From contig NZ_CP014301.1 of the NCBI RefSeq assembly GCF_001562255.1, forward strand, positions 3,999,501 through 4,063,500: a DNA stretch of 64,000 nt. The letters are read 5' to 3'. Source of the DNA: Bosea sp. PAMC 26642 (GTDB lineage Bacteria > Pseudomonadota > Alphaproteobacteria > Rhizobiales > Beijerinckiaceae). Below, piece by piece: positions 1 to 64,000 of this stretch. The position numbers were made by a program, and so were the translations under genes. How positions within the stretch are numbered: the first letter of the stretch is position 1; each line of letters begins with the position of its first letter. Below the pieces are notes generated by a model, which had not been told where the DNA came from, made no database searches, and saw only the letters and a list, made by a program, of their open reading frames with translations.

Positions 1-269
1 ACGCCGGCGACCGCCGCTACAACCGCCTGATCGACAGGCCACCCGGCGAGGCTGAGGAGCGGCTGCAGCGGGCCGACCATCTCTACGATGTCATCGTCGA
101 ACTCGGCTGGAACGATGCCCCGGTGATCCGGGGCCGCGGCAGCGCCATCTTCTGGCATCTCGCGAGACCCGGCTTTACGCCGACAGCGGGCTGCGTCGCG
201 GTCGAAGGCCATGTCTTCGCCAAGCTGCTGCCGCGGCTGGCGCGCGCCTGCGTGATGAGGATCGTCTGA
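1..269 (+). CDS. L,D-transpeptidase (YkuD-like) catalytic domain, 3' end only
   Basis: The reading frame is open from the window edge (codons in phase with base 3) to the TGA at 267-269, giving about 88 C-terminal residues. They include a His (in FWHLARPG) followed about ten residues later by TPTAGCVAV. This matches the His...(S/T)xGC(V/I) signature of the YkuD L,D-transpeptidase fold, where the Cys is the nucleophile in 3-3 peptidoglycan crosslinking in the periplasm. The N-terminus, and any signal peptide, lie outside the window. The family is often annotated only as 'L,D-transpeptidase family protein', and the true substrate is unknown. The assignment rests on this one motif and the length downstream of it. 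Confidence 0.75.
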   Translation, partial: AGDRRYNRLIDRPPGEAEERLQRADHLYDVIVELGWNDAPVIRGRGSAIFWHLARPGFTPTAGCVAVEGHVFAKLLPRLARACVMRIV

Positions 270-389
270 ACGGCGCATCCAAGCCGTTCCATTCAGGCCA
301 TGTGAACCATGCAAGGACTTCCTTGGGCGGGATTAACCTCAGTTTTGCCTTCATGACCGAGCTTCCGCGATGTGATCGCCGGAGTTTCC

Positions 390-2165
390 ATGTTCAGCAG
401 CTATTGGTCCACCCGTCTGGCCGACCGCCTGACCGTCAGGCAGCAGACGGCCGTCATGACCGGCCTGCTTTGCGCCGCGACGGTCGCGATGGTGACGATC
501 GGTGCTGCCTTGCTCGCGCGCAGGGAAGCGGTCCGCGACGCCAATCTCGAACTGGCGACGATGGCGCGCACCATGGCCGACAGCCTCGACCAGAACATGT
601 TCGAACGCTATCGCGAGATTCGCAACATCGTCGATCTCGAACCACTGCGCGGTATCTGGCAGAGCGACCCCGCGAAGATCCGCGGCGTACTTGGACAGTT
701 GCAATCGACCTTGCCGGACTATGCCTGGCTTGGCTTTGCGACCCCTGACGGCACGGTGCGCGCCGCCACGCGCGGTATGCTCGAAGGTGCCTCCGTCGCT
801 CAGCGTCCCTGGTTCGCCAACGGGATGAAGGGGCCGGCCGTCGAGGACGTTCACGATGCAAAGCTGCTCGACGCGCTGCTGCGGCGCAGCCCCGACGCGG
901 CGCCGTTCCGATTCGTCGATGTCGCCATGCCCGTCACTGCCCAGAACGGCGCTAAGCTCGGCGTGCTCGGCGCCCATCTGAGCTGGAACTGGGCCAGCGA
1001 CGTCCGCGCCAATATCCTGTTCAAGCACAGCCCCGATCTCGAAACCGACATCTGGGTGCTGGGCCGGGACGGCAACGTCCTGCTCGGCCCGGCGAACGCT
1101 GCAACATTCGCACCGGAACACCTGACCCGCTCCCGCGACGGAAACGGAACGACCTTTGACGATCGCAGCGGCGAGCGCCCGATGCTGACCGCGCTCGTCG
1201 CGACCAAGGGGCAGGGCGACTACCCCGGCCTCGGCTGGATCGTGGCGGCGCGCAGGCCCGTCGACGTGGCGCTTGGACCCGCCAACGCCCTGACGATGGT
1301 GATCGGCCTGGTCGGTCTGCTCACGGCTGCCGCCGGAGCGGCGCTGGCCTGGCTGCTCGCGGGCACGGTAACGCGGCCGCTGACCCGGCTGGGCAGCGCT
1401 ATTGACCTGATCGGGCGTGATCCCGCAGCCAACAATATCCAGCGCCAGCATGGTTCGCGCGACATCCTGCAATTGTCGGCCGCCTTGCGTTCGCTGCTGC
1501 GCCGCCTCGGCACTGCGGAACGAAGCGCGCGCGAGGCGCAGGACACCATCAGGGAGGTCGAGCTCAGGGCCGAACTCCAGGCCAAGGCCGCAGACGAGAA
1601 GACCCGTCGCCTCGGCTCCGACATCCACACTTTGCGGGCATTGGCCGATTCGGACCCGCTCACCGGGCTGTTCAACCGGCGCGCCTTCCTGCCCTTCGCC
1701 GAAGACGCGATGAACTACTACAAGCGTTATCGTCGCGATCTCGGAATCCTGATGTTCGACATCGACCACTTCAAGCGGGTCAACGACACCTTCGGCCATG
1801 CCGCCGGCGACGAGGTCATCCGGGCGGTCGGCAAGATCATCGCCGGCCAGATCCGCCTGACCGACAAGGTCGCGCGCATCGGCGGCGAAGAGTTCGTCGT
1901 CCTGCTGCGGGAAACCGACGGCGCAGGCGCGAAACTTCTGGCCAACCGCATCCGCGAGCAGGTCCAGAACACTATCGTGAGCCAGGGACTGGCACAGCTC
2001 TCGATCACGATCAGCATCGGCGCAGCTATGGCGCGCGAGGGCGACCGCGATATCGAGGACGTGATCGCACGGGCCGATGCCGCGCTCTATACGGCCAAGT
2101 CCGCGGGCCGGAACCAGGTCGTCATGGCCGCAGCCGACAACGCTTCCAACCAGATTGCCGCCTGA
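390..2165 (+). CDS. Membrane-anchored diguanylate cyclase (Cache-like sensor, HAMP, GGDEF)
   Basis: This 591-residue protein should make cyclic di-GMP from two GTP. A membrane helix at about residues 23-45 precedes a 230-residue extracytoplasmic region that looks like a double-Cache sensor. A second helix (about 305-330), a HAMP-like segment, a charged coiled coil and a C-terminal GGDEF domain follow. The active-site motif is GGEEF at 498-502. An intact RxxD inhibitory site (RLTD, 489-492) lies five residues upstream, so the enzyme is probably active and product-inhibited. The ATG at 390 is chosen because GGAG lies six bases upstream; a GTG at 372 is also in frame. No EAL domain is present. 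The ligand is unknown. The gene stands alone, convergent with yggS. Confidence 0.9.
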   Translation: MFSSYWSTRLADRLTVRQQTAVMTGLLCAATVAMVTIGAALLARREAVRDANLELATMARTMADSLDQNMFERYREIRNIVDLEPLRGIWQSDPAKIRGVLGQLQSTLPDYAWLGFATPDGTVRAATRGMLEGASVAQRPWFANGMKGPAVEDVHDAKLLDALLRRSPDAAPFRFVDVAMPVTAQNGAKLGVLGAHLSWNWASDVRANILFKHSPDLETDIWVLGRDGNVLLGPANAATFAPEHLTRSRDGNGTTFDDRSGERPMLTALVATKGQGDYPGLGWIVAARRPVDVALGPANALTMVIGLVGLLTAAAGAALAWLLAGTVTRPLTRLGSAIDLIGRDPAANNIQRQHGSRDILQLSAALRSLLRRLGTAERSAREAQDTIREVELRAELQAKAADEKTRRLGSDIHTLRALADSDPLTGLFNRRAFLPFAEDAMNYYKRYRRDLGILMFDIDHFKRVNDTFGHAAGDEVIRAVGKIIAGQIRLTDKVARIGGEEFVVLLRETDGAGAKLLANRIREQVQNTIVSQGLAQLSITISIGAAMAREGDRDIEDVIARADAALYTAKSAGRNQVVMAAADNASNQIAA

Positions 2166-2174
2166 CGCGCAGCG

Positions 2175-2840
2175 TCAGCCCCGTGCGCCGAAGATCGCAC
2201 TGCCGACGCGGACGTGGGTTGCGCCGAGCTGGATCGCCGCCTCGTAATCCGCACTCATGCCCATCGATAGGCCGCTCAGACCGTGGCGTGCGGCGATCTT
2301 AGCCAGCAGTGCGAAATGCGGCGAAGGCGGATCGTCGGCCGGCGGAATGCACATCAGGCCCTCGATCACGAGCCCATGATGCACGCGGCAGGTCTCCAGA
2401 AATGCGTCGATCTCGGAGGGTGAAACCCCGCCCTTCTGCGGCTCGTCGCCGGTGTTGACCTGGACGTACAGCGTCGGCGCTTTCCCCGCTTTGGCGATTT
2501 CGCGCGCGATCTCCTTGGCGAGGCTCTCGCGATCGAGCGAATGGATCGCATCGAACAGCTCGACAGCCTCGCGCGCCTTGTTGGATTGCAGCGGCCCGAT
2601 CATGTGCACCTGCGCATCGGGGAAACGCTCGCGCAGCGCCGGCCACTTGGCCTTGGCCTCCTGGACGTAGTTCTCCCCGAAGACCCGCTGCCCTGCCTCC
2701 AGCGCCGGCAGGATGGCCTCGGCCGGCATGGTCTTGGAAACGGCGATCAGCGTGACCGAACCGGGCTCACGCTCGAAATCCCGCGTCATCCGCTCGATCG
2801 CGGCCTTGACTGTGTCCAGCCGCGTAACCGTCTCGCTCAT
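2175..2840 (-). CDS. yggS: YggS/PROSC family pyridoxal-5'-phosphate homeostasis protein
   Basis: A 221-residue alanine-racemase-fold protein of usual family length. The PLP-binding lysine is in the segment LIAVSKTMPAEAI near residue 36. Family signatures FGENYVQEA, HMIGPLQSNKA and GLSMGMSADYEAAI are all visible. Members bind PLP and buffer its free concentration, affecting amino-acid metabolism, rather than catalysing a known reaction. The start codon ATG at 2840 lies about 100 bp from the divergent leuS start, so the two genes probably share a bidirectional promoter region. Confidence 0.93.
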   Translation of the reverse strand: MSETVTRLDTVKAAIERMTRDFEREPGSVTLIAVSKTMPAEAILPALEAGQRVFGENYVQEAKAKWPALRERFPDAQVHMIGPLQSNKAREAVELFDAIHSLDRESLAKEIAREIAKAGKAPTLYVQVNTGDEPQKGGVSPSEIDAFLETCRVHHGLVIEGLMCIPPADDPPSPHFALLAKIAARHGLSGLSMGMSADYEAAIQLGATHVRVGSAIFGARG

Positions 2841-2936
2841 CGCAGGCCCTTTCCGGCTCGCGGGCGGCGTTGACCCCGCGCGCGCAATCGTGTCCTAGTC
2901 CGGCTCACTTCGCTCACGCAACAATTGCATGCTCTC

Positions 2937-5561
2937 ATGGCCGTCGAACGCTACAATCCCAAGGAATCCGAGCCGAAATGGCGCCGTGTCTGGCAGGAGC
3001 GCAAGCTCTTCGAGACCCGCAACGACGATCCGCGCCCGACCTATTACGTCCTCGAGATGTTCCCCTACCCGTCGGGACGCATCCATATGGGCCATGTCCG
3101 CAATTATGCGATGGGCGATGTCGTGGCGCGCTACAAGCGCGCCAAGGGCTTCGCTGTCCTGCACCCGATGGGGTGGGACGCCTTCGGTTTGCCCGCCGAG
3201 AACGCCGCCAAGGCCAACAAGGTCCATCCGCGCGAATGGACCTACGCCAATATCGCGACGATGCGGACGCAGTTGCAGTCCATGGGCCTGTCGCTCGACT
3301 GGAGCCGCGAGCTCGCGACCTGCGACCCGGGCTACTACAAGCACCAGCAGAAGCTCTTCCTCGATTTCCTGAAGGCCGGGCTGGTCGATCGCAAGACCGC
3401 CAAGGTCAACTGGGACCCGGTCGACGAGACCGTGCTCGCCAATGAGCAGGTCATTGACGGCAAGGGCTGGCGCTCTGGCGCGCCCGTCGAAATCCGCGAG
3501 CTGACGCAGTGGTTCTTCAGGATCACCGACTACGCCCAGGACCTGCATGACGCGCTCGAGGGCCTGAACCGCTGGCCCGACAAGGTACGGCTGATGCAGA
3601 AGAACTGGATCGGTCGTTCCGAGGGCCTGCTGATTCGTTTCGCTCTCGAATCGAATGCGTTCGGCCTGAACGAACTCGAAATCTACACCACAAGGCCGGA
3701 CACGCTGTTCGGCGCGAAATTCATGGCGGTCGCGCCCGACCATCCGCTGGCCAAGGCCGCAGCCGCGAACAACCCGGCACTGCAGAGCTTCATCGAGGAC
3801 TGCAAGCGCACCGGCACCGCCCAGGAAGCGATCGACAAGGCCGAAAAACTCGGCTTCGACACTGGCATCCGCGCCGTGCATCCGCTCGATCCGTCATGGA
3901 CCCTGCCGGTCTATGTCGCGAACTTCATCCTGATGGAATACGGCACCGGCGCGATCTTCGGCTGCCCTGCCCATGACCAGCGCGACCTGGATTTCGTCAA
4001 CAAATACGGCCTCGGCAACACGCCTGTCGTGGCACCAGAAGGTCAGGACCCGGCGAGCTTCGTCATCACCGACACGGCCTATGTCGATGACGGCCGCATG
4101 ATCAATTCGCGCTTCCTCGACGGCATGACCATTCCCGACGCGAAGGAAGCGGTCGCGCGCCAGCTCGAAGCCGAGTTGCGCGGCAATGCCCCCGTCGCGG
4201 CGCGAAAGGTGAATTTCCGCCTGCGCGACTGGGGGGTCTCGCGGCAGCGCTATTGGGGCTGCCCGATCCCCGTGATCCATTGCGCCGATTGCGGCACGGT
4301 GTCCGTCCCGGATGCCGACCTGCCCGTAAAGCTGCCCGACGACGTCTCCTTCGAGAAGCCGGGCAATCCGCTCGATCATCATCCGAGCTGGAAGCACGTC
4401 GCCTGCCCGCAATGCGGCAAGGACGCCCGGCGCGAAACCGACACGATGGACACCTTCGTCGATTCGTCCTGGTATTTCGCCCGCTTCACCGACCCGTGGC
4501 GGACGGACAGCCCGACCGATCGTGCCGTCGTCGATCGCTTCCTGCCGGTCGACCAGTATATCGGCGGCGTCGAGCACGCGATCCTGCACCTGCTCTATTC
4601 GCGCTTCTTCACGCGCGCCATGAAGGCCACCGGCCATGCCGGACTCGACGAGCCTTTCGAGGGCATGTTCACGCAAGGCATGGTCGTCCACGAGACCTAT
4701 AAGGCCGCCGACGGCACCTGGGTCGAGCCCGGCGATGTCCGCATCGAGGGCATGGGCGGCGATCGCAAGGGTTTCCATGTCGACGGCGGCGCGCCGATCG
4801 AGATCGGCGCGATCGAGAAGATGTCGAAGTCGAAGAAGAACGTCGTCGATCCCGACGACATCATCGGCTCCTACGGCGCCGACACCGCGCGCTGGTTCAT
4901 GCTGTCGGATTCACCGCCCGAGCGCGACGTGATCTGGACGGACGAAGGCGTTCAGGGGGCCGCCCGCTTCGTGCAGCGCCTCTGGCGCCTGATCGGCGAG
5001 ATCGCAGAGCGTACCGGCAATCAGGCCGCCCGGCCCGCCGAATTTGGAGAAGCTGCCCTCGTGCTGCGCAAGGCGAGCCACCGGGCCTTGAACGCTGTCG
5101 GCGCCGATATTGAGCGCCTCGGCTTCAACCGCTGCGTCGCCCACATCTACACGCTGACCAACGCCATCGGGAAAACCCTCGACGCCGCGGCCGAAAACGC
5201 CGCGATCGAACCCGACATCGCCTTCGCGCTTCACGAATCGGCGACGATCGCGACGCAGCTCGTCGCGCCGATGATGCCGCATCTGGCGGAATCCTGCTGG
5301 CAGGTTCTCGGCCAAAACGGGTTGGTCGGCGAGGCCGCCTGGCCCGATGCCGAAGACAGCCTGCTGCGCGACGATAGCCTTGTCCTGCCGATCCAGATCA
5401 ACGGCAAAAAGCGCGCGGAGGTGACCGTGGCCGCCGATGCCGATACAATGGCGGTCGAAGCGATCGCCCGTGCCAACGAGGCCGTCATCAGGGCACTCGA
5501 AGGCCGGCCGATCCGGAAGATCATCGTGGTGCCCGGGAGAATTGTGAATGTCGTCGTCTGA
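2937..5561 (+). CDS. leuS: Leucyl-tRNA synthetase
   Basis: An 874-residue class I aminoacyl-tRNA synthetase that charges tRNA-Leu. The HIGH-type motif ([15 protein letters not shown]) ends near residue 57 and KMSKS lies at about 628-632. Between them sit the CP1 editing domain and a zinc-knuckle-like segment with CADCG and CPQCGK. The C-terminal region ends at IVNVVV, as usual. The ATG at 2937 starts MAVERYNP, a typical LeuS N-terminus; an upstream TTG at 2925 is less likely. The last 14 bases overlap lptE, suggesting translational coupling in a leuS-lptE-holA operon. Confidence 0.98.
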
Positions 5562-6081
5562 AGCCCCGACCCGCCGCTTTATGCTGGCGATCGCGCTCGG
5601 CGCGGCTGCACTCAGCGGCGGCTGCCTGCGGCCGCTCTATGCCGAAGGTACGACCAGCACCATCGGCGGCAGCGTTAAGAGCGCCCTTCGCGATGTCGAG
5701 ATCGGCGAGATGAAGGGGCTGAGCGGCCACTATCTCCGCAACGAACTCGTCTTCGAGCTCGATGGCGGCGGCGAGCCGAGTGGCCCCAAGCGCCTTGTGC
5801 TGGAGGCAGCCATCACCGAATCGCTCGAGGTGTTGACTGTCGATTATACGAACGGCCGCGCTGATTCCGCGGTTCTCGTTGCCAAGGCCGTATGGTCGGT
5901 CAAGCGGATCGGCTCCGGCGAGGTCGTCGCCTCAGGCACGAACACCGTCCGCTCGCCCTATGAGCGCTCGCAGCAGCGTTTCTCCACGGTCCGCGCCGCG
6001 CGCGATGCCCAGATCCGCGCCGCGAAAAGCCTTGCGACACTGATACGCGGCCAGCTCGCTGCCGATCTGACTGCCGGCTGA
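5548..6081 (+). CDS. lptE: LPS-assembly lipoprotein LptE
   Basis: A 177-residue probable lipoprotein. A hydrophobic signal ([14 protein letters not shown]) ends in a lipobox-type cysteine near residue 29, followed by LRPLYAEG. The LRPLY-type sequence right after the cysteine is typical of alphaproteobacterial LptE, the plug of the outer-membrane LptD translocon that inserts LPS. The position between leuS and holA is the classic lptE location across Proteobacteria. The start overlaps the leuS end by 14 bases. Sequence conservation in the family is low, so the call relies on signal peptide, size and synteny together. Confidence 0.88.
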
Positions 6082-6096
6082 GCCGGAGGGCCGCGC

Positions 6097-7125
6097 ATGG
6101 TCGCCATCAAGGCCCATGAAGCCGACCGGGCGCTTACCCGGCTCGACCCTGCCTTGCGGCTCGTGCTGATCTACGGACCCGATGCCGGTCTGGTCTCTGA
6201 ACGAGCGAAGGCGCTCGCACGCGCCCATGTCGACGACGCCGACGATGCCTTCCAGCTCGTCCGCATGAATGGCGACGATTGCGCCGCTGACCCGCTCAAG
6301 CTCGTCGATGAGGCCAACACCATCGGGCTCTTCGGCGGCCGCCGCGCGATCCGGGTCTCGCCGACCTCGAAGATGCTGCTACCAGCGATCGAACCGCTGC
6401 TGACGACGCCCTCAAAGGACGCCATCGTTATCGTCGAGGCCGGCGACCTCCAGCGCAGCAATCCACTGCGGGTGGCCTGCGAGCGGGCAAAGACCGCGCT
6501 CGCCGTGCCCTGCTACGGCGATGGAGCCCGCGACCTCTCCACGATCATCGACGAAATGACCCGCGCGGCGGGCAAGACCATCGACCGCGCCTCTCGCGAC
6601 CAGCTCGCCGGGCTGCTCGGCGGCGACCGCCAGACATCGCGCCGCGAGATCGAGAAGCTGCTGCTTTACGCCGGGGCCGATCCGGCGATCACGGAGGCTC
6701 ATGTCGAGGCTGTCGTCGGCGACACCGCCCAGCGCGAGCAGGCGGCGCTCGTCGAGGCCGTCTTTGCCGGCAAGCTGCCTGCGCTCGACCTCGCCTATTC
6801 CAGACTTGCAGGCGAAGGCCTCGACGCCGGCGTGATGCTCGGCGCGGTCCTGCGCCAGGCGCTGAGCCTCCTGAAGGCGCGCCAGGGCATGACCGGAGGA
6901 CGAAGTGCCAAGGACGTCGTCGCGACGATGCGCCTGCCATATCCGCGCATTCCGGCGATGGAAGCCGCCCTCACCGCCTGGACGGAATCGAAGCTGACGG
7001 AGGCGATCGGCGTGCTAGGGGCGGCAACCCTCGCCGTCCGGCGGGACGGCGAGCTCGGAAAAGCCGCAGCGGCAAGGGCCCTCTGGACCATGGCAAGGCT
7101 GGCGCGTAGCGCAGCGCGCGACTGA
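6097..7125 (+). CDS. holA: DNA polymerase III subunit delta
   Basis: A 342-residue clamp-loader delta subunit, which opens the beta sliding clamp during replication. The N-terminus (LVLIYGPDAGLVSERA) is the AAA-fold start, and FGGRRAIRVS and the C-terminal helical collar match the family in length and order. The start ATG at 6097 has GGAGGG six bases upstream. It follows lptE after 15 bases, completing leuS-lptE-holA, and converges on parB with a two-base gap. Confidence 0.94.
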   Translation: MVAIKAHEADRALTRLDPALRLVLIYGPDAGLVSERAKALARAHVDDADDAFQLVRMNGDDCAADPLKLVDEANTIGLFGGRRAIRVSPTSKMLLPAIEPLLTTPSKDAIVIVEAGDLQRSNPLRVACERAKTALAVPCYGDGARDLSTIIDEMTRAAGKTIDRASRDQLAGLLGGDRQTSRREIEKLLLYAGADPAITEAHVEAVVGDTAQREQAALVEAVFAGKLPALDLAYSRLAGEGLDAGVMLGAVLRQALSLLKARQGMTGGRSAKDVVATMRLPYPRIPAMEAALTAWTESKLTEAIGVLGAATLAVRRDGELGKAAAARALWTMARLARSAARD

Positions 7126-7127
7126 TT

Positions 7128-8006
7128 TCAGGCCTTCAGCCGCCGGCATAAGGCTTCGAGTTGATCGAGCGTCTTGTAGCCGATCTTCATCTCGCCACCG
7201 CCATTAGGGCGATGCTGGATCGAGACGGAAAGGCCGAGCGCCTCTTCCAGAGCCTTCTCGACGGCGCGCGTGTCGGGATCCTTGTCGAGCCTGGGCTTGC
7301 CCGGAACGCTCTTGCTCTCGCCCCTGACCTCGGTCTGCACGAGACGCTCGATATCGCGAACACTAAGACCCTCATCGACGATCTTCTTCGCCATCCGTTC
7401 CGGTTCCGGAACTGATATCAAGGCGCGAGCATGGCCGGCGGATACGGTTCCCTCGCTGACCATCTGCCGCACCGACTCCGGCAGTTTCGACAGTCGCAGC
7501 GTGTTGGCGATGTGGCTACGGCTCTTGCCGATGATCTTGGCAAGATCGTTCTGGGTGTAGTCAAACTCCGAGATCAGCCGCTCATAACCGGCAGCCTCCT
7601 CGATCGCGTTGAGATCAGTACGCTGGACGTTCTCGACGATGGCGATCTCGAGCGCCTCGCGATCGTCGGCCTCGACCAGGATCACGGGAACGTCGTGCAG
7701 GCCCGCCCTTTGCGCGGCCCGCCAGCGCCGCTCGCCGGCGATGATCTCATAGGCGTCGATCATGCCCGTGATCGAACGCACGATCATCGGCTGCAGGATG
7801 CCCCGCTCGCGGATCGACGCGGTCAGGTCCTCCAAGTCACCCTCGGCGAAATGGCGGCGCGGATTGCGCGCGCTCGGACGCAGGAATTCGACCGGCACAC
7901 GCCTTTGGCCGCGCGCCCGGTCGATCGCACCCATTTCCTCGCCGACATCGCCAATCAAGGCCGCCAAGCCACGGCCCAGGCGTGAACGCCCCTGTTCTTC
8001 GGCCAT
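7128..8006 (-). CDS. parB: Chromosome-partitioning protein ParB
   Basis: A 292-residue ParB. The N-terminal RLGRGLAALIGD segment is the usual ParA-stimulating region. The CTP-binding ParB/Srx domain contains GERRWRAAQRAG and ENVQRTDLNAIEEA. A central helix-turn-helix (TQNDLAKIIGKSRSHIANTL) reads parS, and the C-terminal dimerisation domain closes the protein. ParB loads at parS, spreads as a CTP-dependent clamp, and is moved by ParA to segregate origins. I prefer the ATG at 8006, where GAGG lies six bases upstream; ATG 8012 and TTG 8021 are alternatives. A perfect parS lies about 1.4 kb upstream, inside rsmG. Confidence 0.97.
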   Translation of the reverse strand: MAEEQGRSRLGRGLAALIGDVGEEMGAIDRARGQRRVPVEFLRPSARNPRRHFAEGDLEDLTASIRERGILQPMIVRSITGMIDAYEIIAGERRWRAAQRAGLHDVPVILVEADDREALEIAIVENVQRTDLNAIEEAAGYERLISEFDYTQNDLAKIIGKSRSHIANTLRLSKLPESVRQMVSEGTVSAGHARALISVPEPERMAKKIVDEGLSVRDIERLVQTEVRGESKSVPGKPRLDKDPDTRAVEKALEEALGLSVSIQHRPNGGGEMKIGYKTLDQLEALCRRLKA

Positions 8007-8039
8007 CGTCATCCTCGTCAATCCTCGGTCCGAACGGTT

Positions 8040-8870
8040 TCAGGCGGCGGCGCGCAGAGCGCGTTCGCGCTTGATCACTTCGGATGCCAGCTTCAGATAG
8101 GCCTGCGATCCCGAGCAGCGCAGATCGTAGAGCAGAACCGGCTTGCCATAGGACGGCGCCTCAGAGACCCGGACATTGCGCGGGATCACGGTGTCGTAGA
8201 CCTTGTCGCCCAGGAAATCCCGGACATCAGCCATGACCTGGCCGGACAGGTTGTTGCGCGGGTCGTACATCGTCAGCACGACGCCCTGGATGATCAACCG
8301 GGGATTGAGCCCGTTGCGCACCTGCTCGACGGTCTTGAGCAGCTGGCTCAGGCCTTCGAGCGCGAAGAACTCACATTGCAGCGGCACGAGCACGGCATCG
8401 GCCGCCGTCATCGCATTGATCGTGATCAGGCTGAGCGAGGGCGGGCAGTCGATCAGGATATAGGTCAGGTCGGAGCAGCGCTGGTCGTAGACCAGCTCGT
8501 CGATCGCCTTCTTCAGCCGATGCGCCCGGTCCTTGGCGCCGGCGATCTCCAGCTCGACGCCGAGCAGATCCAGCGTCGAGGGCGCCAGGAACAGGCCAGG
8601 CACCGCCGTCTCCTGCAACGCTTGACCGAGTCCGACATCGCCGCAAAGCACATCATAGGTCGACGATTTGCGGCTGCGGCGGTCGACGCCAAGCCCGGTC
8701 GACGCATTTCCCTGGGGATCGAGATCGACGATCAGCACCTTTTCGCCGATCGCGGCCAGGGCCGTGCCGAGGTTGATCGCCGTTGTCGTCTTGCCGACGC
8801 CCCCCTTCTGATTTGCCAAAGCGAGCACACGCGGGCGGCGCGGTAGCAGGATCGGGGTCATATCGGTCAT
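8040..8870 (-). CDS. parA: Chromosome-partitioning ATPase ParA
   Basis: A 276-residue P-loop ATPase of the MinD/ParA class. The deviant Walker A motif KGGVGKTTT is at residues 22-30, with the signature lysine in the second position. VLIVDLDPQGNAS (Walker A') and ILIDCPPSLS (Walker B) follow. The protein binds DNA non-specifically and pulls ParB-parS complexes. The start overlaps the rsmG stop in an ATGA junction, so translation is probably coupled. parB follows 33 bases downstream. Confidence 0.97.
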   Translation of the reverse strand: MTDMTPILLPRRPRVLALANQKGGVGKTTTAINLGTALAAIGEKVLIVDLDPQGNASTGLGVDRRSRKSSTYDVLCGDVGLGQALQETAVPGLFLAPSTLDLLGVELEIAGAKDRAHRLKKAIDELVYDQRCSDLTYILIDCPPSLSLITINAMTAADAVLVPLQCEFFALEGLSQLLKTVEQVRNGLNPRLIIQGVVLTMYDPRNNLSGQVMADVRDFLGDKVYDTVIPRNVRVSEAPSYGKPVLLYDLRCSGSQAYLKLASEVIKRERALRAAA

Positions 8871-9514
8871 GAATCGGCCTGCTTCTCGGCCCCCCTCACC
8901 ATCAGGATTCGGGCGGCGCTGTCTGTCACGGAAGGAACCGTTGAGGCGTGAATCTTCCAATATTTAGAGGCGTCGGTCAATTCGGCATCTAGATGTTGTC
9001 CCTTGGGAAAGAGTCCCAACGCACCGGTTCTCAACAGGTCTTTGCACCACTCCAAAAGTTGCGGCAGTGGCGCCAGTGCACGCGCCGTGACGACATCGAC
9101 TTTGCCGACGAAGTCGCCGATCACATTCTCGATGCGCGCCGCATGAACGGTGACCGGAGCGCCGGTGATCCGCGCCGCATGGCGCAGAAAGGCGCATTTT
9201 CGACCATTGCTCTCGACGAGATCGATATGCCCGCCGGCCTTCTCCATCAGACATATCCCGATCACAAGACCGGGGAAGCCCCCCCCCGAGCCCAGATCGA
9301 GCCAGCGGGTCGCATCGGGAGCCAGAGCGTGAATCTGAAGTGAGTCAGCGATATGGCGGGTCCAGACATCGCCAAGCGTTGCGGAGGAGACGAGGTTCTT
9401 CGCTGTCTGCCATCGCAACAGCTCCGACACCAGTAGTGCCAGGCGCTCCTCTGTTTCACGTGAAACAGGTGTCAAGGCCAATGCGCTGGCCCGGTCTGTC
9501 TTTTCAACACCCAC
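8867..9514 (-). CDS. rsmG: 16S rRNA (guanine527-N7)-methyltransferase
   Basis: A SAM-dependent rRNA methyltransferase of about 215 residues. The motif WLDLGSGGGFPGLVIG is the SAM-binding motif I of RsmG/GidB, and VTARALAPLPQLLEW is the family motif for the catalytic region. The start is a GTG at 9514, one base past the mnmG stop; the frame is open further upstream into mnmG, so a longer form cannot be excluded. The gene carries a perfect 16-bp parS at 9452-9467, so this coding sequence also serves as a ParB loading site. Confidence 0.93.
   Translation of the reverse strand: MGVEKTDRASALALTPVSRETEERLALLVSELLRWQTAKNLVSSATLGDVWTRHIADSLQIHALAPDATRWLDLGSGGGFPGLVIGICLMEKAGGHIDLVESNGRKCAFLRHAARITGAPVTVHAARIENVIGDFVGKVDVVTARALAPLPQLLEWCKDLLRTGALGLFPKGQHLDAELTDASKYWKIHASTVPSVTDSAARILMVRGAEKQADS
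9452..9467. other. parS: parS centromere site (perfect 16-bp palindrome)
   Basis: The sequence TGTTTCACGTGAAACA is an exact match to the consensus bacterial parS. It lies inside the rsmG coding region, encoding PVSRET-type residues near the N-terminus, immediately upstream of parA-parB. ParB in this window has the standard helix-turn-helix that reads this palindrome. Chance occurrence of a perfect 16-mer in 64 kb is very small. Confidence 0.95.
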
Positions 9515-9515
9515 G

Positions 9516-11405
9516 TCAAATCGCCGGAACGGCGGTGGGCCGGCGGTCGCGGCGCGCATGCGCTGCCAGCAGCGTCAGCGCCGCCGGAGTCATTCCCTCG
9601 ATCCGAGACGCCTGCGCTAGATTGCCCGGTCGATGCTCGGCCAGCTTTGCTTTCAACTCGTTCGACAGGCCGGAAATGCCCTGGAGATCGAGAGGATCCG
9701 GCATGATCAGCGCCTGATCACGCTGATAAGCCCGGATCTCGGCGGATTGCCGTTCCAGGTAGACCGAATAGGTCGCGTCGGCGGTAACGCGTGCGGCAAT
9801 GGCCGGGGCGAAGGATCCGAGTTCGGGCCAGATGCGCGCCAACGCTTCCAAGCCGATATCCGGGTAGGAGAGAAGCTGGAAGGCACTACGCTTCAGGCCG
9901 TCGCGATTGAGCTGAAGACCGGCGCCGTCCGCCTGCTGCGGAGTCAGAGTTAAGCTCGTCAGCAAAGCGCGCAGGCGCGCCACCTGGGTAGTGCTGGTCT
10001 CGAAGCTCAGTTTTCTGCGGGCTCCGACGAGACCAAGCGCCAGCCCCATAGCCGTCAGCCGCTCATCGGCATTGTCAACTCGCAGCGACAGGCGGAATTC
10101 GGCCCGCGAGGTGAACATTCGATACGGCTCCGTAACACCACGGGTGACGAGATCGTCGACCATGACGCCGATATAGGAAGACGTCCGTTCGAGGACGGCA
10201 GGCTCAGCCCCACTCGCTCGTCGCGCCGCATTCAGTCCGGCCAGCAGGCCCTGAGCACCCGCCTCCTCGTAGCCGGTCGTACCGTTGATCTGACCCGCAA
10301 GGAAAAGCCCACGGATTGCGCGGCTTTCGAGCGTGTTCTGCAAGGCGCGAGGATCGACGAAATCATACTCGATCGCATAGCCCGGCCGCAGCATCGTCGC
10401 CTGCTCCAGACCTGGGATCGTCTTGAGCATCCCGAGCTGGACATCCTCCGGAAGGGAAGTCGAAATCCCGTTGGGGTACACGGTCGGATCGTCTAGCCCT
10501 TCGGGCTCAAGAAAGATCTGATGCCCCTCGCGATCGCCGAAGCGGCCGACCTTGTCCTCGATCGACGGGCAATAACGCGGACCGCGTCCCTCGATCTGGC
10601 CCGAAAACATCGGTGCGCGGTGAAGATTGGCCCGGATCAGGTCATGCGTCGCGACCGTGGTGCGCGTGATGCCGCAGGAGATCTGTGGCGTCGTGATGCG
10701 ATCGGTCAGCGCCGAGAACGGCTCCGGCGGATCGTCTCCCGCCTGCATCTCGAGGGACGCCCAATCGATCGTCCGCCCATCCAGCCGAGGCGGCGTGCCG
10801 GTCTTGAGGCGGCCGAGCGGAAAGCCATGCCGCTCCAGCGTTGCCGACAGTCCTAGCGACGGCGCTTCGCCCACACGCCCGGCCGGCGTCTTGGTCTCAC
10901 CGATATGGATCAGCCCGCGCAGAAAGGTTCCGGTCGTCAAAACGACCGTTCCGGATACGAATCGACGTCCATCGGCCAAAATGACGCCATCGACCTGACC
11001 GGCTTCAACGGACAGATCGAAAACCTCGCCGTCGATGATGTCGAGAGTGTCCGGCTCGGCCAGCAGCTCCTGCACGGCCTGCCGATAGAGCTTGCGGTCG
11101 GCCTGCGCGCGCGGACCGCGCACGGCCGGCCCTTTGCGGCGGTTCAGCATCCGGAATTGTATGCCGGCCCGGTCGGCGGCGCGCGCCATTACCCCGTCGA
11201 GCGCATCGATCTCCCGAACGAGATGACCCTTGCCCAATCCGCCGATGGCCGGGTTGCACGACATCACCCCGATCGTCTCGCGACGATGCGTTACCAGCGC
11301 CGTGCGCGCGCCGATGCGCGCCGCAGCCGATGCCGCCTCGACACCGGCATGGCCTCCGCCCACGACGATGACGTCGTATCGGCTTCTATCGGAAGAATTC
11401 TGCAT
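9516..11405 (-). CDS. mnmG: tRNA uridine-5-carboxymethylaminomethyl modification enzyme MnmG (GidA)
   Basis: A 629-residue flavoprotein that works with MnmE to modify the wobble uridine (position 34) of several tRNAs. The FAD-binding motif [11 protein letters not shown] starts near residue 15, and the family signatures [21 protein letters not shown] and YCPSIEDKV are present in order. Length is normal. It lies 97 bases downstream of mnmE and is followed at once by rsmG, the usual mnmE-mnmG-rsmG-parA-parB order. Confidence 0.98.
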
Positions 11406-11502
11406 TGCTTTCGCTAGCGAAAGCGAGGCGGTGGGTCAACGAATTCGCACACGGAGCCTGTCCAAGGCCATTGAAAACTGCCCTCTTGTGAAGCTGCCGC
11501 CG

Positions 11503-12816
11503 TTATTTCCCGATGCAGAACCCGTTGAACAATTGGTCCAGCACATCCTCGACATCGATCCGCCCGACCAACCGCTCCAGCGCTCCGACCGCGACCCGGA
11601 CGTCCTCGGCCAGCAGCTCGATCTGGGCACTCTCACCCGCGACTGCGCGCTCCAAAGCGACGATAGCTTCCCGCACGGCCTGTCGATGCCGCTCGCGCGT
11701 CAGGAGTGCGGGCTCCGAAGAGGCTTCGCCGATCAGCCGCTCTGCAATCGCCGCGAGAAGGTCGTCGATGCCCTGGCCTGACCAAACCGAAAGGGCCATC
11801 TCATTTGGAAATACGGTTCCCGCCAGGTCGGACTTGGTAGCGATGGCCATGGTTCGATCATCGGCAGCGATTGAGTTCGGCTCCGAATCGATTGCGCGCA
11901 GGCTGAGTACGAGATCAGCTCGGGCGATCAACGCCAGCGACCGCCGTACCCCTTCCGATTCGACCGGATCGGTACTTTCGCGAACGCCTGCCGTATCGAT
12001 GAGGGTCACGGGCAGCCCCTTCAGATCGAGGCGGACCTCGATCGCGTCCCTGGTCGTACCGGGTATGGCCGATACGATCGCGACATCGCGCCGTGCCAAC
12101 GCATTGAGAAGGCTGGACTTTCCGGAATTTGGCGGCCCTGCGAGCACGACGACGAAGCCCTCCCGCACACGCTCGCCCATCGCGAAGCTGCCAAGAGCGG
12201 CACGCAGATCGGCGAGGATGGCCGCGAGCATCGCTCGGGCATCGTCGACGATGTGGCTCCCGACATCGCCCTCGTCGGAAAAATCGATCTCCGCCTCCAG
12301 CAGCGCCATCGCTCCGATTAGCCGCAAGCGCCAATCCTCGACGCTGGCGCCCAGAGCGCCTTCCATCTGGCGCAACGCCTGCCGTCGCTGCCATTCCGTT
12401 TCCGAATCGATCAGGTCGGCAAGACCTTCGACGGCTGCCAGGTCGAGCTTGCCGGCCTCAAACGCCCGACGCGTGAACTCACCGGGTTCCGCGAGTGCGA
12501 AACCAGGAAGGGCCGTCAAAGCAGCGAGCATTCTGGCGAGCACTGCGCGGGAACCATGAACATGGAACTCGGCGACATCTTCGCCGGTGAAACTCGCGGG
12601 AGCCGGAAAGAACAGGACGAGGGCGGTGTCGATGGTCTCGCCCTGCCCGTCCCGCAGCCGCCGCAGTACCGCCTTTCGCGGCTCGGGAATAACTCCGGCA
12701 AATGTTTCGAGAGCGAATCGAACGCCGGGTCCCGACAGTCGCAGTACCGCGACGCCGGCGCGTCCGCTGCCGGACGATACCGCCACAATCGTCTTGTATG
12801 AGGTGAGCTTATTCAT
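11503..12816 (-). CDS. mnmE: tRNA modification GTPase MnmE (TrmE)
   Basis: A 437-residue GTPase, the partner of MnmG in wobble-uridine modification. The N-terminal formyl-THF-binding domain begins TIVAVSSGSGRAGVAVLRLSG. The G1 motif GPPNSGKSSLLNAL lies near residue 226 and DTAG is present. The protein ends in FCIGK, the conserved C-x-G-K tail whose cysteine is needed for modification. Its ATG (12816-12814) overlaps the first in-frame ATG (12815) of the divergent gene on the plus strand, so there is little or no intergenic promoter space. Confidence 0.97.
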   Translation of the reverse strand: MNKLTSYKTIVAVSSGSGRAGVAVLRLSGPGVRFALETFAGVIPEPRKAVLRRLRDGQGETIDTALVLFFPAPASFTGEDVAEFHVHGSRAVLARMLAALTALPGFALAEPGEFTRRAFEAGKLDLAAVEGLADLIDSETEWQRRQALRQMEGALGASVEDWRLRLIGAMALLEAEIDFSDEGDVGSHIVDDARAMLAAILADLRAALGSFAMGERVREGFVVVLAGPPNSGKSSLLNALARRDVAIVSAIPGTTRDAIEVRLDLKGLPVTLIDTAGVRESTDPVESEGVRRSLALIARADLVLSLRAIDSEPNSIAADDRTMAIATKSDLAGTVFPNEMALSVWSGQGIDDLLAAIAERLIGEASSEPALLTRERHRQAVREAIVALERAVAGESAQIELLAEDVRVAVGALERLVGRIDVEDVLDQLFNGFCIGK

Positions 12817-12841
12817 GCCGCCACCTGCAAGGCTCCAGCCG

Positions 12842-14839
<1,998 letters not shown>

Positions 14840-14852
14840 GACGCGAAACGCC

Positions 14853-16118
14853 TTAGGTGTTCATCGAGTCGAAGAAGTCGGAGTTCTGTTTGGTCTGGCG
14901 CAGCTTGTCCATCAGGAATTCTATGGCGTCCTGCGGCCCCATCGGATTCAGGATGCGGCGCAGCACATAGGTCTTGGCCAGCACATCCTTCGGCGTGATG
15001 AGCTCTTCCTTGCGGGTGCCGGATTTGAGGATGTCGATCGCCGGGAAGATGCGCTTGTCCGAGACCTTGCGGTCCAGGATGATTTCCGAATTGCCGGTGC
15101 CCTTGAACTCCTCGAAGATCACCTCGTCCATGCGCGAGCCGGTGTCGATCAGCGCGGTCGCCACGATCGTCAGCGACCCGCCCTCCTCGATGTTGCGGGC
15201 CGCGCCGAAGAAGCGCTTCGGCCGCTGCAGGGCGTTGGCGTCGACGCCGCCTGTCAGCACCTTGCCGGATGACGGCACGACGGTGTTGTACGCACGTCCG
15301 AGACGCGTGATCGAATCGAGCAGGATCACGACGTCGCGGCCATGCTCGACCAGGCGTTTGGCCTTCTCGATCACCATCTCCGCCACCTGGACGTGGCGCG
15401 TCGCCGGCTCGTCGAAGGTCGAGGACACGACCTCGCCCTTCACCGAGCGCTGCATGTCGGTGACCTCTTCCGGCCGCTCGTCGATCAGCAGCACGATCAG
15501 ATAGCATTCCGGATGGTTGGTCGTGATCGACTGCGCGATGTTCTGCAGCAGCACGGTCTTGCCGGTGCGCGGCGGCGCGACGATCAAGGCGCGCTGGCCC
15601 TTGCCGATTGGCGAGACGATGTCGATGACGCGGGCCGAAAAATCCTTCTTCGTCGGATCCTGCACTTCCATGCGCAGGCGCTCGTCGGGATAAAGCGGCG
15701 TCAGATTGTCAAAATTGATTTTGTGCTTGATCTTCTCAGGGTCTTCGAAATTGATCGTGTTGACCTTGAGCAGCGCGAAATAGCGCTCGCCATCCTTCGG
15801 TCCCCGGATCGGCCCCTCGACCGTATCGCCGGTGCGCAGACCGAATTTCCGGATCTGGGTCGGCGAGACATAAATGTCGTCGGGACCGGGCAGATAATTT
15901 GAATCGGGCGAGCGTAGGAAGCCGAAGCCGTCGGGAAGCACCTCGACGACGCCCTCGCCGAGGATCTCCGTCTCCTTCGCCGCGAGTTGCTTCAGGATCG
16001 CGAACATCAGCTCCTGCTTGCGCATCGTGCTGGCGTTCTCGACCTCGAGCCCCTCGGAAAAGGTCAGGAGTTCGGTCGGAGATTTGACCTTGAGGTCTTG
16101 GAGCTTGATTTCCCGCAT
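14853..16118 (-). CDS. rho: Transcription termination factor Rho
   Basis: A 421-residue RNA-dependent ATPase and helicase. It has the Rho N-terminal domain, a cold-shock-like RNA-binding domain ([20 protein letters not shown]), the Walker A motif APPRTGKT at residues 181-188, and [15 protein letters not shown] (Walker B and Q-loop region). Length matches the family. The ATG at 16118 starts [10 protein letters not shown], the standard N-terminus. A 221-bp leader separates it from hemJ, and a short inverted repeat (GGGACA...TGTCCC, 16119-16143) abuts the start codon. Confidence 0.98.
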
Positions 16119-16339
16119 GGGACACCCGCATCGTAAATGTCCCTGCGCGATCGGCCGGGACCAGGACGTGAAAGGAAAAACGACAGTCCAGAACGGACCG
16201 GCGTGGACGTTGCGCGCCACGAGCGTCTGCAACGGCAGTCGGCTCACGAACCATCGGCAACAGGGAGAACGCTGGAGAAGCGTCCTGCCTGATAGCCGGA
16301 ATCGCCCGCCTGCTCAAGCGGGAATCTCAACCCGCTCGT

Positions 16340-16762
16340 TCAGAACGGTTTGACGATGACCAGGATCACGATCGCCGCCATCAGCACGGCCGGAACCTCG
16401 TTGAGGATCCGGTAGAAGCGCGCCGATTTGTCGTTGCGATCCTCCGCGAAGGCACGCACCCGTCCGGCGAGATAGCCGTGGATGCCCGAGAGGAGGAAGA
16501 CCAGCAGAATCTTGCCGTGCAGCCAGCCGCCCTTGAAGCCGAAGGCCGACCAGGCGAGGTAGAGACCCAGCACCCAGGTCACGATCATCGCCGGGTTGAT
16601 GATGCCCTTGAGCAGCCGCCGTTCCATGATCTTGAAGGTCTCGGACTGGATCGAGCCGGTCTGCGCCTCCGTATGGTAGACCATCAGCCGGGGCAGATAG
16701 AGCATCCCCGCCATCCAGGCGATGACCGCCATGACATGGAAGGCCTTGATCCATTCATACAT
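16340..16762 (-). CDS. hemJ: HemJ-type protoporphyrinogen IX oxidase, membrane protein
   Basis: A 140-residue integral membrane protein with about four helices. It opens MYEWIKAFHVMAVIAWMAG and contains YLPRLMVYH and RRLLKGIINPAM, all characteristic of the HemJ family (formerly UPF0093). HemJ oxidises protoporphyrinogen IX to protoporphyrin IX in bacteria lacking HemG and HemY. It sits 14 bases downstream of hemE on the same strand, so two haem-synthesis genes are probably co-transcribed. The usual alphaproteobacterial hemH is not present at this place. Confidence 0.93.
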   Translation of the reverse strand: MYEWIKAFHVMAVIAWMAGMLYLPRLMVYHTEAQTGSIQSETFKIMERRLLKGIINPAMIVTWVLGLYLAWSAFGFKGGWLHGKILLVFLLSGIHGYLAGRVRAFAEDRNDKSARFYRILNEVPAVLMAAIVILVIVKPF

Positions 16763-16776
16763 CGTATCGGTCCTCG

Positions 16777-17811
16777 TCAGGCTCGCACCGCCGCGAGCAG
16801 ACGCTCGACATGCGCGATCGGCGTGTCCGGCAAGATGCCGTGGCCGAGATTGAAAACAAAGGGCCCGCTGCCGAAGGCGGCGCGGATCGCAGCGACCTCG
16901 GCCTCCAGCTCGGGACCGCCCGCCCGCAGCACCAGCGGATCGAGATGACCCTGCACCGGCACCAGCGACTGGATCTCGTTGCGCGCGAAATCGCGATCGA
17001 TCGCAGTCTCCAGCCCCGAAGCATCGACGCCCGTCGCCTTGACATAGGCCGGGATCAGCCGGCCCGCCCCTCGTGGAAACCCGATGATCCGGGCTGAGGG
17101 ATGCCGCGCGCGTACCGCATCGACGATGCGTTTCGTCGGCGCAATGCACCAGCGATCAAAATCGACCGGTCCGAGCGACCCCGCCCAGCTGTCGAAGATT
17201 TGCACCGCATCCACACCGGCCTCGATCTGGGCGCAGAGATAGTCCGTCGACGCCACGACGATTCTGTCGATGAGCCTCGCAAACAGCTCCGGTTCCCTGG
17301 TAAACAGCGCCTTGGCCGGCCCCTGATCGGGCGTGCCTCGACCAGCGACCATATAGGTCGCCACGGTCCAGGGCGCCCCGCAGAAGCCGATCAGGGCCGT
17401 CTCCTTGGGCAGGGCAGCTTTGACACGGCGGACGGTCTCGATGACCGGCGCCAGCACCGCCTCATCGGCTTCGGTATGGATCGCATTCAGTCGCGCCTCA
17501 TCGGCGACAGGTTCGAGCCGCGGACCTTCACCCTCGACGAACCAGAGCTTTTGTCCCAACGCGTGCGGAATGACGAGGATGTCAGAAAACAGGATCGCCG
17601 CATCGAAGCCGAAGCGCCTGATCGGTTGCAGGGTCACCTCGGCGGCGCGTTCAGGATTGTAGCAGAGATCGAGGAAACTGCCGGCCTTGGCCCTGAGTTC
17701 GCGATATTCGGGCAGATATCGGCCAGCCTGCCGCATCAGCCAGATCGGCGGCTTCGGCAGGACTTCACCCGACAGCGCACGCAGGAAGAGCGGTACGTCA
17801 CGCGTTGCCAT
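16777..17811 (-). CDS. hemE: Uroporphyrinogen decarboxylase
   Basis: A 344-residue cytoplasmic enzyme that decarboxylates uroporphyrinogen III to coproporphyrinogen III. The two family signatures are seen: [17 protein letters not shown] near the N-terminus and the [13 protein letters not shown] region. [11 protein letters not shown] and [11 protein letters not shown] are also typical. The ATG at 17811 (MATRDVPLF) has GGAG five bases upstream. It is transcribed away from the gene-free stretch at 17812-18284; hemE next to oriC is an established arrangement in Caulobacter and Sinorhizobium. Confidence 0.98.
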
Positions 17812-17978
17812 AGCCACTCCGCTCTCAAGGCCTTCTTGAATCAAATAAGAATCCTAGAGAGAGAATCTTCTTTTTTGACTCTTGGAGGGGGGCACATAGC
17901 GCGGCACAAGATCGTCCACAACCAGTCCACAGGCCAGGACGTGCCGGTGCGGCGATACGACCAAGGCCAATCCAACCG

Positions 17979-17993
17979 TTAAGAGTTTCTTAA
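17979..17993. promoter_or_regulatory. CtrA binding site TTAA-N7-TTAA
   Basis: TTAAGAGTTTCTTAA is an exact match to the full CtrA consensus (two TTAA half sites seven bases apart), followed by CCAAT. In Caulobacter CtrA binds such sites inside oriC to repress initiation. Here the site is 38 bp from a parS-like palindrome and within the hemE-proximal candidate origin. It could also control hemE or the divergent gene. Confidence 0.75.
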
Positions 17994-18030
17994 CCAATCC
18001 GAATCCGAGCCGGCGCATGACCCGCCAAAA

Positions 18031-18046
18031 TGATTCACGTGAAACA
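18031..18046. other. parS: parS-like site in the origin region (one mismatch)
   Basis: TGATTCACGTGAAACA differs from the parS consensus TGTTTCACGTGAAACA only at the third base. It lies in the candidate origin, about 8.6 kb from the perfect copy inside rsmG. ParB normally binds several parS sites near the origin, and one-mismatch sites are usually functional. Confidence 0.85.
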
Positions 18047-18133
18047 TCCCCGTTTCCGGCGCACAGCCTCCAGCCTGTTGATCGATACCCCGACTTATAC
18101 AGAGCGCCGGACCGGCCCTTCCAAAAGGTCCGG

Positions 18134-18142
18134 TTGTCCACA
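18134..18142 (+). promoter_or_regulatory. DnaA-box-like sequence
   Basis: TTGTCCACA matches the DnaA box TTATCCACA at eight of nine bases. It directly follows an inverted repeat (18107-18133) with 7-bp arms. It is the best of four DnaA-like boxes in this gap. Confidence 0.5.
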
Positions 18143-18284
18143 TTCCTCCCCAGCCTGGCGGATATCTTTACCGCCTGCTGCAGGCGATCGACGACAGAGG
18201 GCGAACATGGTTGCCGCGTCGCAATTTGCTTTGCCCGGGCGCCGCGCTAGAGGTGGCAGGATCTTGCCGAACCTGGGAGCGGTC

Positions 18285-19115
18285 GTGGCGCGCAATTATT
18301 TCCATCTGCACCTCGTCTCCGACGCGACCGGTGAAACGCTGATCGCAGTGAGCCGGGCCGCCGCCGCCCAGTACGAGACCGTCTCGGCGATCGAGCATGT
18401 CTACCCGCTCGTCCGTTCGGAGGCGCAGCTCGCCCGTGTGCTCGCCGAAATCGAGACCTCGCCCGGAGTCGTGCTCTACACGCTGGTCGAGCCGGAATGG
18501 TCCAAGCGTCTGGAGGATTTCTGCAAGGAGCTTGGGTGCCCCTGCCTCTCGGTGCTGCAGCCGGTGCTGTCGCTGTTCCAGTCCTATCTTGGCCAGGCCT
18601 CGGCTCCGAAGCCCGGCGCGCAGCACGTCCTCAACGCCGATTATTTCCGCCGCATCGATGCGATGAACTACACCCTGCTGCATGATGACGGCCAGCTCGG
18701 CGGCGATCTTGAAAGCGCCGACGTCATCCTGGTCGGCATCAGCCGCACCTCGAAGACGCCGACCTCGATCTATCTCGCCAATCGTGGCGTCAAGACCGCC
18801 AATATCCCCCTCGTCCCCAACGTCCCCCTGCCCGCCGAGCTGGAACGGCTCCGCAAACCCCTGATCGTCGGCCTCGTCGCCAGCCCCGACCGCATCGTCC
18901 AGATCCGCCAGAACCGGCTGCTCTCGCTCAAGGCCGATGACGAGACGCCCTATGTCGATCCGGCCATGGTCGCTGACGAGGTCGCGCAGTCGCGCCGGCT
19001 TTGCGCCCGCAAGGGCTGGCCCGTCATCGATGTGACCCGCCGCTCGATCGAGGAAACCGCCGCCGCGATCCTCGATCTGCTGCGTGATCATCGTCTGCAA
19101 TTCATCGCGACATGA
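18285..19115 (+). CDS. ppsR: Pyruvate,phosphate dikinase regulatory protein (kinase/pyrophosphorylase)
   Basis: A 276-residue member of the DUF299 kinase-PPPase family. These bifunctional proteins switch pyruvate phosphate dikinase or PEP synthetase off and on by ADP-dependent phosphorylation and phosphate-dependent dephosphorylation of a threonine. The start [12 protein letters not shown] and the P-loop-like [16 protein letters not shown] are diagnostic. I use the GTG at 18285 (GTG GCG CGC AAT), with GGGAG five bases upstream; in-frame upstream ATGs would push the N-terminus into the origin-like gap. This gene flanks the origin opposite hemE, and its stop overlaps the maf start (ATGA). Confidence 0.92.
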
Positions 19116-19735
19116 CCGGGTCGTCGTTCTGGCTCGCGCCGGCGCCGCTCGTCCTCGCTTCCGGCAGCTCCGCGCGGCGCGACATGCTAATGGCCGTCGG
19201 CATTCCAGTTGAGACGATGCCGTCCGGCGTCGACGAACGCGAAGTCGAGGCGCCGCTCATCGCGGAAGGCGCAACCCCGCAGGCTGTCGCCTCGGCACTC
19301 GCTGTCGCCAAGGCATTGGCCGTCAGCATCCGCCTCCCCGATCGCATCGTCCTGGGCTCCGACCAGATCCTGACCTGCGGAGAGCAGACGCTGCACAAGG
19401 CGGCCGATCTCGTCGAAGCAGAGGCCCGGCTGACGATGCTGAGCGGGCAGAGGCATGAACTCCATTCGGCCTTTGCGCTCGTGCGCGACGGCGCGATTCT
19501 CGCGGAAGGGTCCGTCACCGCGCATCTCACGGTACGAACCCTGACGCCGGCCTTCATCGCGCATTATCTCGCCTCTCTGGACCAGAGCATCCTCGGCAGT
19601 GTCGGTGCCTACCGCATGGAAGAGCTTGGCTCCCAGCTCTTCGACTCGGTTGAGGGTGATCATTTCACCATCATGGGGATGCCGCTCTTTGCCGTGCTCG
19701 CGGCTTTGCGTGACCACGACCTGCTCCTGCGCTGA
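19112..19735 (+). CDS. maf: Maf family nucleoside-triphosphate pyrophosphatase
   Basis: A 207-residue Maf/Ham1-fold pyrophosphatase thought to remove modified or non-canonical nucleotides. Its signature is [14 protein letters not shown] near residue 10, with VLGSDQIL and the C-terminal [12 protein letters not shown] region. The start overlaps the preceding stop by four bases. In this group the gene follows the PPDK regulator and precedes aroE. Confidence 0.93.
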
Positions 19736-19750
19736 CCGGACACCTGATCT

Positions 19751-20584
19751 ATGACACGTCGCTGCTTCGTCATCGGGCACCCTATCGCCCATTCCCGGTC
19801 ACCCCTGATCCACGGCACCTGGCTGGCCGACCATGGCCTCGACGGGTCCTATGAGCGTATCGATGTCGCACCCGCCGACCTGCCGGCCTTCATCACTCGT
19901 CTTCGGGCAGGCGAATTCGTCGGCGGCAACGTCACCGTCCCGCACAAGCAGGCGGCCGAAGCGCTGATTGATGAGGTCAGCGAGGCGGCGCGTGCCATCG
20001 GCGCCGTGAACACGCTCTGGCGCGAGGGCGGCCGGCTTTGCGGCGACAACACGGATGCCGCCGGCTTTCTCGGGCATCTCGATGCCACAACGCCGGGCTG
20101 GCTTGATCATGTGCGGACCGCGCTCGTCATCGGCGCCGGCGGTGCCGCGCGCGCTGTCGTCTACGCCCTAAAGAGCAGGGGTCTGGACCGCATCGCCGTC
20201 GTCAACCGAAACCCGGCTCGCGCCGCCGAACTGGTCGCCGCTTTCGGCGCGCCGTTGCAGGCCATGGACTGGTCGGCCCGCAGCGCTCTGGTCGGTGAAG
20301 CCGACCTGATCGTCAACACGACCTCGCTCGGCATGAAGGGCCAGCCGCCGCTCGGTCTTGACCTTGCGACACTGCGCCCGGGCACCATCGTCGACGACAT
20401 CGTCTATGTCCCACTCAAGACGGACCTTCTGGTTGAGGCGGAGAGGCGTGGCGCCATCGCCGTCGATGGTCTCGGGATGCTGCTCCATCAGGCCGTCCCC
20501 GGCTTCGCTCGCTGGTTCGGCGTCGTGCCCGAGGTCACCCCGGCGCTGCGGGCGCGGCTCGAAGTGGATATCGTCGGGGCCTGA
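19751..20584 (+). CDS. aroE: Shikimate 5-dehydrogenase
   Basis: A 277-residue NADPH-dependent enzyme that reduces 3-dehydroshikimate to shikimate in aromatic amino-acid synthesis. The substrate-binding segment [12 protein letters not shown], the catalytic [10 protein letters not shown] (Lys), and GDNTDAAGF are present. The cofactor loop [17 protein letters not shown] is followed by NRNPARA. Length is typical. It lies 15 bases after maf and 29 before coaE. Confidence 0.96.
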
Positions 20585-20613
20585 TTCGGCAAAAGGGCGA
20601 CGACGACCAGGCC

Positions 20614-21240
20614 ATGACCTTTCTCCTCGGACTGACCGGCTCGATCGGTATGGGCAAATCCACCACCTCGGCGATGTTCCGAGCCTGTGGCGTGCCGCTT
20701 CACGATGCCGATGCCGCGGTCCATGGGCTCTATCGTGGCAGGGCGGTCGCTCCGATTGCGGCGGTCTTTCCCGGTGTCGTCCGTGATGGCGCCATCGACC
20801 GGGCCACACTCTCGGCCGCCGTGCTCGGAAAGCCTGAGGCCCTGCACGCCCTTGAAGCGATCATCCATCCGCTGGTGCGCGAAGAGGAGCAGACCTTCCT
20901 GGCGGACTGCCGCCTGGCCGGCGCAGCACTTGCCGTTCTCGATGTGCCGTTACTGCTCGAAACCGGCGGCGAGACTCGCTGCGATGCCGTGCTCGTCGTC
21001 ACCGCTCCGGCCGCCGTCCAGCGCGAACGGGTGCTCGCACGCCCTGAAATGACAGTAGAGAAATTCGAGGCGATCCTGGCCCGCCAGATGCCCGATGCCG
21101 AAAAGCGTCGCCGCGCCCATTTCCTTGTGGACTCAGGTGGCGGCCTGATGGCGGCGCGCCGGCAGGTCGGGTCTATCCTGAGCGCACTCGCCGGCCGTCC
21201 CGGCCGCCAGCAGTCTTCGGAAAGCGCCGCCCATGCGTGA
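20614..21240 (+). CDS. coaE: Dephospho-CoA kinase
   Basis: A 208-residue P-loop kinase for the last step of coenzyme A synthesis. [18 protein letters not shown] is the Walker A region; HDADAAVH and [13 protein letters not shown] follow at their normal spacing. The aroE-coaE-dnaQ order is well conserved in this class. Its last eight bases overlap dnaQ. Confidence 0.96.
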
Positions 21241-21943
21241 GATCGTCCTCGACACCGAGACCACCGGCGTCGAAGCCAATGGCGGCGACCGCATCGTCGA
21301 GATCGGTTGCGTCGAGCTGCTGAATCATTGCCCGACGGGCCGCAGTTTCCACCGCTACATCAATCCCGAGCGGCCGATGTCGGAGGGCGCCTTCAAGGTC
21401 CACGGCCTGTCCGATGCCTTCCTTGCGCCGCAGCCCGTCTTCGCTGCCGTCGCCGATGAATTCATCGGCTTCGTCGAGGATGCACGGCTGGTGATCCACA
21501 ACGCCGCCTTCGACGTCGGCTTTCTCAACATGGAGCTGAAGCGGGTTGGCCGCGGGCCGATCGATCAGAGCCGCGTCGTCGATACGCTCGGCATGGCCCG
21601 CCGCAAGCATCCTGGCGCCTCGAACAGCCTCGATGCGCTCTGCTCGCGCTACGGCATCGACAACACGCGCCGCACCAAGCACGGCGCGCTGCTCGATGCC
21701 GAGATCCTTGCCGAAGTATATATCGAGCTGATCGGCGGCAAGCAGACCTCGCTGGGCCTGGGCGTTGCCAATGCCGCGAGCGGGCAGATCGGTTCCGCCG
21801 GCGCCGTGATCGACCGTCCGCAACGCCTCCGCCCGCTGCCGCATCGCCTCGACGCGGCGACGATCGCCGCGCATGAGACCTTCATCCGCACGCTGAAGGC
21901 GCCGCTCTGGAACGGCTATCTCGGCATCGCCGACGAGAGTTGA
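21233..21943 (+). CDS. dnaQ: DNA polymerase III subunit epsilon (proofreading exonuclease)
   Basis: A 236-residue DEDDh-type 3'-5' exonuclease. The three Exo motifs are seen: [10 protein letters not shown] at the N-terminus, [12 protein letters not shown] in the middle, and [15 protein letters not shown] for Exo III. It proofreads the replicative polymerase. It overlaps coaE by eight bases and ends this origin-proximal plus-strand operon. A palindromic repeat lies just downstream. Confidence 0.96.
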
Positions 21944-21962
21944 GATAACGGGAATTCCAGCC

Positions 21963-22076
21963 GTCATTCTGGACAAGCCGCGTCAGCGGCGCCGATCCGG
22001 AACCCATGCCGGAAGGCTGGTCTTGAGAGGATCAGGCATGGATTCCGGGTCTCCGCTTTGCTGCGCCCGGAATGAC
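21963..22076. repeat. Intergenic palindromic repeat family A, copy 1
   Basis: A 114-bp element that starts GTCATTCTGGACAAGCCGCG and ends CGCCCGGAATGAC, with inner GGATTCCGGGTCTCCGC. It lies between the convergent ends of dnaQ and terC. Close copies are at 34185-34297 and 46485-46596, and a short form at 28536-28573. Its ends are inverted, so it can fold into a long hairpin. No open frame or transposase is attached. Confidence 0.9.
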
Positions 22077-22095
22077 TGCGGAGCATCTGGCAATC

Positions 22096-22833
22096 TCAGC
22101 CCTTCTTCGTGCCGCGCCGCGACAGCATGTTCAGCGCCTCGATCGCCGCGGAAAATGCCATCGCCGCGTAGATGTAGCCCTTGGGCACATGCGCGCCGAA
22201 GCCCTCGCCGATCAGCGTGCCGCCGATCATCAGCAGGAAGCCCAGCGCCAACATCACGATGGTCGGGTTCTTCTCGATGAACGTCGCCAGCGGATCGGCC
22301 GCCAGCAGCATCACGAGCACCGCGAAGACGACTGCAATGACCATGACCGGGATATGATCCGTCATGCCCACCGCCGTGATGATGCTGTCGATCGAGAAGA
22401 CGAGGTCGAGGATCAGGATCTGCACGATCACGCCGCCGAAGGTCACGGCCGCGGCCTTGCCCCCGTCGAAGACGTCGGGCCCATGATCGGCATCGACCTT
22501 GTGATGGATTTCCTTCGTCGCCTTCCAGACCAGGAACAGACCGCCGGCGATCAGGATCAGGTCGCGCCAGGAGAACGCCTTGCCGAACAGGGAGAAGATC
22601 GGCTCGGTGAGCTGCACGATGATCGCCACCGTCGAGAGCAGGCCGAGCCGCAGGATCAGTGCGAGACCGATGCCGATCTTGCGGCCACGGGCCCGCTGCT
22701 CCTCAGGGAGCTTGTTGGTCAGGATCGAGATGAAGATCAGGTTGTCGATACCGAGGACGACCTCCATGGCGATCAGTGCCCCGAGTGCTGCCCATACGGC
22801 AGGGTCGGCGGCAAGCGTCATCAGGTAATCCAT
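22096..22833 (-). CDS. TerC family integral membrane protein
   Basis: A 245-residue protein with about seven hydrophobic helices. Acidic motifs inside helices ([14 protein letters not shown] and [16 protein letters not shown]) mark the TerC family. These proteins are linked to tellurite resistance and, in some bacteria, manganese export. The substrate here is unknown. The ATG at 22833 has GGAGG a few bases upstream. The gene sits between dnaQ and secB as a single unit. Confidence 0.9.
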
Positions 22834-22948
22834 CTGTCCTCCACATGCGACGAAACGGCAGGAGCCCTTATGGACGACGGCCGATTGCATCGCGACATGG
22901 AGGCTCACTCGGCGGGCGGCAAGGGGTGGCGGTGTGCGCCGAAAACGA

Positions 22949-22972
22949 AAAAGGGCCCGGATGGGCCCTTTT
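22949..22972 (-). terminator. Rho-independent terminator of secB
   Basis: On the minus strand AAAAGGGCCC, a four-base loop and GGGCCCTTTT form a perfect 10-bp stem ending in a run of T. It lies 28 bases past the secB stop and upstream of terC, so it isolates the two genes. Confidence 0.85.
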
Positions 22973-22999
22973 GTGACAGTCACCGTAAAGCGCGAAGCC

Positions 23000-23491
23000 T
23001 CAGGCGTTCGGCGCGCCCTCGCCCTGCAATTCCTGAACACGCTGCTGATAGAGCTGCGCGAAGTCGATCGTCGGCACATAGAACGGCGGGAAGCCGCCGC
23101 CCTGCACCGCATCGGCGATGATCTGGCGCGCGAACGGGAAGAGCAGCCGCGCGCAGTCGATCACCAGCACAGGGTGGATATGCTCCTGCGGCACGTTCAC
23201 GAGGCGGAACACGCCGGCATAGCTGAGGTCGAAGGCGAACAGCGTGTCGTTGTCGAGCTCCGCCTTGCCCTCGAGCCGCAGCACGGTCTCGTAGTCGGTA
23301 TCGCCGAGCACCACGGTCGAGACATTGACCTGCAGCGACATCTGCGGCCCCTGCTGCGATTGCTGGCCGAGTGCGCGCGGGGCCTTCGGGTTCTCGAAGG
23401 AGAAATCCTTGGTGTACTGGATCAGGGCGCTCATGCTCGGGGCCGCGTCCGCAGCGCCCGTGCCGTTGCCGTTGGGAAATTCGTTGGCCAT
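23000..23491 (-). CDS. secB: Protein-export chaperone SecB
   Basis: A 163-residue cytoplasmic chaperone that keeps precursor proteins unfolded and hands them to SecA. Typical segments are the [14 protein letters not shown]-terminus, [11 protein letters not shown], and the C-terminal [21 protein letters not shown]. The start at ATG 23491 (MANEF) is chosen because GGGA lies just upstream; ATGs at 23500 and 23503 are in frame. A strong terminator follows. It is divergent from the Tim44-like gene with a 252-bp shared upstream region. Confidence 0.95.
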
Positions 23492-23743
23492 CGGTCCCAT
23501 CATGAGTTTGGCAGGCTGTCTCGGGAAGTTCCGCGCCATCCGGCGTCTTGAGGAACTGCGCACCGCTCTACTGGCGCCACGCGGGCGTCGGCTAACATGG
23601 ACGACTTTCCGGCACAAGAAGCCGCCTTCACAAGCGCGGGGGTGGATGTTACGAGCCTTGATCACCATATCGGCTCCAACCGCCCGCCGCTGCCGCTACG
23701 GGCTTGATACAAAACGGTCTCTGGAGCCTCGGAACAGCGTTCG

Positions 23744-24475
23744 ATGCAAAATTCCTTCGACATGACGACCCTGGTCTTCCTCGCGCTGGCCGTTTTCGTC
23801 GCCTGGAAGCTGCGCTCCGTGCTGGGGCAGAAGACCGGTAGCGAAAAACCGCCGGCCGATCCGTTCTCCCGCCGCGAGACGCCGCCGCTTCGTCCCGACC
23901 AGTCCGCGCCCGCCGAAACCCGCCGCGACAATGTCGTGCGCCTGCCCGGTGCAGCGAGCGAGCCCGTCGCTCCGGCCGCGCCTCCCGCCGAGCGCTGGAA
24001 GGACATCGCCCCTCCGGATTCGCCGATCATCGCGGGAATCGAGGCCGTCATCCAGCAGGAGCCGTCCTTCGATCCGCGCGCCTTTCTCGGTGGCGCCAAG
24101 GCGGCCTACGAGACCATCGTCACGGCCTTTGCCCGCGGCGATCGCAAGGCGCTGAAGGGTCTGCTCGCCAAGGAGGTTTATGAGGGCTTCGAGCAGGCCA
24201 TCACCGACCGCGAGAAGCGCGGCGAGAAGGCGGAGTCCAATTTCGTTTCGATCGACAAGGCCGAGATCACCGCCGTCGATGTCAAGGGCAAGACCGGTCA
24301 GGTCACCATCGCCTTCTTCTCGCAGCTGATCAGCGTGACGCGCGACGCGCAGGGCGCGGTCGTCGATGGCAGTGCCGAGGCGGTCTCCGAGGTCAACGAC
24401 ATCTGGACCTTCTCGCGCCAGCTCGGCAGCCGCGATCCGAACTGGCTGCTGGTCGCCACCGAATCCGCCGCGTGA
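23744..24475 (+). CDS. Tim44/TimA domain membrane-associated protein
   Basis: A 243-residue protein. One N-terminal hydrophobic segment (TTLVFLALAVFVAWKL) is followed by a Pro/Ala-rich linker (about residues 25-85) and a C-terminal domain similar to mitochondrial Tim44 (FLGGAKAAYETIVTAFARGD, and DIWTFSRQLGSRDPNWLLV at the end). Bacterial members are inner-membrane proteins of uncertain role. Conserved position beside secB suggests an envelope or export function; that is inference. Its stop overlaps the mltA GTG start. Confidence 0.88.
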   Translation: MQNSFDMTTLVFLALAVFVAWKLRSVLGQKTGSEKPPADPFSRRETPPLRPDQSAPAETRRDNVVRLPGAASEPVAPAAPPAERWKDIAPPDSPIIAGIEAVIQQEPSFDPRAFLGGAKAAYETIVTAFARGDRKALKGLLAKEVYEGFEQAITDREKRGEKAESNFVSIDKAEITAVDVKGKTGQVTIAFFSQLISVTRDAQGAVVDGSAEAVSEVNDIWTFSRQLGSRDPNWLLVATESAA

Positions 24476-25641
24476 TCGGCCGCGCCGGTGTCGCGCTGGC
24501 GCTCCTTCTCTCGGCGGGCATTTCGGGCATGACGACGAGCCTCGCCCAATCGCCCCCGCTTTCGAAGGGCGCCCGCGCACAAGCGCTGGCGCCTGATGCC
24601 ATTTCGGGCTGGCTTGAAGACGACCACAAGGCGGCGTTCGACATCTTCGCGCGCGGCTGTATGGCCGACCCGCCACTGCGGGCCGCAGTGGCCTCGCCCG
24701 ATGCACTGCAGCGGGTCTGCACCGAAGCCGGGCGTCTCCAGCCGGCATCGGCGATCGGTCGCGACGAGGCTCGTCGCTTCTTCGAGCATAATTTCTCCTT
24801 CTGGCGAATTCGGCCGGCCGACAGCGAGACCGGTTTCATGACCGGCTATTTCGAGCCTGAATTCGAGGGCTCGCTGACACGCTCGGATGCCTTTCCGACG
24901 CCGCTCTACGGCCGCCCCTCCGATCTCGTGACCAGGATGCCGGGAGACGACTGGCCGGGTCTCGATCCCGCTCTCTCGGCCGCACGGACCACCGGCAAGG
25001 GCCTTGAAGTCTTCCCAGATCGCGCTGCCATCGAAACCGGGGCGCTCGATGGCAAGGGCTTGGAAATCTTCTGGATGCGCGATCCGGTTGATCGTTTCGT
25101 CCTGCAGGTGCAGGGTTCGGGCCGCATCCGGCTACCCGACGGCAAGGTCACGCGGCTGGTCTATTCGGGCCGCAACGGCCATGCCTATACCTCGCTCGGC
25201 CGCGTGCTCAGCGAGCGCGAGGCGATCCCGCCCGCCGAAATGACCATGGACCGGCTGATCGCCCGGCTAAAGGCCGATACCGCATTCGCTCGTGACCTGA
25301 TCCGGCTCAACCGCTCCTTCGTCTTCTTCGCCCGTCGCGACGACCTGCCGCCCGAATCGGGGCCGATCGGTGGCGCGGGGCTGCCGCTGACGCCCTTGCG
25401 CAGCATCGCCATCGACCGGACCGTCTGGCCATATGGCCTGCCGGCCTGGATCGACGCCACGCTGCCGAACGGCCAGGGCGGCACGGAACGGCTGGCCCGG
25501 TTGACGATCGCGCAGGACACCGGCTCAGCGATCCTGGGGCCGGCGCGTGTCGATCTCTTCGTCGGTTCCGGTGCGGCAGCGGGCCATCGCGCCGGGCTGA
25601 TCCGCCAACCCTTCGATTTCATCGTGCTCTGGCCGCGCTGA
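24472..25641 (+). CDS. mltA: Membrane-bound lytic murein transglycosylase A
   Basis: A 389-residue exported enzyme that cleaves peptidoglycan glycan strands to 1,6-anhydro muropeptides. A hydrophobic N-terminal signal (VALALLLSAGISG) lacks a clear lipobox cysteine. MTGYFEPEFEGS, the core MltA domain and the C-terminal 3D domain (QDTGSAILGPARVDLFVGSG, with its aspartates) are in order. The GTG at 24472 forms a GTGA overlap with the Tim44-like gene, and the smr gene begins one base after its stop, so the three are co-transcribed. Confidence 0.93.
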   Translation: MIGRAGVALALLLSAGISGMTTSLAQSPPLSKGARAQALAPDAISGWLEDDHKAAFDIFARGCMADPPLRAAVASPDALQRVCTEAGRLQPASAIGRDEARRFFEHNFSFWRIRPADSETGFMTGYFEPEFEGSLTRSDAFPTPLYGRPSDLVTRMPGDDWPGLDPALSAARTTGKGLEVFPDRAAIETGALDGKGLEIFWMRDPVDRFVLQVQGSGRIRLPDGKVTRLVYSGRNGHAYTSLGRVLSEREAIPPAEMTMDRLIARLKADTAFARDLIRLNRSFVFFARRDDLPPESGPIGGAGLPLTPLRSIAIDRTVWPYGLPAWIDATLPNGQGGTERLARLTIAQDTGSAILGPARVDLFVGSGAAAGHRAGLIRQPFDFIVLWPR

Positions 25642-25642
25642 G

Positions 25643-26206
25643 ATGCGCTCGCGCCGGGGCAAGACATTGACGCCGGCCGATATCGCGCTCTGGCGCGAGG
25701 TCGCCCGCTCGGTCAGGCCGCTGCCGGGACGAAAGCCTGTCGAACCGGCGCCGGCGCCGCAACTGCCCGTTACGGCCACTCCGGAGCCCGCAACGCACGC
25801 GCCGGCGCTCCCGCAGAAGCAGACTCTCTCGAAGCCCGCGCCTCCGCCGCTCGCCCCGCTGGAACGCCGGCTGCGCACCCAGCTGCGCCGTGGCCAGCAA
25901 TCGGTCGAGGCCGTCATCGATCTGCACGGGATGCGCCAGGACGAAGCCCATTACGCCTTGCGTTCGTTCCTGCGCCGCGAGCAGTCGCGCGGGGTCAAGC
26001 TCGCCTTGGTCGTCACCGGCAAGGGCGCTGCCGGCGATGCCCTGTTCGGTGAAGAGCGCGGCGTATTGCGCCGCATGGTGCCGCATTGGCTTAGGCTGGC
26101 CGATCTGCGCCTGCTCGTCGTCGGCTTCGAGGAGGCCGAACAGCGCCATGGTGGCTCGGGCGCGCTCTATGTCAGACTTCGCCGCAGCCGCGAGCCCAAC
26201 CTGTGA
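25643..26206 (+). CDS. Smr domain protein
   Basis: A 187-residue protein. The basic N-terminus and a Pro/Ala-rich linker (about 35-75) precede a C-terminal Smr (small MutS-related) domain with its hallmark DLHGMRQDEAHYAL and the VVTGKGA motif. Smr domains are nicking nucleases or RNA/ribosome-associated endonucleases. The E. coli homologue SmrB cleaves mRNA at collided ribosomes, but the role of this short alphaproteobacterial type is not established. It is tightly packed between mltA and the XRE gene (GTGA overlap). Confidence 0.9.
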   Translation: MRSRRGKTLTPADIALWREVARSVRPLPGRKPVEPAPAPQLPVTATPEPATHAPALPQKQTLSKPAPPPLAPLERRLRTQLRRGQQSVEAVIDLHGMRQDEAHYALRSFLRREQSRGVKLALVVTGKGAAGDALFGEERGVLRRMVPHWLRLADLRLLVVGFEEAEQRHGGSGALYVRLRRSREPNL

Positions 26207-26589
26207 CCCCCTTCGGCGAGCGCGTCCGCAGTCTCAGGGCCCAGCGTGGCGTCACCCTGGCGCAGATGGCGGGCGAACTCGGCGTCACCCCGGCCTATCT
26301 TTCGGCACTCGAACACGGCAAACGCGGCCGCCCGACCTTTACCCTGATCCAGGGCGTCATCCATGTGCTCGGCGTGATCTGGGACGAGGCCGACGAGCTT
26401 GTCCGTCTGGCCGACCTCTCCCATCCGCGCGTCACGGTCGATACCGCCGGGCTCGAGCCGGAGGCGACCCTGCTCGCCAACCGGCTCGCCCGCGAGATCG
26501 CGGAACTCGAGCCCGAAGACCTGCTCCGCCTCGCTTCCATCCTCGATGAGGCCGCTGCTAGGCGCAGCGCTGCCGACCAGCCCGCTTGA
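26203..26589 (+). CDS. XRE family transcriptional regulator
   Basis: A 128-residue protein whose N-terminal helix-turn-helix (GVTLAQMAGELGVTPAYLSALEHGKRG) is of Cro/C1 type. The helical C-terminus (about 75-128) has no recognisable sensor domain. It starts with GTG overlapping the smr stop and ends 68 bases before the sugar kinase. The Tim44-like/mltA/smr/XRE order is conserved in Rhizobiales, so it may act on envelope genes, but no target is evident. Confidence 0.88.
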   Translation: MTPFGERVRSLRAQRGVTLAQMAGELGVTPAYLSALEHGKRGRPTFTLIQGVIHVLGVIWDEADELVRLADLSHPRVTVDTAGLEPEATLLANRLAREIAELEPEDLLRLASILDEAAARRSAADQPA

Positions 26590-26657
26590 CCCCGCAACGG
26601 CAGGATGCAACACGCGCCGCCAGCCATCTTCAGCCAAGAACACGGATCACCGCACCC

Positions 26658-27656
26658 ATGACCAGCTCGCGTATCGACGTCCTCGCCCTCGGCAACGCTA
26701 TCGTCGACGTCATTGCCTCGGCGGAAGAGGATTTTCTGGCGAAGCACGGCCTGACCAAGGGCGCCATGGCCCTGATCGACGAAGAGCGGGCCGAGGCGCT
26801 CTATGCCGCCATGGGGCCGGGCAAGGTCATCTCCGGCGGTTCGGCCGCCAACACCATCGCCGGCCTCGCCTCCTTCGGCGGCAGGGGCGCCTTCATCGGC
26901 AAGGTCAAGGCCGACGAACTCGGCAAGCTCTACCGTCATGACCTGACCTCGCTCGGCGTGTCCTTCGACACGGCCTTCGCGACCGAAGGCCCCGCCACGG
27001 CACGCTCCTTCATCATCGTCACGCCCGATGGCGAGCGTACGATGAACACCTATCTCGGTGCCTGCCAGGGGCTCACCGTCGCCGATGTCGATGCCAAGGC
27101 GGTCGAAAACGCCGACATCATCTATCTCGAAGGCTATCTCTGGGATCCGCCGGCGGCCAAGGACGCCTTCCGCAAGGCCTCAGAGATCGCCCACAAGGCG
27201 GGCGGCAAGGTCGCGATCACGCTGTCGGACTCGTTCTGCGTCGATCGCTATCGTGACGAATTCGTCGGCCTGATCCGCAACCGCATGGTCGATATCGTCT
27301 TCGCCAACGAGCACGAGCTGAAGAGCCTCTACCACGCCGCATCCTTCGACGACGCATTGTCGGCGCTGCGGGCCGAAAACATCCTTGCGGTCGTGACGCG
27401 CTCCGAGAACGGCGCGCTCGCCGTGACGCCCGACGGCATCGTCGAGGAGCCGGTCTTCCCGGTAGACCGCGTCGTCGATGCGACGGGCGCCGGCGACCTC
27501 TTCGCCGCCGGCTTCCTCTTCGGCCTGACCTCGGGCCGCGAGGTCCGCGATTCGCTGAGACTGGGCGCGTTGGCGGCGGCCGAGATCATCAGCCATGTCG
27601 GCGCGAGGCCGGACGTGAGCCTGCGGGTGCTGGCGGGGAACGAAGGGCTGCTGTGA
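26658..27656 (+). CDS. PfkB family sugar kinase, probably adenosine kinase
   Basis: A 332-residue ribokinase-family enzyme. The N-terminus DVLALGNAIVDVIA, GGSAANTIAGLASFGG (substrate loop) and the C-terminal DATGAGDLFAAGFLFGL with its catalytic Asp are the two PfkB signatures. This alphaproteobacterial subgroup is usually annotated as adenosine kinase, phosphorylating adenosine to AMP, but the substrate is not provable from sequence. The ATG at 26658 is used; the frame is open upstream from 26586. Confidence 0.88.
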   Translation: MTSSRIDVLALGNAIVDVIASAEEDFLAKHGLTKGAMALIDEERAEALYAAMGPGKVISGGSAANTIAGLASFGGRGAFIGKVKADELGKLYRHDLTSLGVSFDTAFATEGPATARSFIIVTPDGERTMNTYLGACQGLTVADVDAKAVENADIIYLEGYLWDPPAAKDAFRKASEIAHKAGGKVAITLSDSFCVDRYRDEFVGLIRNRMVDIVFANEHELKSLYHAASFDDALSALRAENILAVVTRSENGALAVTPDGIVEEPVFPVDRVVDATGAGDLFAAGFLFGLTSGREVRDSLRLGALAAAEIISHVGARPDVSLRVLAGNEGLL

Positions 27657-27676
27657 TCGGCCGGGAAGTCTGGCGC

Positions 27677-27822
27677 GGGGAACCCTCTCCCGGAGGGAGA
27701 GGGCAGGGTGAGGGGTCGGCCCGTCAACCAGCGTAACGAAAACCTGTCCGCGCGTCTGTCGAGGCCAATCTCGAAACGTCCGTCACCTCACCCCTGCCCC
27801 TCTCCTTACAGGAGAGGGGTTC
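27677..27822. repeat. Inverted pair of palindromic repeats, family B
   Basis: The arm at 27677-27715 (with CCCTCTCCCGGAGGGAGAGG and GCAGGGTGAGGGG) recurs in reverse complement at 27785-27822 (CCTCACCCCTGCCCCTCTCC ... GGAGAGGGGTTC). Each arm folds on itself and the two can pair with each other. It fills the gap between the convergent ends of the sugar kinase and PPOX genes, so it may act as a two-way terminator. Confidence 0.85.
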
Positions 27823-27834
27823 TTCCAGCGCCTC

Positions 27835-28467
27835 TCAATACAGCGTCGCCTTCACCCGTTCTGGCAAGGCCTTGTCATAGGCCTCCCCGTCAAACGTCTC
27901 GACCGCGTCGTTCTTCGCCGTGATGTTGCGCAGGATCGCGCCCGCGCTCGGCACTGCGCCCCTGGCGACATGCGTCGCCGGGTTCCAGAGGTCGGCCCGC
28001 ACCACGGCGCGCGAGCACTGAAAGTAGACGCGCTCGACATGGACGACGATGACGCAGGCCGGCAGCTTTCCGGCCATCTCGAATGACGCACACAACTCAG
28101 GGTCGTCAGATAGCGTCGCCGTTCCGTTGACGCGCAGGGTCTCGCCGTATCCGGGGATCAGGAAGAGCATTCCGACTCCCGGATCGGACAGGATATTCTT
28201 CAACGAATCCAGTCGGTTATTGCCTCTTCGGTCGGGAATCAGCAGCGTTTTGGCGTCCCGGATTCTGACGAAGCCGGGCTTATCCCCGCGCGGCGAACAA
28301 TCCAGCCCCTCCGGACCGCTCGTCGCCAGCAGCATGAAGGGCGAAGCCTCGATCAGCGGACCGTAGTTTTCGTCGACATGATCGATCTCCTTGGCGATGG
28401 AGGCGATCGCGGGAGGATTCGGATAGAGCGCGGCAAGGGCGTCGAGGGAGGTGATTGCGTGGGACAT
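27835..28467 (-). CDS. PPOX-class FMN-dependent pyridoxamine-5'-phosphate-oxidase-like protein
   Basis: A 210-residue split-barrel flavoprotein. The core has FMLLATSGPEGLDCSPRG and LLIPDRRGNNRLDSL, as in the PPOX group related to DR_2398, and a C-terminal HVERVYFQCSRAVVRADLW. Such proteins bind FMN or a related flavin; the substrate is unknown and it is unlikely to be the true PdxH. The ATG at 28467 is used because GGAG lies about nine bases upstream; a second ATG lies at 28482. Confidence 0.82.
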   Translation of the reverse strand: MSHAITSLDALAALYPNPPAIASIAKEIDHVDENYGPLIEASPFMLLATSGPEGLDCSPRGDKPGFVRIRDAKTLLIPDRRGNNRLDSLKNILSDPGVGMLFLIPGYGETLRVNGTATLSDDPELCASFEMAGKLPACVIVVHVERVYFQCSRAVVRADLWNPATHVARGAVPSAGAILRNITAKNDAVETFDGEAYDKALPERVKATLY

Positions 28468-28535
28468 GGGAATTGGCTCCATATATCGGCGTCAGCTTTG
28501 GTCCGTCGTTGTCCGCTGACTTCTGTATCCTCACC

Positions 28536-28573
28536 GTCATCCCGGATCGGCGCTTCGCTGCGTCCGGGATGAC
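28536..28573. repeat. Short form of palindromic repeat family A
   Basis: A 38-bp hairpin beginning GTCATCCCGGATCGGCGC and ending GTCCGGGATGAC, equal to the two ends of the longer family A copies joined without the middle. It lies between pnp and the PPOX gene. Confidence 0.75.
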
Positions 28574-28594
28574 GGCGCTGGCAACGGACACACC

Positions 28595-28631
28595 AAAAAA
28601 AACGCCCCCACATCTCGCGATGCGGGGGCGT
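28595..28631 (-). terminator. Rho-independent terminator of pnp
   Basis: Minus-strand ACGCCCCC...GGGGGCGT stem (28602-28609 with 28624-28631) followed by a run of eight or nine T. It is 27 bases past the pnp stop. A parS-like palindrome lies between stop and hairpin. Confidence 0.88.
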
Positions 28632-28633
28632 CC

Positions 28634-28649
28634 TGATTCACGTGAAACC
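28634..28649. other. Degenerate parS-like site downstream of pnp
   Basis: TGATTCACGTGAAACC matches the parS consensus at 14 of 16 bases and keeps the central TTCACGTGAA palindrome. It is the same as the origin-region copy except for the last base. It lies 10.6 kb from that copy. Confidence 0.5.
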
Positions 28650-28657
28650 GCGAAGCC

Positions 28658-30826
<2,169 letters not shown>

Positions 30827-31048
30827 TGATTTTCTTTCGGATCGGATGCGACCCGTCCGGTGTCACCAAGCCCATGGGCAAGACGGCGGAACGCTCGGGG
30901 AGGGGAAGTCCGCGCCCGGGCGCTCGGCGATCCTGCCATGGACGTCGGAGACGCCCGGAGGGTCATGCGGCAGTCCGCCCCATGCGGCTACCGCGCTGGA
31001 TCGGGGCGTGTCGCCGCACCATTGCGGCCGTCCCCGTCGTGGAAGACC

Positions 31049-31072
31049 GCCCGGAGCGAGATCGCACCGGGC
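31049..31072. other. Hairpin in the rpsO-pnp intergenic region
   Basis: GCCCGG, an internal GCG/CGC continuation and CCGGGC fold into a hairpin 21 bases past the rpsO stop. There is no T-run after it on the minus strand, so it looks more like an RNA processing or stability element than a full terminator. The rest of the 267-bp gap (30827-31093) showed nothing else I can name. Confidence 0.4.
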
Positions 31073-31093
31073 AGCAAGGCTGTCAGGTCTCGA

Positions 31094-31363
31094 TCAGCGG
31101 CGGATGCCGAGCTTCTCGATCAGGGTCCGATAGCGCTGCTCGCTCTTGCCCTTGAGATAGTCGAGCAGCGAACGGCGCTGCGAGACCATCTTGAGCAGGC
31201 CGCGACGCGAATGGTTGTCCTTGACATGCGACTTGAAGTGGCCGGTCAGGTTGTTGATGCGCTCCGTCAGGATCGCGACCTGGACTTCCGGCGAGCCGGT
31301 GTCGTTCAGCGTGGTGGCGTGTTCTTTCATGAGCGCGGTCTTGCGCTCGGCAGTGATCGACAT
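31094..31363 (-). CDS. rpsO: 30S ribosomal protein S15
   Basis: An 89-residue S15 of standard length. The signature [27 protein letters not shown] and the end [12 protein letters not shown] are clear. S15 binds 16S rRNA early in 30S assembly and often autoregulates its own mRNA. It precedes pnp, but unlike the usual order it is not next to truB, which lies 5.6 kb away. Confidence 0.98.
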
Positions 31364-31516
31364 CGGATGATCCTTCGGTTGGGTGTTGATCTGGCGGGCC
31401 AGGCCGGGATGTCGTCCAGCAGGGTCCGAAGCCCGCAGGCGCTCTCATCGAGGAGAGGCTGCGCAGCCGGCTTTAAGGCCGGTTGTGGCCGGATATACAC
31501 GAAACCCGGCGAAACG

Positions 31517-31918
31517 CTAGCGTGACGGAGCCTTGTCGGGCGTGTCCGCAGCGGAGGGCACGCCACGGTCGTAGCGCTGCTGGGCAGTCTCGACCGCCTC
31601 GATATGCGTCTCCGCCCAGAGCCGCAGCGTATCGACGGTCGCGGCCAGCGTTCGGCCGAGTTCGGTCAGGGAATATTCCACCGTCACCGGCACGGTTGCA
31701 AACGCCTTGCGCCGGACCAGCCCATCCCGCTCCAGGCTTCTGAGCGTCTGCGACAGCATCTTCTGCGAGATGTTTTCGATACGGCGGCGCAGCTCGTTGA
31801 AGCGCAGCGTTTCGCGTTCCAGCAGGATCAGGATGAGGACCGCCCATTTGTCGCCGATGCGGTCGAGCACCAGCCGCGTCGGGCATTGCGATCGAAAGGG
31901 ATCCGGGCGCATCAGCAT
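31517..31918 (-). CDS. HxlR family winged-helix transcriptional regulator
   Basis: A 133-residue MarR-like dimeric regulator. The start RSQCPTRLVLDRIGDKWAVL holds the conserved N-terminal cysteine and G-x-KW motif of HxlR proteins, followed by the winged helix (ISQKMLSQTLRSLERDGLVRR). Several HxlR members (HypR, YodB) sense oxidants or electrophiles through this cysteine. It is divergent from an NAD(P)-binding oxidoreductase across 124 bp, the usual repressor-target pair. ATG 31918 is used; the frame runs further upstream without a good ribosome site. Confidence 0.88.
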   Translation of the reverse strand: MLMRPDPFRSQCPTRLVLDRIGDKWAVLILILLERETLRFNELRRRIENISQKMLSQTLRSLERDGLVRRKAFATVPVTVEYSLTELGRTLAATVDTLRLWAETHIEAVETAQQRYDRGVPSAADTPDKAPSR

Positions 31919-32004
31919 GGCGGTTTCCAGAAGGTGACCATGTCTCGCGAAAGTGCCTTCTTTACGCGGCGGCACAGGCAAGCCATGTAGGTTCCGTTGG
32001 GATG

Positions 32005-32023
32005 TTGGTATCCAAGAGTTACC
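32005..32023. promoter_or_regulatory. Inverted repeats that may be the HxlR operator
   Basis: TTGGTATCCAA (32005-32015) is a short palindrome nested in GGTA-N9-TACC (32007-32023). It lies 20-38 bases before the oxidoreductase start and in the shared region with the HxlR gene. Symmetry and location suggest an operator; no consensus was matched. Confidence 0.35.
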
Positions 32024-32042
32024 ACACAAAAAGGACCCTGTC

Positions 32043-32654
32043 ATGAAGATCGCACTCATCGGCGCCACCGGTCATATCGGCTCGCGGCTGCTCTCCGAAC
32101 TCGTCTCGCGCGGCCACGAAGTCACCGCCATCGTCCGCAACCCCGAGAAGGTGCCGGCCCTTCCGGGCGTCAAGGCGGCGAAGGGCGATGTCTTCGACAA
32201 GGACGGCCTCGCCGCCCTCCTGGCCGGCCATCAGGCCGTGATCAGCGCCGTGCATTACATGGCGAGCGATGGTCCAACGCTGATCGCGGCGGTGAAGCAG
32301 TCGGGCGTGGCGCGCTACCTTGTGGTCGGCGGCGCCGGTAGTCTCGAGGTCGCGCCCGGCGTCAAGCTGGTCGACACGCCGGAGTTTCCTGCGATCTATC
32401 TCGACGAGGCCAGGAAGGGCGGCGTCTTCCTCGATCTGCTGAAGCAGGAAACCGCGCTCGACTGGACCTTCCTCTCCCCCTCGGCGCTGATCCAGCCCGG
32501 CGAGCGCACCGGCAAGTTCCGGCTCGGTCTCGACCAGCTGCTGGTCGATGCCGCCGGCAAAAGCGCGATCTCGACCGAGGACTATGCGATCGCTCTCGTC
32601 GATGAACTCGAAAAGCCGGCCCATAGCCGCAAGCGCTTCACCGTCGGCTACTGA
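32043..32654 (+). CDS. NAD(P)-binding oxidoreductase (NmrA/SDR-like)
   Basis: A 203-residue Rossmann-fold protein. MKIALIGATGHIGSRLLSEL carries the GxxGxxG dinucleotide motif, and the body resembles short NAD(P)H-binding NmrA/YwnB-type proteins. The catalytic YxxxK triad of classical SDRs is not evident, so it may be a reductase or a redox sensor. AAGGAC precedes the ATG. The divergent HxlR regulator probably controls it. Confidence 0.85.
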   Translation: MKIALIGATGHIGSRLLSELVSRGHEVTAIVRNPEKVPALPGVKAAKGDVFDKDGLAALLAGHQAVISAVHYMASDGPTLIAAVKQSGVARYLVVGGAGSLEVAPGVKLVDTPEFPAIYLDEARKGGVFLDLLKQETALDWTFLSPSALIQPGERTGKFRLGLDQLLVDAAGKSAISTEDYAIALVDELEKPAHSRKRFTVGY

Positions 32655-32665
32655 CCGGCAGCCGC

Positions 32666-33019
32666 TCAGGCCGCCTTGCGGAAGCGCTTTTCGCCGATTT
32701 CGAGCGTGCCCCGGCCCATCCGGCCGAGCGCGACAAGACCGCTATCGTCCTCGAAATAAAGCTTCGAGCGGTCGACTTCGTAGCGACCGCGATAGCGCGC
32801 GGGCGTGGCGCTCTTGGCCTTGTCGTAGCGGCCGTCGGGCTGCAGGTGGAGATGGATCGCACCGTCTTCGGTAACCCACGTCCCGATCGCGGCCCGCTCG
32901 AACGGGCTGGCCGCATCGGCCATGTCGAAATCGATCTCGAGCGGACGCGGCGGCCTGGCTGCGGGCACGATGCTGGCCGAAAATGTGCTGAGCGCCTGAA
33001 GAACCTGGCTGAATGGCAT
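32666..33019 (-). CDS. Atu4866-domain small protein
   Basis: A 117-residue protein whose core (IGTWVTEDGAIHLHLQPDGR, then RGRYEVDRSKLYFEDDSG) matches what I recall of the Atu4866 domain, a small beta-barrel of unknown function. There is no signal peptide. GGGAGA precedes ATG 33019. It converges on the oxidoreductase and is divergent from the AraC gene, so the AraC protein may regulate it. The function is unknown. Confidence 0.7.
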   Translation of the reverse strand: MPFSQVLQALSTFSASIVPAARPPRPLEIDFDMADAASPFERAAIGTWVTEDGAIHLHLQPDGRYDKAKSATPARYRGRYEVDRSKLYFEDDSGLVALGRMGRGTLEIGEKRFRKAA

Positions 33020-33227
33020 GGTTCGATCTCCCTGTTGCCGGTGGTGGCCGGTGTGGAAAGCGTAATGCCGCATCGGCGGGTCCCGGCGGTAGACCGATAA
33101 GCCGCAAGGATTGCCTGATCCTCCAGAAGATCGGTTTCGAGCTCGCTTCGGGCTGGGAATTCATTATATGAAAATCCAGCCCGACCCGCTCGAATCCGGG
33201 TCGCCATCAGGACCACGGAGCTCGGCA

Positions 33228-34133
33228 ATGCAGGCGATCGATGAACTGGCCGCCCTGATCATGCGTCTGGCGCCCACGGATGGCATTCACCAGACCGCGA
33301 TCCCGCGTCTGTCGCTGGTCCGCCTCGGCCGACCGACGGAACCCCTGCACGCGCTGCACGAACCGGCCCTGTGCATCCTCGTTCAGGGCCGCAAGCAGGT
33401 CATGCTCGGCGACCAGGTCTATATCTACGACCGCTCGCGCTATCTCGTCGTCTCGGTCGATCTCCCGGTCGTCGGGCAGGTGATCGAGGCGACGCCAGAT
33501 GAACCCTATCTCTGCGTCCGGCTCGATCTCGACCCGGTGCTGCTTGCCGCGCTGATGCTGGACTCGCCGGACCACGCCGCCACAGCAGCTGGAACGGGGC
33601 CGGGCCTTGCCCTGAATCCGATTGCACCCGAACTGCTCGACGCCACGCTGAGGCTGGTCCGCCTGCTGGAGACGCCGCGCGACATCGCGGTTCTGGCGCC
33701 TCTGGCCGAGCGGGAAATCCTCTATCGCCTGATGCTCGGCGAACAGGCGGCGAGGTTGCGCCAGATCGCCACCGCCGAAAGCCGGCTGCAGCAGGTCAAC
33801 CGCGCCATCGGCTGGATCAAGCGCAATTACGACAAGGGCTTCAGCATCGAGACGCTGGCCGAGGTGGCCAGCATGAGCCCGTCAGCGCTGCATCAGCATT
33901 TCAAGGCGGTCACCATGATGAGCCCGCTGCAATACCAGAAGCAGCTCAGGCTGCAGGAGGCCCGCCGACTGATCCTCAGCGCCGCGCTTGATGCGGCCTC
34001 GGCCGGCTTCAGGGTGGGCTATGAGAGCCCCTCCCAGTTCAGCCGGGAGTATCGCCGGCTGTTCGGCGCCCCGCCGCTGCGGGACGCTGCGCGTCTGCGC
34101 AACGCCTCCGCCGTCGAGATGATCGGAGCCTGA
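33228..34133 (+). CDS. AraC family transcriptional regulator with AraC_N domain
   Basis: A 301-residue regulator. The N-terminal half (EPALCILVQGRKQVMLGDQVY) is the AraC_N cupin-like domain, and the C-terminus has the double helix-turn-helix (FSIETLAEVASMSPSALHQH; AGFRVGYESPSQFSREYRRLFG). ATG 33228 is chosen for GGAG seven bases upstream; earlier in-frame starts exist. The 208-bp divergent region to the Atu4866 gene probably holds both promoters. Related regulators control neighbouring oxidoreductases. Confidence 0.9.
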   Translation: MQAIDELAALIMRLAPTDGIHQTAIPRLSLVRLGRPTEPLHALHEPALCILVQGRKQVMLGDQVYIYDRSRYLVVSVDLPVVGQVIEATPDEPYLCVRLDLDPVLLAALMLDSPDHAATAAGTGPGLALNPIAPELLDATLRLVRLLETPRDIAVLAPLAEREILYRLMLGEQAARLRQIATAESRLQQVNRAIGWIKRNYDKGFSIETLAEVASMSPSALHQHFKAVTMMSPLQYQKQLRLQEARRLILSAALDAASAGFRVGYESPSQFSREYRRLFGAPPLRDAARLRNASAVEMIGA

Positions 34134-34184
34134 CTGAGTCGCTGTCCCGCAGAGCTTGAAATAACTCTTTCACGCCAAGGTTCT

Positions 34185-34297
34185 GTCATTCCGGACAAGC
34201 CGCTTTAGCGGCGCCGATCCGGAATCCATGCCGGAACGCTGGCCCTGGAGGTCCAGGCATGGATTCCGGGCCTCCGCTGCGCTACGCCCGGAATGAC
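34185..34297. repeat. Intergenic palindromic repeat family A, copy 2
   Basis: A 113-bp copy starting GTCATTCCGGACAAGCCGC and ending ACGCCCGGAATGAC, highly similar to 21963-22076. It fills the gap between the convergent ends of the AraC and chemoreceptor genes. Confidence 0.9.
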
Positions 34298-34352
34298 GGC
34301 CCCTGGACGACAAACAGGAAGCCGTTGTTACTCAGATCATTTCGCCCGCGTC

Positions 34353-36857
34353 TCAGAACTCCTCCCATCCCGCATCGCTGGCGCGTCCGCCTGCGGCGGC
34401 CTTGCGGGCGGGCGATGCTGCGGGAGCGGGCCGGGCGGGGGCTGCGGCTCTTGCCGGGGCAGCAGTCCTGGGTTGGGCAAAGGCGGCCTCTGCGAGCTTG
34501 CGCAGGCGTTCGGGCTCGCCGGCTGGGCTGGTGCTTCGGCCGGGCGCGTCCTGGCCGGTCCTGAACGCCGCGACGAGGTCGTTGAGCTGGCCGATCTTGC
34601 CGGTGAGCGAGCCCGCCGAGGCCGCGCTCTGTTCCGCGAGTGCCGCGTTCTGCTGCGTCATCTCGTCGAGATGGGCCACCGCCTGGCTCATCTCGTCGAT
34701 GCCGTTGGCCTGCTCGGCCGAGGCCGTCGAGATCTCGGCGATGGTCGAGGCGACCTTGCGCGAGGCCTCGAGGATGCGGGCCAGTTGCTCGCCGGCCTGG
34801 CGCACGAGCTTGACGCCGCCGGTGACCTCCTCGTTGGAGGACGAGATCAGTCCGGAGATGTCCTTGGCCGCCGAGGACGAGCGCTGCGCCAGCGTGCGCA
34901 CCTCGGAGGCCACGACCGCAAAACCCTTGCCGGCGTCGCCGGCACGCGCGGCCTCGACCGCCGCGTTCAGCGCCAGCAGATTGGTCTGGAAGGCGATGTC
35001 GTCGATCACCCGGATGATGTCGGAGATCTTCTGCGAGGCGGTCTCGATGCGCGCCATCGCCGCCACGGCTTCAGTCGCGATCGCGCCGCCCGACTGCGCC
35101 GCCTGCATCGCCTCGTCGGCGATCGTCGCCGCCTGGCGCGCCCCTTGCGCCGAGGCCTTCACCGAGGCCGCGAGTTCCTCGGTCGTGGCGGCCGTCTCCT
35201 CCAGGCTCGAGGCCTGCTCCTCGGTGCGCTTCGACAGATCGTCGGCGCCCATGTTGATCTCGCGTGCGGCCAGACCGACATCCGAGGAGGTCGTCTGGAT
35301 CGTGCGCACCGTCGTCGACAGCCGGTCGACCGTCTCGTTGATCGCGCCCTTCAGCTCGGCGAACTTGCCGAGGTAGCCCGTCTCGATCCGGCTCGTCAGA
35401 TCGCCGCCGGCCACAGCCTGCAAGGCCAGGGCGAACTCGGATGTGGCCGAATCGACCACCGCGTTGATCTCGTTGATGCCGGAGACCAGCTTCTGCATCT
35501 GCTCATCGGCGTGGTCGATCTGCAGCCGCGCCGAGAAATCGCCCGCGGCCGCAGCCGCGACCACCTCGCCGACATCGGAAACCACCGCCTCCATCGACTG
35601 CGCCCGCGCCAGACGCGCCGCCGAAGCCGTGCGCTCCTGATCCTCCAGCGCACGGACGCGCAATCCGTTTTCCATGAAGACGGTCAGGGCACCGGCCATC
35701 GCGCCGATCTCGTCTTGCCGCTCTCCATAAGGAACGGCAACGGACAGATCGCCGTCGGCCATGGACTTCATGACCTTGGTCATATGCGCGATCGGCGTCG
35801 TCACACGCGACCGTATCAGCCCGTAGCCGAAGGCGGTCAGCAGGAGAGCGCCGACGAACAGCACGGAATATTTACCGAGCGTCCAGGACGCGGCCTCGGC
35901 ATCGGCGGAGGCGCGGCGATTGAGCACGGTGATCGCCGCGCTGGCGACATCGCCGATGGTATCGAGGGCTGGGACCACGACCTCCCGCCATTTCTCGGTG
36001 CTCATCTCGGCCGGGGCCGTCGTCATTTTCTGGACGAGGCTGTCCCTCATCTCCTTGAAGGGGCCGCCGAAGAACGTGCTGTTGGCTTTGGCGACGGCAG
36101 CCTTGATCTCCGGCGCCACTTGCGGGGCCTCGGCGATGGCGCGCATCGAATCCCAGGAAAAGCTGCCGCGAGCATCCGCGATGACCACGGCGCGGCTCTC
36201 CCGGGCGTCGAAGGCGCGGTTCTGGGCCAGTGTCGTGCTCACCATCGCGGCGCTTGTGCCCGTCACGGCGCGAACCGACCACGCCAGCGCGCGGATAATC
36301 ACGAGTTCCGACAGATTCGGATTGATGGCGCGAATCTCGTTCTCGACCGTGGCTGATGCGCCCTCGAGCGATTGGAGATAGGCCTCGCCCACAGTCTGGA
36401 CCTTTGCCGACAGGCCTTTCTCGCGGTTGGCCGGAGCGATCCTGGCCTCGGCGTCGACCTGCTCGCGCAGTTTGCGGTAATCCGCGTAAGCGCTCCGGAG
36501 AGTCCCGGCGGCAGCTTTCATGGTCGCGGCCGACGCCTTGTCCAGCGCCGGCTGGGCATCGGTCATGGCGTCGTCGACTTCCTTGCGACGCTCCATATAG
36601 GTCTTGACCGAGGTCTGGTTGGTCTCTGGCGGCTGGATGACCGAGGTCTGCAGCGAGGAGCGCTCATAGCGCGCGGCGACGAGCGCCTCGAACAGGTCCT
36701 TGTTCAGCGTCGAAAGGCTGGCGGCCTGCATGGCCGCATCGCGCTGCCAGTAGGATGTCCACATCTGCTGACCGCTCAGGCCTGCAACGACGAGGCCCAT
36801 GATGCCGATCATGCCGGCAAGCATCGTCTTGATCGACATCGTTGAAAATAGCTTCAC
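34353..36857 (-). CDS. Methyl-accepting chemotaxis protein
   Basis: An 834-residue chemoreceptor. A membrane helix ([16 protein letters not shown]) near the N-terminus is followed by a mostly helical periplasmic sensor of about 300 residues, a second helix ([18 protein letters not shown]), HAMP ([20 protein letters not shown]), a second HAMP-like stretch and the signalling hairpin ([37 protein letters not shown]). The tail is an Ala/Pro-rich linker ending GWEEF, an aromatic-x-x-aromatic pentapeptide like the CheR/CheB tether NWETF. No che genes lie nearby. The GTG at 36857 is used (GGGGG upstream); ATG 36839 is possible. The ligand is unknown. Confidence 0.92.
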
Positions 36858-36955
36858 CACGCAAGCCCCCGTCGCGGAATCCGCAGCCTGAACAGGCGCG
36901 GTATCCATTAACGATATGGTCGAAAGGCTTGCGATTGTGTTTAAACCTTGCCGCT

Positions 36956-36978
36956 CTGCAGCAAGATTCACGCTGCAG
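36956..36978. other. Inverted repeat after truB
   Basis: CTGCAGC-N9-GCTGCAG, a perfect 7-bp stem directly after the truB stop and upstream of the chemoreceptor start. It lacks a T-run on the minus strand, so terminator function is uncertain. Confidence 0.4.
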
Positions 36979-37938
36979 CTACAGGTTAAATACCCTGTGC
37001 GGCACGAATTCGCCCTGGTCGATCGAGCCGGTCGCGATCAGCACGCCACCGGATGTCGCATAGACGGCCTGCGATTCCACCGGAGCGTCGCGCCCGCGCA
37101 GGAGCACGCTCTGACCGCGTTTCAGCCGCAGGGCCGCATCGCGGTGCACCGCGATCTCGGGAATCAGGCTGAGCGCGGTGGCGACCGGCCGCAGCGCCCT
37201 GGCGGGCCCGTCCGGCTCGTCGCGCAGCATCTCGACTGTGGCGGCGTCTGCCACGCTGAACGGCCCCACGCGCGTCCGTCGCAGATGCGCGACATGCCCG
37301 AGGCAGCCCAGCGCCAGCCCGAGATCGCGTGCGATCGCCCGGACATACGTGCCCTTGCCGCATTCGGCCTCGAAGGTGGTGCGCTCGCCTTCATGGCTGA
37401 CGACGCGCAGGGCATCGATCTCGACGGGTCTGGCCTCCAGCACGACATCCTCGCCGTCGCGGGCAAGATCGTAGGCACGTTCGCCTGCGATCTTGATCGC
37501 CGAATATTTCGGCGGGACCTGGCTGATCGTCCCGGTGAAGCGCGGCAGCAGGGCTGTGATCGAGTCGATCTCCGGACGCGCATCCGACGAGGCGATGACC
37601 TTGCCTTCGGTATCGTCGGTGTCGGTCTGGCTGCCCCAGGCCACGGTGAACTCATAGGCCTTGCGCCCATCCATCACGAAGGGAACGGTCTTGGTCGCCT
37701 CGCCGAGCGCGATCGGCAGCAGGCCTGACGCTAGCGGATCGAGCGTGCCGGCATGGCCTGCCTTCTTGGCGGAAAAGACCCGCTTGACCACCGCGACGGC
37801 ATGGGTCGAGGTCATGCCGACCGGCTTGTCCAGGACCACCCAGCCATGGACGTCGCGCTTCTTGGGTCGCGGCGCGAAGCTGCGGCCGCCTTCTAGGATT
37901 TCCGGAGCGGCGTCCTCGGTATCGGTGACCTCACTCAT
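36979..37938 (-). CDS. truB: tRNA pseudouridine-55 synthase
   Basis: A 319-residue enzyme that makes pseudouridine 55 in the T-loop of tRNAs. The catalytic motif [19 protein letters not shown] contains the nucleophilic Asp, and the preceding [12 protein letters not shown] is typical. [17 protein letters not shown] and the PUA-like tail follow. ATG 37938 overlaps the rbfA end by eight bases. It is the last gene of rimP-nusA-ylxR-infB-rbfA-truB here, with rpsO displaced. Confidence 0.97.
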
Positions 37939-38377
37939 CGTCAGGTTCCGCCTGCTGCGTTCCCTCATCCTGTCCGATCCGCAGCGGCTGCTTGAGAATG
38001 TCGCGGCGCACCTTGTCGGAATAGAGCAGCGCATCGACGCGCTCGGCCTCGGCAAAGCTCTCATCCTGCAGGAAGCGGATATCGGGCGCATATTTCAGGT
38101 TCACGCGATGGGCGATCTCGCCGCGGATATAGCGCTTGTGGTCGTTCAGCGCCTTCAGCACGGGCTTCACATCGCCGCCACCCAACGGCATCACGAAGCA
38201 GGTGGCGAGCTTGAGGTCCGTCGAGAGTCGGACTTCGGGCACGGTGATGACATGCTTGGCCAGCACTTCGTCATGAATGTCGCCGCGCGCGAGCAGTTCG
38301 GCGAGCGCGTGACGGATGACCTCGCCGATACGCAACTGACGCTGCGCAGAGCCGGATGGTTTTGCTGATTTTGCCAT
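37931..38377 (-). CDS. rbfA: 30S ribosome-binding factor A
   Basis: A 148-residue KH-like protein for late 30S maturation and cold adaptation. [20 protein letters not shown] and the [18 protein letters not shown] region are typical. The basic start MAKSAKPSG and acidic tail ending EPDDE are normal. ATG 38377 is used. A 156-bp gap with two palindromic repeats separates it from infB. Confidence 0.95.
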
Positions 38378-38414
38378 GGTTCTCGTTCTCCGGGATCGGA
38401 CCGGATCAAACGTC

Positions 38415-38437
38415 ATGGTCGGGCCTGACCCGACCAT
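38415..38437. repeat. Small palindrome, family C, copy 1
   Basis: ATGGTCGGG, a five-base loop and CCCGACCAT form a 9-bp perfect stem. A related hairpin lies at 38483-38505. Both are inside the infB-rbfA gap. Confidence 0.75.
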
Positions 38438-38482
38438 CTCTTGAAGGATAAGGCGCCTGGGCGGCGCTCTGTTCACGACGGG

Positions 38483-38505
38483 ATGGCCGGGTCAAGCCCG
38501 GCCAT
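38483..38505. repeat. Small palindrome, family C, copy 2
   Basis: ATGGCCGGG, a five-base loop (TCAAG) and CCCGGCCAT form a 9-bp perfect stem. It differs from copy 1 by one compensated pair, so the fold is conserved, and lies 28 bases past the infB stop. Confidence 0.75.
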
Positions 38506-38533
38506 GACGCGCTTGTTGCAAAAGCGGTTCGCC

Positions 38534-41374
38534 TTACAGCGTGCGCTTGATCTCCTCGACGCGGTAGCACTCGATCACGTCGCCGGCGCGCATGTCCTGG
38601 TAGTTCTCGAAGGACATGCCGCACTCCTGGCCCGCCACCACTTCCTTGGCGTCGTCCTTGAAGCGCTTGAGCTGGGCGAGCTTGCCCTCGTGGACGACGA
38701 CGTTGTCGCGGATCAGGCGGACATTGGCGCCGCGCTCGATCGTACCATCGGTGACGCGGCAGCCCGCGATCTTGCCGACCTTGGAGACCGCGAAGATCTC
38801 CAGGATCTGGGCATTGCCGAGCATGGTTTCGCGCAAAGTCGGGGCCAGCAGGCCAGACATCGCCGCTTTCACATCGTCCACGAGGTTGTAGATGATGTTG
38901 TAATAGCGGATTTCGACGCCGGCTCGTTCTGCCGCCTCACGCGCTTCCTTGTGCGCGCGGACGTTGAAGCCGATCACGGCCGCGCCCGAGGCCTGGGCCA
39001 GCGTGATGTCGGATTCGGTGATCGCGCCGACGCCCGACTGCAGCACGCGGGCGCGCACCTCCTCGTTGCCGACCTTTTCCAAAGTCCCCACGATGGCCTC
39101 GACCGAGCCCTGCACGTCGCCCTTGATGACGAGCGGGAACTCCTTGCGGCCGGCGCCTTCCTTGAGGTCGCGCATCATCTCGGCGAGCGAGCGCCCGCCG
39201 CCCGAGGCGCCGCCGCGCGCCGCCACGCGGTCGCGCTTCTGGCGCTCGCGGTAGTCGGTGATCTCGCGGGCACGCGCTTCCGACTCGACCACCGCGACGC
39301 GGTCGCCGGCCTCGGGCGTGCCGTTGAAGCCGAGCACCTCGACGGGCAGCGAAGGCGGGGCCTCCTTGATCTGCGCACCGGTGTCCCCGATCAGGGCGCG
39401 AACGCGGCCCCATTCGGAACCCGCGACGACGATGTCGCCGGTGCGCAAAGTGCCGCGCTGAACCAGAACGGTGGCGACGGGACCGCGGCCGCGGTCGAGC
39501 TTGGCCTCGATCACGGTGCCTTCGGCCGGCCGCACAGGGTCGGCCTTGAGGTCGAGCAGTTCGGCCTGCAGCGCGATCGCCTCGAGCAGCTTGTCGAGAT
39601 TCTGGCGCGTCTTGGCCGAAACCTCGATTTCCAGCGTCTCGCCGCCGAGCGTCTCGACCTGGATCTCGTACTGCAGCAGTTCCGAGCGCACGCGCTCGGG
39701 ATTGGCGTCCGATTTGTCGATCTTGTTGATCGCCACGATCAGCGGCACCTTGGCCGCCTTGGCGTGGTTGATGGCCTCGATCGTCTGCGGCATGACGCCG
39801 TCATCGGCCGCGACCACGAGCACGACGACGTCCGTCACCTTGGCGCCGCGGGCGCGCATCGCCGTGAAGGCGGCGTGGCCGGGCGTGTCGATGAAGGTCA
39901 CCTTGGCGCCCGACGGAGTCGTCACCTGATAGGCGCCGATATGCTGGGTGATGCCGCCGGCCTCGCCGGAGACGACATGGGTCTGGCGGATCGCATCGAG
40001 CAGCGAGGTCTTGCCGTGGTCGACATGGCCCATGATCGTCACGACGGCCGGACGCGGCTCCAGCGTTTCGTCAGTGTCTGGCGTGTCGAACAGGCCTTCC
40101 TCGACGTCGGATTCGGCCACGCGCTTGACGGTGTGGCCCATTTCCTCGGCGACGAGCTGGGCGGTGTCGGCGTCGATCACATCGGTGATCTTGTGCATCG
40201 CGCCCTGCTTCATCAGCAGGCGGATGACGTCGACGCCCCGCTCGGTCATGCGGTTGGCGAGTTCCTGGATGGTGATCGTCTCGGGGATGATCACCTCGCG
40301 CATCACGCGTTCCTTGGCGACATCCGAGGCGCGGTGCCCGGTCATGCGCTGGACGCGGCGGCGGAAGGCCGCGACCGAACGCGTACGCTCGTCGTCACCG
40401 CCCGTGGCGGTCGACAGCGTCAGGCGGCCGCGAACTTTTTCCCCGACCTTGGGGGTCTTGGGCGCGGGCACGGGTGCACCACGCGGCGGACCACCGGCAA
40501 AGCCACCGGGACGGCGGAACGCGGGACGCGCCTCGCCGTCGTCGGGACGGCTGCGCGGCGCTGCCGTTGAAGGAGCCTGACGCGTCGGCCGGGTGATGGC
40601 CGGTTCCGCCGGAGCGGTCGCATCGACCGGGCGCGGCGGACGCGGCGTATCGAGGCGCGGCGGCCGAGAATCGAGCCGGGGCGGACGTGCACCGATGTCG
40701 CGCATCGGCGTACGCGGCGCGAAATCGGGACGCGGGCCCGACGGTGCGGGACGCGGAGCCTGGGCATAGGCCGGCGCCGGCGTGCTGTTGTTCTCGGATT
40801 GCGGTGCGGGCGTGAACTCGCGCGGCGGCTGCGGAGGACGCGGCGCCTCCTCGTTCATGCGCTGGCGCGCGGCGCTCTCGGCCCGGCGTTTGAGATCGTC
40901 GTCCTGGCGGCGGCGCTCCTCGTCCTCGCGCTGGCGGGCAAGGGCCGCTTCACGCTCCTGACGGTCGCGTTCGACCGCGGCTGCACGCTGGCGCGCCTCG
41001 TCCTCGGCGATGCGGCGCGCTTCAGCCTCGCGAACGCGGGAGTCCGAGAGCACGCGCTGGCGCGCATCCTTCTCGTCCTCGGAAAGAGTACGCAGCAGCA
41101 TCCCGCCTGCGGGACGCGGCGGGGCCGGAGGTGTCGGCGGGGCGGCCGGGCGCGGCGCTGCCTGCTGCACAGCTGGCTGGGGCGCGCGGACGACCGGCGC
41201 CTCCTTGACTTCGGGGCCGGCGACGCGCCGCTTCACCTCGACGACCACCTGCTTCGAGCGCCCATGCGAGAAGCTCTGCCGGACAGTGCTCTGCTCGACG
41301 GGACGCTTCAGGGTCAGGGTCTTCGGGGGGGCCACGCTCAGTGTCTTGTCGCCCGGGGTCTTGGTATCGCTCAT
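38534..41374 (-). CDS. infB: Translation initiation factor IF-2
   Basis: A 946-residue GTPase that brings initiator tRNA to the 30S subunit. The long basic and Pro/Arg-rich N-terminus (to about residue 360, with a charged Arg/Glu coiled stretch) is typical of alphaproteobacteria. The G domain starts at [19 protein letters not shown] (about 445), with DTPGHAAF and NKIDK after it, and beta-barrel domains finish the protein. Its ATG overlaps the ylxR stop in TAATG, so translation is coupled. Confidence 0.98.
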
Positions 41375-42135
41375 TATGCTTTCGGTCCTGCCGCTTTCGG
41401 TCCTGCCGCTTCGGTCGTCAGTTCGTTGGTGTCGTCGAGATCCGCCGGAGCCTCCGGCTGCATCACATCCGCATCGTCTGGACTTGCGTCATCCGTCCGA
41501 TAGCGGACGAGCCGACGCCAGCGGGAGAGGAAACCCTCGGCCGCCGGTCCCGGAGCAAGGGCCGCATGTATCACATGTGCCCGCCCCAACGCCAATTCCA
41601 AATCGGCCGACGCGAAAATAGCGACGACCGGCACTTTCCGGGGCTTGAGCCCGTCCGTTTCACGCGCGATCTCGACCCGCCTCAAGGCCTGTCCGATCTT
41701 GCGGCGCCCATCTTCGGCGCCGTCGCTCGCCTCGATCACCGCCGCGCAGCGCCCCGAGCCGACCGTGGCCTCGACCTTGGCGAAACCCGACGAGACCAGC
41801 CCCGCCTTGTTCGCCATGGCCAGCGCCTGAAGCGCGTCGCGCAGCATCAGCCCGTCGATCATCGCCACCAGATCGGGCGGCACGGTCACCTTCGTCTTCA
41901 GCGATCGCTCGAACGCCTTGCGCTTGATCGCCTCAGTCACCCGGGCTGCGCTCAAGCTCGTCCAGACACCACGTCCGGGCAGCTTGCGGCGCAGATCCGG
42001 CGTCAGCACGCCGTCTGGACCGACCACGAAGCGGATCAGGTCCTCGGGAGCCTTAACGGCGCGCGTTACCACGCAGCTCCGTTCCGAGCCGTCCCGGCGG
42101 GTTTCGCGCGTCGAGGCCGCCTTCATCGCCGGCAC
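41374..42135 (-). CDS. ylxR: YlxR (DUF448) RNA-binding protein
   Basis: A 253-residue protein between nusA and infB. The N-terminal YlxR domain has [19 protein letters not shown] and [13 protein letters not shown], a probable RNA-binding surface. A second domain from about residue 95 ([19 protein letters not shown]) is the L7Ae/L30e-like fold fused in alphaproteobacterial members. The acidic tail is low complexity. Function is probably linked to translation or nucleoid-associated regulation. ATG 42135 or 42126 is possible. Confidence 0.9.
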
Positions 42136-42153
42136 TCCTGCGGTCGCCCCGGC

Positions 42154-43752
42154 TCAGGCCTCTTCCGTCTCGGCCGGCGCTTCCGCGTCGATTGTCTCTT
42201 CGACGGGAGCCTCGATCCAGCCGGCCTTGACGCGTGCGGCCATCACGATGGCTTCGGCGTCCTGGCGCGAGAGATCGAAGCCGTCGAGATAGCCCGCATG
42301 GCGGGTCGTCTCGCCATCCTTGCGTTCGGTCCAGCCGACGAGGTCGTCGGTGGCACAGCCGGCGAGATCCTCGACGCTCTTCACGTCGTTCTCGCCCAGC
42401 GCCACCATCATGGATGTGGTGATGCCGTCGACTTCGCGCAATGCGTCCTCGACGCCGAGCGCAAGGCGCTTCTCGTCGAACTCGGCCTCGATGGTCGCCA
42501 GATATTCCTGCGCGCGCGACTGGATCTCAGCGGCGGTGTCCTCGTCGAAGCCCTCGATCGAGGCGAGTTCTGACGGCTCGACATAGGCGACTTCCTCGAC
42601 GGTCCGGAAACCTTCCGAGGCGAGCAGCTGGCCGACCGTCTCGTCGACGTTCAGCGCGTTCATGAAGATGTCGGTGCGCGTCACGAACTCCTTCTGGCGG
42701 CGCTCCGATTCCTCGGCCTCTGTCAGGATGTCGATGTCCCAGCCGGTGAGCTGCGAGGCGAGGCGAACGTTCTGGCCACGACGGCCGATGGCGAGCGAGA
42801 GCTGCTCGTCGGGCACCACGACCTCGATCTTGTCGGCCTCCTCGTCGAGCACGACCTTGGCGACTTCCGCCGGCTGCAGCGCGTTGACGACGAAGGTCGC
42901 GACATCGGGCGACCACGGGATGATGTCGATCTTCTCGCCCTGCAGCTCGCCGACGACGGCCTGGACGCGCGAACCCCTCATGCCGACGCAGGCGCCGACC
43001 GGGTCGATCGAGGAATCGCGGCTGATCACGGCGATCTTGGCGCGCGAGCCGGGATCGCGGGCCACAGCCTTGATCTCGACGATGCCGTCATAAATCTCGG
43101 GCACTTCCTGGCCGAACAGCTTGGCCATGAACTGCGGATGGGTGCGCGACAGGAATATCTGCGGGCCGCGCGGCTCGCGGCGCACGTCGTAGACATAGGC
43201 GCGGGCACGGTCGCCGACTTTGAAGGTCTCGCGCGGGATCATCTCGTCGCGGCGGATGATCGCCTCGCCGCGGCCGAGATCGACGAAGACGTTGCCGTAT
43301 TCGACGCGCTTGACCGCGCCGTTGACGATCTCGCCGATGCGGTCCTTGTACTCGTCGTATTGGCGGTCGCGCTCGGCCTCGCGCACCTTCTGCACGATGA
43401 CCTGCTTGGCCGACTGCGCCGCGATGCGGCCGAAATCGAAGGGCGGCAGCGGATCGGCGATCACGTCGCCGACCTGGGCCGCAGGATTGTGGCGCTTGGC
43501 CTCGTCGACCGTGATCTCGATCGCGCCGTTCTCGACCAGATCGACGACCTGAAGATGGCGGGCCAGCCTGAGCTCGCCGGTCTTGGTGTTGATCTCGGCA
43601 TGGACGTCGGTCTCGGCGCCGTAGCGCGAGCGCGCCGCCTTGGCGATCGCATCCTGCATGGCATCGACGACGATCTGCCGGTCGATCGATTTCTCGCGGG
43701 CGACCGCATCGGCGATCTGCAGCAGTTCGAGCCTGTTGGCGCTGACGACCAT
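42154..43752 (-). CDS. nusA: Transcription termination/antitermination protein NusA
   Basis: A 532-residue RNA polymerase-binding factor. The N-terminal domain ([19 protein letters not shown]), an S1 domain, two KH domains ([40 protein letters not shown]) and C-terminal helical repeats with an acidic end are in order. It has the alphaproteobacterial length. It follows rimP after five bases and precedes ylxR by 18. Confidence 0.98.
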
Positions 43753-43757
43753 GGCGC

Positions 43758-44441
43758 TTACTCCTCTTCGGTTTCTGTAGGCTGCGGAGCAGCGCCGGGC
43801 TTCTTGTCCGGACGCGGTCCCAGCGATTTCTTCCGGCCCTTGGGCGGGGTGGCGAGTTCTTCGACCGGCGGCATCTCGGGCGGAAGTCCCGCCTTGCCGC
43901 GCCGGAGCGATTCGGTGATCAGCGCGTCGGTCAGCACGAGCCGGGCCTCGGCGATCAGCCGCATCGGGATCGCGACGTCGCGCTCCTCCTCCGACTTCGC
44001 ATCGTCACGCGACAGCAGCGCGTCGCCGCCGTCCACGCCGCGCAGGATGCCGCGAAAGCGCTTGCGCCCGGCCACGACCTGCTCGGTATCGATCTTGGCA
44101 AGATGCCCGGCCCAGCGCTCGAAATCGCCGGCCCGAACCAGCGGCCGGTCGATTCCCGGCGACGACACCTCGAGATGGTAGGCGACCTGCACCGGGTCGT
44201 CGACATCGAGTGCCGGCGACACCGCCTGGCTGACGGCCTCGCAGCCCTCGACATTCATGGTGCCGTCCGGCTTCTCGGCCATGATCTGGACCGTGCAGCC
44301 GTTCTGGCCGCTGACGCGGACCCGCACCAGCCTGTAGCCGAGATCCGCGATCGCCGGCTCGACGACGGCCGCGACGCGTGCAGCGACACCGCTCTCGGTG
44401 ATGAGCCGTGGATCCTGGTCAGCTGCTCTCGGTTCGTTCAT
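43758..44441 (-). CDS. rimP: Ribosome maturation factor RimP
   Basis: A 227-residue 30S-assembly factor, first gene of the nusA-infB operon. [18 protein letters not shown] and [12 protein letters not shown] are its two signatures. The Lys/Pro-rich C-terminal tail is longer than in E. coli, as usual for this group. ATG 44441 (MNEPRAAD) is used. A terminator-like hairpin lies in its leader at 44480-44509. Confidence 0.95.
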
Positions 44442-44479
44442 GCCCGGCCTGCCTTTTCCCCGGCAGGGCTCGCGCCAAC

Positions 44480-44509
44480 AAAAAAGAGCGGGCCGGCAGG
44501 CCCACTCTT
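44480..44509 (-). terminator. Terminator-like hairpin in the rimP operon leader (possible attenuator)
   Basis: On the minus strand AAGAGTGGGCC, a four-base loop and GGCCCGCTCTT form an 11-bp stem with one G-T pair, followed by six T. It lies 39 bases before the rimP start and there is no minus-strand gene upstream for it to end, since the next gene (44691) runs the other way. Confidence 0.7.
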
Positions 44510-44690
44510 GATCATCGGCTTTCACCGTACCAGAGCTGTTGGACGCCTGTCTAATCCCGCTTGCCGCCTCATGCAAGCTCGAAGCGCGGCGGGCTTTGTC
44601 CGAACGGCCGGGCCGCTTTCGAAGATCGCGCTAACGCGCTGGTCATTCTTTGGGCGCATGGTCAGGTGCGAGTGGGCCTGGGGTTGCGGA

Positions 44691-45782
44691 ATGAGTTCGG
44701 TCAACACGCTGCTGCGTGATCTCGAATCGACGATGGTGCGTGGTTCCAACGAGGAGCGCGTGCAGATTCTGGCGCGGCTGACCGACCTGTTCGTCGCCAC
44801 CGCATCCGGCATGGCCGACGATCAGGTCAACATCTTCGACGTCGTGATCGGCCGGCTGTCACGCGCCATCGAGACCCGCGCCCGGATCGAACTGGCCGAA
44901 CGCCTCGCCAGTATCGACAATGCGCCGGGCGGCGTGATCCGCCAACTCGCCCTCGACGAGATCGCCGTCGCCCGCTCCGTCCTGATCGGCTCGCCCCGCC
45001 TGACCGACCAGGATCTGGTCGCGGTCTCGGCCGCCAAGGGCCGGGACCACATGCTGGCCATCACCGAGCGGCCTCATCTCGGCGAGCCCGTCACAGATTT
45101 CCTGATCCTGCGTGGCGGCCGGGTCGTCACCCACGCTGTCGCGGCCAACCAGACGGCGCGCTTCTCGCGCCATGGCATGGGCGTGCTCGTGATGCGCGCC
45201 GCCCAGGACGACGCCCTGCAGGCGACGCTGGGGACGCGCCGCGACATCCCCGCCGAACTTGCCGAACAGCTGATGACCGCCGCCAAGAATTCCGCGCGTC
45301 GCCGTCTCTCGGCGACGATCGATCCTGGTCTCGCCGGCGCCATCGACGGTGCTGTCGAGCGCGGGGCTGAGGCCGTCGCCGCGCAGGGCCGGCAGATGCA
45401 CGACGATCTCGGTAAGGTCAGCGCCGCTCTCCTGGAGATCAACCGCCTGAACGAGGCCGGCCGGCTCGACGAAGCCAAGGTCGCCGAATTTGCCACGGCC
45501 GGTGCGACGGAACACGCGACCTGCGCGGTCGCCATCCTGGCACGGCTTGGCCTGCCGGCGACGGAGCAGATCATCCTGGGAGCCGATCGCGACGCCGTGC
45601 TGCTGGTCGGGCGCGGGCTGGGCTGGTCCTGGGAGACGACGCGCGCGCTGATCGGCCTGCGCAACGATCACGGAAAATCGGCGCCCGCCATCGAGAAGGC
45701 GCGCCAGAGTTTCCGCAATCTCACCCCCACCACGGCGCAGCGCGTCCTCGGCTTCCTCAGGGCGCGCGACGCCGCGCAGTGA
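44691..45782 (+). CDS. DUF2336 domain protein
   Basis: A 363-residue protein rich in helical repeats, matching the alphaproteobacterial DUF2336 family (VSAAKGRDHMLAITERPHLG and HMGVLVMRAA-like segments). It has no signal peptide or membrane helix and no catalytic motif I can name. The family is of unknown function. ATG 44691 has a G-rich site upstream. It is divergent from rimP and overlaps the convergent trmB by 26 bases. Confidence 0.8.
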   Translation: MSSVNTLLRDLESTMVRGSNEERVQILARLTDLFVATASGMADDQVNIFDVVIGRLSRAIETRARIELAERLASIDNAPGGVIRQLALDEIAVARSVLIGSPRLTDQDLVAVSAAKGRDHMLAITERPHLGEPVTDFLILRGGRVVTHAVAANQTARFSRHGMGVLVMRAAQDDALQATLGTRRDIPAELAEQLMTAAKNSARRRLSATIDPGLAGAIDGAVERGAEAVAAQGRQMHDDLGKVSAALLEINRLNEAGRLDEAKVAEFATAGATEHATCAVAILARLGLPATEQIILGADRDAVLLVGRGLGWSWETTRALIGLRNDHGKSAPAIEKARQSFRNLTPTTAQRVLGFLRARDAAQ

Positions 45783-46449
45783 GATAGCTCGGCACGCGAC
45801 CCGCCGCGACCGCCTTGGCCTCGTAGCGCGTGCGGACCCAGCCGGGATAGGGCTGCCGCCAGTCGTCGGCCTTCTCGTCCGTCCACTCGAAATCCGGCGA
45901 AGCCAGCAGCCGCGACAGCGTCCAGCCGACATAATCGTCGATATCGCTGGCGAACCTGAGCCGACCATCAGGCCGCAAGGCGCGGGCAAACAGCTCCAGC
46001 GTCCGCTCGGAGACGAAACGGCGCTTGCGCTGCCTGCGTTTCGGCCACGGATCGGGATAGAGCAGGTCGATCGCGTCGAGCGAGCCGGCGGGCAGGCACG
46101 GCAGCATCAGTGCCGCATCGCCGTCCCAGAGCCGGATGTTCGTCAGGCCGTCGCGTTCGATCACGGCCAGGAATTTCGCCATCCCATTGATGAAGGGCTC
46201 GACGCCGATGAAGCCGATATCGGGGCTCTCGCGCATCCGATGCAGGAGATGCTCGCCGCCCCCGAAGCCGATTTCGAGCCTCACGGCACTGACAGTCTGC
46301 GGAAACAGCGCCGTGAGGTCGGAGATCTCGCCCTCGGGTAGGCGCAGCCGCGGCAGTACGCCGTCGATCTGGGCGGCCTGTCCCTCGCGCAGCGCCTTGC
46401 CCTTGCGTCGCCCGAAGAAGGCGCGGTCGGGATTGAACTCGTCGGTCAT
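45757..46449 (-). CDS. trmB: tRNA (guanine46-N7)-methyltransferase
   Basis: A 230-residue SAM-dependent enzyme. RLEIGFGGGEHLLHRM is the SAM motif, and DLLYPDPWPKRRQRKRRF contains the conserved PDPWPKxRHxKRR-type motif. It methylates G46 in tRNA variable loops. It follows metK on the same strand, with a family A repeat and a terminator in the gap. Its end overlaps the DUF2336 gene. Confidence 0.96.
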   Translation of the reverse strand: MTDEFNPDRAFFGRRKGKALREGQAAQIDGVLPRLRLPEGEISDLTALFPQTVSAVRLEIGFGGGEHLLHRMRESPDIGFIGVEPFINGMAKFLAVIERDGLTNIRLWDGDAALMLPCLPAGSLDAIDLLYPDPWPKRRQRKRRFVSERTLELFARALRPDGRLRFASDIDDYVGWTLSRLLASPDFEWTDEKADDWRQPYPGWVRTRYEAKAVAAGRVPSYLTARRRAP

Positions 46450-46484
46450 GAGCGGTCTTTGACGATGTTTTTCGGAAACGCGCC

Positions 46485-46596
46485 GTCATCCCGGACAAGC
46501 CGCGACGCGGCGCCGATCCGGGATCCATTCCAGAACGCCTCTCTGTGAGGTTCAGGAATGGATCCCGGGTCTCCGCTTCGCTGCGCCCGGGATGAC
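46485..46596. repeat. Intergenic palindromic repeat family A, copy 3
   Basis: A 112-bp copy starting GTCATCCCGGACAAGCCGC and ending GCGCCCGGGATGAC. It sits between metK and trmB, downstream of the metK terminator. Confidence 0.9.
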
Positions 46597-46623
46597 GGCG
46601 CGTTGGGGACTTTGTAGCAAAAG

Positions 46624-46652
46624 AAAAAGGCCGGAGCGATTGGCTCCGGCCT
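46624..46652 (-). terminator. Rho-independent terminator of metK
   Basis: Minus-strand AGGCCGGAGC, a short loop and GCTCCGGCCT form a 10-bp perfect stem followed by a T-run. It begins 26 bases after the metK stop. Confidence 0.85.
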
Positions 46653-46677
46653 GATCGGTTTATCCAAGCAGCGCTGT

Positions 46678-47883
<1,206 letters not shown>

Positions 47884-48012
47884 GATCTCGATGTCCTTCA
47901 GATGCGGCGGATCGGATGACCGGCGCGAAGCTGCGCTCGATCAGCGAAAACGGACGCTCTCTTTGCAGCGGACGCGTTCGCCGTCAAGCATCACTATCCG
48001 TTTATCGGGAGC

Positions 48013-48034
48013 TTCGTTCGCCAAAAAGAACGAA
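48013..48034. promoter_or_regulatory. Inverted repeat in the metK leader
   Basis: TTCGTTC-N8-GAACGAA, perfect 7-bp arms, starts just after the XRE gene stop and about 130 bases before metK. It could be an operator for the neighbouring XRE protein or an RNA hairpin. No T-run follows on the minus strand. Confidence 0.4.
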
Positions 48035-48046
48035 ATATGCACCAGA

Positions 48047-48460
48047 TCACGCGGTTCCGGCGTCTTCCTCGGCCAGGGCCTCGACCAGATCGACGACCCG
48101 TCGCCGCACGCGGGCGCTCTTGATGCGGATGAAGGCCTTGGTCAGCTGCACGCCTTCGCTCGTCGCCAGGAAGTCCGAGATATAGGCGGTCGAGGCGGCG
48201 TCCGAGAATCCGCCGCTCGGCATGTCTCCGGTCGGGGCGCCGTCGAAGAAGAAGGAGACGGGCACATCGAGCGTCTTGGCAATCTGCTGCAGCCGGCTGG
48301 CGCTGATCCTGTTGGAGCCCTTTTCGTACTTCTGGATCTGCTGGAACGTCAGTCCGAGCGCCTCTCCCAGCTTCTCCTGGCTGATGCTCGCCAGCATCCG
48401 GCGCATCCGGACGCGGGCGCCGACATGGCGATCGATCGGGTTCGGGACTTTCTTCATCAT
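48047..48460 (-). CDS. XRE family transcriptional regulator upstream of metK
   Basis: A 137-residue protein with an N-terminal Cro/C1 helix-turn-helix (ISQEKLGEALGLTFQQIQKYEKG) and a short helical C-terminus. The family is found beside metK in many Rhizobiales, in the order lnt-XRE-metK-trmB. It may regulate methionine or SAM genes, but that is inference from position. Starts ATG 48460 and 48457 are adjacent. Confidence 0.92.
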   Translation of the reverse strand: MMKKVPNPIDRHVGARVRMRRMLASISQEKLGEALGLTFQQIQKYEKGSNRISASRLQQIAKTLDVPVSFFFDGAPTGDMPSGGFSDAASTAYISDFLATSEGVQLTKAFIRIKSARVRRRVVDLVEALAEEDAGTA

Positions 48461-48591
48461 GGATCGACGGCCCTCGGATCAAACCACCTCAACGGGAACC
48501 GCGACCTGACGGAAATCCCTTGTAACGCATTTGTAACAAGTTCCAGACTGAACCACCATCCGGCCCGCGAAAAAAGTTCCAGATGGGATGA

Positions 48592-50184
48592 TCAGCTTCG
48601 CCGAACCCGCGATAGGGCAAGAAAACCGACAACGAGCACCGCGAAAAGAGCATCCCCGTACTGCGCGTAGGGCGTAGCGGCAACACTTCTCGGCAGGCTC
48701 GCATCGAGCACTCCCTCCGTGCCGAGCGGCAGGCTCGCGATGATGCGGCCATAGGCATCGACGACAGCCGATACGCCGGTATTGGCAGCCCGGATCAGCG
48801 GCAGGCCTTCCTCGATCGCCCGCAGCCGTGCCTGTGCGAGGTGCTGATAGGGACCGCTCGTCTGCCCGAACCAGCCGTCATTGGTCAGGTTCAGCATAAA
48901 GCCGGGGCGCGGACCCTGCGGCATCGCCTGGCCGGGAAAGACGACCTCGTAGCAGATCAGCGCCGCCGCCGGCGGCAGGCCGCGGATGGCGAGCGGACTC
49001 CGCCTCCCCCCGGACGCGAAGCCGCCCGGCACCGAGACGAATTCAGACAGGCCGACGCCGCGGATCAGGCGCTCCAGAAAGGCTGGCAGGTATTCGCCGA
49101 AGGGCACGAGATGGACCTTGTCGTAGCTCGAGACGATCACGCCTTCGTCGTTGACGACCTGGATCGAATTGAAGATCGGCGGCCGGCTTTCGCCCGGCAG
49201 CGCTTCCCCGGCACGGGCCGCGCCGGTGATCAGCGTCGTGGTCGGCGGCAGCAGCGCGGCGATCTGCGAGAGCGCAGCGGGCGTTCGGCCGAGCAGGAAG
49301 GGGAAGGCCGATTCCGGCCAGATCAGATGCGTGACGTCCTGAACGCCCAGCGTCGTCGGACTCGTCGCCCGGTCGCTGAGGGCGAGATAATGATTGAGGA
49401 TCGCCTCGCCGTTGCGCGGATTGAACTTCGCATCCTGCGGCAGGTTCGGCTGCATCAGGCGCAGTTTTACACCCGCCACCGTTGGCGAGGGCTGCGTTGG
49501 CACCCGCCAGAAGCCGTAGCCGATGAGGCCGCCCAGCACCGCCAGCGCGAGGATGGGAGCACGCCAGCGCCCGGCCCCGGACTCTGCGCTGCCCAATGTC
49601 GCGGGCGCGGCCCCGATCGCGATCGCGACGATCGTAAGCCCGTAGAGTCCGACGACCGACGCGAACTGGGCGATGTAACCCTGGCCCGCCAGCATCATGC
49701 CGTAGACGTTCCAGGGAAAGCCGGTCAGCACATGGCCGCGCAGCCATTCGCTAAGTGCGAGCATGACGGCGAGCACGAGGATGCGCCCGGCCCCGTTCGG
49801 CCAAAGCAGCCGGGCGCAGCCGAAGGCGAGCGCCGGAAACACGGCAAGGAAGGCGGGCAGGACGACGACGCCGAGCGGCATCGCCCAGGCGAACTTGTCG
49901 GCCTCGACCAGAAAGGCCGCGCCCAGCCACCACAATCCGGCAAGAAAGAAGCCGAAGCCCCACCACCAGCCGACGGCCAGCGCCGCTCGCAGCCGCGGGG
50001 CCCATCCCGTGCCGACGGCGCCGTCGATGAGCCAGACCGCGACGGTCATCGGCACCACGATCAGCGGCCAGAGGTCGAGCGGCGGCAAAGCGAGCGCGCC
50101 GCTCGCGCCTGCCAGCAGCGCGATCAGGCGCCGTGGCCAGCCCCAGGCGAGGATGACCCTGTCGGCCAGCGCGGTCGGGGACAT
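48592..50184 (-). CDS. lnt: Apolipoprotein N-acyltransferase
   Basis: A 530-residue inner-membrane enzyme that adds the third acyl chain to lipoproteins. Several N-terminal helices (about residues 15-205) precede a nitrilase-like domain with the catalytic Glu-Lys-Cys set: WPESAFPF (Glu), the Lys of [14 protein letters not shown], and the Cys of [20 protein letters not shown] is typical. It starts one base into the corC stop (TGATG). Confidence 0.96.
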
Positions 50185-51167
50185 CAGCCGGTTTCCGCGG
50201 CCGCTGGATCGTTGTCGGCGGACTCCGTCCGCCGCTCGATGCGCAGGCGCTTGATCCGGCGCGCATCCGCCTCCAGCACTTCGAAGAACAATCCCTCCGG
50301 GCCTTCGATCACTTCGCCCTCGGCCGGAATCCGGCCCGCCAGCGTCACGATCAGCCCGCCCAGCGTGTCGATATCCTCGGCGACCTCATTGTCGGAAAGG
50401 TCGATTCCAGTAGCCTCTTTCAGCTCTTCCAGCGTCGCGCGCGCATCGGCCGTGAAGCGGCCGTCTCCGGCCGGTGCGATCGTCGGCGCCTCGTCGAGGT
50501 CATGCTCGTCCTCGATGTCGCCGACCACGATCTCGACCAGATCCTCCATCGAGACCAGCCCGTCCGTGCCGCCATATTCGTCGATCACCAGCGCGATATG
50601 GGTCCGCGTCGCCTGCATCCGGACGAGGAGGTCGACCGCGGGCATCGAGGGCGGCACGTAGAGCACGGGCCGCAGGATCTTCAGCGTCGCCAGCGTCGCC
50701 GAGAGATCGACGGCGGACAGGTCGTGCGAGACCGTTTCGGACGCGTCGTGTCCCGTCTCGGACTTGGCCTGTCCGGCGATGAATTCGAGGAAGTCGCGGA
50801 TGTGGATCATGCCGCGCGGGTCGTCGAGCGAGTCGTCGAACACCGGCAGACGGGAATGCCCGGCCGTCCGGAACAGCGCCAGCAGCTCGTTCAGCGTGGC
50901 GTCGGCGGGAACCGCGACGATGTCGGCGCGCGGTACCATCACATCGCCGACCCGTCGCTCGCGCAGGCTGAGCACGTTGGAGAGCATCGCCCGCTCCTGC
51001 GGGCTGAGATCGGCGAGCTGGTCGCTGCCCTGGGCCAGCGCCTCGGTGATTTCCTCGCGGATGGTGCCGCCGCTGCGTAGCCCGAGCCGGTCGAGGAAAT
51101 GCCCGAGCCAGTGCGAAAGGCCGCGGCCGGGGGCTTCGGTCAGGGTGGATCGACTGTCGTCGCTCAT
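50184..51167 (-). CDS. corC: CBS-domain hemolysin/CorC family protein
   Basis: A 327-residue cytoplasmic protein with two CBS domains ([20 protein letters not shown], then [20 protein letters not shown]) and a C-terminal CorC/HlyC transporter-associated domain. It lacks the membrane DUF21 domain, so it matches short YbeX/CorC rather than full transporters. YbeX is linked to ribosome or magnesium homeostasis. ATGA overlaps join it to ybeY upstream and TGATG to lnt downstream. Confidence 0.93.
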
Positions 51168-51751
51168 GATGCTGCGGAAAGCACTGGGGTTGGAGTGAGC
51201 GGATCGGAATCCGCATAGGGGTCGGCGATTCCGAGTCGTTCAAGCGCCGCGACCTCGAGGGCTTCCATGCGCTCGGCCTGCGTCCCGGTCTCATGGTCTT
51301 CGCCGAGCAGGTGGAGCAGGCCGTGGATCACGAGATGGCTGACATGGTCGGCCATCGCCTTGTCTTCGGCCAGAGCTTCGGACGCGATGGTCTCATAGGC
51401 CAGCACAATGTCGCCGAGAACCGGGCTCGTCGCGATCCGCTCCGGCGGCGCGCCCGGGAAGGAGAGCACATTGGTCGCCTTGTCGAAGCCCCGCCATTCA
51501 CGGTTGACGGCGCGGATGCGCTTGTCGTCGGTCAGCAGCAGGCTCACTTCGGCGCCCTGCAGCGGCGCGACGGGCGCGACGGCAAGCCCCGCCCCGATGG
51601 CCCGGTCGATGCGCTCGCGCAGATCAGCGAGGTCGCGCCAGCGTCGCGACTGAATCCGGATCGCGATGGCGAGCTCCGGTGATGGCGTCCCCGGTCGCGG
51701 CGGTGCCTCGGGATGCGAGGCCTGGCGCCGCCCGGGAGGTCGGTCTTTCAT
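51164..51751 (-). CDS. ybeY: Endoribonuclease YbeY (16S rRNA maturation)
   Basis: A 195-residue zinc metallo-RNase. The metal motif HLVIHGLLHLLGEDHE carries the three conserved histidines, and VLSFPGAPP precedes it. It matures the 3' end of 16S rRNA and takes part in ribosome quality control. The N-terminal 30 residues are variable and basic. ATGA overlaps bind it to phoH and corC. Confidence 0.95.
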   Translation of the reverse strand: MKDRPPGRRQASHPEAPPRPGTPSPELAIAIRIQSRRWRDLADLRERIDRAIGAGLAVAPVAPLQGAEVSLLLTDDKRIRAVNREWRGFDKATNVLSFPGAPPERIATSPVLGDIVLAYETIASEALAEDKAMADHVSHLVIHGLLHLLGEDHETGTQAERMEALEVAALERLGIADPYADSDPLTPTPVLSAAS

Positions 51752-52986
51752 CGCGGCCGCTCCCGCGACAGGGTCCGCTTCAATCCCTCGGTCTCGCTTT
51801 CGATCGGGGCCTGCGGCTCGGGAACGGCGGCGCGCATCCGCTCCTCCCGCTCTTCGCGTTCGCGGCGGGCGGCGCCCTCATAGGCCATGACGATGCGGCG
51901 CACGAGGTCGTGGCGCACGACGTCGCCCTCCTCGAACTTGGCATGGCCGACGCCCTCGACGCCCGAGAGCAGCTTGACCGCCTCGATCAGCCCGGAGCGC
52001 TGGCCCGGCGGCAGGTCGATCTGCGTCGGATCGCCGGTGATGATCATGCGCGAGCCCTCGCCGAGGCGGGTCAGGAACATCTTCATCTGCACCGAGGTCG
52101 CATTCTGCGCCTCGTCGAGCAGGACGACGGCATTGGTCAGGGTGCGGCCGCGCATGAAGGCGAGCGGGGCGATCTCGATCATCCCCGTCGCCAGCGCGCG
52201 TTCGACATGGCGCGCCTCCATGAAGTCGTTCAGCGCGTCGTAGATCGGCCGCAGATACGGATCGACTTTTTCACGCATGTCTCCGGGCAGGAAACCGAGC
52301 CGCTCGCCGGCCTCGACCGCCGGTCGCGACAGTACCATGCGTTCAACGACGCCCTGCTCGATCAGCGAAACGGCATGACCGACTGCGAGCCAGGTCTTGC
52401 CGGTGCCGGCCGGGCCTTCTGCGAGCACGAGTTCATTGCGCTTGAGCTGGCGCAGATAGGCGTCCTGCGCCGCGTTGCGCGCACGCACGGGCCCGCGCTT
52501 TCGGGTCACGACCGCCTCGAACGAGGCCTTTCCGGCATTGTCGGCCGGGAACAGCGAGCGCTGGATGTTGCTCTCCTCGATCGCGCCGTCGACCTCGCCG
52601 AGCGTCACCGAGGCACCGGCCTTGGCGCGGGTGTAGAGCGTCTTCAGCACGCGCCCGGCCTGTTCGGCGGTTTCGCGCGGTCCCTTGATCGTGACATGAT
52701 TGCCGTTGGGGCTGATCACCAGGCCAAGCCGCCGCTCGATATGGGCCAGGTTCTGGTCGTAATGGCCGAAGACGAGGCTCGCCAGCCGGTTGTCGTCGAA
52801 GGACAGCAGGACTTCGGTGGCCGGCATCGCGTCGCGCAGCGGAGCGTCGCTGCGTGCGGGCGCGAGATCGCGCCTCGGGCCTCGGTCGGGTCGTGGTGTC
52901 ATCGAGTCAGCCTGTGCCAAAAGCGTCGTCTCCCTTACGGGTGTGCCCGCCGGACGGAAGCGCCGCGCCGGGTCGTCTGTCGGCAT
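51748..52986 (-). CDS. phoH: PhoH family P-loop ATPase
   Basis: A roughly 412-residue protein. A KH-like N-terminal region (LGLVISPNGNHVTIKGP) precedes the PhoH ATPase with Walker A (LAEGPAGTGKTWLA), MVLSRPAVEAGERLGFLPGD and Walker B (VLLDEAQNAT). The family is linked to RNA metabolism and is always near ybeY. The start is uncertain: ATGs at 53007, 52986 and 52902 are in frame and none has a strong ribosome site. Confidence 0.92.
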   Translation of the reverse strand: MPTDDPARRFRPAGTPVRETTLLAQADSMTPRPDRGPRRDLAPARSDAPLRDAMPATEVLLSFDDNRLASLVFGHYDQNLAHIERRLGLVISPNGNHVTIKGPRETAEQAGRVLKTLYTRAKAGASVTLGEVDGAIEESNIQRSLFPADNAGKASFEAVVTRKRGPVRARNAAQDAYLRQLKRNELVLAEGPAGTGKTWLAVGHAVSLIEQGVVERMVLSRPAVEAGERLGFLPGDMREKVDPYLRPIYDALNDFMEARHVERALATGMIEIAPLAFMRGRTLTNAVVLLDEAQNATSVQMKMFLTRLGEGSRMIITGDPTQIDLPPGQRSGLIEAVKLLSGVEGVGHAKFEEGDVVRHDLVRRIVMAYEGAARREREEREERMRAAVPEPQAPIESETEGLKRTLSRERPR

Positions 52987-53061
52987 GAACGGCCACGCCG
53001 ATTTCATCCTGATGACGGATGTTCGCAGTCATGGCTGAAATGGAGCTGGACCGGGCTTCGC

Positions 53062-54426
53062 TCAAGCGGCCAGCTCCTTGTTTGCGGGCGCGGGCAGCTC
53101 CGCCAGGCGGCCGAACAGCGAATTCGATCCTGCCCGCTCGATCACCACCCGCACCGTGTCGCCGATTCGGTGCGCCTGCGTCTCGATCTGCACAGCCTGC
53201 AGATAGGGTGTCTTTCCCGCAAGCTGCCCTGCATGGCGCCCGGCCCGCTCCAGCAGGATATCGACGGTCCGCCCCACCATCGCATGGTTGAACGCCTGGC
53301 GGTGATGCTCGATCCGCTCCTGCAGCCGCAGCAGACGCTCATGCATCAGCTCCGGCGCAACCTGTTCCCCGAGATCAGCGGCCGGCGTGCCGGGCCGCGG
53401 CGAATATTTGAAGGAATAGCTCGAAGCGAAGCCGATCTCATCGACGAGCGCGATCGTGTTCTCGAAATCGGCATGGCTCTCACCGGGGAAGCCGACGATG
53501 AAGTCCGAGGACAGGGCGATGTCGGGTCGCGCTAGGCGAACCCGGTCGATCAGCCGGCGGTATTCGTGGGCGGTGTGCTTGCGGTTCATCGCCGCCAGAA
53601 TCCGGTCGGAGCCGGCCTGGACCGGCAGGTGCAGGAACGGCATCAGCTGCGGCAGGTCGCGATGCGCCGCGATCAGATCGTCGCCCATGTCGCGCGGATG
53701 GCTCGTGGTGTAGCGGATGCGCCCGATCCCGGGCACCTCGGCGACGCGGCCCATCAGCTGCGCCAGTCCCCAAACCGTCCCATCGGGACCCTCGCCGTGA
53801 TAGGCGTTGACGTTCTGCCCGATCAGCGTGACGTCCTGCACGCCTGCGGCGGCAAGCCGCTCGATCTCGGCCATGATCTGCGCGACCGGCCGCGAGAACT
53901 CGGCGCCGCGTGTATAGGGCACGACGCAGAAGGCGCAGAACTTGTCGCAGCCTTCCTGCACCGTGACGAAGGCGGAGATGCCGCGCGCCGCGATCGCCTT
54001 GCGCGTCGGAGCCGGCAGGTAGCCGAACTTGTCGTCGGCCGGCAGGTCGGTGTCGACGACGCGGCCCGTCTGCGCGAGCAGCTCCGGCAAGCGGTGATAG
54101 GCCTGGGGACCGACGACGAGATCGACGGCGGGCTGGCGGCGCTGGATCTCGGCGCCCTCGGCCTGTGCGACGCAGCCGGCCACCACGATCTTGGTATGCT
54201 GGCCATTGGCCTTCTGCGCGATCTTAAGCTCGCGCAGCTTGCCGAGCTCCGTATAGACCTTCTGCACCGCCCGGTCGCGGATATGGCAGGTGTTGAGCAG
54301 GACGAGGTCCGCGCCCTCAGGGCTGGCCGTCTCCTTATAGCCCTGCTGGCTCAGGATATCGGCCATTCGCTGCCCGTCATAGACGTTCATCTGGCAGCCG
54401 AAGGACTTGATGTGCACGGTCTTCAT
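53062..54426 (-). CDS. miaB: tRNA-2-methylthio-N6-dimethylallyladenosine synthase
   Basis: A 454-residue radical-SAM methylthiotransferase acting on A37 of tRNAs. The N-terminal cluster domain begins [14 protein letters not shown], and the radical-SAM cysteines are in [16 protein letters not shown] (C-x3-C-x2-C). A C-terminal TRAM domain follows. ATG 54426 gives the standard start [14 protein letters not shown] at 54447 has a better AGGAG spacing and could be used instead, adding seven residues. Confidence 0.96.
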
Positions 54427-54547
54427 CGAGGCGGGTCTGGTCTCCAAACCGTCTCCTTACTCCGGTTCGCGGCAGGAGGAAATAACCGCGTCCGTCTTTC
54501 GGCAGGTGAAGCAACAACCGAGCCAGATCGTTTCGCTGCCGATACTG

Positions 54548-54677
54548 CCCCACAGCCCTCATCCTGAGGAGCCGCGAAAGCGGCGTCTCGAAGGATGCTC
54601 CAGTTCGCCCGGGAAGCACACTTTGGAGCATCCTTCGAGACGCGCCTGCGGCGCTCCTCAGGATGAGGGCTGTGGGG
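54548..54677. repeat. Large inverted repeat, family D
   Basis: The left arm (54548-54602, beginning CCCCACAGCCCTCATCCTGA) recurs in reverse complement at 54624-54677, ending CAGGATGAGGGCTGTGGGG. Arms of about 54 bases surround a 21-base loop and differ only around a small inner hairpin. It lies between the miaB start and the plsC end. Confidence 0.88.
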
Positions 54678-54686
54678 ACGCTTCGG

Positions 54687-55484
54687 TCAATCCAACCCCC
54701 GTCCGGTCACCGCTTCCTGCCGCGCCCGGCGGATCGCGATTTCGGCGAGCCGCGTCGCCTCCTTGCGCGAGGTCTTCTTCCCCATCGCGATCGGCGGCCC
54801 CCAGGCGAGCTCGACGTCGATCGCGCCCGTGTTCAGAAGCGTCCTGAGGTGGGGGACGAGTTCGGTCTCGCCATACCAGGCGAGCGCCGTGCGCTCGTCG
54901 CGTCCGCCGGCCATGCCATGGAAGCCGGTATAGGTGATCGCCAGCGGTTGGACCGTGATGTCGCCGTCCTCGCGTGGCCCCAGCGCCTCATGCGCGGCTC
55001 CCAGCAGCGAGGATCGCAGCGGCAGGGTGCGCGTGCCGTCGCCCGTGGTCCCCTCGGCGAACAGCACGACGGCCTCGCCGGCCGCCAGCCGCTCGCCCAT
55101 CTCGGCTGCGGTGCCGGCGGTAGCGGAGCGGCGCATCCGGTCGATGAAGACGGTGCGCTGCAGCCTGGCCAGGAACCCGATCACCGGCCAGCCGGCAACC
55201 TCGCTCTTGGCGACGAAGCAAACCGGCCGCTGCGCTCCGATCACCGCGATATCGAGCCAGGAGACGTGATTGGCGACGATCAGCCCGCCAGCATCCGCTG
55301 CCGGCGCCGTCCCCCTGACCCGGACGCGCACGCCGAGACAGCGGCAGGTGATCCTGTGGAAGAGCCTCGGAATGACGGCCCCGCGCCCCAGCCGCATCGA
55401 CAGAAGCTGCATCGGCAGCAGCAGGAGCGCGCACAGCCCCAGGACGGCAAGCCGCATGATCGCGCCGGGGCGAAGGCCTGTCAT
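54687..55484 (-). CDS. plsC: 1-acyl-sn-glycerol-3-phosphate acyltransferase
   Basis: A 265-residue membrane-associated acyltransferase that makes phosphatidic acid from lysophosphatidic acid. One hydrophobic helix (LAVLGLCALLLLPMQLL) precedes the HX4D motif (NHVSWLD), and VVLFAEGTT is the EGT substrate motif. The FVAKSEVAGWPVIG segment is typical. ATG 55484 is preferred over 55511. An 84-bp gap follows to rimI. Confidence 0.92.
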   Translation of the reverse strand: MTGLRPGAIMRLAVLGLCALLLLPMQLLSMRLGRGAVIPRLFHRITCRCLGVRVRVRGTAPAADAGGLIVANHVSWLDIAVIGAQRPVCFVAKSEVAGWPVIGFLARLQRTVFIDRMRRSATAGTAAEMGERLAAGEAVVLFAEGTTGDGTRTLPLRSSLLGAAHEALGPREDGDITVQPLAITYTGFHGMAGGRDERTALAWYGETELVPHLRTLLNTGAIDVELAWGPPIAMGKKTSRKEATRLAEIAIRRARQEAVTGRGLD

Positions 55485-55568
55485 ACGATCTCGAATCCGT
55501 TCATGAGGCACGTGAAGCGGGCAGGGCGGTCGACACGGCCGGCTTCATGAACGAGCCTCGCGCCGCTG

Positions 55569-56066
55569 TCACGCGAGATCGAGCCGCATCGTCACCGCCT
55601 CGCCGCGGCTGCCGTCGGCCTTGAGATAGTAGCCCTTGCGCCGGCCGACTTCGCTGAAGCCGAAATGCCGGTAGAGCCGTTCGGCCGCGAGATTTCCAGC
55701 CTCGACCTCGAGATAGACATGGACGACCCCGCTGCCGGCGAGCCGGCCGAGATGGACCGCGAGCAGATCGCGGCCAAGCCCGTTGCCGCGCCGCGTCTGC
55801 GCGACCACGATGCTGAGGATTTCCGCCTCGTCGGCGGCCTGCCGCGACATCACGAAGCCTGCCGGATTGGCCGTGCGGCCGGGAAAAATGCCGTCTGCCA
55901 CCACGCGAGGGTCCGTCAGCAGGGCGGCGCACTCGCCCGGCTCCCAGCCGCGGGCAAATCCGCCCTGATGATGCAGCGCCGCGATATGGCGTGCGTGCAG
56001 CACGTCGAGACGGGCTGTCCGGCTGGCGGACGATCCGGGTTCGAGAAGTCTGCGCAGCCAGTTCAT
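55569..56066 (-). CDS. rimI: GNAT acetyltransferase, probable RimI (ribosomal protein S18 N-acetyltransferase)
   Basis: A 165-residue GNAT-fold protein. The acetyl-CoA motif QTRRGNGLGRDLLAVH and EVEAGNLAAERLYRHFGF are clear. Position right after tsaB is the conserved tsaB-rimI pair. The start at ATG 56066 (MNWLRRLLE) is preferred over 56099. Exact substrate cannot be proven from sequence. Confidence 0.88.
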   Translation of the reverse strand: MNWLRRLLEPGSSASRTARLDVLHARHIAALHHQGGFARGWEPGECAALLTDPRVVADGIFPGRTANPAGFVMSRQAADEAEILSIVVAQTRRGNGLGRDLLAVHLGRLAGSGVVHVYLEVEAGNLAAERLYRHFGFSEVGRRKGYYLKADGSRGEAVTMRLDLA

Positions 56067-56131
56067 GGCGTCTGATGGCACAGACAGGTCGGCTGGCAAA
56101 AGCCGAATCGCAAATCGTGGGCACAGGCAGT

Positions 56132-56815
56132 TCAGCGTCGGGGCAGGCGGGCCTTGTCCTGCGGCGTCGTCTCCGGCTCCTTGAGATAGAGCGGGCGCGG
56201 CGGCGCGCTCTCCGGGTCCGCAATCAGGCCGAGCCTTGCGACCCAGGTCACGTCGGGCGCTCTCGCATCGTCGAGAACAAGCGCGTCGAGCCCGATCGCC
56301 CAGGCCTCATTGGCGACCGCGAGCGCCGCCGACCCGACGAGGCTGACCGGACCCGCGCCGATGGCGCGCGCCGCGTCGCGATGGTTGACCTGCCTGATCG
56401 AAACGAGCTGCTTGCCCTGCGAGGACAATGCCTGGAACCAGACCTGGCCATGGCGCGCATCGAGCGCCGCTGCGATCACCCGGCCGGGCTCGCGGCCGAC
56501 GAGCGGGGCCGCGGTCGCCGCCAGCGTGGTGACGCCCACTGCCGGGATGCCCGCTGCCAGCGCGATGGCGCGGGCCGCGCTGATGCCGACGCGCAGGCCG
56601 GTATAGCTGCCGGGGCCGACCGTGACGGCAACCCGGTCGAGCGAGGAAAACCCACCCTCGACCGCATTCATGACGCGCTCGATCATCGGCATCAGCGCCT
56701 CGGCATGGCCACGATCCATCGCTGTCTGCTCGATCGCGAGAGGCACGGCCTCGCCCGCGTCGAGCACGCAGGCCGAGCAGGCGCCGAGCGCGGTGTCGAT
56801 CGCGAGGATTCGCAT
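56132..56815 (-). CDS. tsaB: tRNA N6-threonylcarbamoyladenosine biosynthesis protein TsaB
   Basis: A 227-residue ASKHA-fold partner of TsaD in making t6A37. MRILAIDTALGACSACVL and VTVGPGSYTGLRVGISAARA are the family signatures. The frame stays open upstream across nifU, but ATG 56815 gives the standard MRILAIDT start 11 bases after the nifU-type stop. It is followed by rimI after 65 bases. Confidence 0.95.
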   Translation of the reverse strand: MRILAIDTALGACSACVLDAGEAVPLAIEQTAMDRGHAEALMPMIERVMNAVEGGFSSLDRVAVTVGPGSYTGLRVGISAARAIALAAGIPAVGVTTLAATAAPLVGREPGRVIAAALDARHGQVWFQALSSQGKQLVSIRQVNHRDAARAIGAGPVSLVGSAALAVANEAWAIGLDALVLDDARAPDVTWVARLGLIADPESAPPRPLYLKEPETTPQDKARLPRR

Positions 56816-56826
56816 CAATGCGGCAA

Positions 56827-57387
56827 TCAGATCGCCTCGACCTCGCGCACATCCGGCAGGAAATGGCGCAGCAGGTTCTGGATGCCGTGCTTCAGCGTCG
56901 CGGTCGAGGACGGGCAGCCCGAGCAGGAGCCCTTCATCGCGAGATAGACGGTGCCGTCCTTGAAGCCGCGGAAGGTGATGTCGCCGCCGTCGCCGGCCAC
57001 TGCCGGGCGAATGCGGGTTTCGAGCAGATCCTTGATCGTCTCGACCGTCTGGGCGTCCTCGGGAGCGAAGAATTCGCCCTCCTCGATCACGTCCGCGCCC
57101 TCGCCGCTGGCGAGAACCGGGGCGCCCGACATGAAATGCTCCATGATGGCGCCGAGGATCGCGGGCTTGAGATGGGGCCATTCGCCGTCGGATTTTGTCA
57201 CGGTGATGAAATCGGAGCCGAGGAAGACACCCGAGACGCCGTTGACGCCAAACAGGCGCTGGGCCAGCGGTGAGCGCTGGGCGGCGTCCGCCTCGCGCAA
57301 TTCGAGCGTGCCGTCCGGCATAACGACGCGGCCGGGCAGGAATTTCAGCGTGGCGGGGTTGGGCGTGGCTTCGGTCTGGATGAACAT
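56827..57387 (-). CDS. NifU/Nfu-type iron-sulfur scaffold protein
   Basis: A 186-residue protein with an N-terminal Nfu_N domain (MFIQTEATPNPATLKFLPG) and a C-terminal NifU domain with the cluster motif KGSCSGCPSSTATLK (CxxC). It should carry and donate [4Fe-4S] clusters, as human NFU1 and bacterial Nfu proteins do. ATG 57387 is chosen because MFIQTE is the conserved start; 57405 is also in frame. Confidence 0.93.
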   Translation of the reverse strand: MFIQTEATPNPATLKFLPGRVVMPDGTLELREADAAQRSPLAQRLFGVNGVSGVFLGSDFITVTKSDGEWPHLKPAILGAIMEHFMSGAPVLASGEGADVIEEGEFFAPEDAQTVETIKDLLETRIRPAVAGDGGDITFRGFKDGTVYLAMKGSCSGCPSSTATLKHGIQNLLRHFLPDVREVEAI

Positions 57388-57475
57388 GGCACGATCCTCG
57401 GGCACCGGCGGGTCAAGGCCGCCGTTCCAGCTCTGGATATAAGCCCGGCCGTGGAATCATTCCAGCGCGAAGCGC

Positions 57476-57970
57476 TCACGCCAGCGAATCGATTTCCTCG
57501 TCGGCCAGATGACCGGGCACGATCGCGACCGGGATCGGGAAGGTCGCCGCCGATTTTCCGACCAGCGCGCTGACCAGCGGGCCGGGGCCATCGCGGCCGG
57601 CGCTGGCCGCCAGCACCAAGAGCGAGATGTCCTCGTCGGCCTCGATCAGCTTCACAAGTTCATCCGCCTTCACGCCGGTCCGCACCACTTTTTCGGGCTC
57701 CAGCCCGGCGAGCGCGCGCACGGCGGCGGCGGCCTCGTCGATCAGCTTCTCGGCTTCCGCCTCGGCCTCGGCCTGCATCACCTCGCCGACGCCGAGCCAG
57801 GTCTCGTGCTCGGGCGGCGTGATCACGCCGAGCAGCACGATCGAGGCGCCGACGCGCGCGCAACGCCGCGCGGCGAATCGCACGGCCTTGGCGCATTCGT
57901 CGCTGTCGTCGACGACGGCGAGGAATTTGGGGCGATGGCCCGCTTCATAGGACCGCCGTCGTTTCACCAT
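57476..57970 (-). CDS. Universal stress protein (UspA family)
   Basis: A 164-residue protein with the UspA fold: KFLAVVDDSDECAKAVRFAARRC at the start and a loop (AASAGRDGPGPLVSALVGKSA) where the G-x2-G-x9-G-S/T ATP motif lies in a looser form. USP proteins act in stress survival. It sits between the nifU-type and trpS genes. Confidence 0.88.
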   Translation of the reverse strand: MVKRRRSYEAGHRPKFLAVVDDSDECAKAVRFAARRCARVGASIVLLGVITPPEHETWLGVGEVMQAEAEAEAEKLIDEAAAAVRALAGLEPEKVVRTGVKADELVKLIEADEDISLLVLAASAGRDGPGPLVSALVGKSAATFPIPVAIVPGHLADEEIDSLA

Positions 57971-58051
57971 GCGTTGTCGCCTGTCGTCGTGCTTGCCGGA
58001 GCGTGCATGGTGAACCGCGCCCTAGCGTCAGCGCAAGCCCGGACGCTGGTC

Positions 58052-58130
58052 GTCATTGCGAGGAGCGAAAGCGACACAGCAATCCAGAGCCGTCGCGCAT
58101 CCCTCTGGATCGCTTCGCTCGCGATGGCGG
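58052..58130. repeat. Intergenic palindromic repeat family E
   Basis: A 79-bp element starting GTCATTGCGAGGAGCGAAAG and ending TCGCTCGCGATGGCGG, with inner AATCCAGAG/CTCTGGAT arms. This type is common between genes of Bradyrhizobium and relatives. It is between usp and trpS. Confidence 0.8.
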
Positions 58131-58134
58131 GTTG

Positions 58135-59196
58135 TCACCGCCGCGAGACGAATCCGACGATGTCCTTCACCTCGGCCATGATCGGAGCGGCGATCGCAGC
58201 GGCGCGCTGCGCACCCTCGCCGAGGATCGCGTCGATATGGTCGGGCTCAGCCAGCAGGCGGCGCATCTCGCCGGCAATCGGCGCGAGCTTGGCGACCGCG
58301 AGATCGACCAGCGCCGTCTTGAAGCCGGAGAACTGCCCGCCGCCGAACTGCACCAGCACATCGGTCTTCGCCATGCCGCTCAAGCCAGCATAAATGCCGA
58401 CAAGATTCTCCGCTTCCGGCCGGCCTTCCAAGCCCTTTTCCTCGGACGGCAGGGCGTCCGGATCGGTCTTTGCCTTGCGGATCTTCTGGGCGATGGTCTC
58501 GGCGTCGTCGGTTAGGTTGATCCGCGAATTGTCCGATGCGTCGGACTTCGACATCTTCTTGGTGCCGTCGCGCAGGCTCATGACGCGCGGAGCCGGACCC
58601 TGCGTCATCGCCTCCGGCAGCGGGAAGAAGCCGAGATCGCCTGTGCCGAGGTTCTTCGATGCGATCGATTCGGAAAAGTCGTTGTTGAACTTCTGGGCGA
58701 TGTCGCGGGTCAGTTCGAGATGCTGCGTCTGGTCCTCGCCGACAGGCACATGCGTCGCCTTGTAGAGCAGGATGTCGGCCGCCATCAGCACGGGATAGTC
58801 GTAGAGGCCGACCGAGGCGGCCTCCTTGTCCTTGCCGGCCTTCTCCTTGAACTGGGTCATGCGGTTCAGCCAGCCGAGCCGAGCCACGGTGTTGAACACC
58901 CAGGCGAGCTCGGCATGGCCCGGCACCTGGCTCTGGTTGAAGATGATGCTGGTCTTGGGGTCGACGCCGGCGGCGACATAGGCCGCCGTCACCTCGCGCG
59001 TCGCACGCGTCAGCTCCGCCGGACCGCCCCAGACATCGAGCGACTGTGTGATCGCGTGCATATCGACGACGCAATAGATGCATTCATGCGTCTTCTGCAT
59101 CGCGACCCAGTTGGTCAGCGCGCCGAGATAGTTGCCGAGATGCAATGTCGCGGTCGGCTGCATGCCGGAGAAGACGCGCTGGTGAAAGGTCGCCAT
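58135..59196 (-). CDS. trpS: Tryptophanyl-tRNA synthetase
   Basis: A 353-residue class I synthetase that charges tRNA-Trp. The HIGH-like motif ([17 protein letters not shown]) is near residue 12 and KKMSKSDAS is the KMSKS loop. [10 protein letters not shown] is typical. It follows murJ after a 50-bp gap on the same strand. Confidence 0.97.
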
Positions 59197-59246
59197 CGGG
59201 CGCTCCCTCGGTCACGATCATGGAAAAACGGGAGCGGCCTTCTGGC

Positions 59247-60842
59247 TCATGCCCGTGGCTTGCGCAAGGGGCCGGGCCGGTCCGCGCTCCCGAACGCGCC
59301 CAGGACCCAGCCGGCTGCGCCATAGACCAAAAGCCCTCCGCCGCACAGGCCGGCGAGCGCCGCCACGCGCCACAAGGTCGGCCGCCCCGGGGCGAGCGGG
59401 TCGGCCAATGCGGTCTGGGCCGCGACCAGCACGAACAGCATGACGGCGCTGGCTACGAGCACGGCGATGATCGGGCGCAAATTCGCCAGACCGGGTCGCC
59501 ACAACCCGTCGCGCGCCAGCGCAACGGCCAGTAGTGCGGCCTGTGCGGCAAAAGCCAGGCTCGCGGCAAGGGCCGCCATCTCGGCGGCACGCCCCTCCTT
59601 GGCCGTGGCATAGCCGGTGACGGCGGCGACGATCACGGCCAGCAGCCCCGCCAGAACCGGCAGGCGCGGCGCCTGCCTCGCGAAATAGACCTGCCCGAAG
59701 ACCTTGGAGATCACCGCGAAGGGCAGGCCGAGCGCGAAGGCGGCAAGCGCCGCCGCCGTCCGCAGGCGATCCTGCGCCCCGAACAGGCCATGCTCGAACA
59801 GCACCGAGACGATCGGCTCGGCCAGCGCCGCCAGAGCCGTCGCGGCGGGCAAGGCGAGCGCCAGCCCTAGTGTCAGCGCCTGGCCCAGCGCCGCGTCGCG
59901 CTCCTGGATCGACTGGGCCGCCATCTCCGACAGCATGACCGTACCCATCGCCACCCCGACGAAGCCCAGCGGCAGCTGGAAGACGCGGTCGGCATAATAC
60001 AGTGCCGCGACCGAGCCGGGTTCGATCGAGGCGATCTGCGTCGCCACCAGCAGCACGAGCTGCGCGCTGGATGCCGCCAGCAGCGTCGCACCGCCCGTTC
60101 GCACCAGACGCGTCATCTCCGGCGACCAGCGCAGGCTGGGCTTGGGCCAGCCGATCCGGCGCAGCCCGAACAGGACGAGCCCGAGATGCGCCAGCCCGGT
60201 CAGGCTGACCAGCGACGCCAGCCAGCGCGCAGCCGGGGCCGGCTCGGACGCCCGCGCGATCAGGACGATCAGGGTGCCGACGAGGATCGCGTTCATCAGC
60301 GCCGGCGCGAGCGCAGCCAGCGCGAAACGCCGCTCTGCATTGAGCAGCGCCGCCAGCATGGCCGCCAGCGTCGTCAGCAGCAGAAAGGGCAGCATCAGAC
60401 GGGTATAGGTCGCAGCCAGCGCCAGCGTGTCCGGCTCGCCGGCAAAGCCGCCGGCCAGCCCCAGCACGACCCAGGGCGCAAACATCTCGCCGAGCCCCAC
60501 GAGCGCCAGCAGCAGCAGGGCGAGATACGACGCTGCCTCGCCGGCAAAGCCACGCGCTGCCTCATTGCCGCGCTGCGCCTTGACGTCGAGATAGAGCGGT
60601 ACGAAGGGCGCGTTCAGCCCGCCCTCGCCGAGCACGCGCCGCACGAGATTGGGCAGGCGCAGCGCCGCCAGAAACGCATCCGCCACAGGCCCAGCCCCGA
60701 GCAACCGCGCGATCAGCACATCGCGTGCGAAACCGAGCAGCCGCGACAGGATCGTCGCCGCGCCGACAATGGCGGAATCGCGGGCGAGGCGGGAAGACGG
60801 TGGCACCGAGATCTCGTTCAAGGCCTTCGCTCCGCCAGCCAC
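59247..60842 (-). CDS. murJ: Lipid II flippase MurJ (MviN)
   Basis: A 531-residue (or slightly shorter) inner-membrane protein with about 14 helices that flips lipid II to the periplasm. The N-terminal signature ILSRLLGFARDVLIARLLGAG and PNLVRRVLGEGGLNAPFVPLY are diagnostic. The start is uncertain: GTG 60842 or TTG 60821 (MNEISVPPSSRLA); the second fits the family better. trpS follows on the same strand. Confidence 0.96.
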   Translation of the reverse strand: MAGGAKALNEISVPPSSRLARDSAIVGAATILSRLLGFARDVLIARLLGAGPVADAFLAALRLPNLVRRVLGEGGLNAPFVPLYLDVKAQRGNEAARGFAGEAASYLALLLLALVGLGEMFAPWVVLGLAGGFAGEPDTLALAATYTRLMLPFLLLTTLAAMLAALLNAERRFALAALAPALMNAILVGTLIVLIARASEPAPAARWLASLVSLTGLAHLGLVLFGLRRIGWPKPSLRWSPEMTRLVRTGGATLLAASSAQLVLLVATQIASIEPGSVAALYYADRVFQLPLGFVGVAMGTVMLSEMAAQSIQERDAALGQALTLGLALALPAATALAALAEPIVSVLFEHGLFGAQDRLRTAAALAAFALGLPFAVISKVFGQVYFARQAPRLPVLAGLLAVIVAAVTGYATAKEGRAAEMAALAASLAFAAQAALLAVALARDGLWRPGLANLRPIIAVLVASAVMLFVLVAAQTALADPLAPGRPTLWRVAALAGLCGGGLLVYGAAGWVLGAFGSADRPGPLRKPRA

Positions 60843-60878
60843 CCATCAGGTCGTGCCACGCCGCGGCCAATGACACGC

Positions 60879-62189
60879 TTACAGGATGAACCGGCTCAGA
60901 TCCGCGTTCTTCGCGAGATCGCCGATGCGATCCTGCACATAGTCTGCATCGATCGTCACCGCCTCGCCGGAGCGGTCGGGCGCCGTGAACGAGATGTCGT
61001 CCAGAATCCGTTCGATCACGGTCTGCAGCCGCCGGGCGCCGATGTTCTCGACCGTCGAATTCACATCGACCGCGATCCGCGCGATGGCGTCGATCGCGTC
61101 GGGGGTGAAGGTCACCGCGACCTCTTCGGTCGCCATCAGCGCCACGGTCTGCTTGATCAGGCTGGCTTCCGTCTCGGTCAGGATGCGCTTGAAATCCTCG
61201 ACGTCGAGCGGCTGCAATTCCACCCGGATCGGCAGGCGCCCCTGCAGTTCCGGCAGCAGATCGGAGGGCCGCGAGACATGGAAGGCGCCCGACGCGATGA
61301 ACAGGATGTGGTCGCTCTTCACAGCGCCATGTTTGGTCGCGACCGTGGTGCCCTCGATCAGCGGTAGCAGGTCGCGCTGCACGCCCTCGCGCGAGACATC
61401 GGCCCCGCCCTTGCCCTCGCGGGCGCATATTTTGTCAATCTCGTCGAGAAAGACGATGCCGTTGTTCTCGACCTCGCGGATCGCCGCCTGCACGATCGCC
61501 TCCTGGTCGATCAGTTTGTCGCTTTCCTCGGTCAGCAGCGGGCCATAGGCGTCCTTGACCAGCACTCGCCGGGGCTTGCCCTTTTGGCCGAAGGCTTTCC
61601 CGAACATGTCGCCGAGGTTGATCGCCCCGATCGAGGCGCCGGGCATCCCCGGAAGCTCGAACATCGGCGCGGCCGAACCGCCGCCCGAGGCGATCTCGAC
61701 CTCGATCTCCTTCTCGTCGAGTTCGTTGGCGCGCAGCTTGCGGCGAAACGAATCGCGTGTCGCCGGGCTCGCAGTCGCGCCGACCAGAGCGTCGAGCACC
61801 CTCTCTTCCGCCGCGACATGCGCCTTGGCCTGCACATCCTTGCGTCGGCTCTCGCGGACGAGCGCGATCGCGACCTCGACGAGATCGCGCACGATCGATT
61901 CAACGTCGCGGCCGACATAGCCGACCTCGGTGAACTTGGTCGCCTCGACCTTGAGGAACGGCGCATTCGCGAGCTTGGCCAGCCGCCGCGCGATCTCGGT
62001 CTTGCCGCAGCCGGTCGGCCCGATCATCAGGATGTTCTTCGGCGAGACCTCCTCGCGCAGCGGCCCTTCGAGCTGCTGCCGGCGCCAGCGGTTGCGCAGC
62101 GCGATGGCGACAGCGCGCTTGGCGTCGTTCTGGCCGACGATGAAGCGGTCGAGTTCGGAGACGATCTCGCGGGGAGAGAAGGAAGTCAT
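60879..62189 (-). CDS. hslU: ATP-dependent protease ATPase subunit HslU
   Basis: A 436-residue AAA+ unfoldase for the HslV peptidase. Walker A ([16 protein letters not shown], about 56-72) and Walker B ([13 protein letters not shown]) are intact. The C-terminus ends DLSRFIL, which docks into HslV. It starts 22 bases past the hslV stop, so hslV-hslU is an operon. Confidence 0.98.
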
Positions 62190-62211
62190 TGGAATGTCCG
62201 TATTGGCCGTG

Positions 62212-62781
<570 letters not shown>

Positions 62782-62912
62782 CAGATCGGGTTCCGGCGTT
62801 TCGTGTCTGGCGTCAGATGTAGGTGTTTTGCGGCGCGAGACAATCGGCCGGGTGGCGTGAGCATGAATGCGCTGCTAAAGCACGCGCCAGCAGGCTCCGG
62901 AAGGGTTTTCCA

Positions 62913-63500
62913 ATGCGTTCTGGCGAAGTGAAGCGCCGTACCAACGAGACCGACATCGCGGTGACGCTGGTGCTCGACGGCACCGGCAAGGCCGAGATTT
63001 CGACCGGCGTCGGGTTCTTCGACCATATGCTGGACCTCTTCGCCCGCCATTCGCTGATCGACACCACGGTCACGGTCAAGGGCGACACCCATATCGACGA
63101 CCATCACTCGGTCGAGGATGCCGGCATCGCGCTTGGCGAGGCGTTGAAGCAGGCGCTCGGCGACAAGAAGGGCATTCGCCGCTATGCCGACGTGCAGCTG
63201 CCGATGGACGAGACGCTGACGCGTGTCGCCGTCGACGTCTCCGGCCGGCCCTTCCTCGTCTTCCGCACGCAGTTCAAGGCCGAGAAGATTGGCAGCTTCG
63301 ATACCGAACTGGTGCGCGAATTCTTCCAGGCCTTCGCGATGAATGCCGGCATCACGCTGCATGTCGAGACGCTCTACGGCGACAATGCCCACCATGTCGC
63401 CGAGAGCTGCTTCAAGGGCCTGGCGCGGGCGCTGCGCGTCGCGCTCGAGGTCGATCCGCGCGAGGGCGGCCGCGTGCCCTCGACCAAGGGCGCGCTCTGA
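62913..63500 (+). CDS. hisB: Imidazoleglycerol-phosphate dehydratase
   Basis: A 195-residue monofunctional enzyme for the sixth step of histidine synthesis. Metal motifs [15 protein letters not shown] and [18 protein letters not shown] are intact. [15 protein letters not shown] is typical. ATG 62913 ([14 protein letters not shown]) is the standard start. It heads a his operon that continues beyond the window. Confidence 0.98.
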
Positions 63501-63512
63501 GGACATCAGGCC

Positions 63513-63998
63513 ATGGCATTCTACACGGTGATGATCCCGCCGCCGGGCTCCGGCGGCCAGCGCGAGGAAATCGAGCAGGCGAGGCTTCTGCCGGAGACGT
63601 TCAGCTGGGGCGCCTTCCTCTTCAGCGGGCTCTGGCTGCTCGGCAAGCGGCTTTGGCTCGTGACCCTGATCTTCGCTATGCTCTGGGGCGCGCTGTTCTA
63701 TGCGCAGCGCAGTCTGGGTCTCGCCGGCGGCGCGCTGGTGCTGGCGCATTGGATGATCTGTCTGTTCCTCGGCTTCGAGGGCCAGAACCTGATCGCGCGA
63801 AAGCTCGCCCGCCAGGGCTGGCGGCTGGCCGATGTCGTCGAGGCGCGCGACCTGGCCGAAGCCGAGCGGCGCTATTTCGAGCGTGCTCTGGCCGGCGAAG
63901 CCGCCCCGCCCCGCCTGCCGGCCGCGGCTCCCGCGCGTCCGCAGATCGCGGGCTCCGTCCCGGTCATCGGCCTCTTTCCGGAGGCACAAGGGCGATGA
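63513..63998 (+). CDS. DUF2628 membrane protein
   Basis: A 161-residue protein with two or three hydrophobic segments (WGAFLFSGLWLLGKRLWLV and LGLAGGALVLAHWMICLFLG). It matches the DUF2628 group found within alphaproteobacterial his operons, between hisB and hisH. The function is unknown. Its TGA (63996-63998) overlaps an ATG at 63995, which is probably the start of the next gene, most likely hisH; only two codons are in the window. Confidence 0.85.
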   Translation: MAFYTVMIPPPGSGGQREEIEQARLLPETFSWGAFLFSGLWLLGKRLWLVTLIFAMLWGALFYAQRSLGLAGGALVLAHWMICLFLGFEGQNLIARKLARQGWRLADVVEARDLAEAERRYFERALAGEAAPPRLPAAAPARPQIAGSVPVIGLFPEAQGR

Positions 63999-64000
63999 GC

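Follow-up and report, generated by a model that had tools for sequence, protein, structure and literature searches.

The chromosomal origin of Sinorhizobium meliloti adjoins hemE. It is described as free of CtrA motifs and unbound by CtrA (PMC4433202). In Caulobacter crescentus, published accounts place the origin Cori at a boundary between hemE and a COG1806 gene and report CtrA boxes, DnaA-like boxes, an AT-rich tract and several GANTC motifs there (PMC1914354, PMC3973325); five CtrA sites, five DnaA boxes and an IHF site are counted (PMC1914354). The origin of Hyphomonas neptunium was located near hemE by marker frequency, with parAB about 7 kb away and two perfect parS sites upstream of parAB, outside the hemE gap (PMC6650430). 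On chromosome II of Vibrio cholerae, ParB2 is described as spreading from a parS at the origin to replication-control sites. That chromosome uses the plasmid-type initiator RctB and 39-mer sites and not a DnaA-type origin with CtrA, and the account makes no mention of a CcrM site in parS (PMC3688505). Finally, repABC/3parS of the Paracoccus aminophilus megaplasmid pAMI4 has parS close to a putative CtrA site and to DNA rich in GANTC, and cell-cycle control was suggested for it; its parS are of the RepB type, and the GANTC motifs lie about 500 bp off and not within parS (PMC9040568).

We examined a candidate origin in Bosea sp. PAMC 26642, whose 5.5-Mb genome consists of C1 (5,503,156 bp) and C2 (7,199 bp). 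The window, that is, the whole stretch of DNA analysed, is the 64-kb segment C1:3999501-4063500. Positions below are those of the window unless C1 or Mb is given, and features quoted without a strand have none assigned. The candidate is the 473-bp intergenic region at 17812-18284 (about 4.0173-4.0178 Mb), proposed on the basis of gene calls, synteny, skew and conservation. On its left, hemE (uroporphyrinogen decarboxylase; 16777-17811, minus strand) starts at 17811, and on its right a gene for a COG1806/DUF299-type Kinase-PPPase, a PPDK/PEP synthase regulator, occupies 18285-19115 on the plus strand. The two genes are divergent and are transcribed outward with no gene in between, which agrees with the gene-free stretch flanked by outward-pointing genes of the original prediction, and their boundary is the one found at Cori-kind origins. 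To the left of hemE lie hemJ (UPF0093) and rho, and farther out mnmG, parA (8040-8960, minus strand; AAA_31/CbiA, named for its place beside parB) and parB (7128-8021, minus strand). Maf and aroE follow the Kinase-PPPase gene on the right; mnmE, coaE and dnaQ are also in the window, their names resting on translations alone. The genome encodes DnaA, ParB, a CtrA homologue (86% identical to the query) and a CcrM homologue. For the last of these, the RAMA domain scored over the cut-off, as it did in one of 14 control genomes (Caulobacter), and the best NCBIfam model was CcrM, at 614 bits under a cut-off of 830. A profile search of the genome placed dnaA at 4.265 Mb. The Bac_DnaA model gave four further matches with equal scores in 353-aa frames (C1:2647938, 4390073, 4415492 and 4993595), which are probably copies of an IS21-type IstB helper and not DnaA. 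As for base composition, C1:3919501-3939500 (L046), about 80 kb from the candidate, has a GC content of 0.404 against about 0.65 around it and is a probable acquired island; C1:4160001-4200000 (L018 and L055, GC 0.544 and 0.585), on the opposite side of the origin, is possibly another acquired region.

The arrangement of the two flanking genes is widely kept: hemE is divergent from the Kinase-PPPase gene in 76 of 80 relatives, and the other four (L128, L133, L135 and L137), which have no hemE match, were excluded from the gap comparisons. By Kinase-PPPase protein, the relatives are Bosea. We defined a Bosea-clade set consisting of the window and the 41 relatives at least 87% identical in that protein (L065-L103, L125 and L126), and tallied the other 35 gaps separately. 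The 42 Bosea-clade gaps are all distinct, with a mean pairwise identity of 57.7% and 67 of the 473 columns invariant. Conserved blocks correspond to the AT/GANTC tract, DnaA-like boxes 1 and 2, the CtrA box, parS, a CTGTTGAT block, TTATACAGA, box 3 and a block preceding the Kinase-PPPase gene, while invariant runs of at least 4 bases fall in the AT/GANTC block, boxes 1 and 2, the CtrA box and parS. The longest of these runs, 18 bases, is that of parS; the maximum in 10,000 column shuffles was 7. Two deviations within the clade were observed. HemE of L085 and L089 is only about 58% identical to that of the window, compared with about 76-85% in the other Bosea-clade rows, and hemE may have been replaced beside the origin there with parS retained. 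In L082 and L084 the gap measures about 900 bp instead of the usual 450 bp or so; since parS and box 3 have not moved on the hemE side, the additional length is on the Kinase-PPPase side.

Among the elements of the gap, the CtrA box TTAAGAGTTTCTTAA at 17979-17993 is perfect. It is the only perfect CtrA-type site in the window, none appeared in 100 shuffles, and the box is perfect in 40 of the 42 Bosea-clade gaps, so that this part of the original prediction was borne out. Ten perfect CtrA boxes occur in 1.24 Mb of sampled sequence, and a CtrA box alone is therefore not diagnostic; only the box at 17979 has three DnaA-like cores nearby. These belong to box 1 (TCGTCCACA, 17912-17920; TTGTCCACA in many relatives), box 2 (CAGTCCACA, 17923-17931, 11 bp past box 1) and box 3 (TTGTCCACA, 18134-18142; a perfect TTATCCACA in 5 of the 42 gaps), all on the plus strand. 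The conserved TTATACAGA at 18095-18103, also on the plus strand, is a possible weak DnaA site. Box 3 is the single match to TTATCCACA with one mismatch in the gap, and across the window such matches are at chance level (3 found, 2.46 expected). Three same-strand RTCCACA cores within 473 bp were found in none of 2470 sampled genome tiles, the core having been picked after inspection of the sequence. The DnaA boxes are mostly off-consensus, and 18 of the 42 Bosea-clade gaps have fewer than three RTCCACA cores. The original prediction had paired a DnaA-box-like sequence with an inverted repeat, and here the DnaA-like box at 18134 is conserved and the repeat is not: the 7-bp repeat (18107-18113 with 18127-18133) is kept in just one of the 41 Bosea-clade gaps with a recognised DnaA box and was rejected as an origin element, as was the palindrome GCCTGCTGCAGGC, present in 1 of 42 gaps.

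The AT-rich tract at 17832-17883, the likely unwinding element and the tract that had been predicted, contains a 45-mer richer in A and T (0.71) than any elsewhere in the 64 kb, and the tract matches the AT-rich tract of a Cori-kind origin. It carries GANTC motifs at 17838, 17849, 17863 and 17877, the third of which is kept in 42 of 42 Bosea-clade gaps and the fourth in 36. Another GANTC, at 18001-18005 just right of the CtrA box, is aligned in 25 of the 42. The gap contains six GANTC sites altogether, a number reached or exceeded in one of 2470 genome tiles.

The invariant run is the 18-mer AATGATTCACGTGAAACA at 18029-18046 on the plus strand. It includes, at 18031-18046, the sequence TGATTCACGTGAAACA, which differs by one mismatch from the canonical 16-bp parS palindrome TGTTTCACGTGAAACA, as expected for the near-perfect parS described originally, and which reads identically in all 42 Bosea-clade gaps; the gap of the Bosea thiooxidans type strain carries this 16-mer too. 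Through the single deviation, the left half comes to hold GATTC at 18032-18036, a GANTC (CcrM) site, in a genome that encodes a CcrM-type enzyme. A structural study of ParB and parS describes positions 1 and 6 of the half-site as those that distinguish parS from the Noc site (PMC7383237); the deviating base is position 2 in that numbering, and thus neither of the two discriminating bases. Genome-wide, we found four parS-like sites with at most two mismatches, all between 3,993,241 and 4,028,149, i.e. within 35 kb, and none with a reversed control pattern. One is the canonical TGTTTCACGTGAAACA at 9452-9467, beside parAB and mnmG, and another is TGATTCACGTGAAACC at 28634-28649 on the plus strand, just past the pnp stop, which has two mismatches and also contains GATTC. 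A site with two mismatches to the left of the origin, C1:3993241-3993256, has a perfect CtrA box beside it at 3993332. The near-TGTTTCACGTGAAACA palindrome and the clustering near the origin and parAB are those of a chromosomal parS of the ParB/Spo0J type, and the best reading of 18031-18046, judged from its sequence, is a candidate ParB loading site built into a Cori-type origin.

Both the sequence and the position of this site are fixed in the clade. GATTC occupies one parS half in 42 of 42 gaps, and in 3 of 56 parS-like sites that the clade has outside the gap; as the genomes are related to one another, the Fisher value for this contrast cannot be read as a true probability. Box 3 lies 101-103 bp from the start of parS in 40 of the 42 gaps, one of which has a further match at 24 bp; another gap has matches at both 24 and 102 bp, and one has none. 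A perfect CtrA box precedes parS by 50-53 bp in 30 gaps and by 62-63 bp in 10, with no perfect box in the remaining 2. The two spacings differ by what looked like one helical turn, but helical phasing between CtrA box and parS was considered and dropped, as the spacing represents a single change on the Kinase-PPPase gene tree and hence a mere hint. A canonical parS also lies 6.8-9.9 kb left of the gap in 41 of 42 loci, the exception being a short locus.

Outside the clade, 3 of the 35 other gaps (L116, L117 and L127) contain a parS-like site with GATTC in one half, in reverse orientation and closer to the Kinase-PPPase gene. Across 150 genomes of the order, 91 sites, spread over 61 genomes, fit the form TGVTTCACGTGAAACA; 78 of them carry A, 12 carry C and one carries G. 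A parS with GATTC in both halves was found neither in these 150 genomes nor in the 80 relative loci. In a phylum sample, the exact variant occurred in 19 of 46 genomes of the same order, in 0 of 89 other members of the class and in 1 of 263 others. At 29 variant-parS loci in other genera, we found no hemE or Kinase-PPPase gene within 1.5 kb on each side, and 6 of these loci have C or G in place of A. Of 297 genomes of the order, two had a CtrA box followed by the variant parS, and both belong to the genus of the window. The variant parS is thus a trait of the order, and its fixed location within the origin one of Bosea, which supports the earlier suggestion of a lineage-specific layout. Literature searches, thin on subscription papers, returned no match to the exact variant sequences, and the papers listed for Bosea with oriC do not mention Bosea; as far as these searches reach, a parS variant that is invariant, half GANTC and built into the origin has not been reported.

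The original prediction had named genome-wide GC skew as a check, with a switch elsewhere as the refuting outcome, and we ran it on 1,240,500 sampled bases, 22.5% of the chromosome, using a two-change-point fit of G-C. The best switches fell at 4.03 Mb (near-optimal 4.02-4.10 Mb) and 1.49 Mb (near-optimal 1.37-1.62 Mb), with the candidate at 4.0173-4.0178 Mb, and an equally good fit arose in 1 of 300 block permutations. A chromosome-wide switch as at Cori-kind origins is located within an interval of about 80 kb. The two-arm fit is weak, accounting for 6% of the variance among 1-kb bins, and the contrast is one-sided, with a G-C per kb of -15.0 for the left arm compared with -0.25 for the right; over the whole chromosome, one arm is negative and the other about zero, and the sign does not change. 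Within the contiguous 3.86-4.22 Mb, the top single change lies at 3.893 Mb and has the opposite sense, the next is near 4.0275 Mb, and the local cumulative skew minimum is at 4.10 Mb. The T-A skew also switches at 4.02 Mb (near-optimal 3.95-4.03 Mb). As a second origin marker, GGGNAGGG was rejected: with arms set by the skew fit and the candidate, its plus/minus strand counts are polarised (22/52 on the left arm, 80/26 on the right), but near the candidate they are not (11/14 left, 12/8 right), and by itself the motif fails to place the ori-side switch. The whole-genome strand totals of GGGCAGGG are 331/243. No dif-like site with 3 mismatches marked the terminus when we used an E. coli-type consensus, which may not suit this bacterium.

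With an interval tens of kb wide, skew alone cannot pick out 17812-18284. Skew combined with synteny to the mapped origins of Caulobacter and Hyphomonas makes the gap the best candidate, and the predicted chromosomal origin between hemE and the PPDK-regulator gene is supported further by the clustering of parS and by the conservation of the DnaA-like boxes, the CtrA box, the AT-rich tract and the parS. We consider it highly probable that the gap is the DnaA-dependent chromosomal origin of the Bosea clade, of the alphaproteobacterial hemE/Kinase-PPPase (COG1806) kind, with a parS built in. An origin here is usual for the class, and the call is well supported at the level of sequence. Cori has five CtrA sites, whereas the Bosea gap has one perfect CtrA box; the gap is also without an IHF-like site and has a parS inside. 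Cori itself is not known to contain a parS. The IHF-like pattern WATCAN4-5WTR was absent from the gap of the window and present in 1 of 42 Bosea-clade gaps, for which reason we class the gap as a Cori-like origin at the same boundary and not as a full-set copy of Cori. With respect to the two hemE-adjacent parallels drawn originally, the Caulobacter boundary held up, whereas the Sinorhizobium parallel fails for CtrA, the motifs of which are described as absent there (PMC4433202).

The working that we infer from these elements, comprising every binding event, the unwinding site, the activity of the origin and the effect of ParB on it, would be as follows. DnaA bound to the same-strand boxes at 17912, 17923 and 18134 would open the AT-rich tract at 17832-17883, and phosphorylated CtrA at 17979 would keep it closed in cells that are not replicating, in the manner of Caulobacter. 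ParB from the parAB genes 10 kb away would load at 18031, in the interval that separates the CtrA box from box 3, besides loading at the canonical parS at 9452. ParB clamps could then slide over the origin and couple its firing or its pull-apart to segregation. Chromosome II of V. cholerae offers a precedent for ParB extending from an origin-proximal parS to sites that control replication (PMC3688505).

A further reading, which we put forward tentatively and regard as possible but doubtful, is that the origin bears a methylation-gated centromere, in which the methylation state would decide ParB loading inside the origin. In Caulobacter, GANTC near the origin is reported to be hemimethylated in about 80% of the cells of a mixed population (PMC3973325). 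If Bosea is alike, the GATTC in its parS would be hemimethylated for most of the cycle. Firing of the origin would accordingly leave the half-canonical, half-CcrM parS hemimethylated for most of the cycle, fork passage would time ParB loading, and ParB in turn would shield or free the nearby CtrA and DnaA sites.

We give an even chance to the main alternative account of the same base, namely that the origin is here and that GATTC is irrelevant to methylation, the ParB of the order simply tolerating A at this position. The A would then have been kept because a weaker parS is needed beside the origin, or for another reason. The predominance of A in 78 of the 91 variant sites, also far from hemE, and the presence of the exact variant in 19 of the order's 46 sampled genomes against 0 of 89 in the rest of the class speak for tolerance. 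CcrM is described as conserved in most Alphaproteobacteria (PMC3973325), and a variant limited within the class to the order fits a property of the order's ParB better than one of CcrM across the class. Likewise, the Caulobacter origin has GANTC, yet CcrM control of replication is presented there only as a hypothesis to test (PMC3973325). Tolerance sits less easily with the distribution of GATTC, which is found in 42 of 42 in-gap sites but is missing from 53 of 56 sites outside, where equivalent bases should mix. Moreover, the lack of any parS with GATTC in both halves among the 150 genomes and 80 loci suggests that A is costly, and the gap is enriched in GANTC, with six sites against a single tile of 2470 with at least six.

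Other explanations question the origin or the identity of the 18-mer. The gap might be a divergent promoter region only, with a CtrA-controlled promoter and the origin elsewhere, for instance at dnaA. Divergent hemE and Kinase-PPPase genes do need promoters, a conserved promoter-like block at 18224-18262 precedes the latter, and CtrA boxes are commonly located in promoters. However, dnaA, at 4.265 Mb, falls beyond the near-optimal skew interval, a promoter does not comprise a parS, DnaA-like boxes or an AT tract, and marker frequency is reported to place the H. neptunium origin near hemE and not at dnaA (PMC6650430), so that we find this account very unlikely. It is slightly less improbable, though still very unlikely, that some other protein recognises the 18-mer and that it does not act as a parS: the parS identity comes from sequence comparison, and two invariant bases extend past the 16-mer on one side only. 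Against this, the 18-mer holds a palindrome one base off the canonical parS, in the genome's only such cluster and beside parAB. A coding origin of the conservation, through the frame that is open in the window from the ATG at 18030 into the Kinase-PPPase gene (a 361-aa ORF, 18030-19115), was refuted by the frame count and has next to no probability; of the 42 Bosea-clade gaps, 27 have lost the register of that frame, 12 interrupt it with a stop and 3 leave it open.

Returning to the parS built into the Bosea origin, its interest lies in the overlap. Replication origins, centromeres and sites of methylation are ordinarily distinct elements, and how the start of replication is coupled to segregation in bacteria is an open question. 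Here one invariant 16-mer between a CtrA box and a DnaA-like box combines a parS with a CcrM site. If the methylation-gated reading is true, one 16-bp element would tie together replication, methylation and segregation, and a related lineage (L116, L117 and L127), with its oppositely oriented parS, would have arrived at this device independently. The clade comprises dozens of sequenced non-model species, and a single base divides a site that is parS only from one that is parS plus GANTC, which makes a link between methylation and segregation at the origin directly testable.
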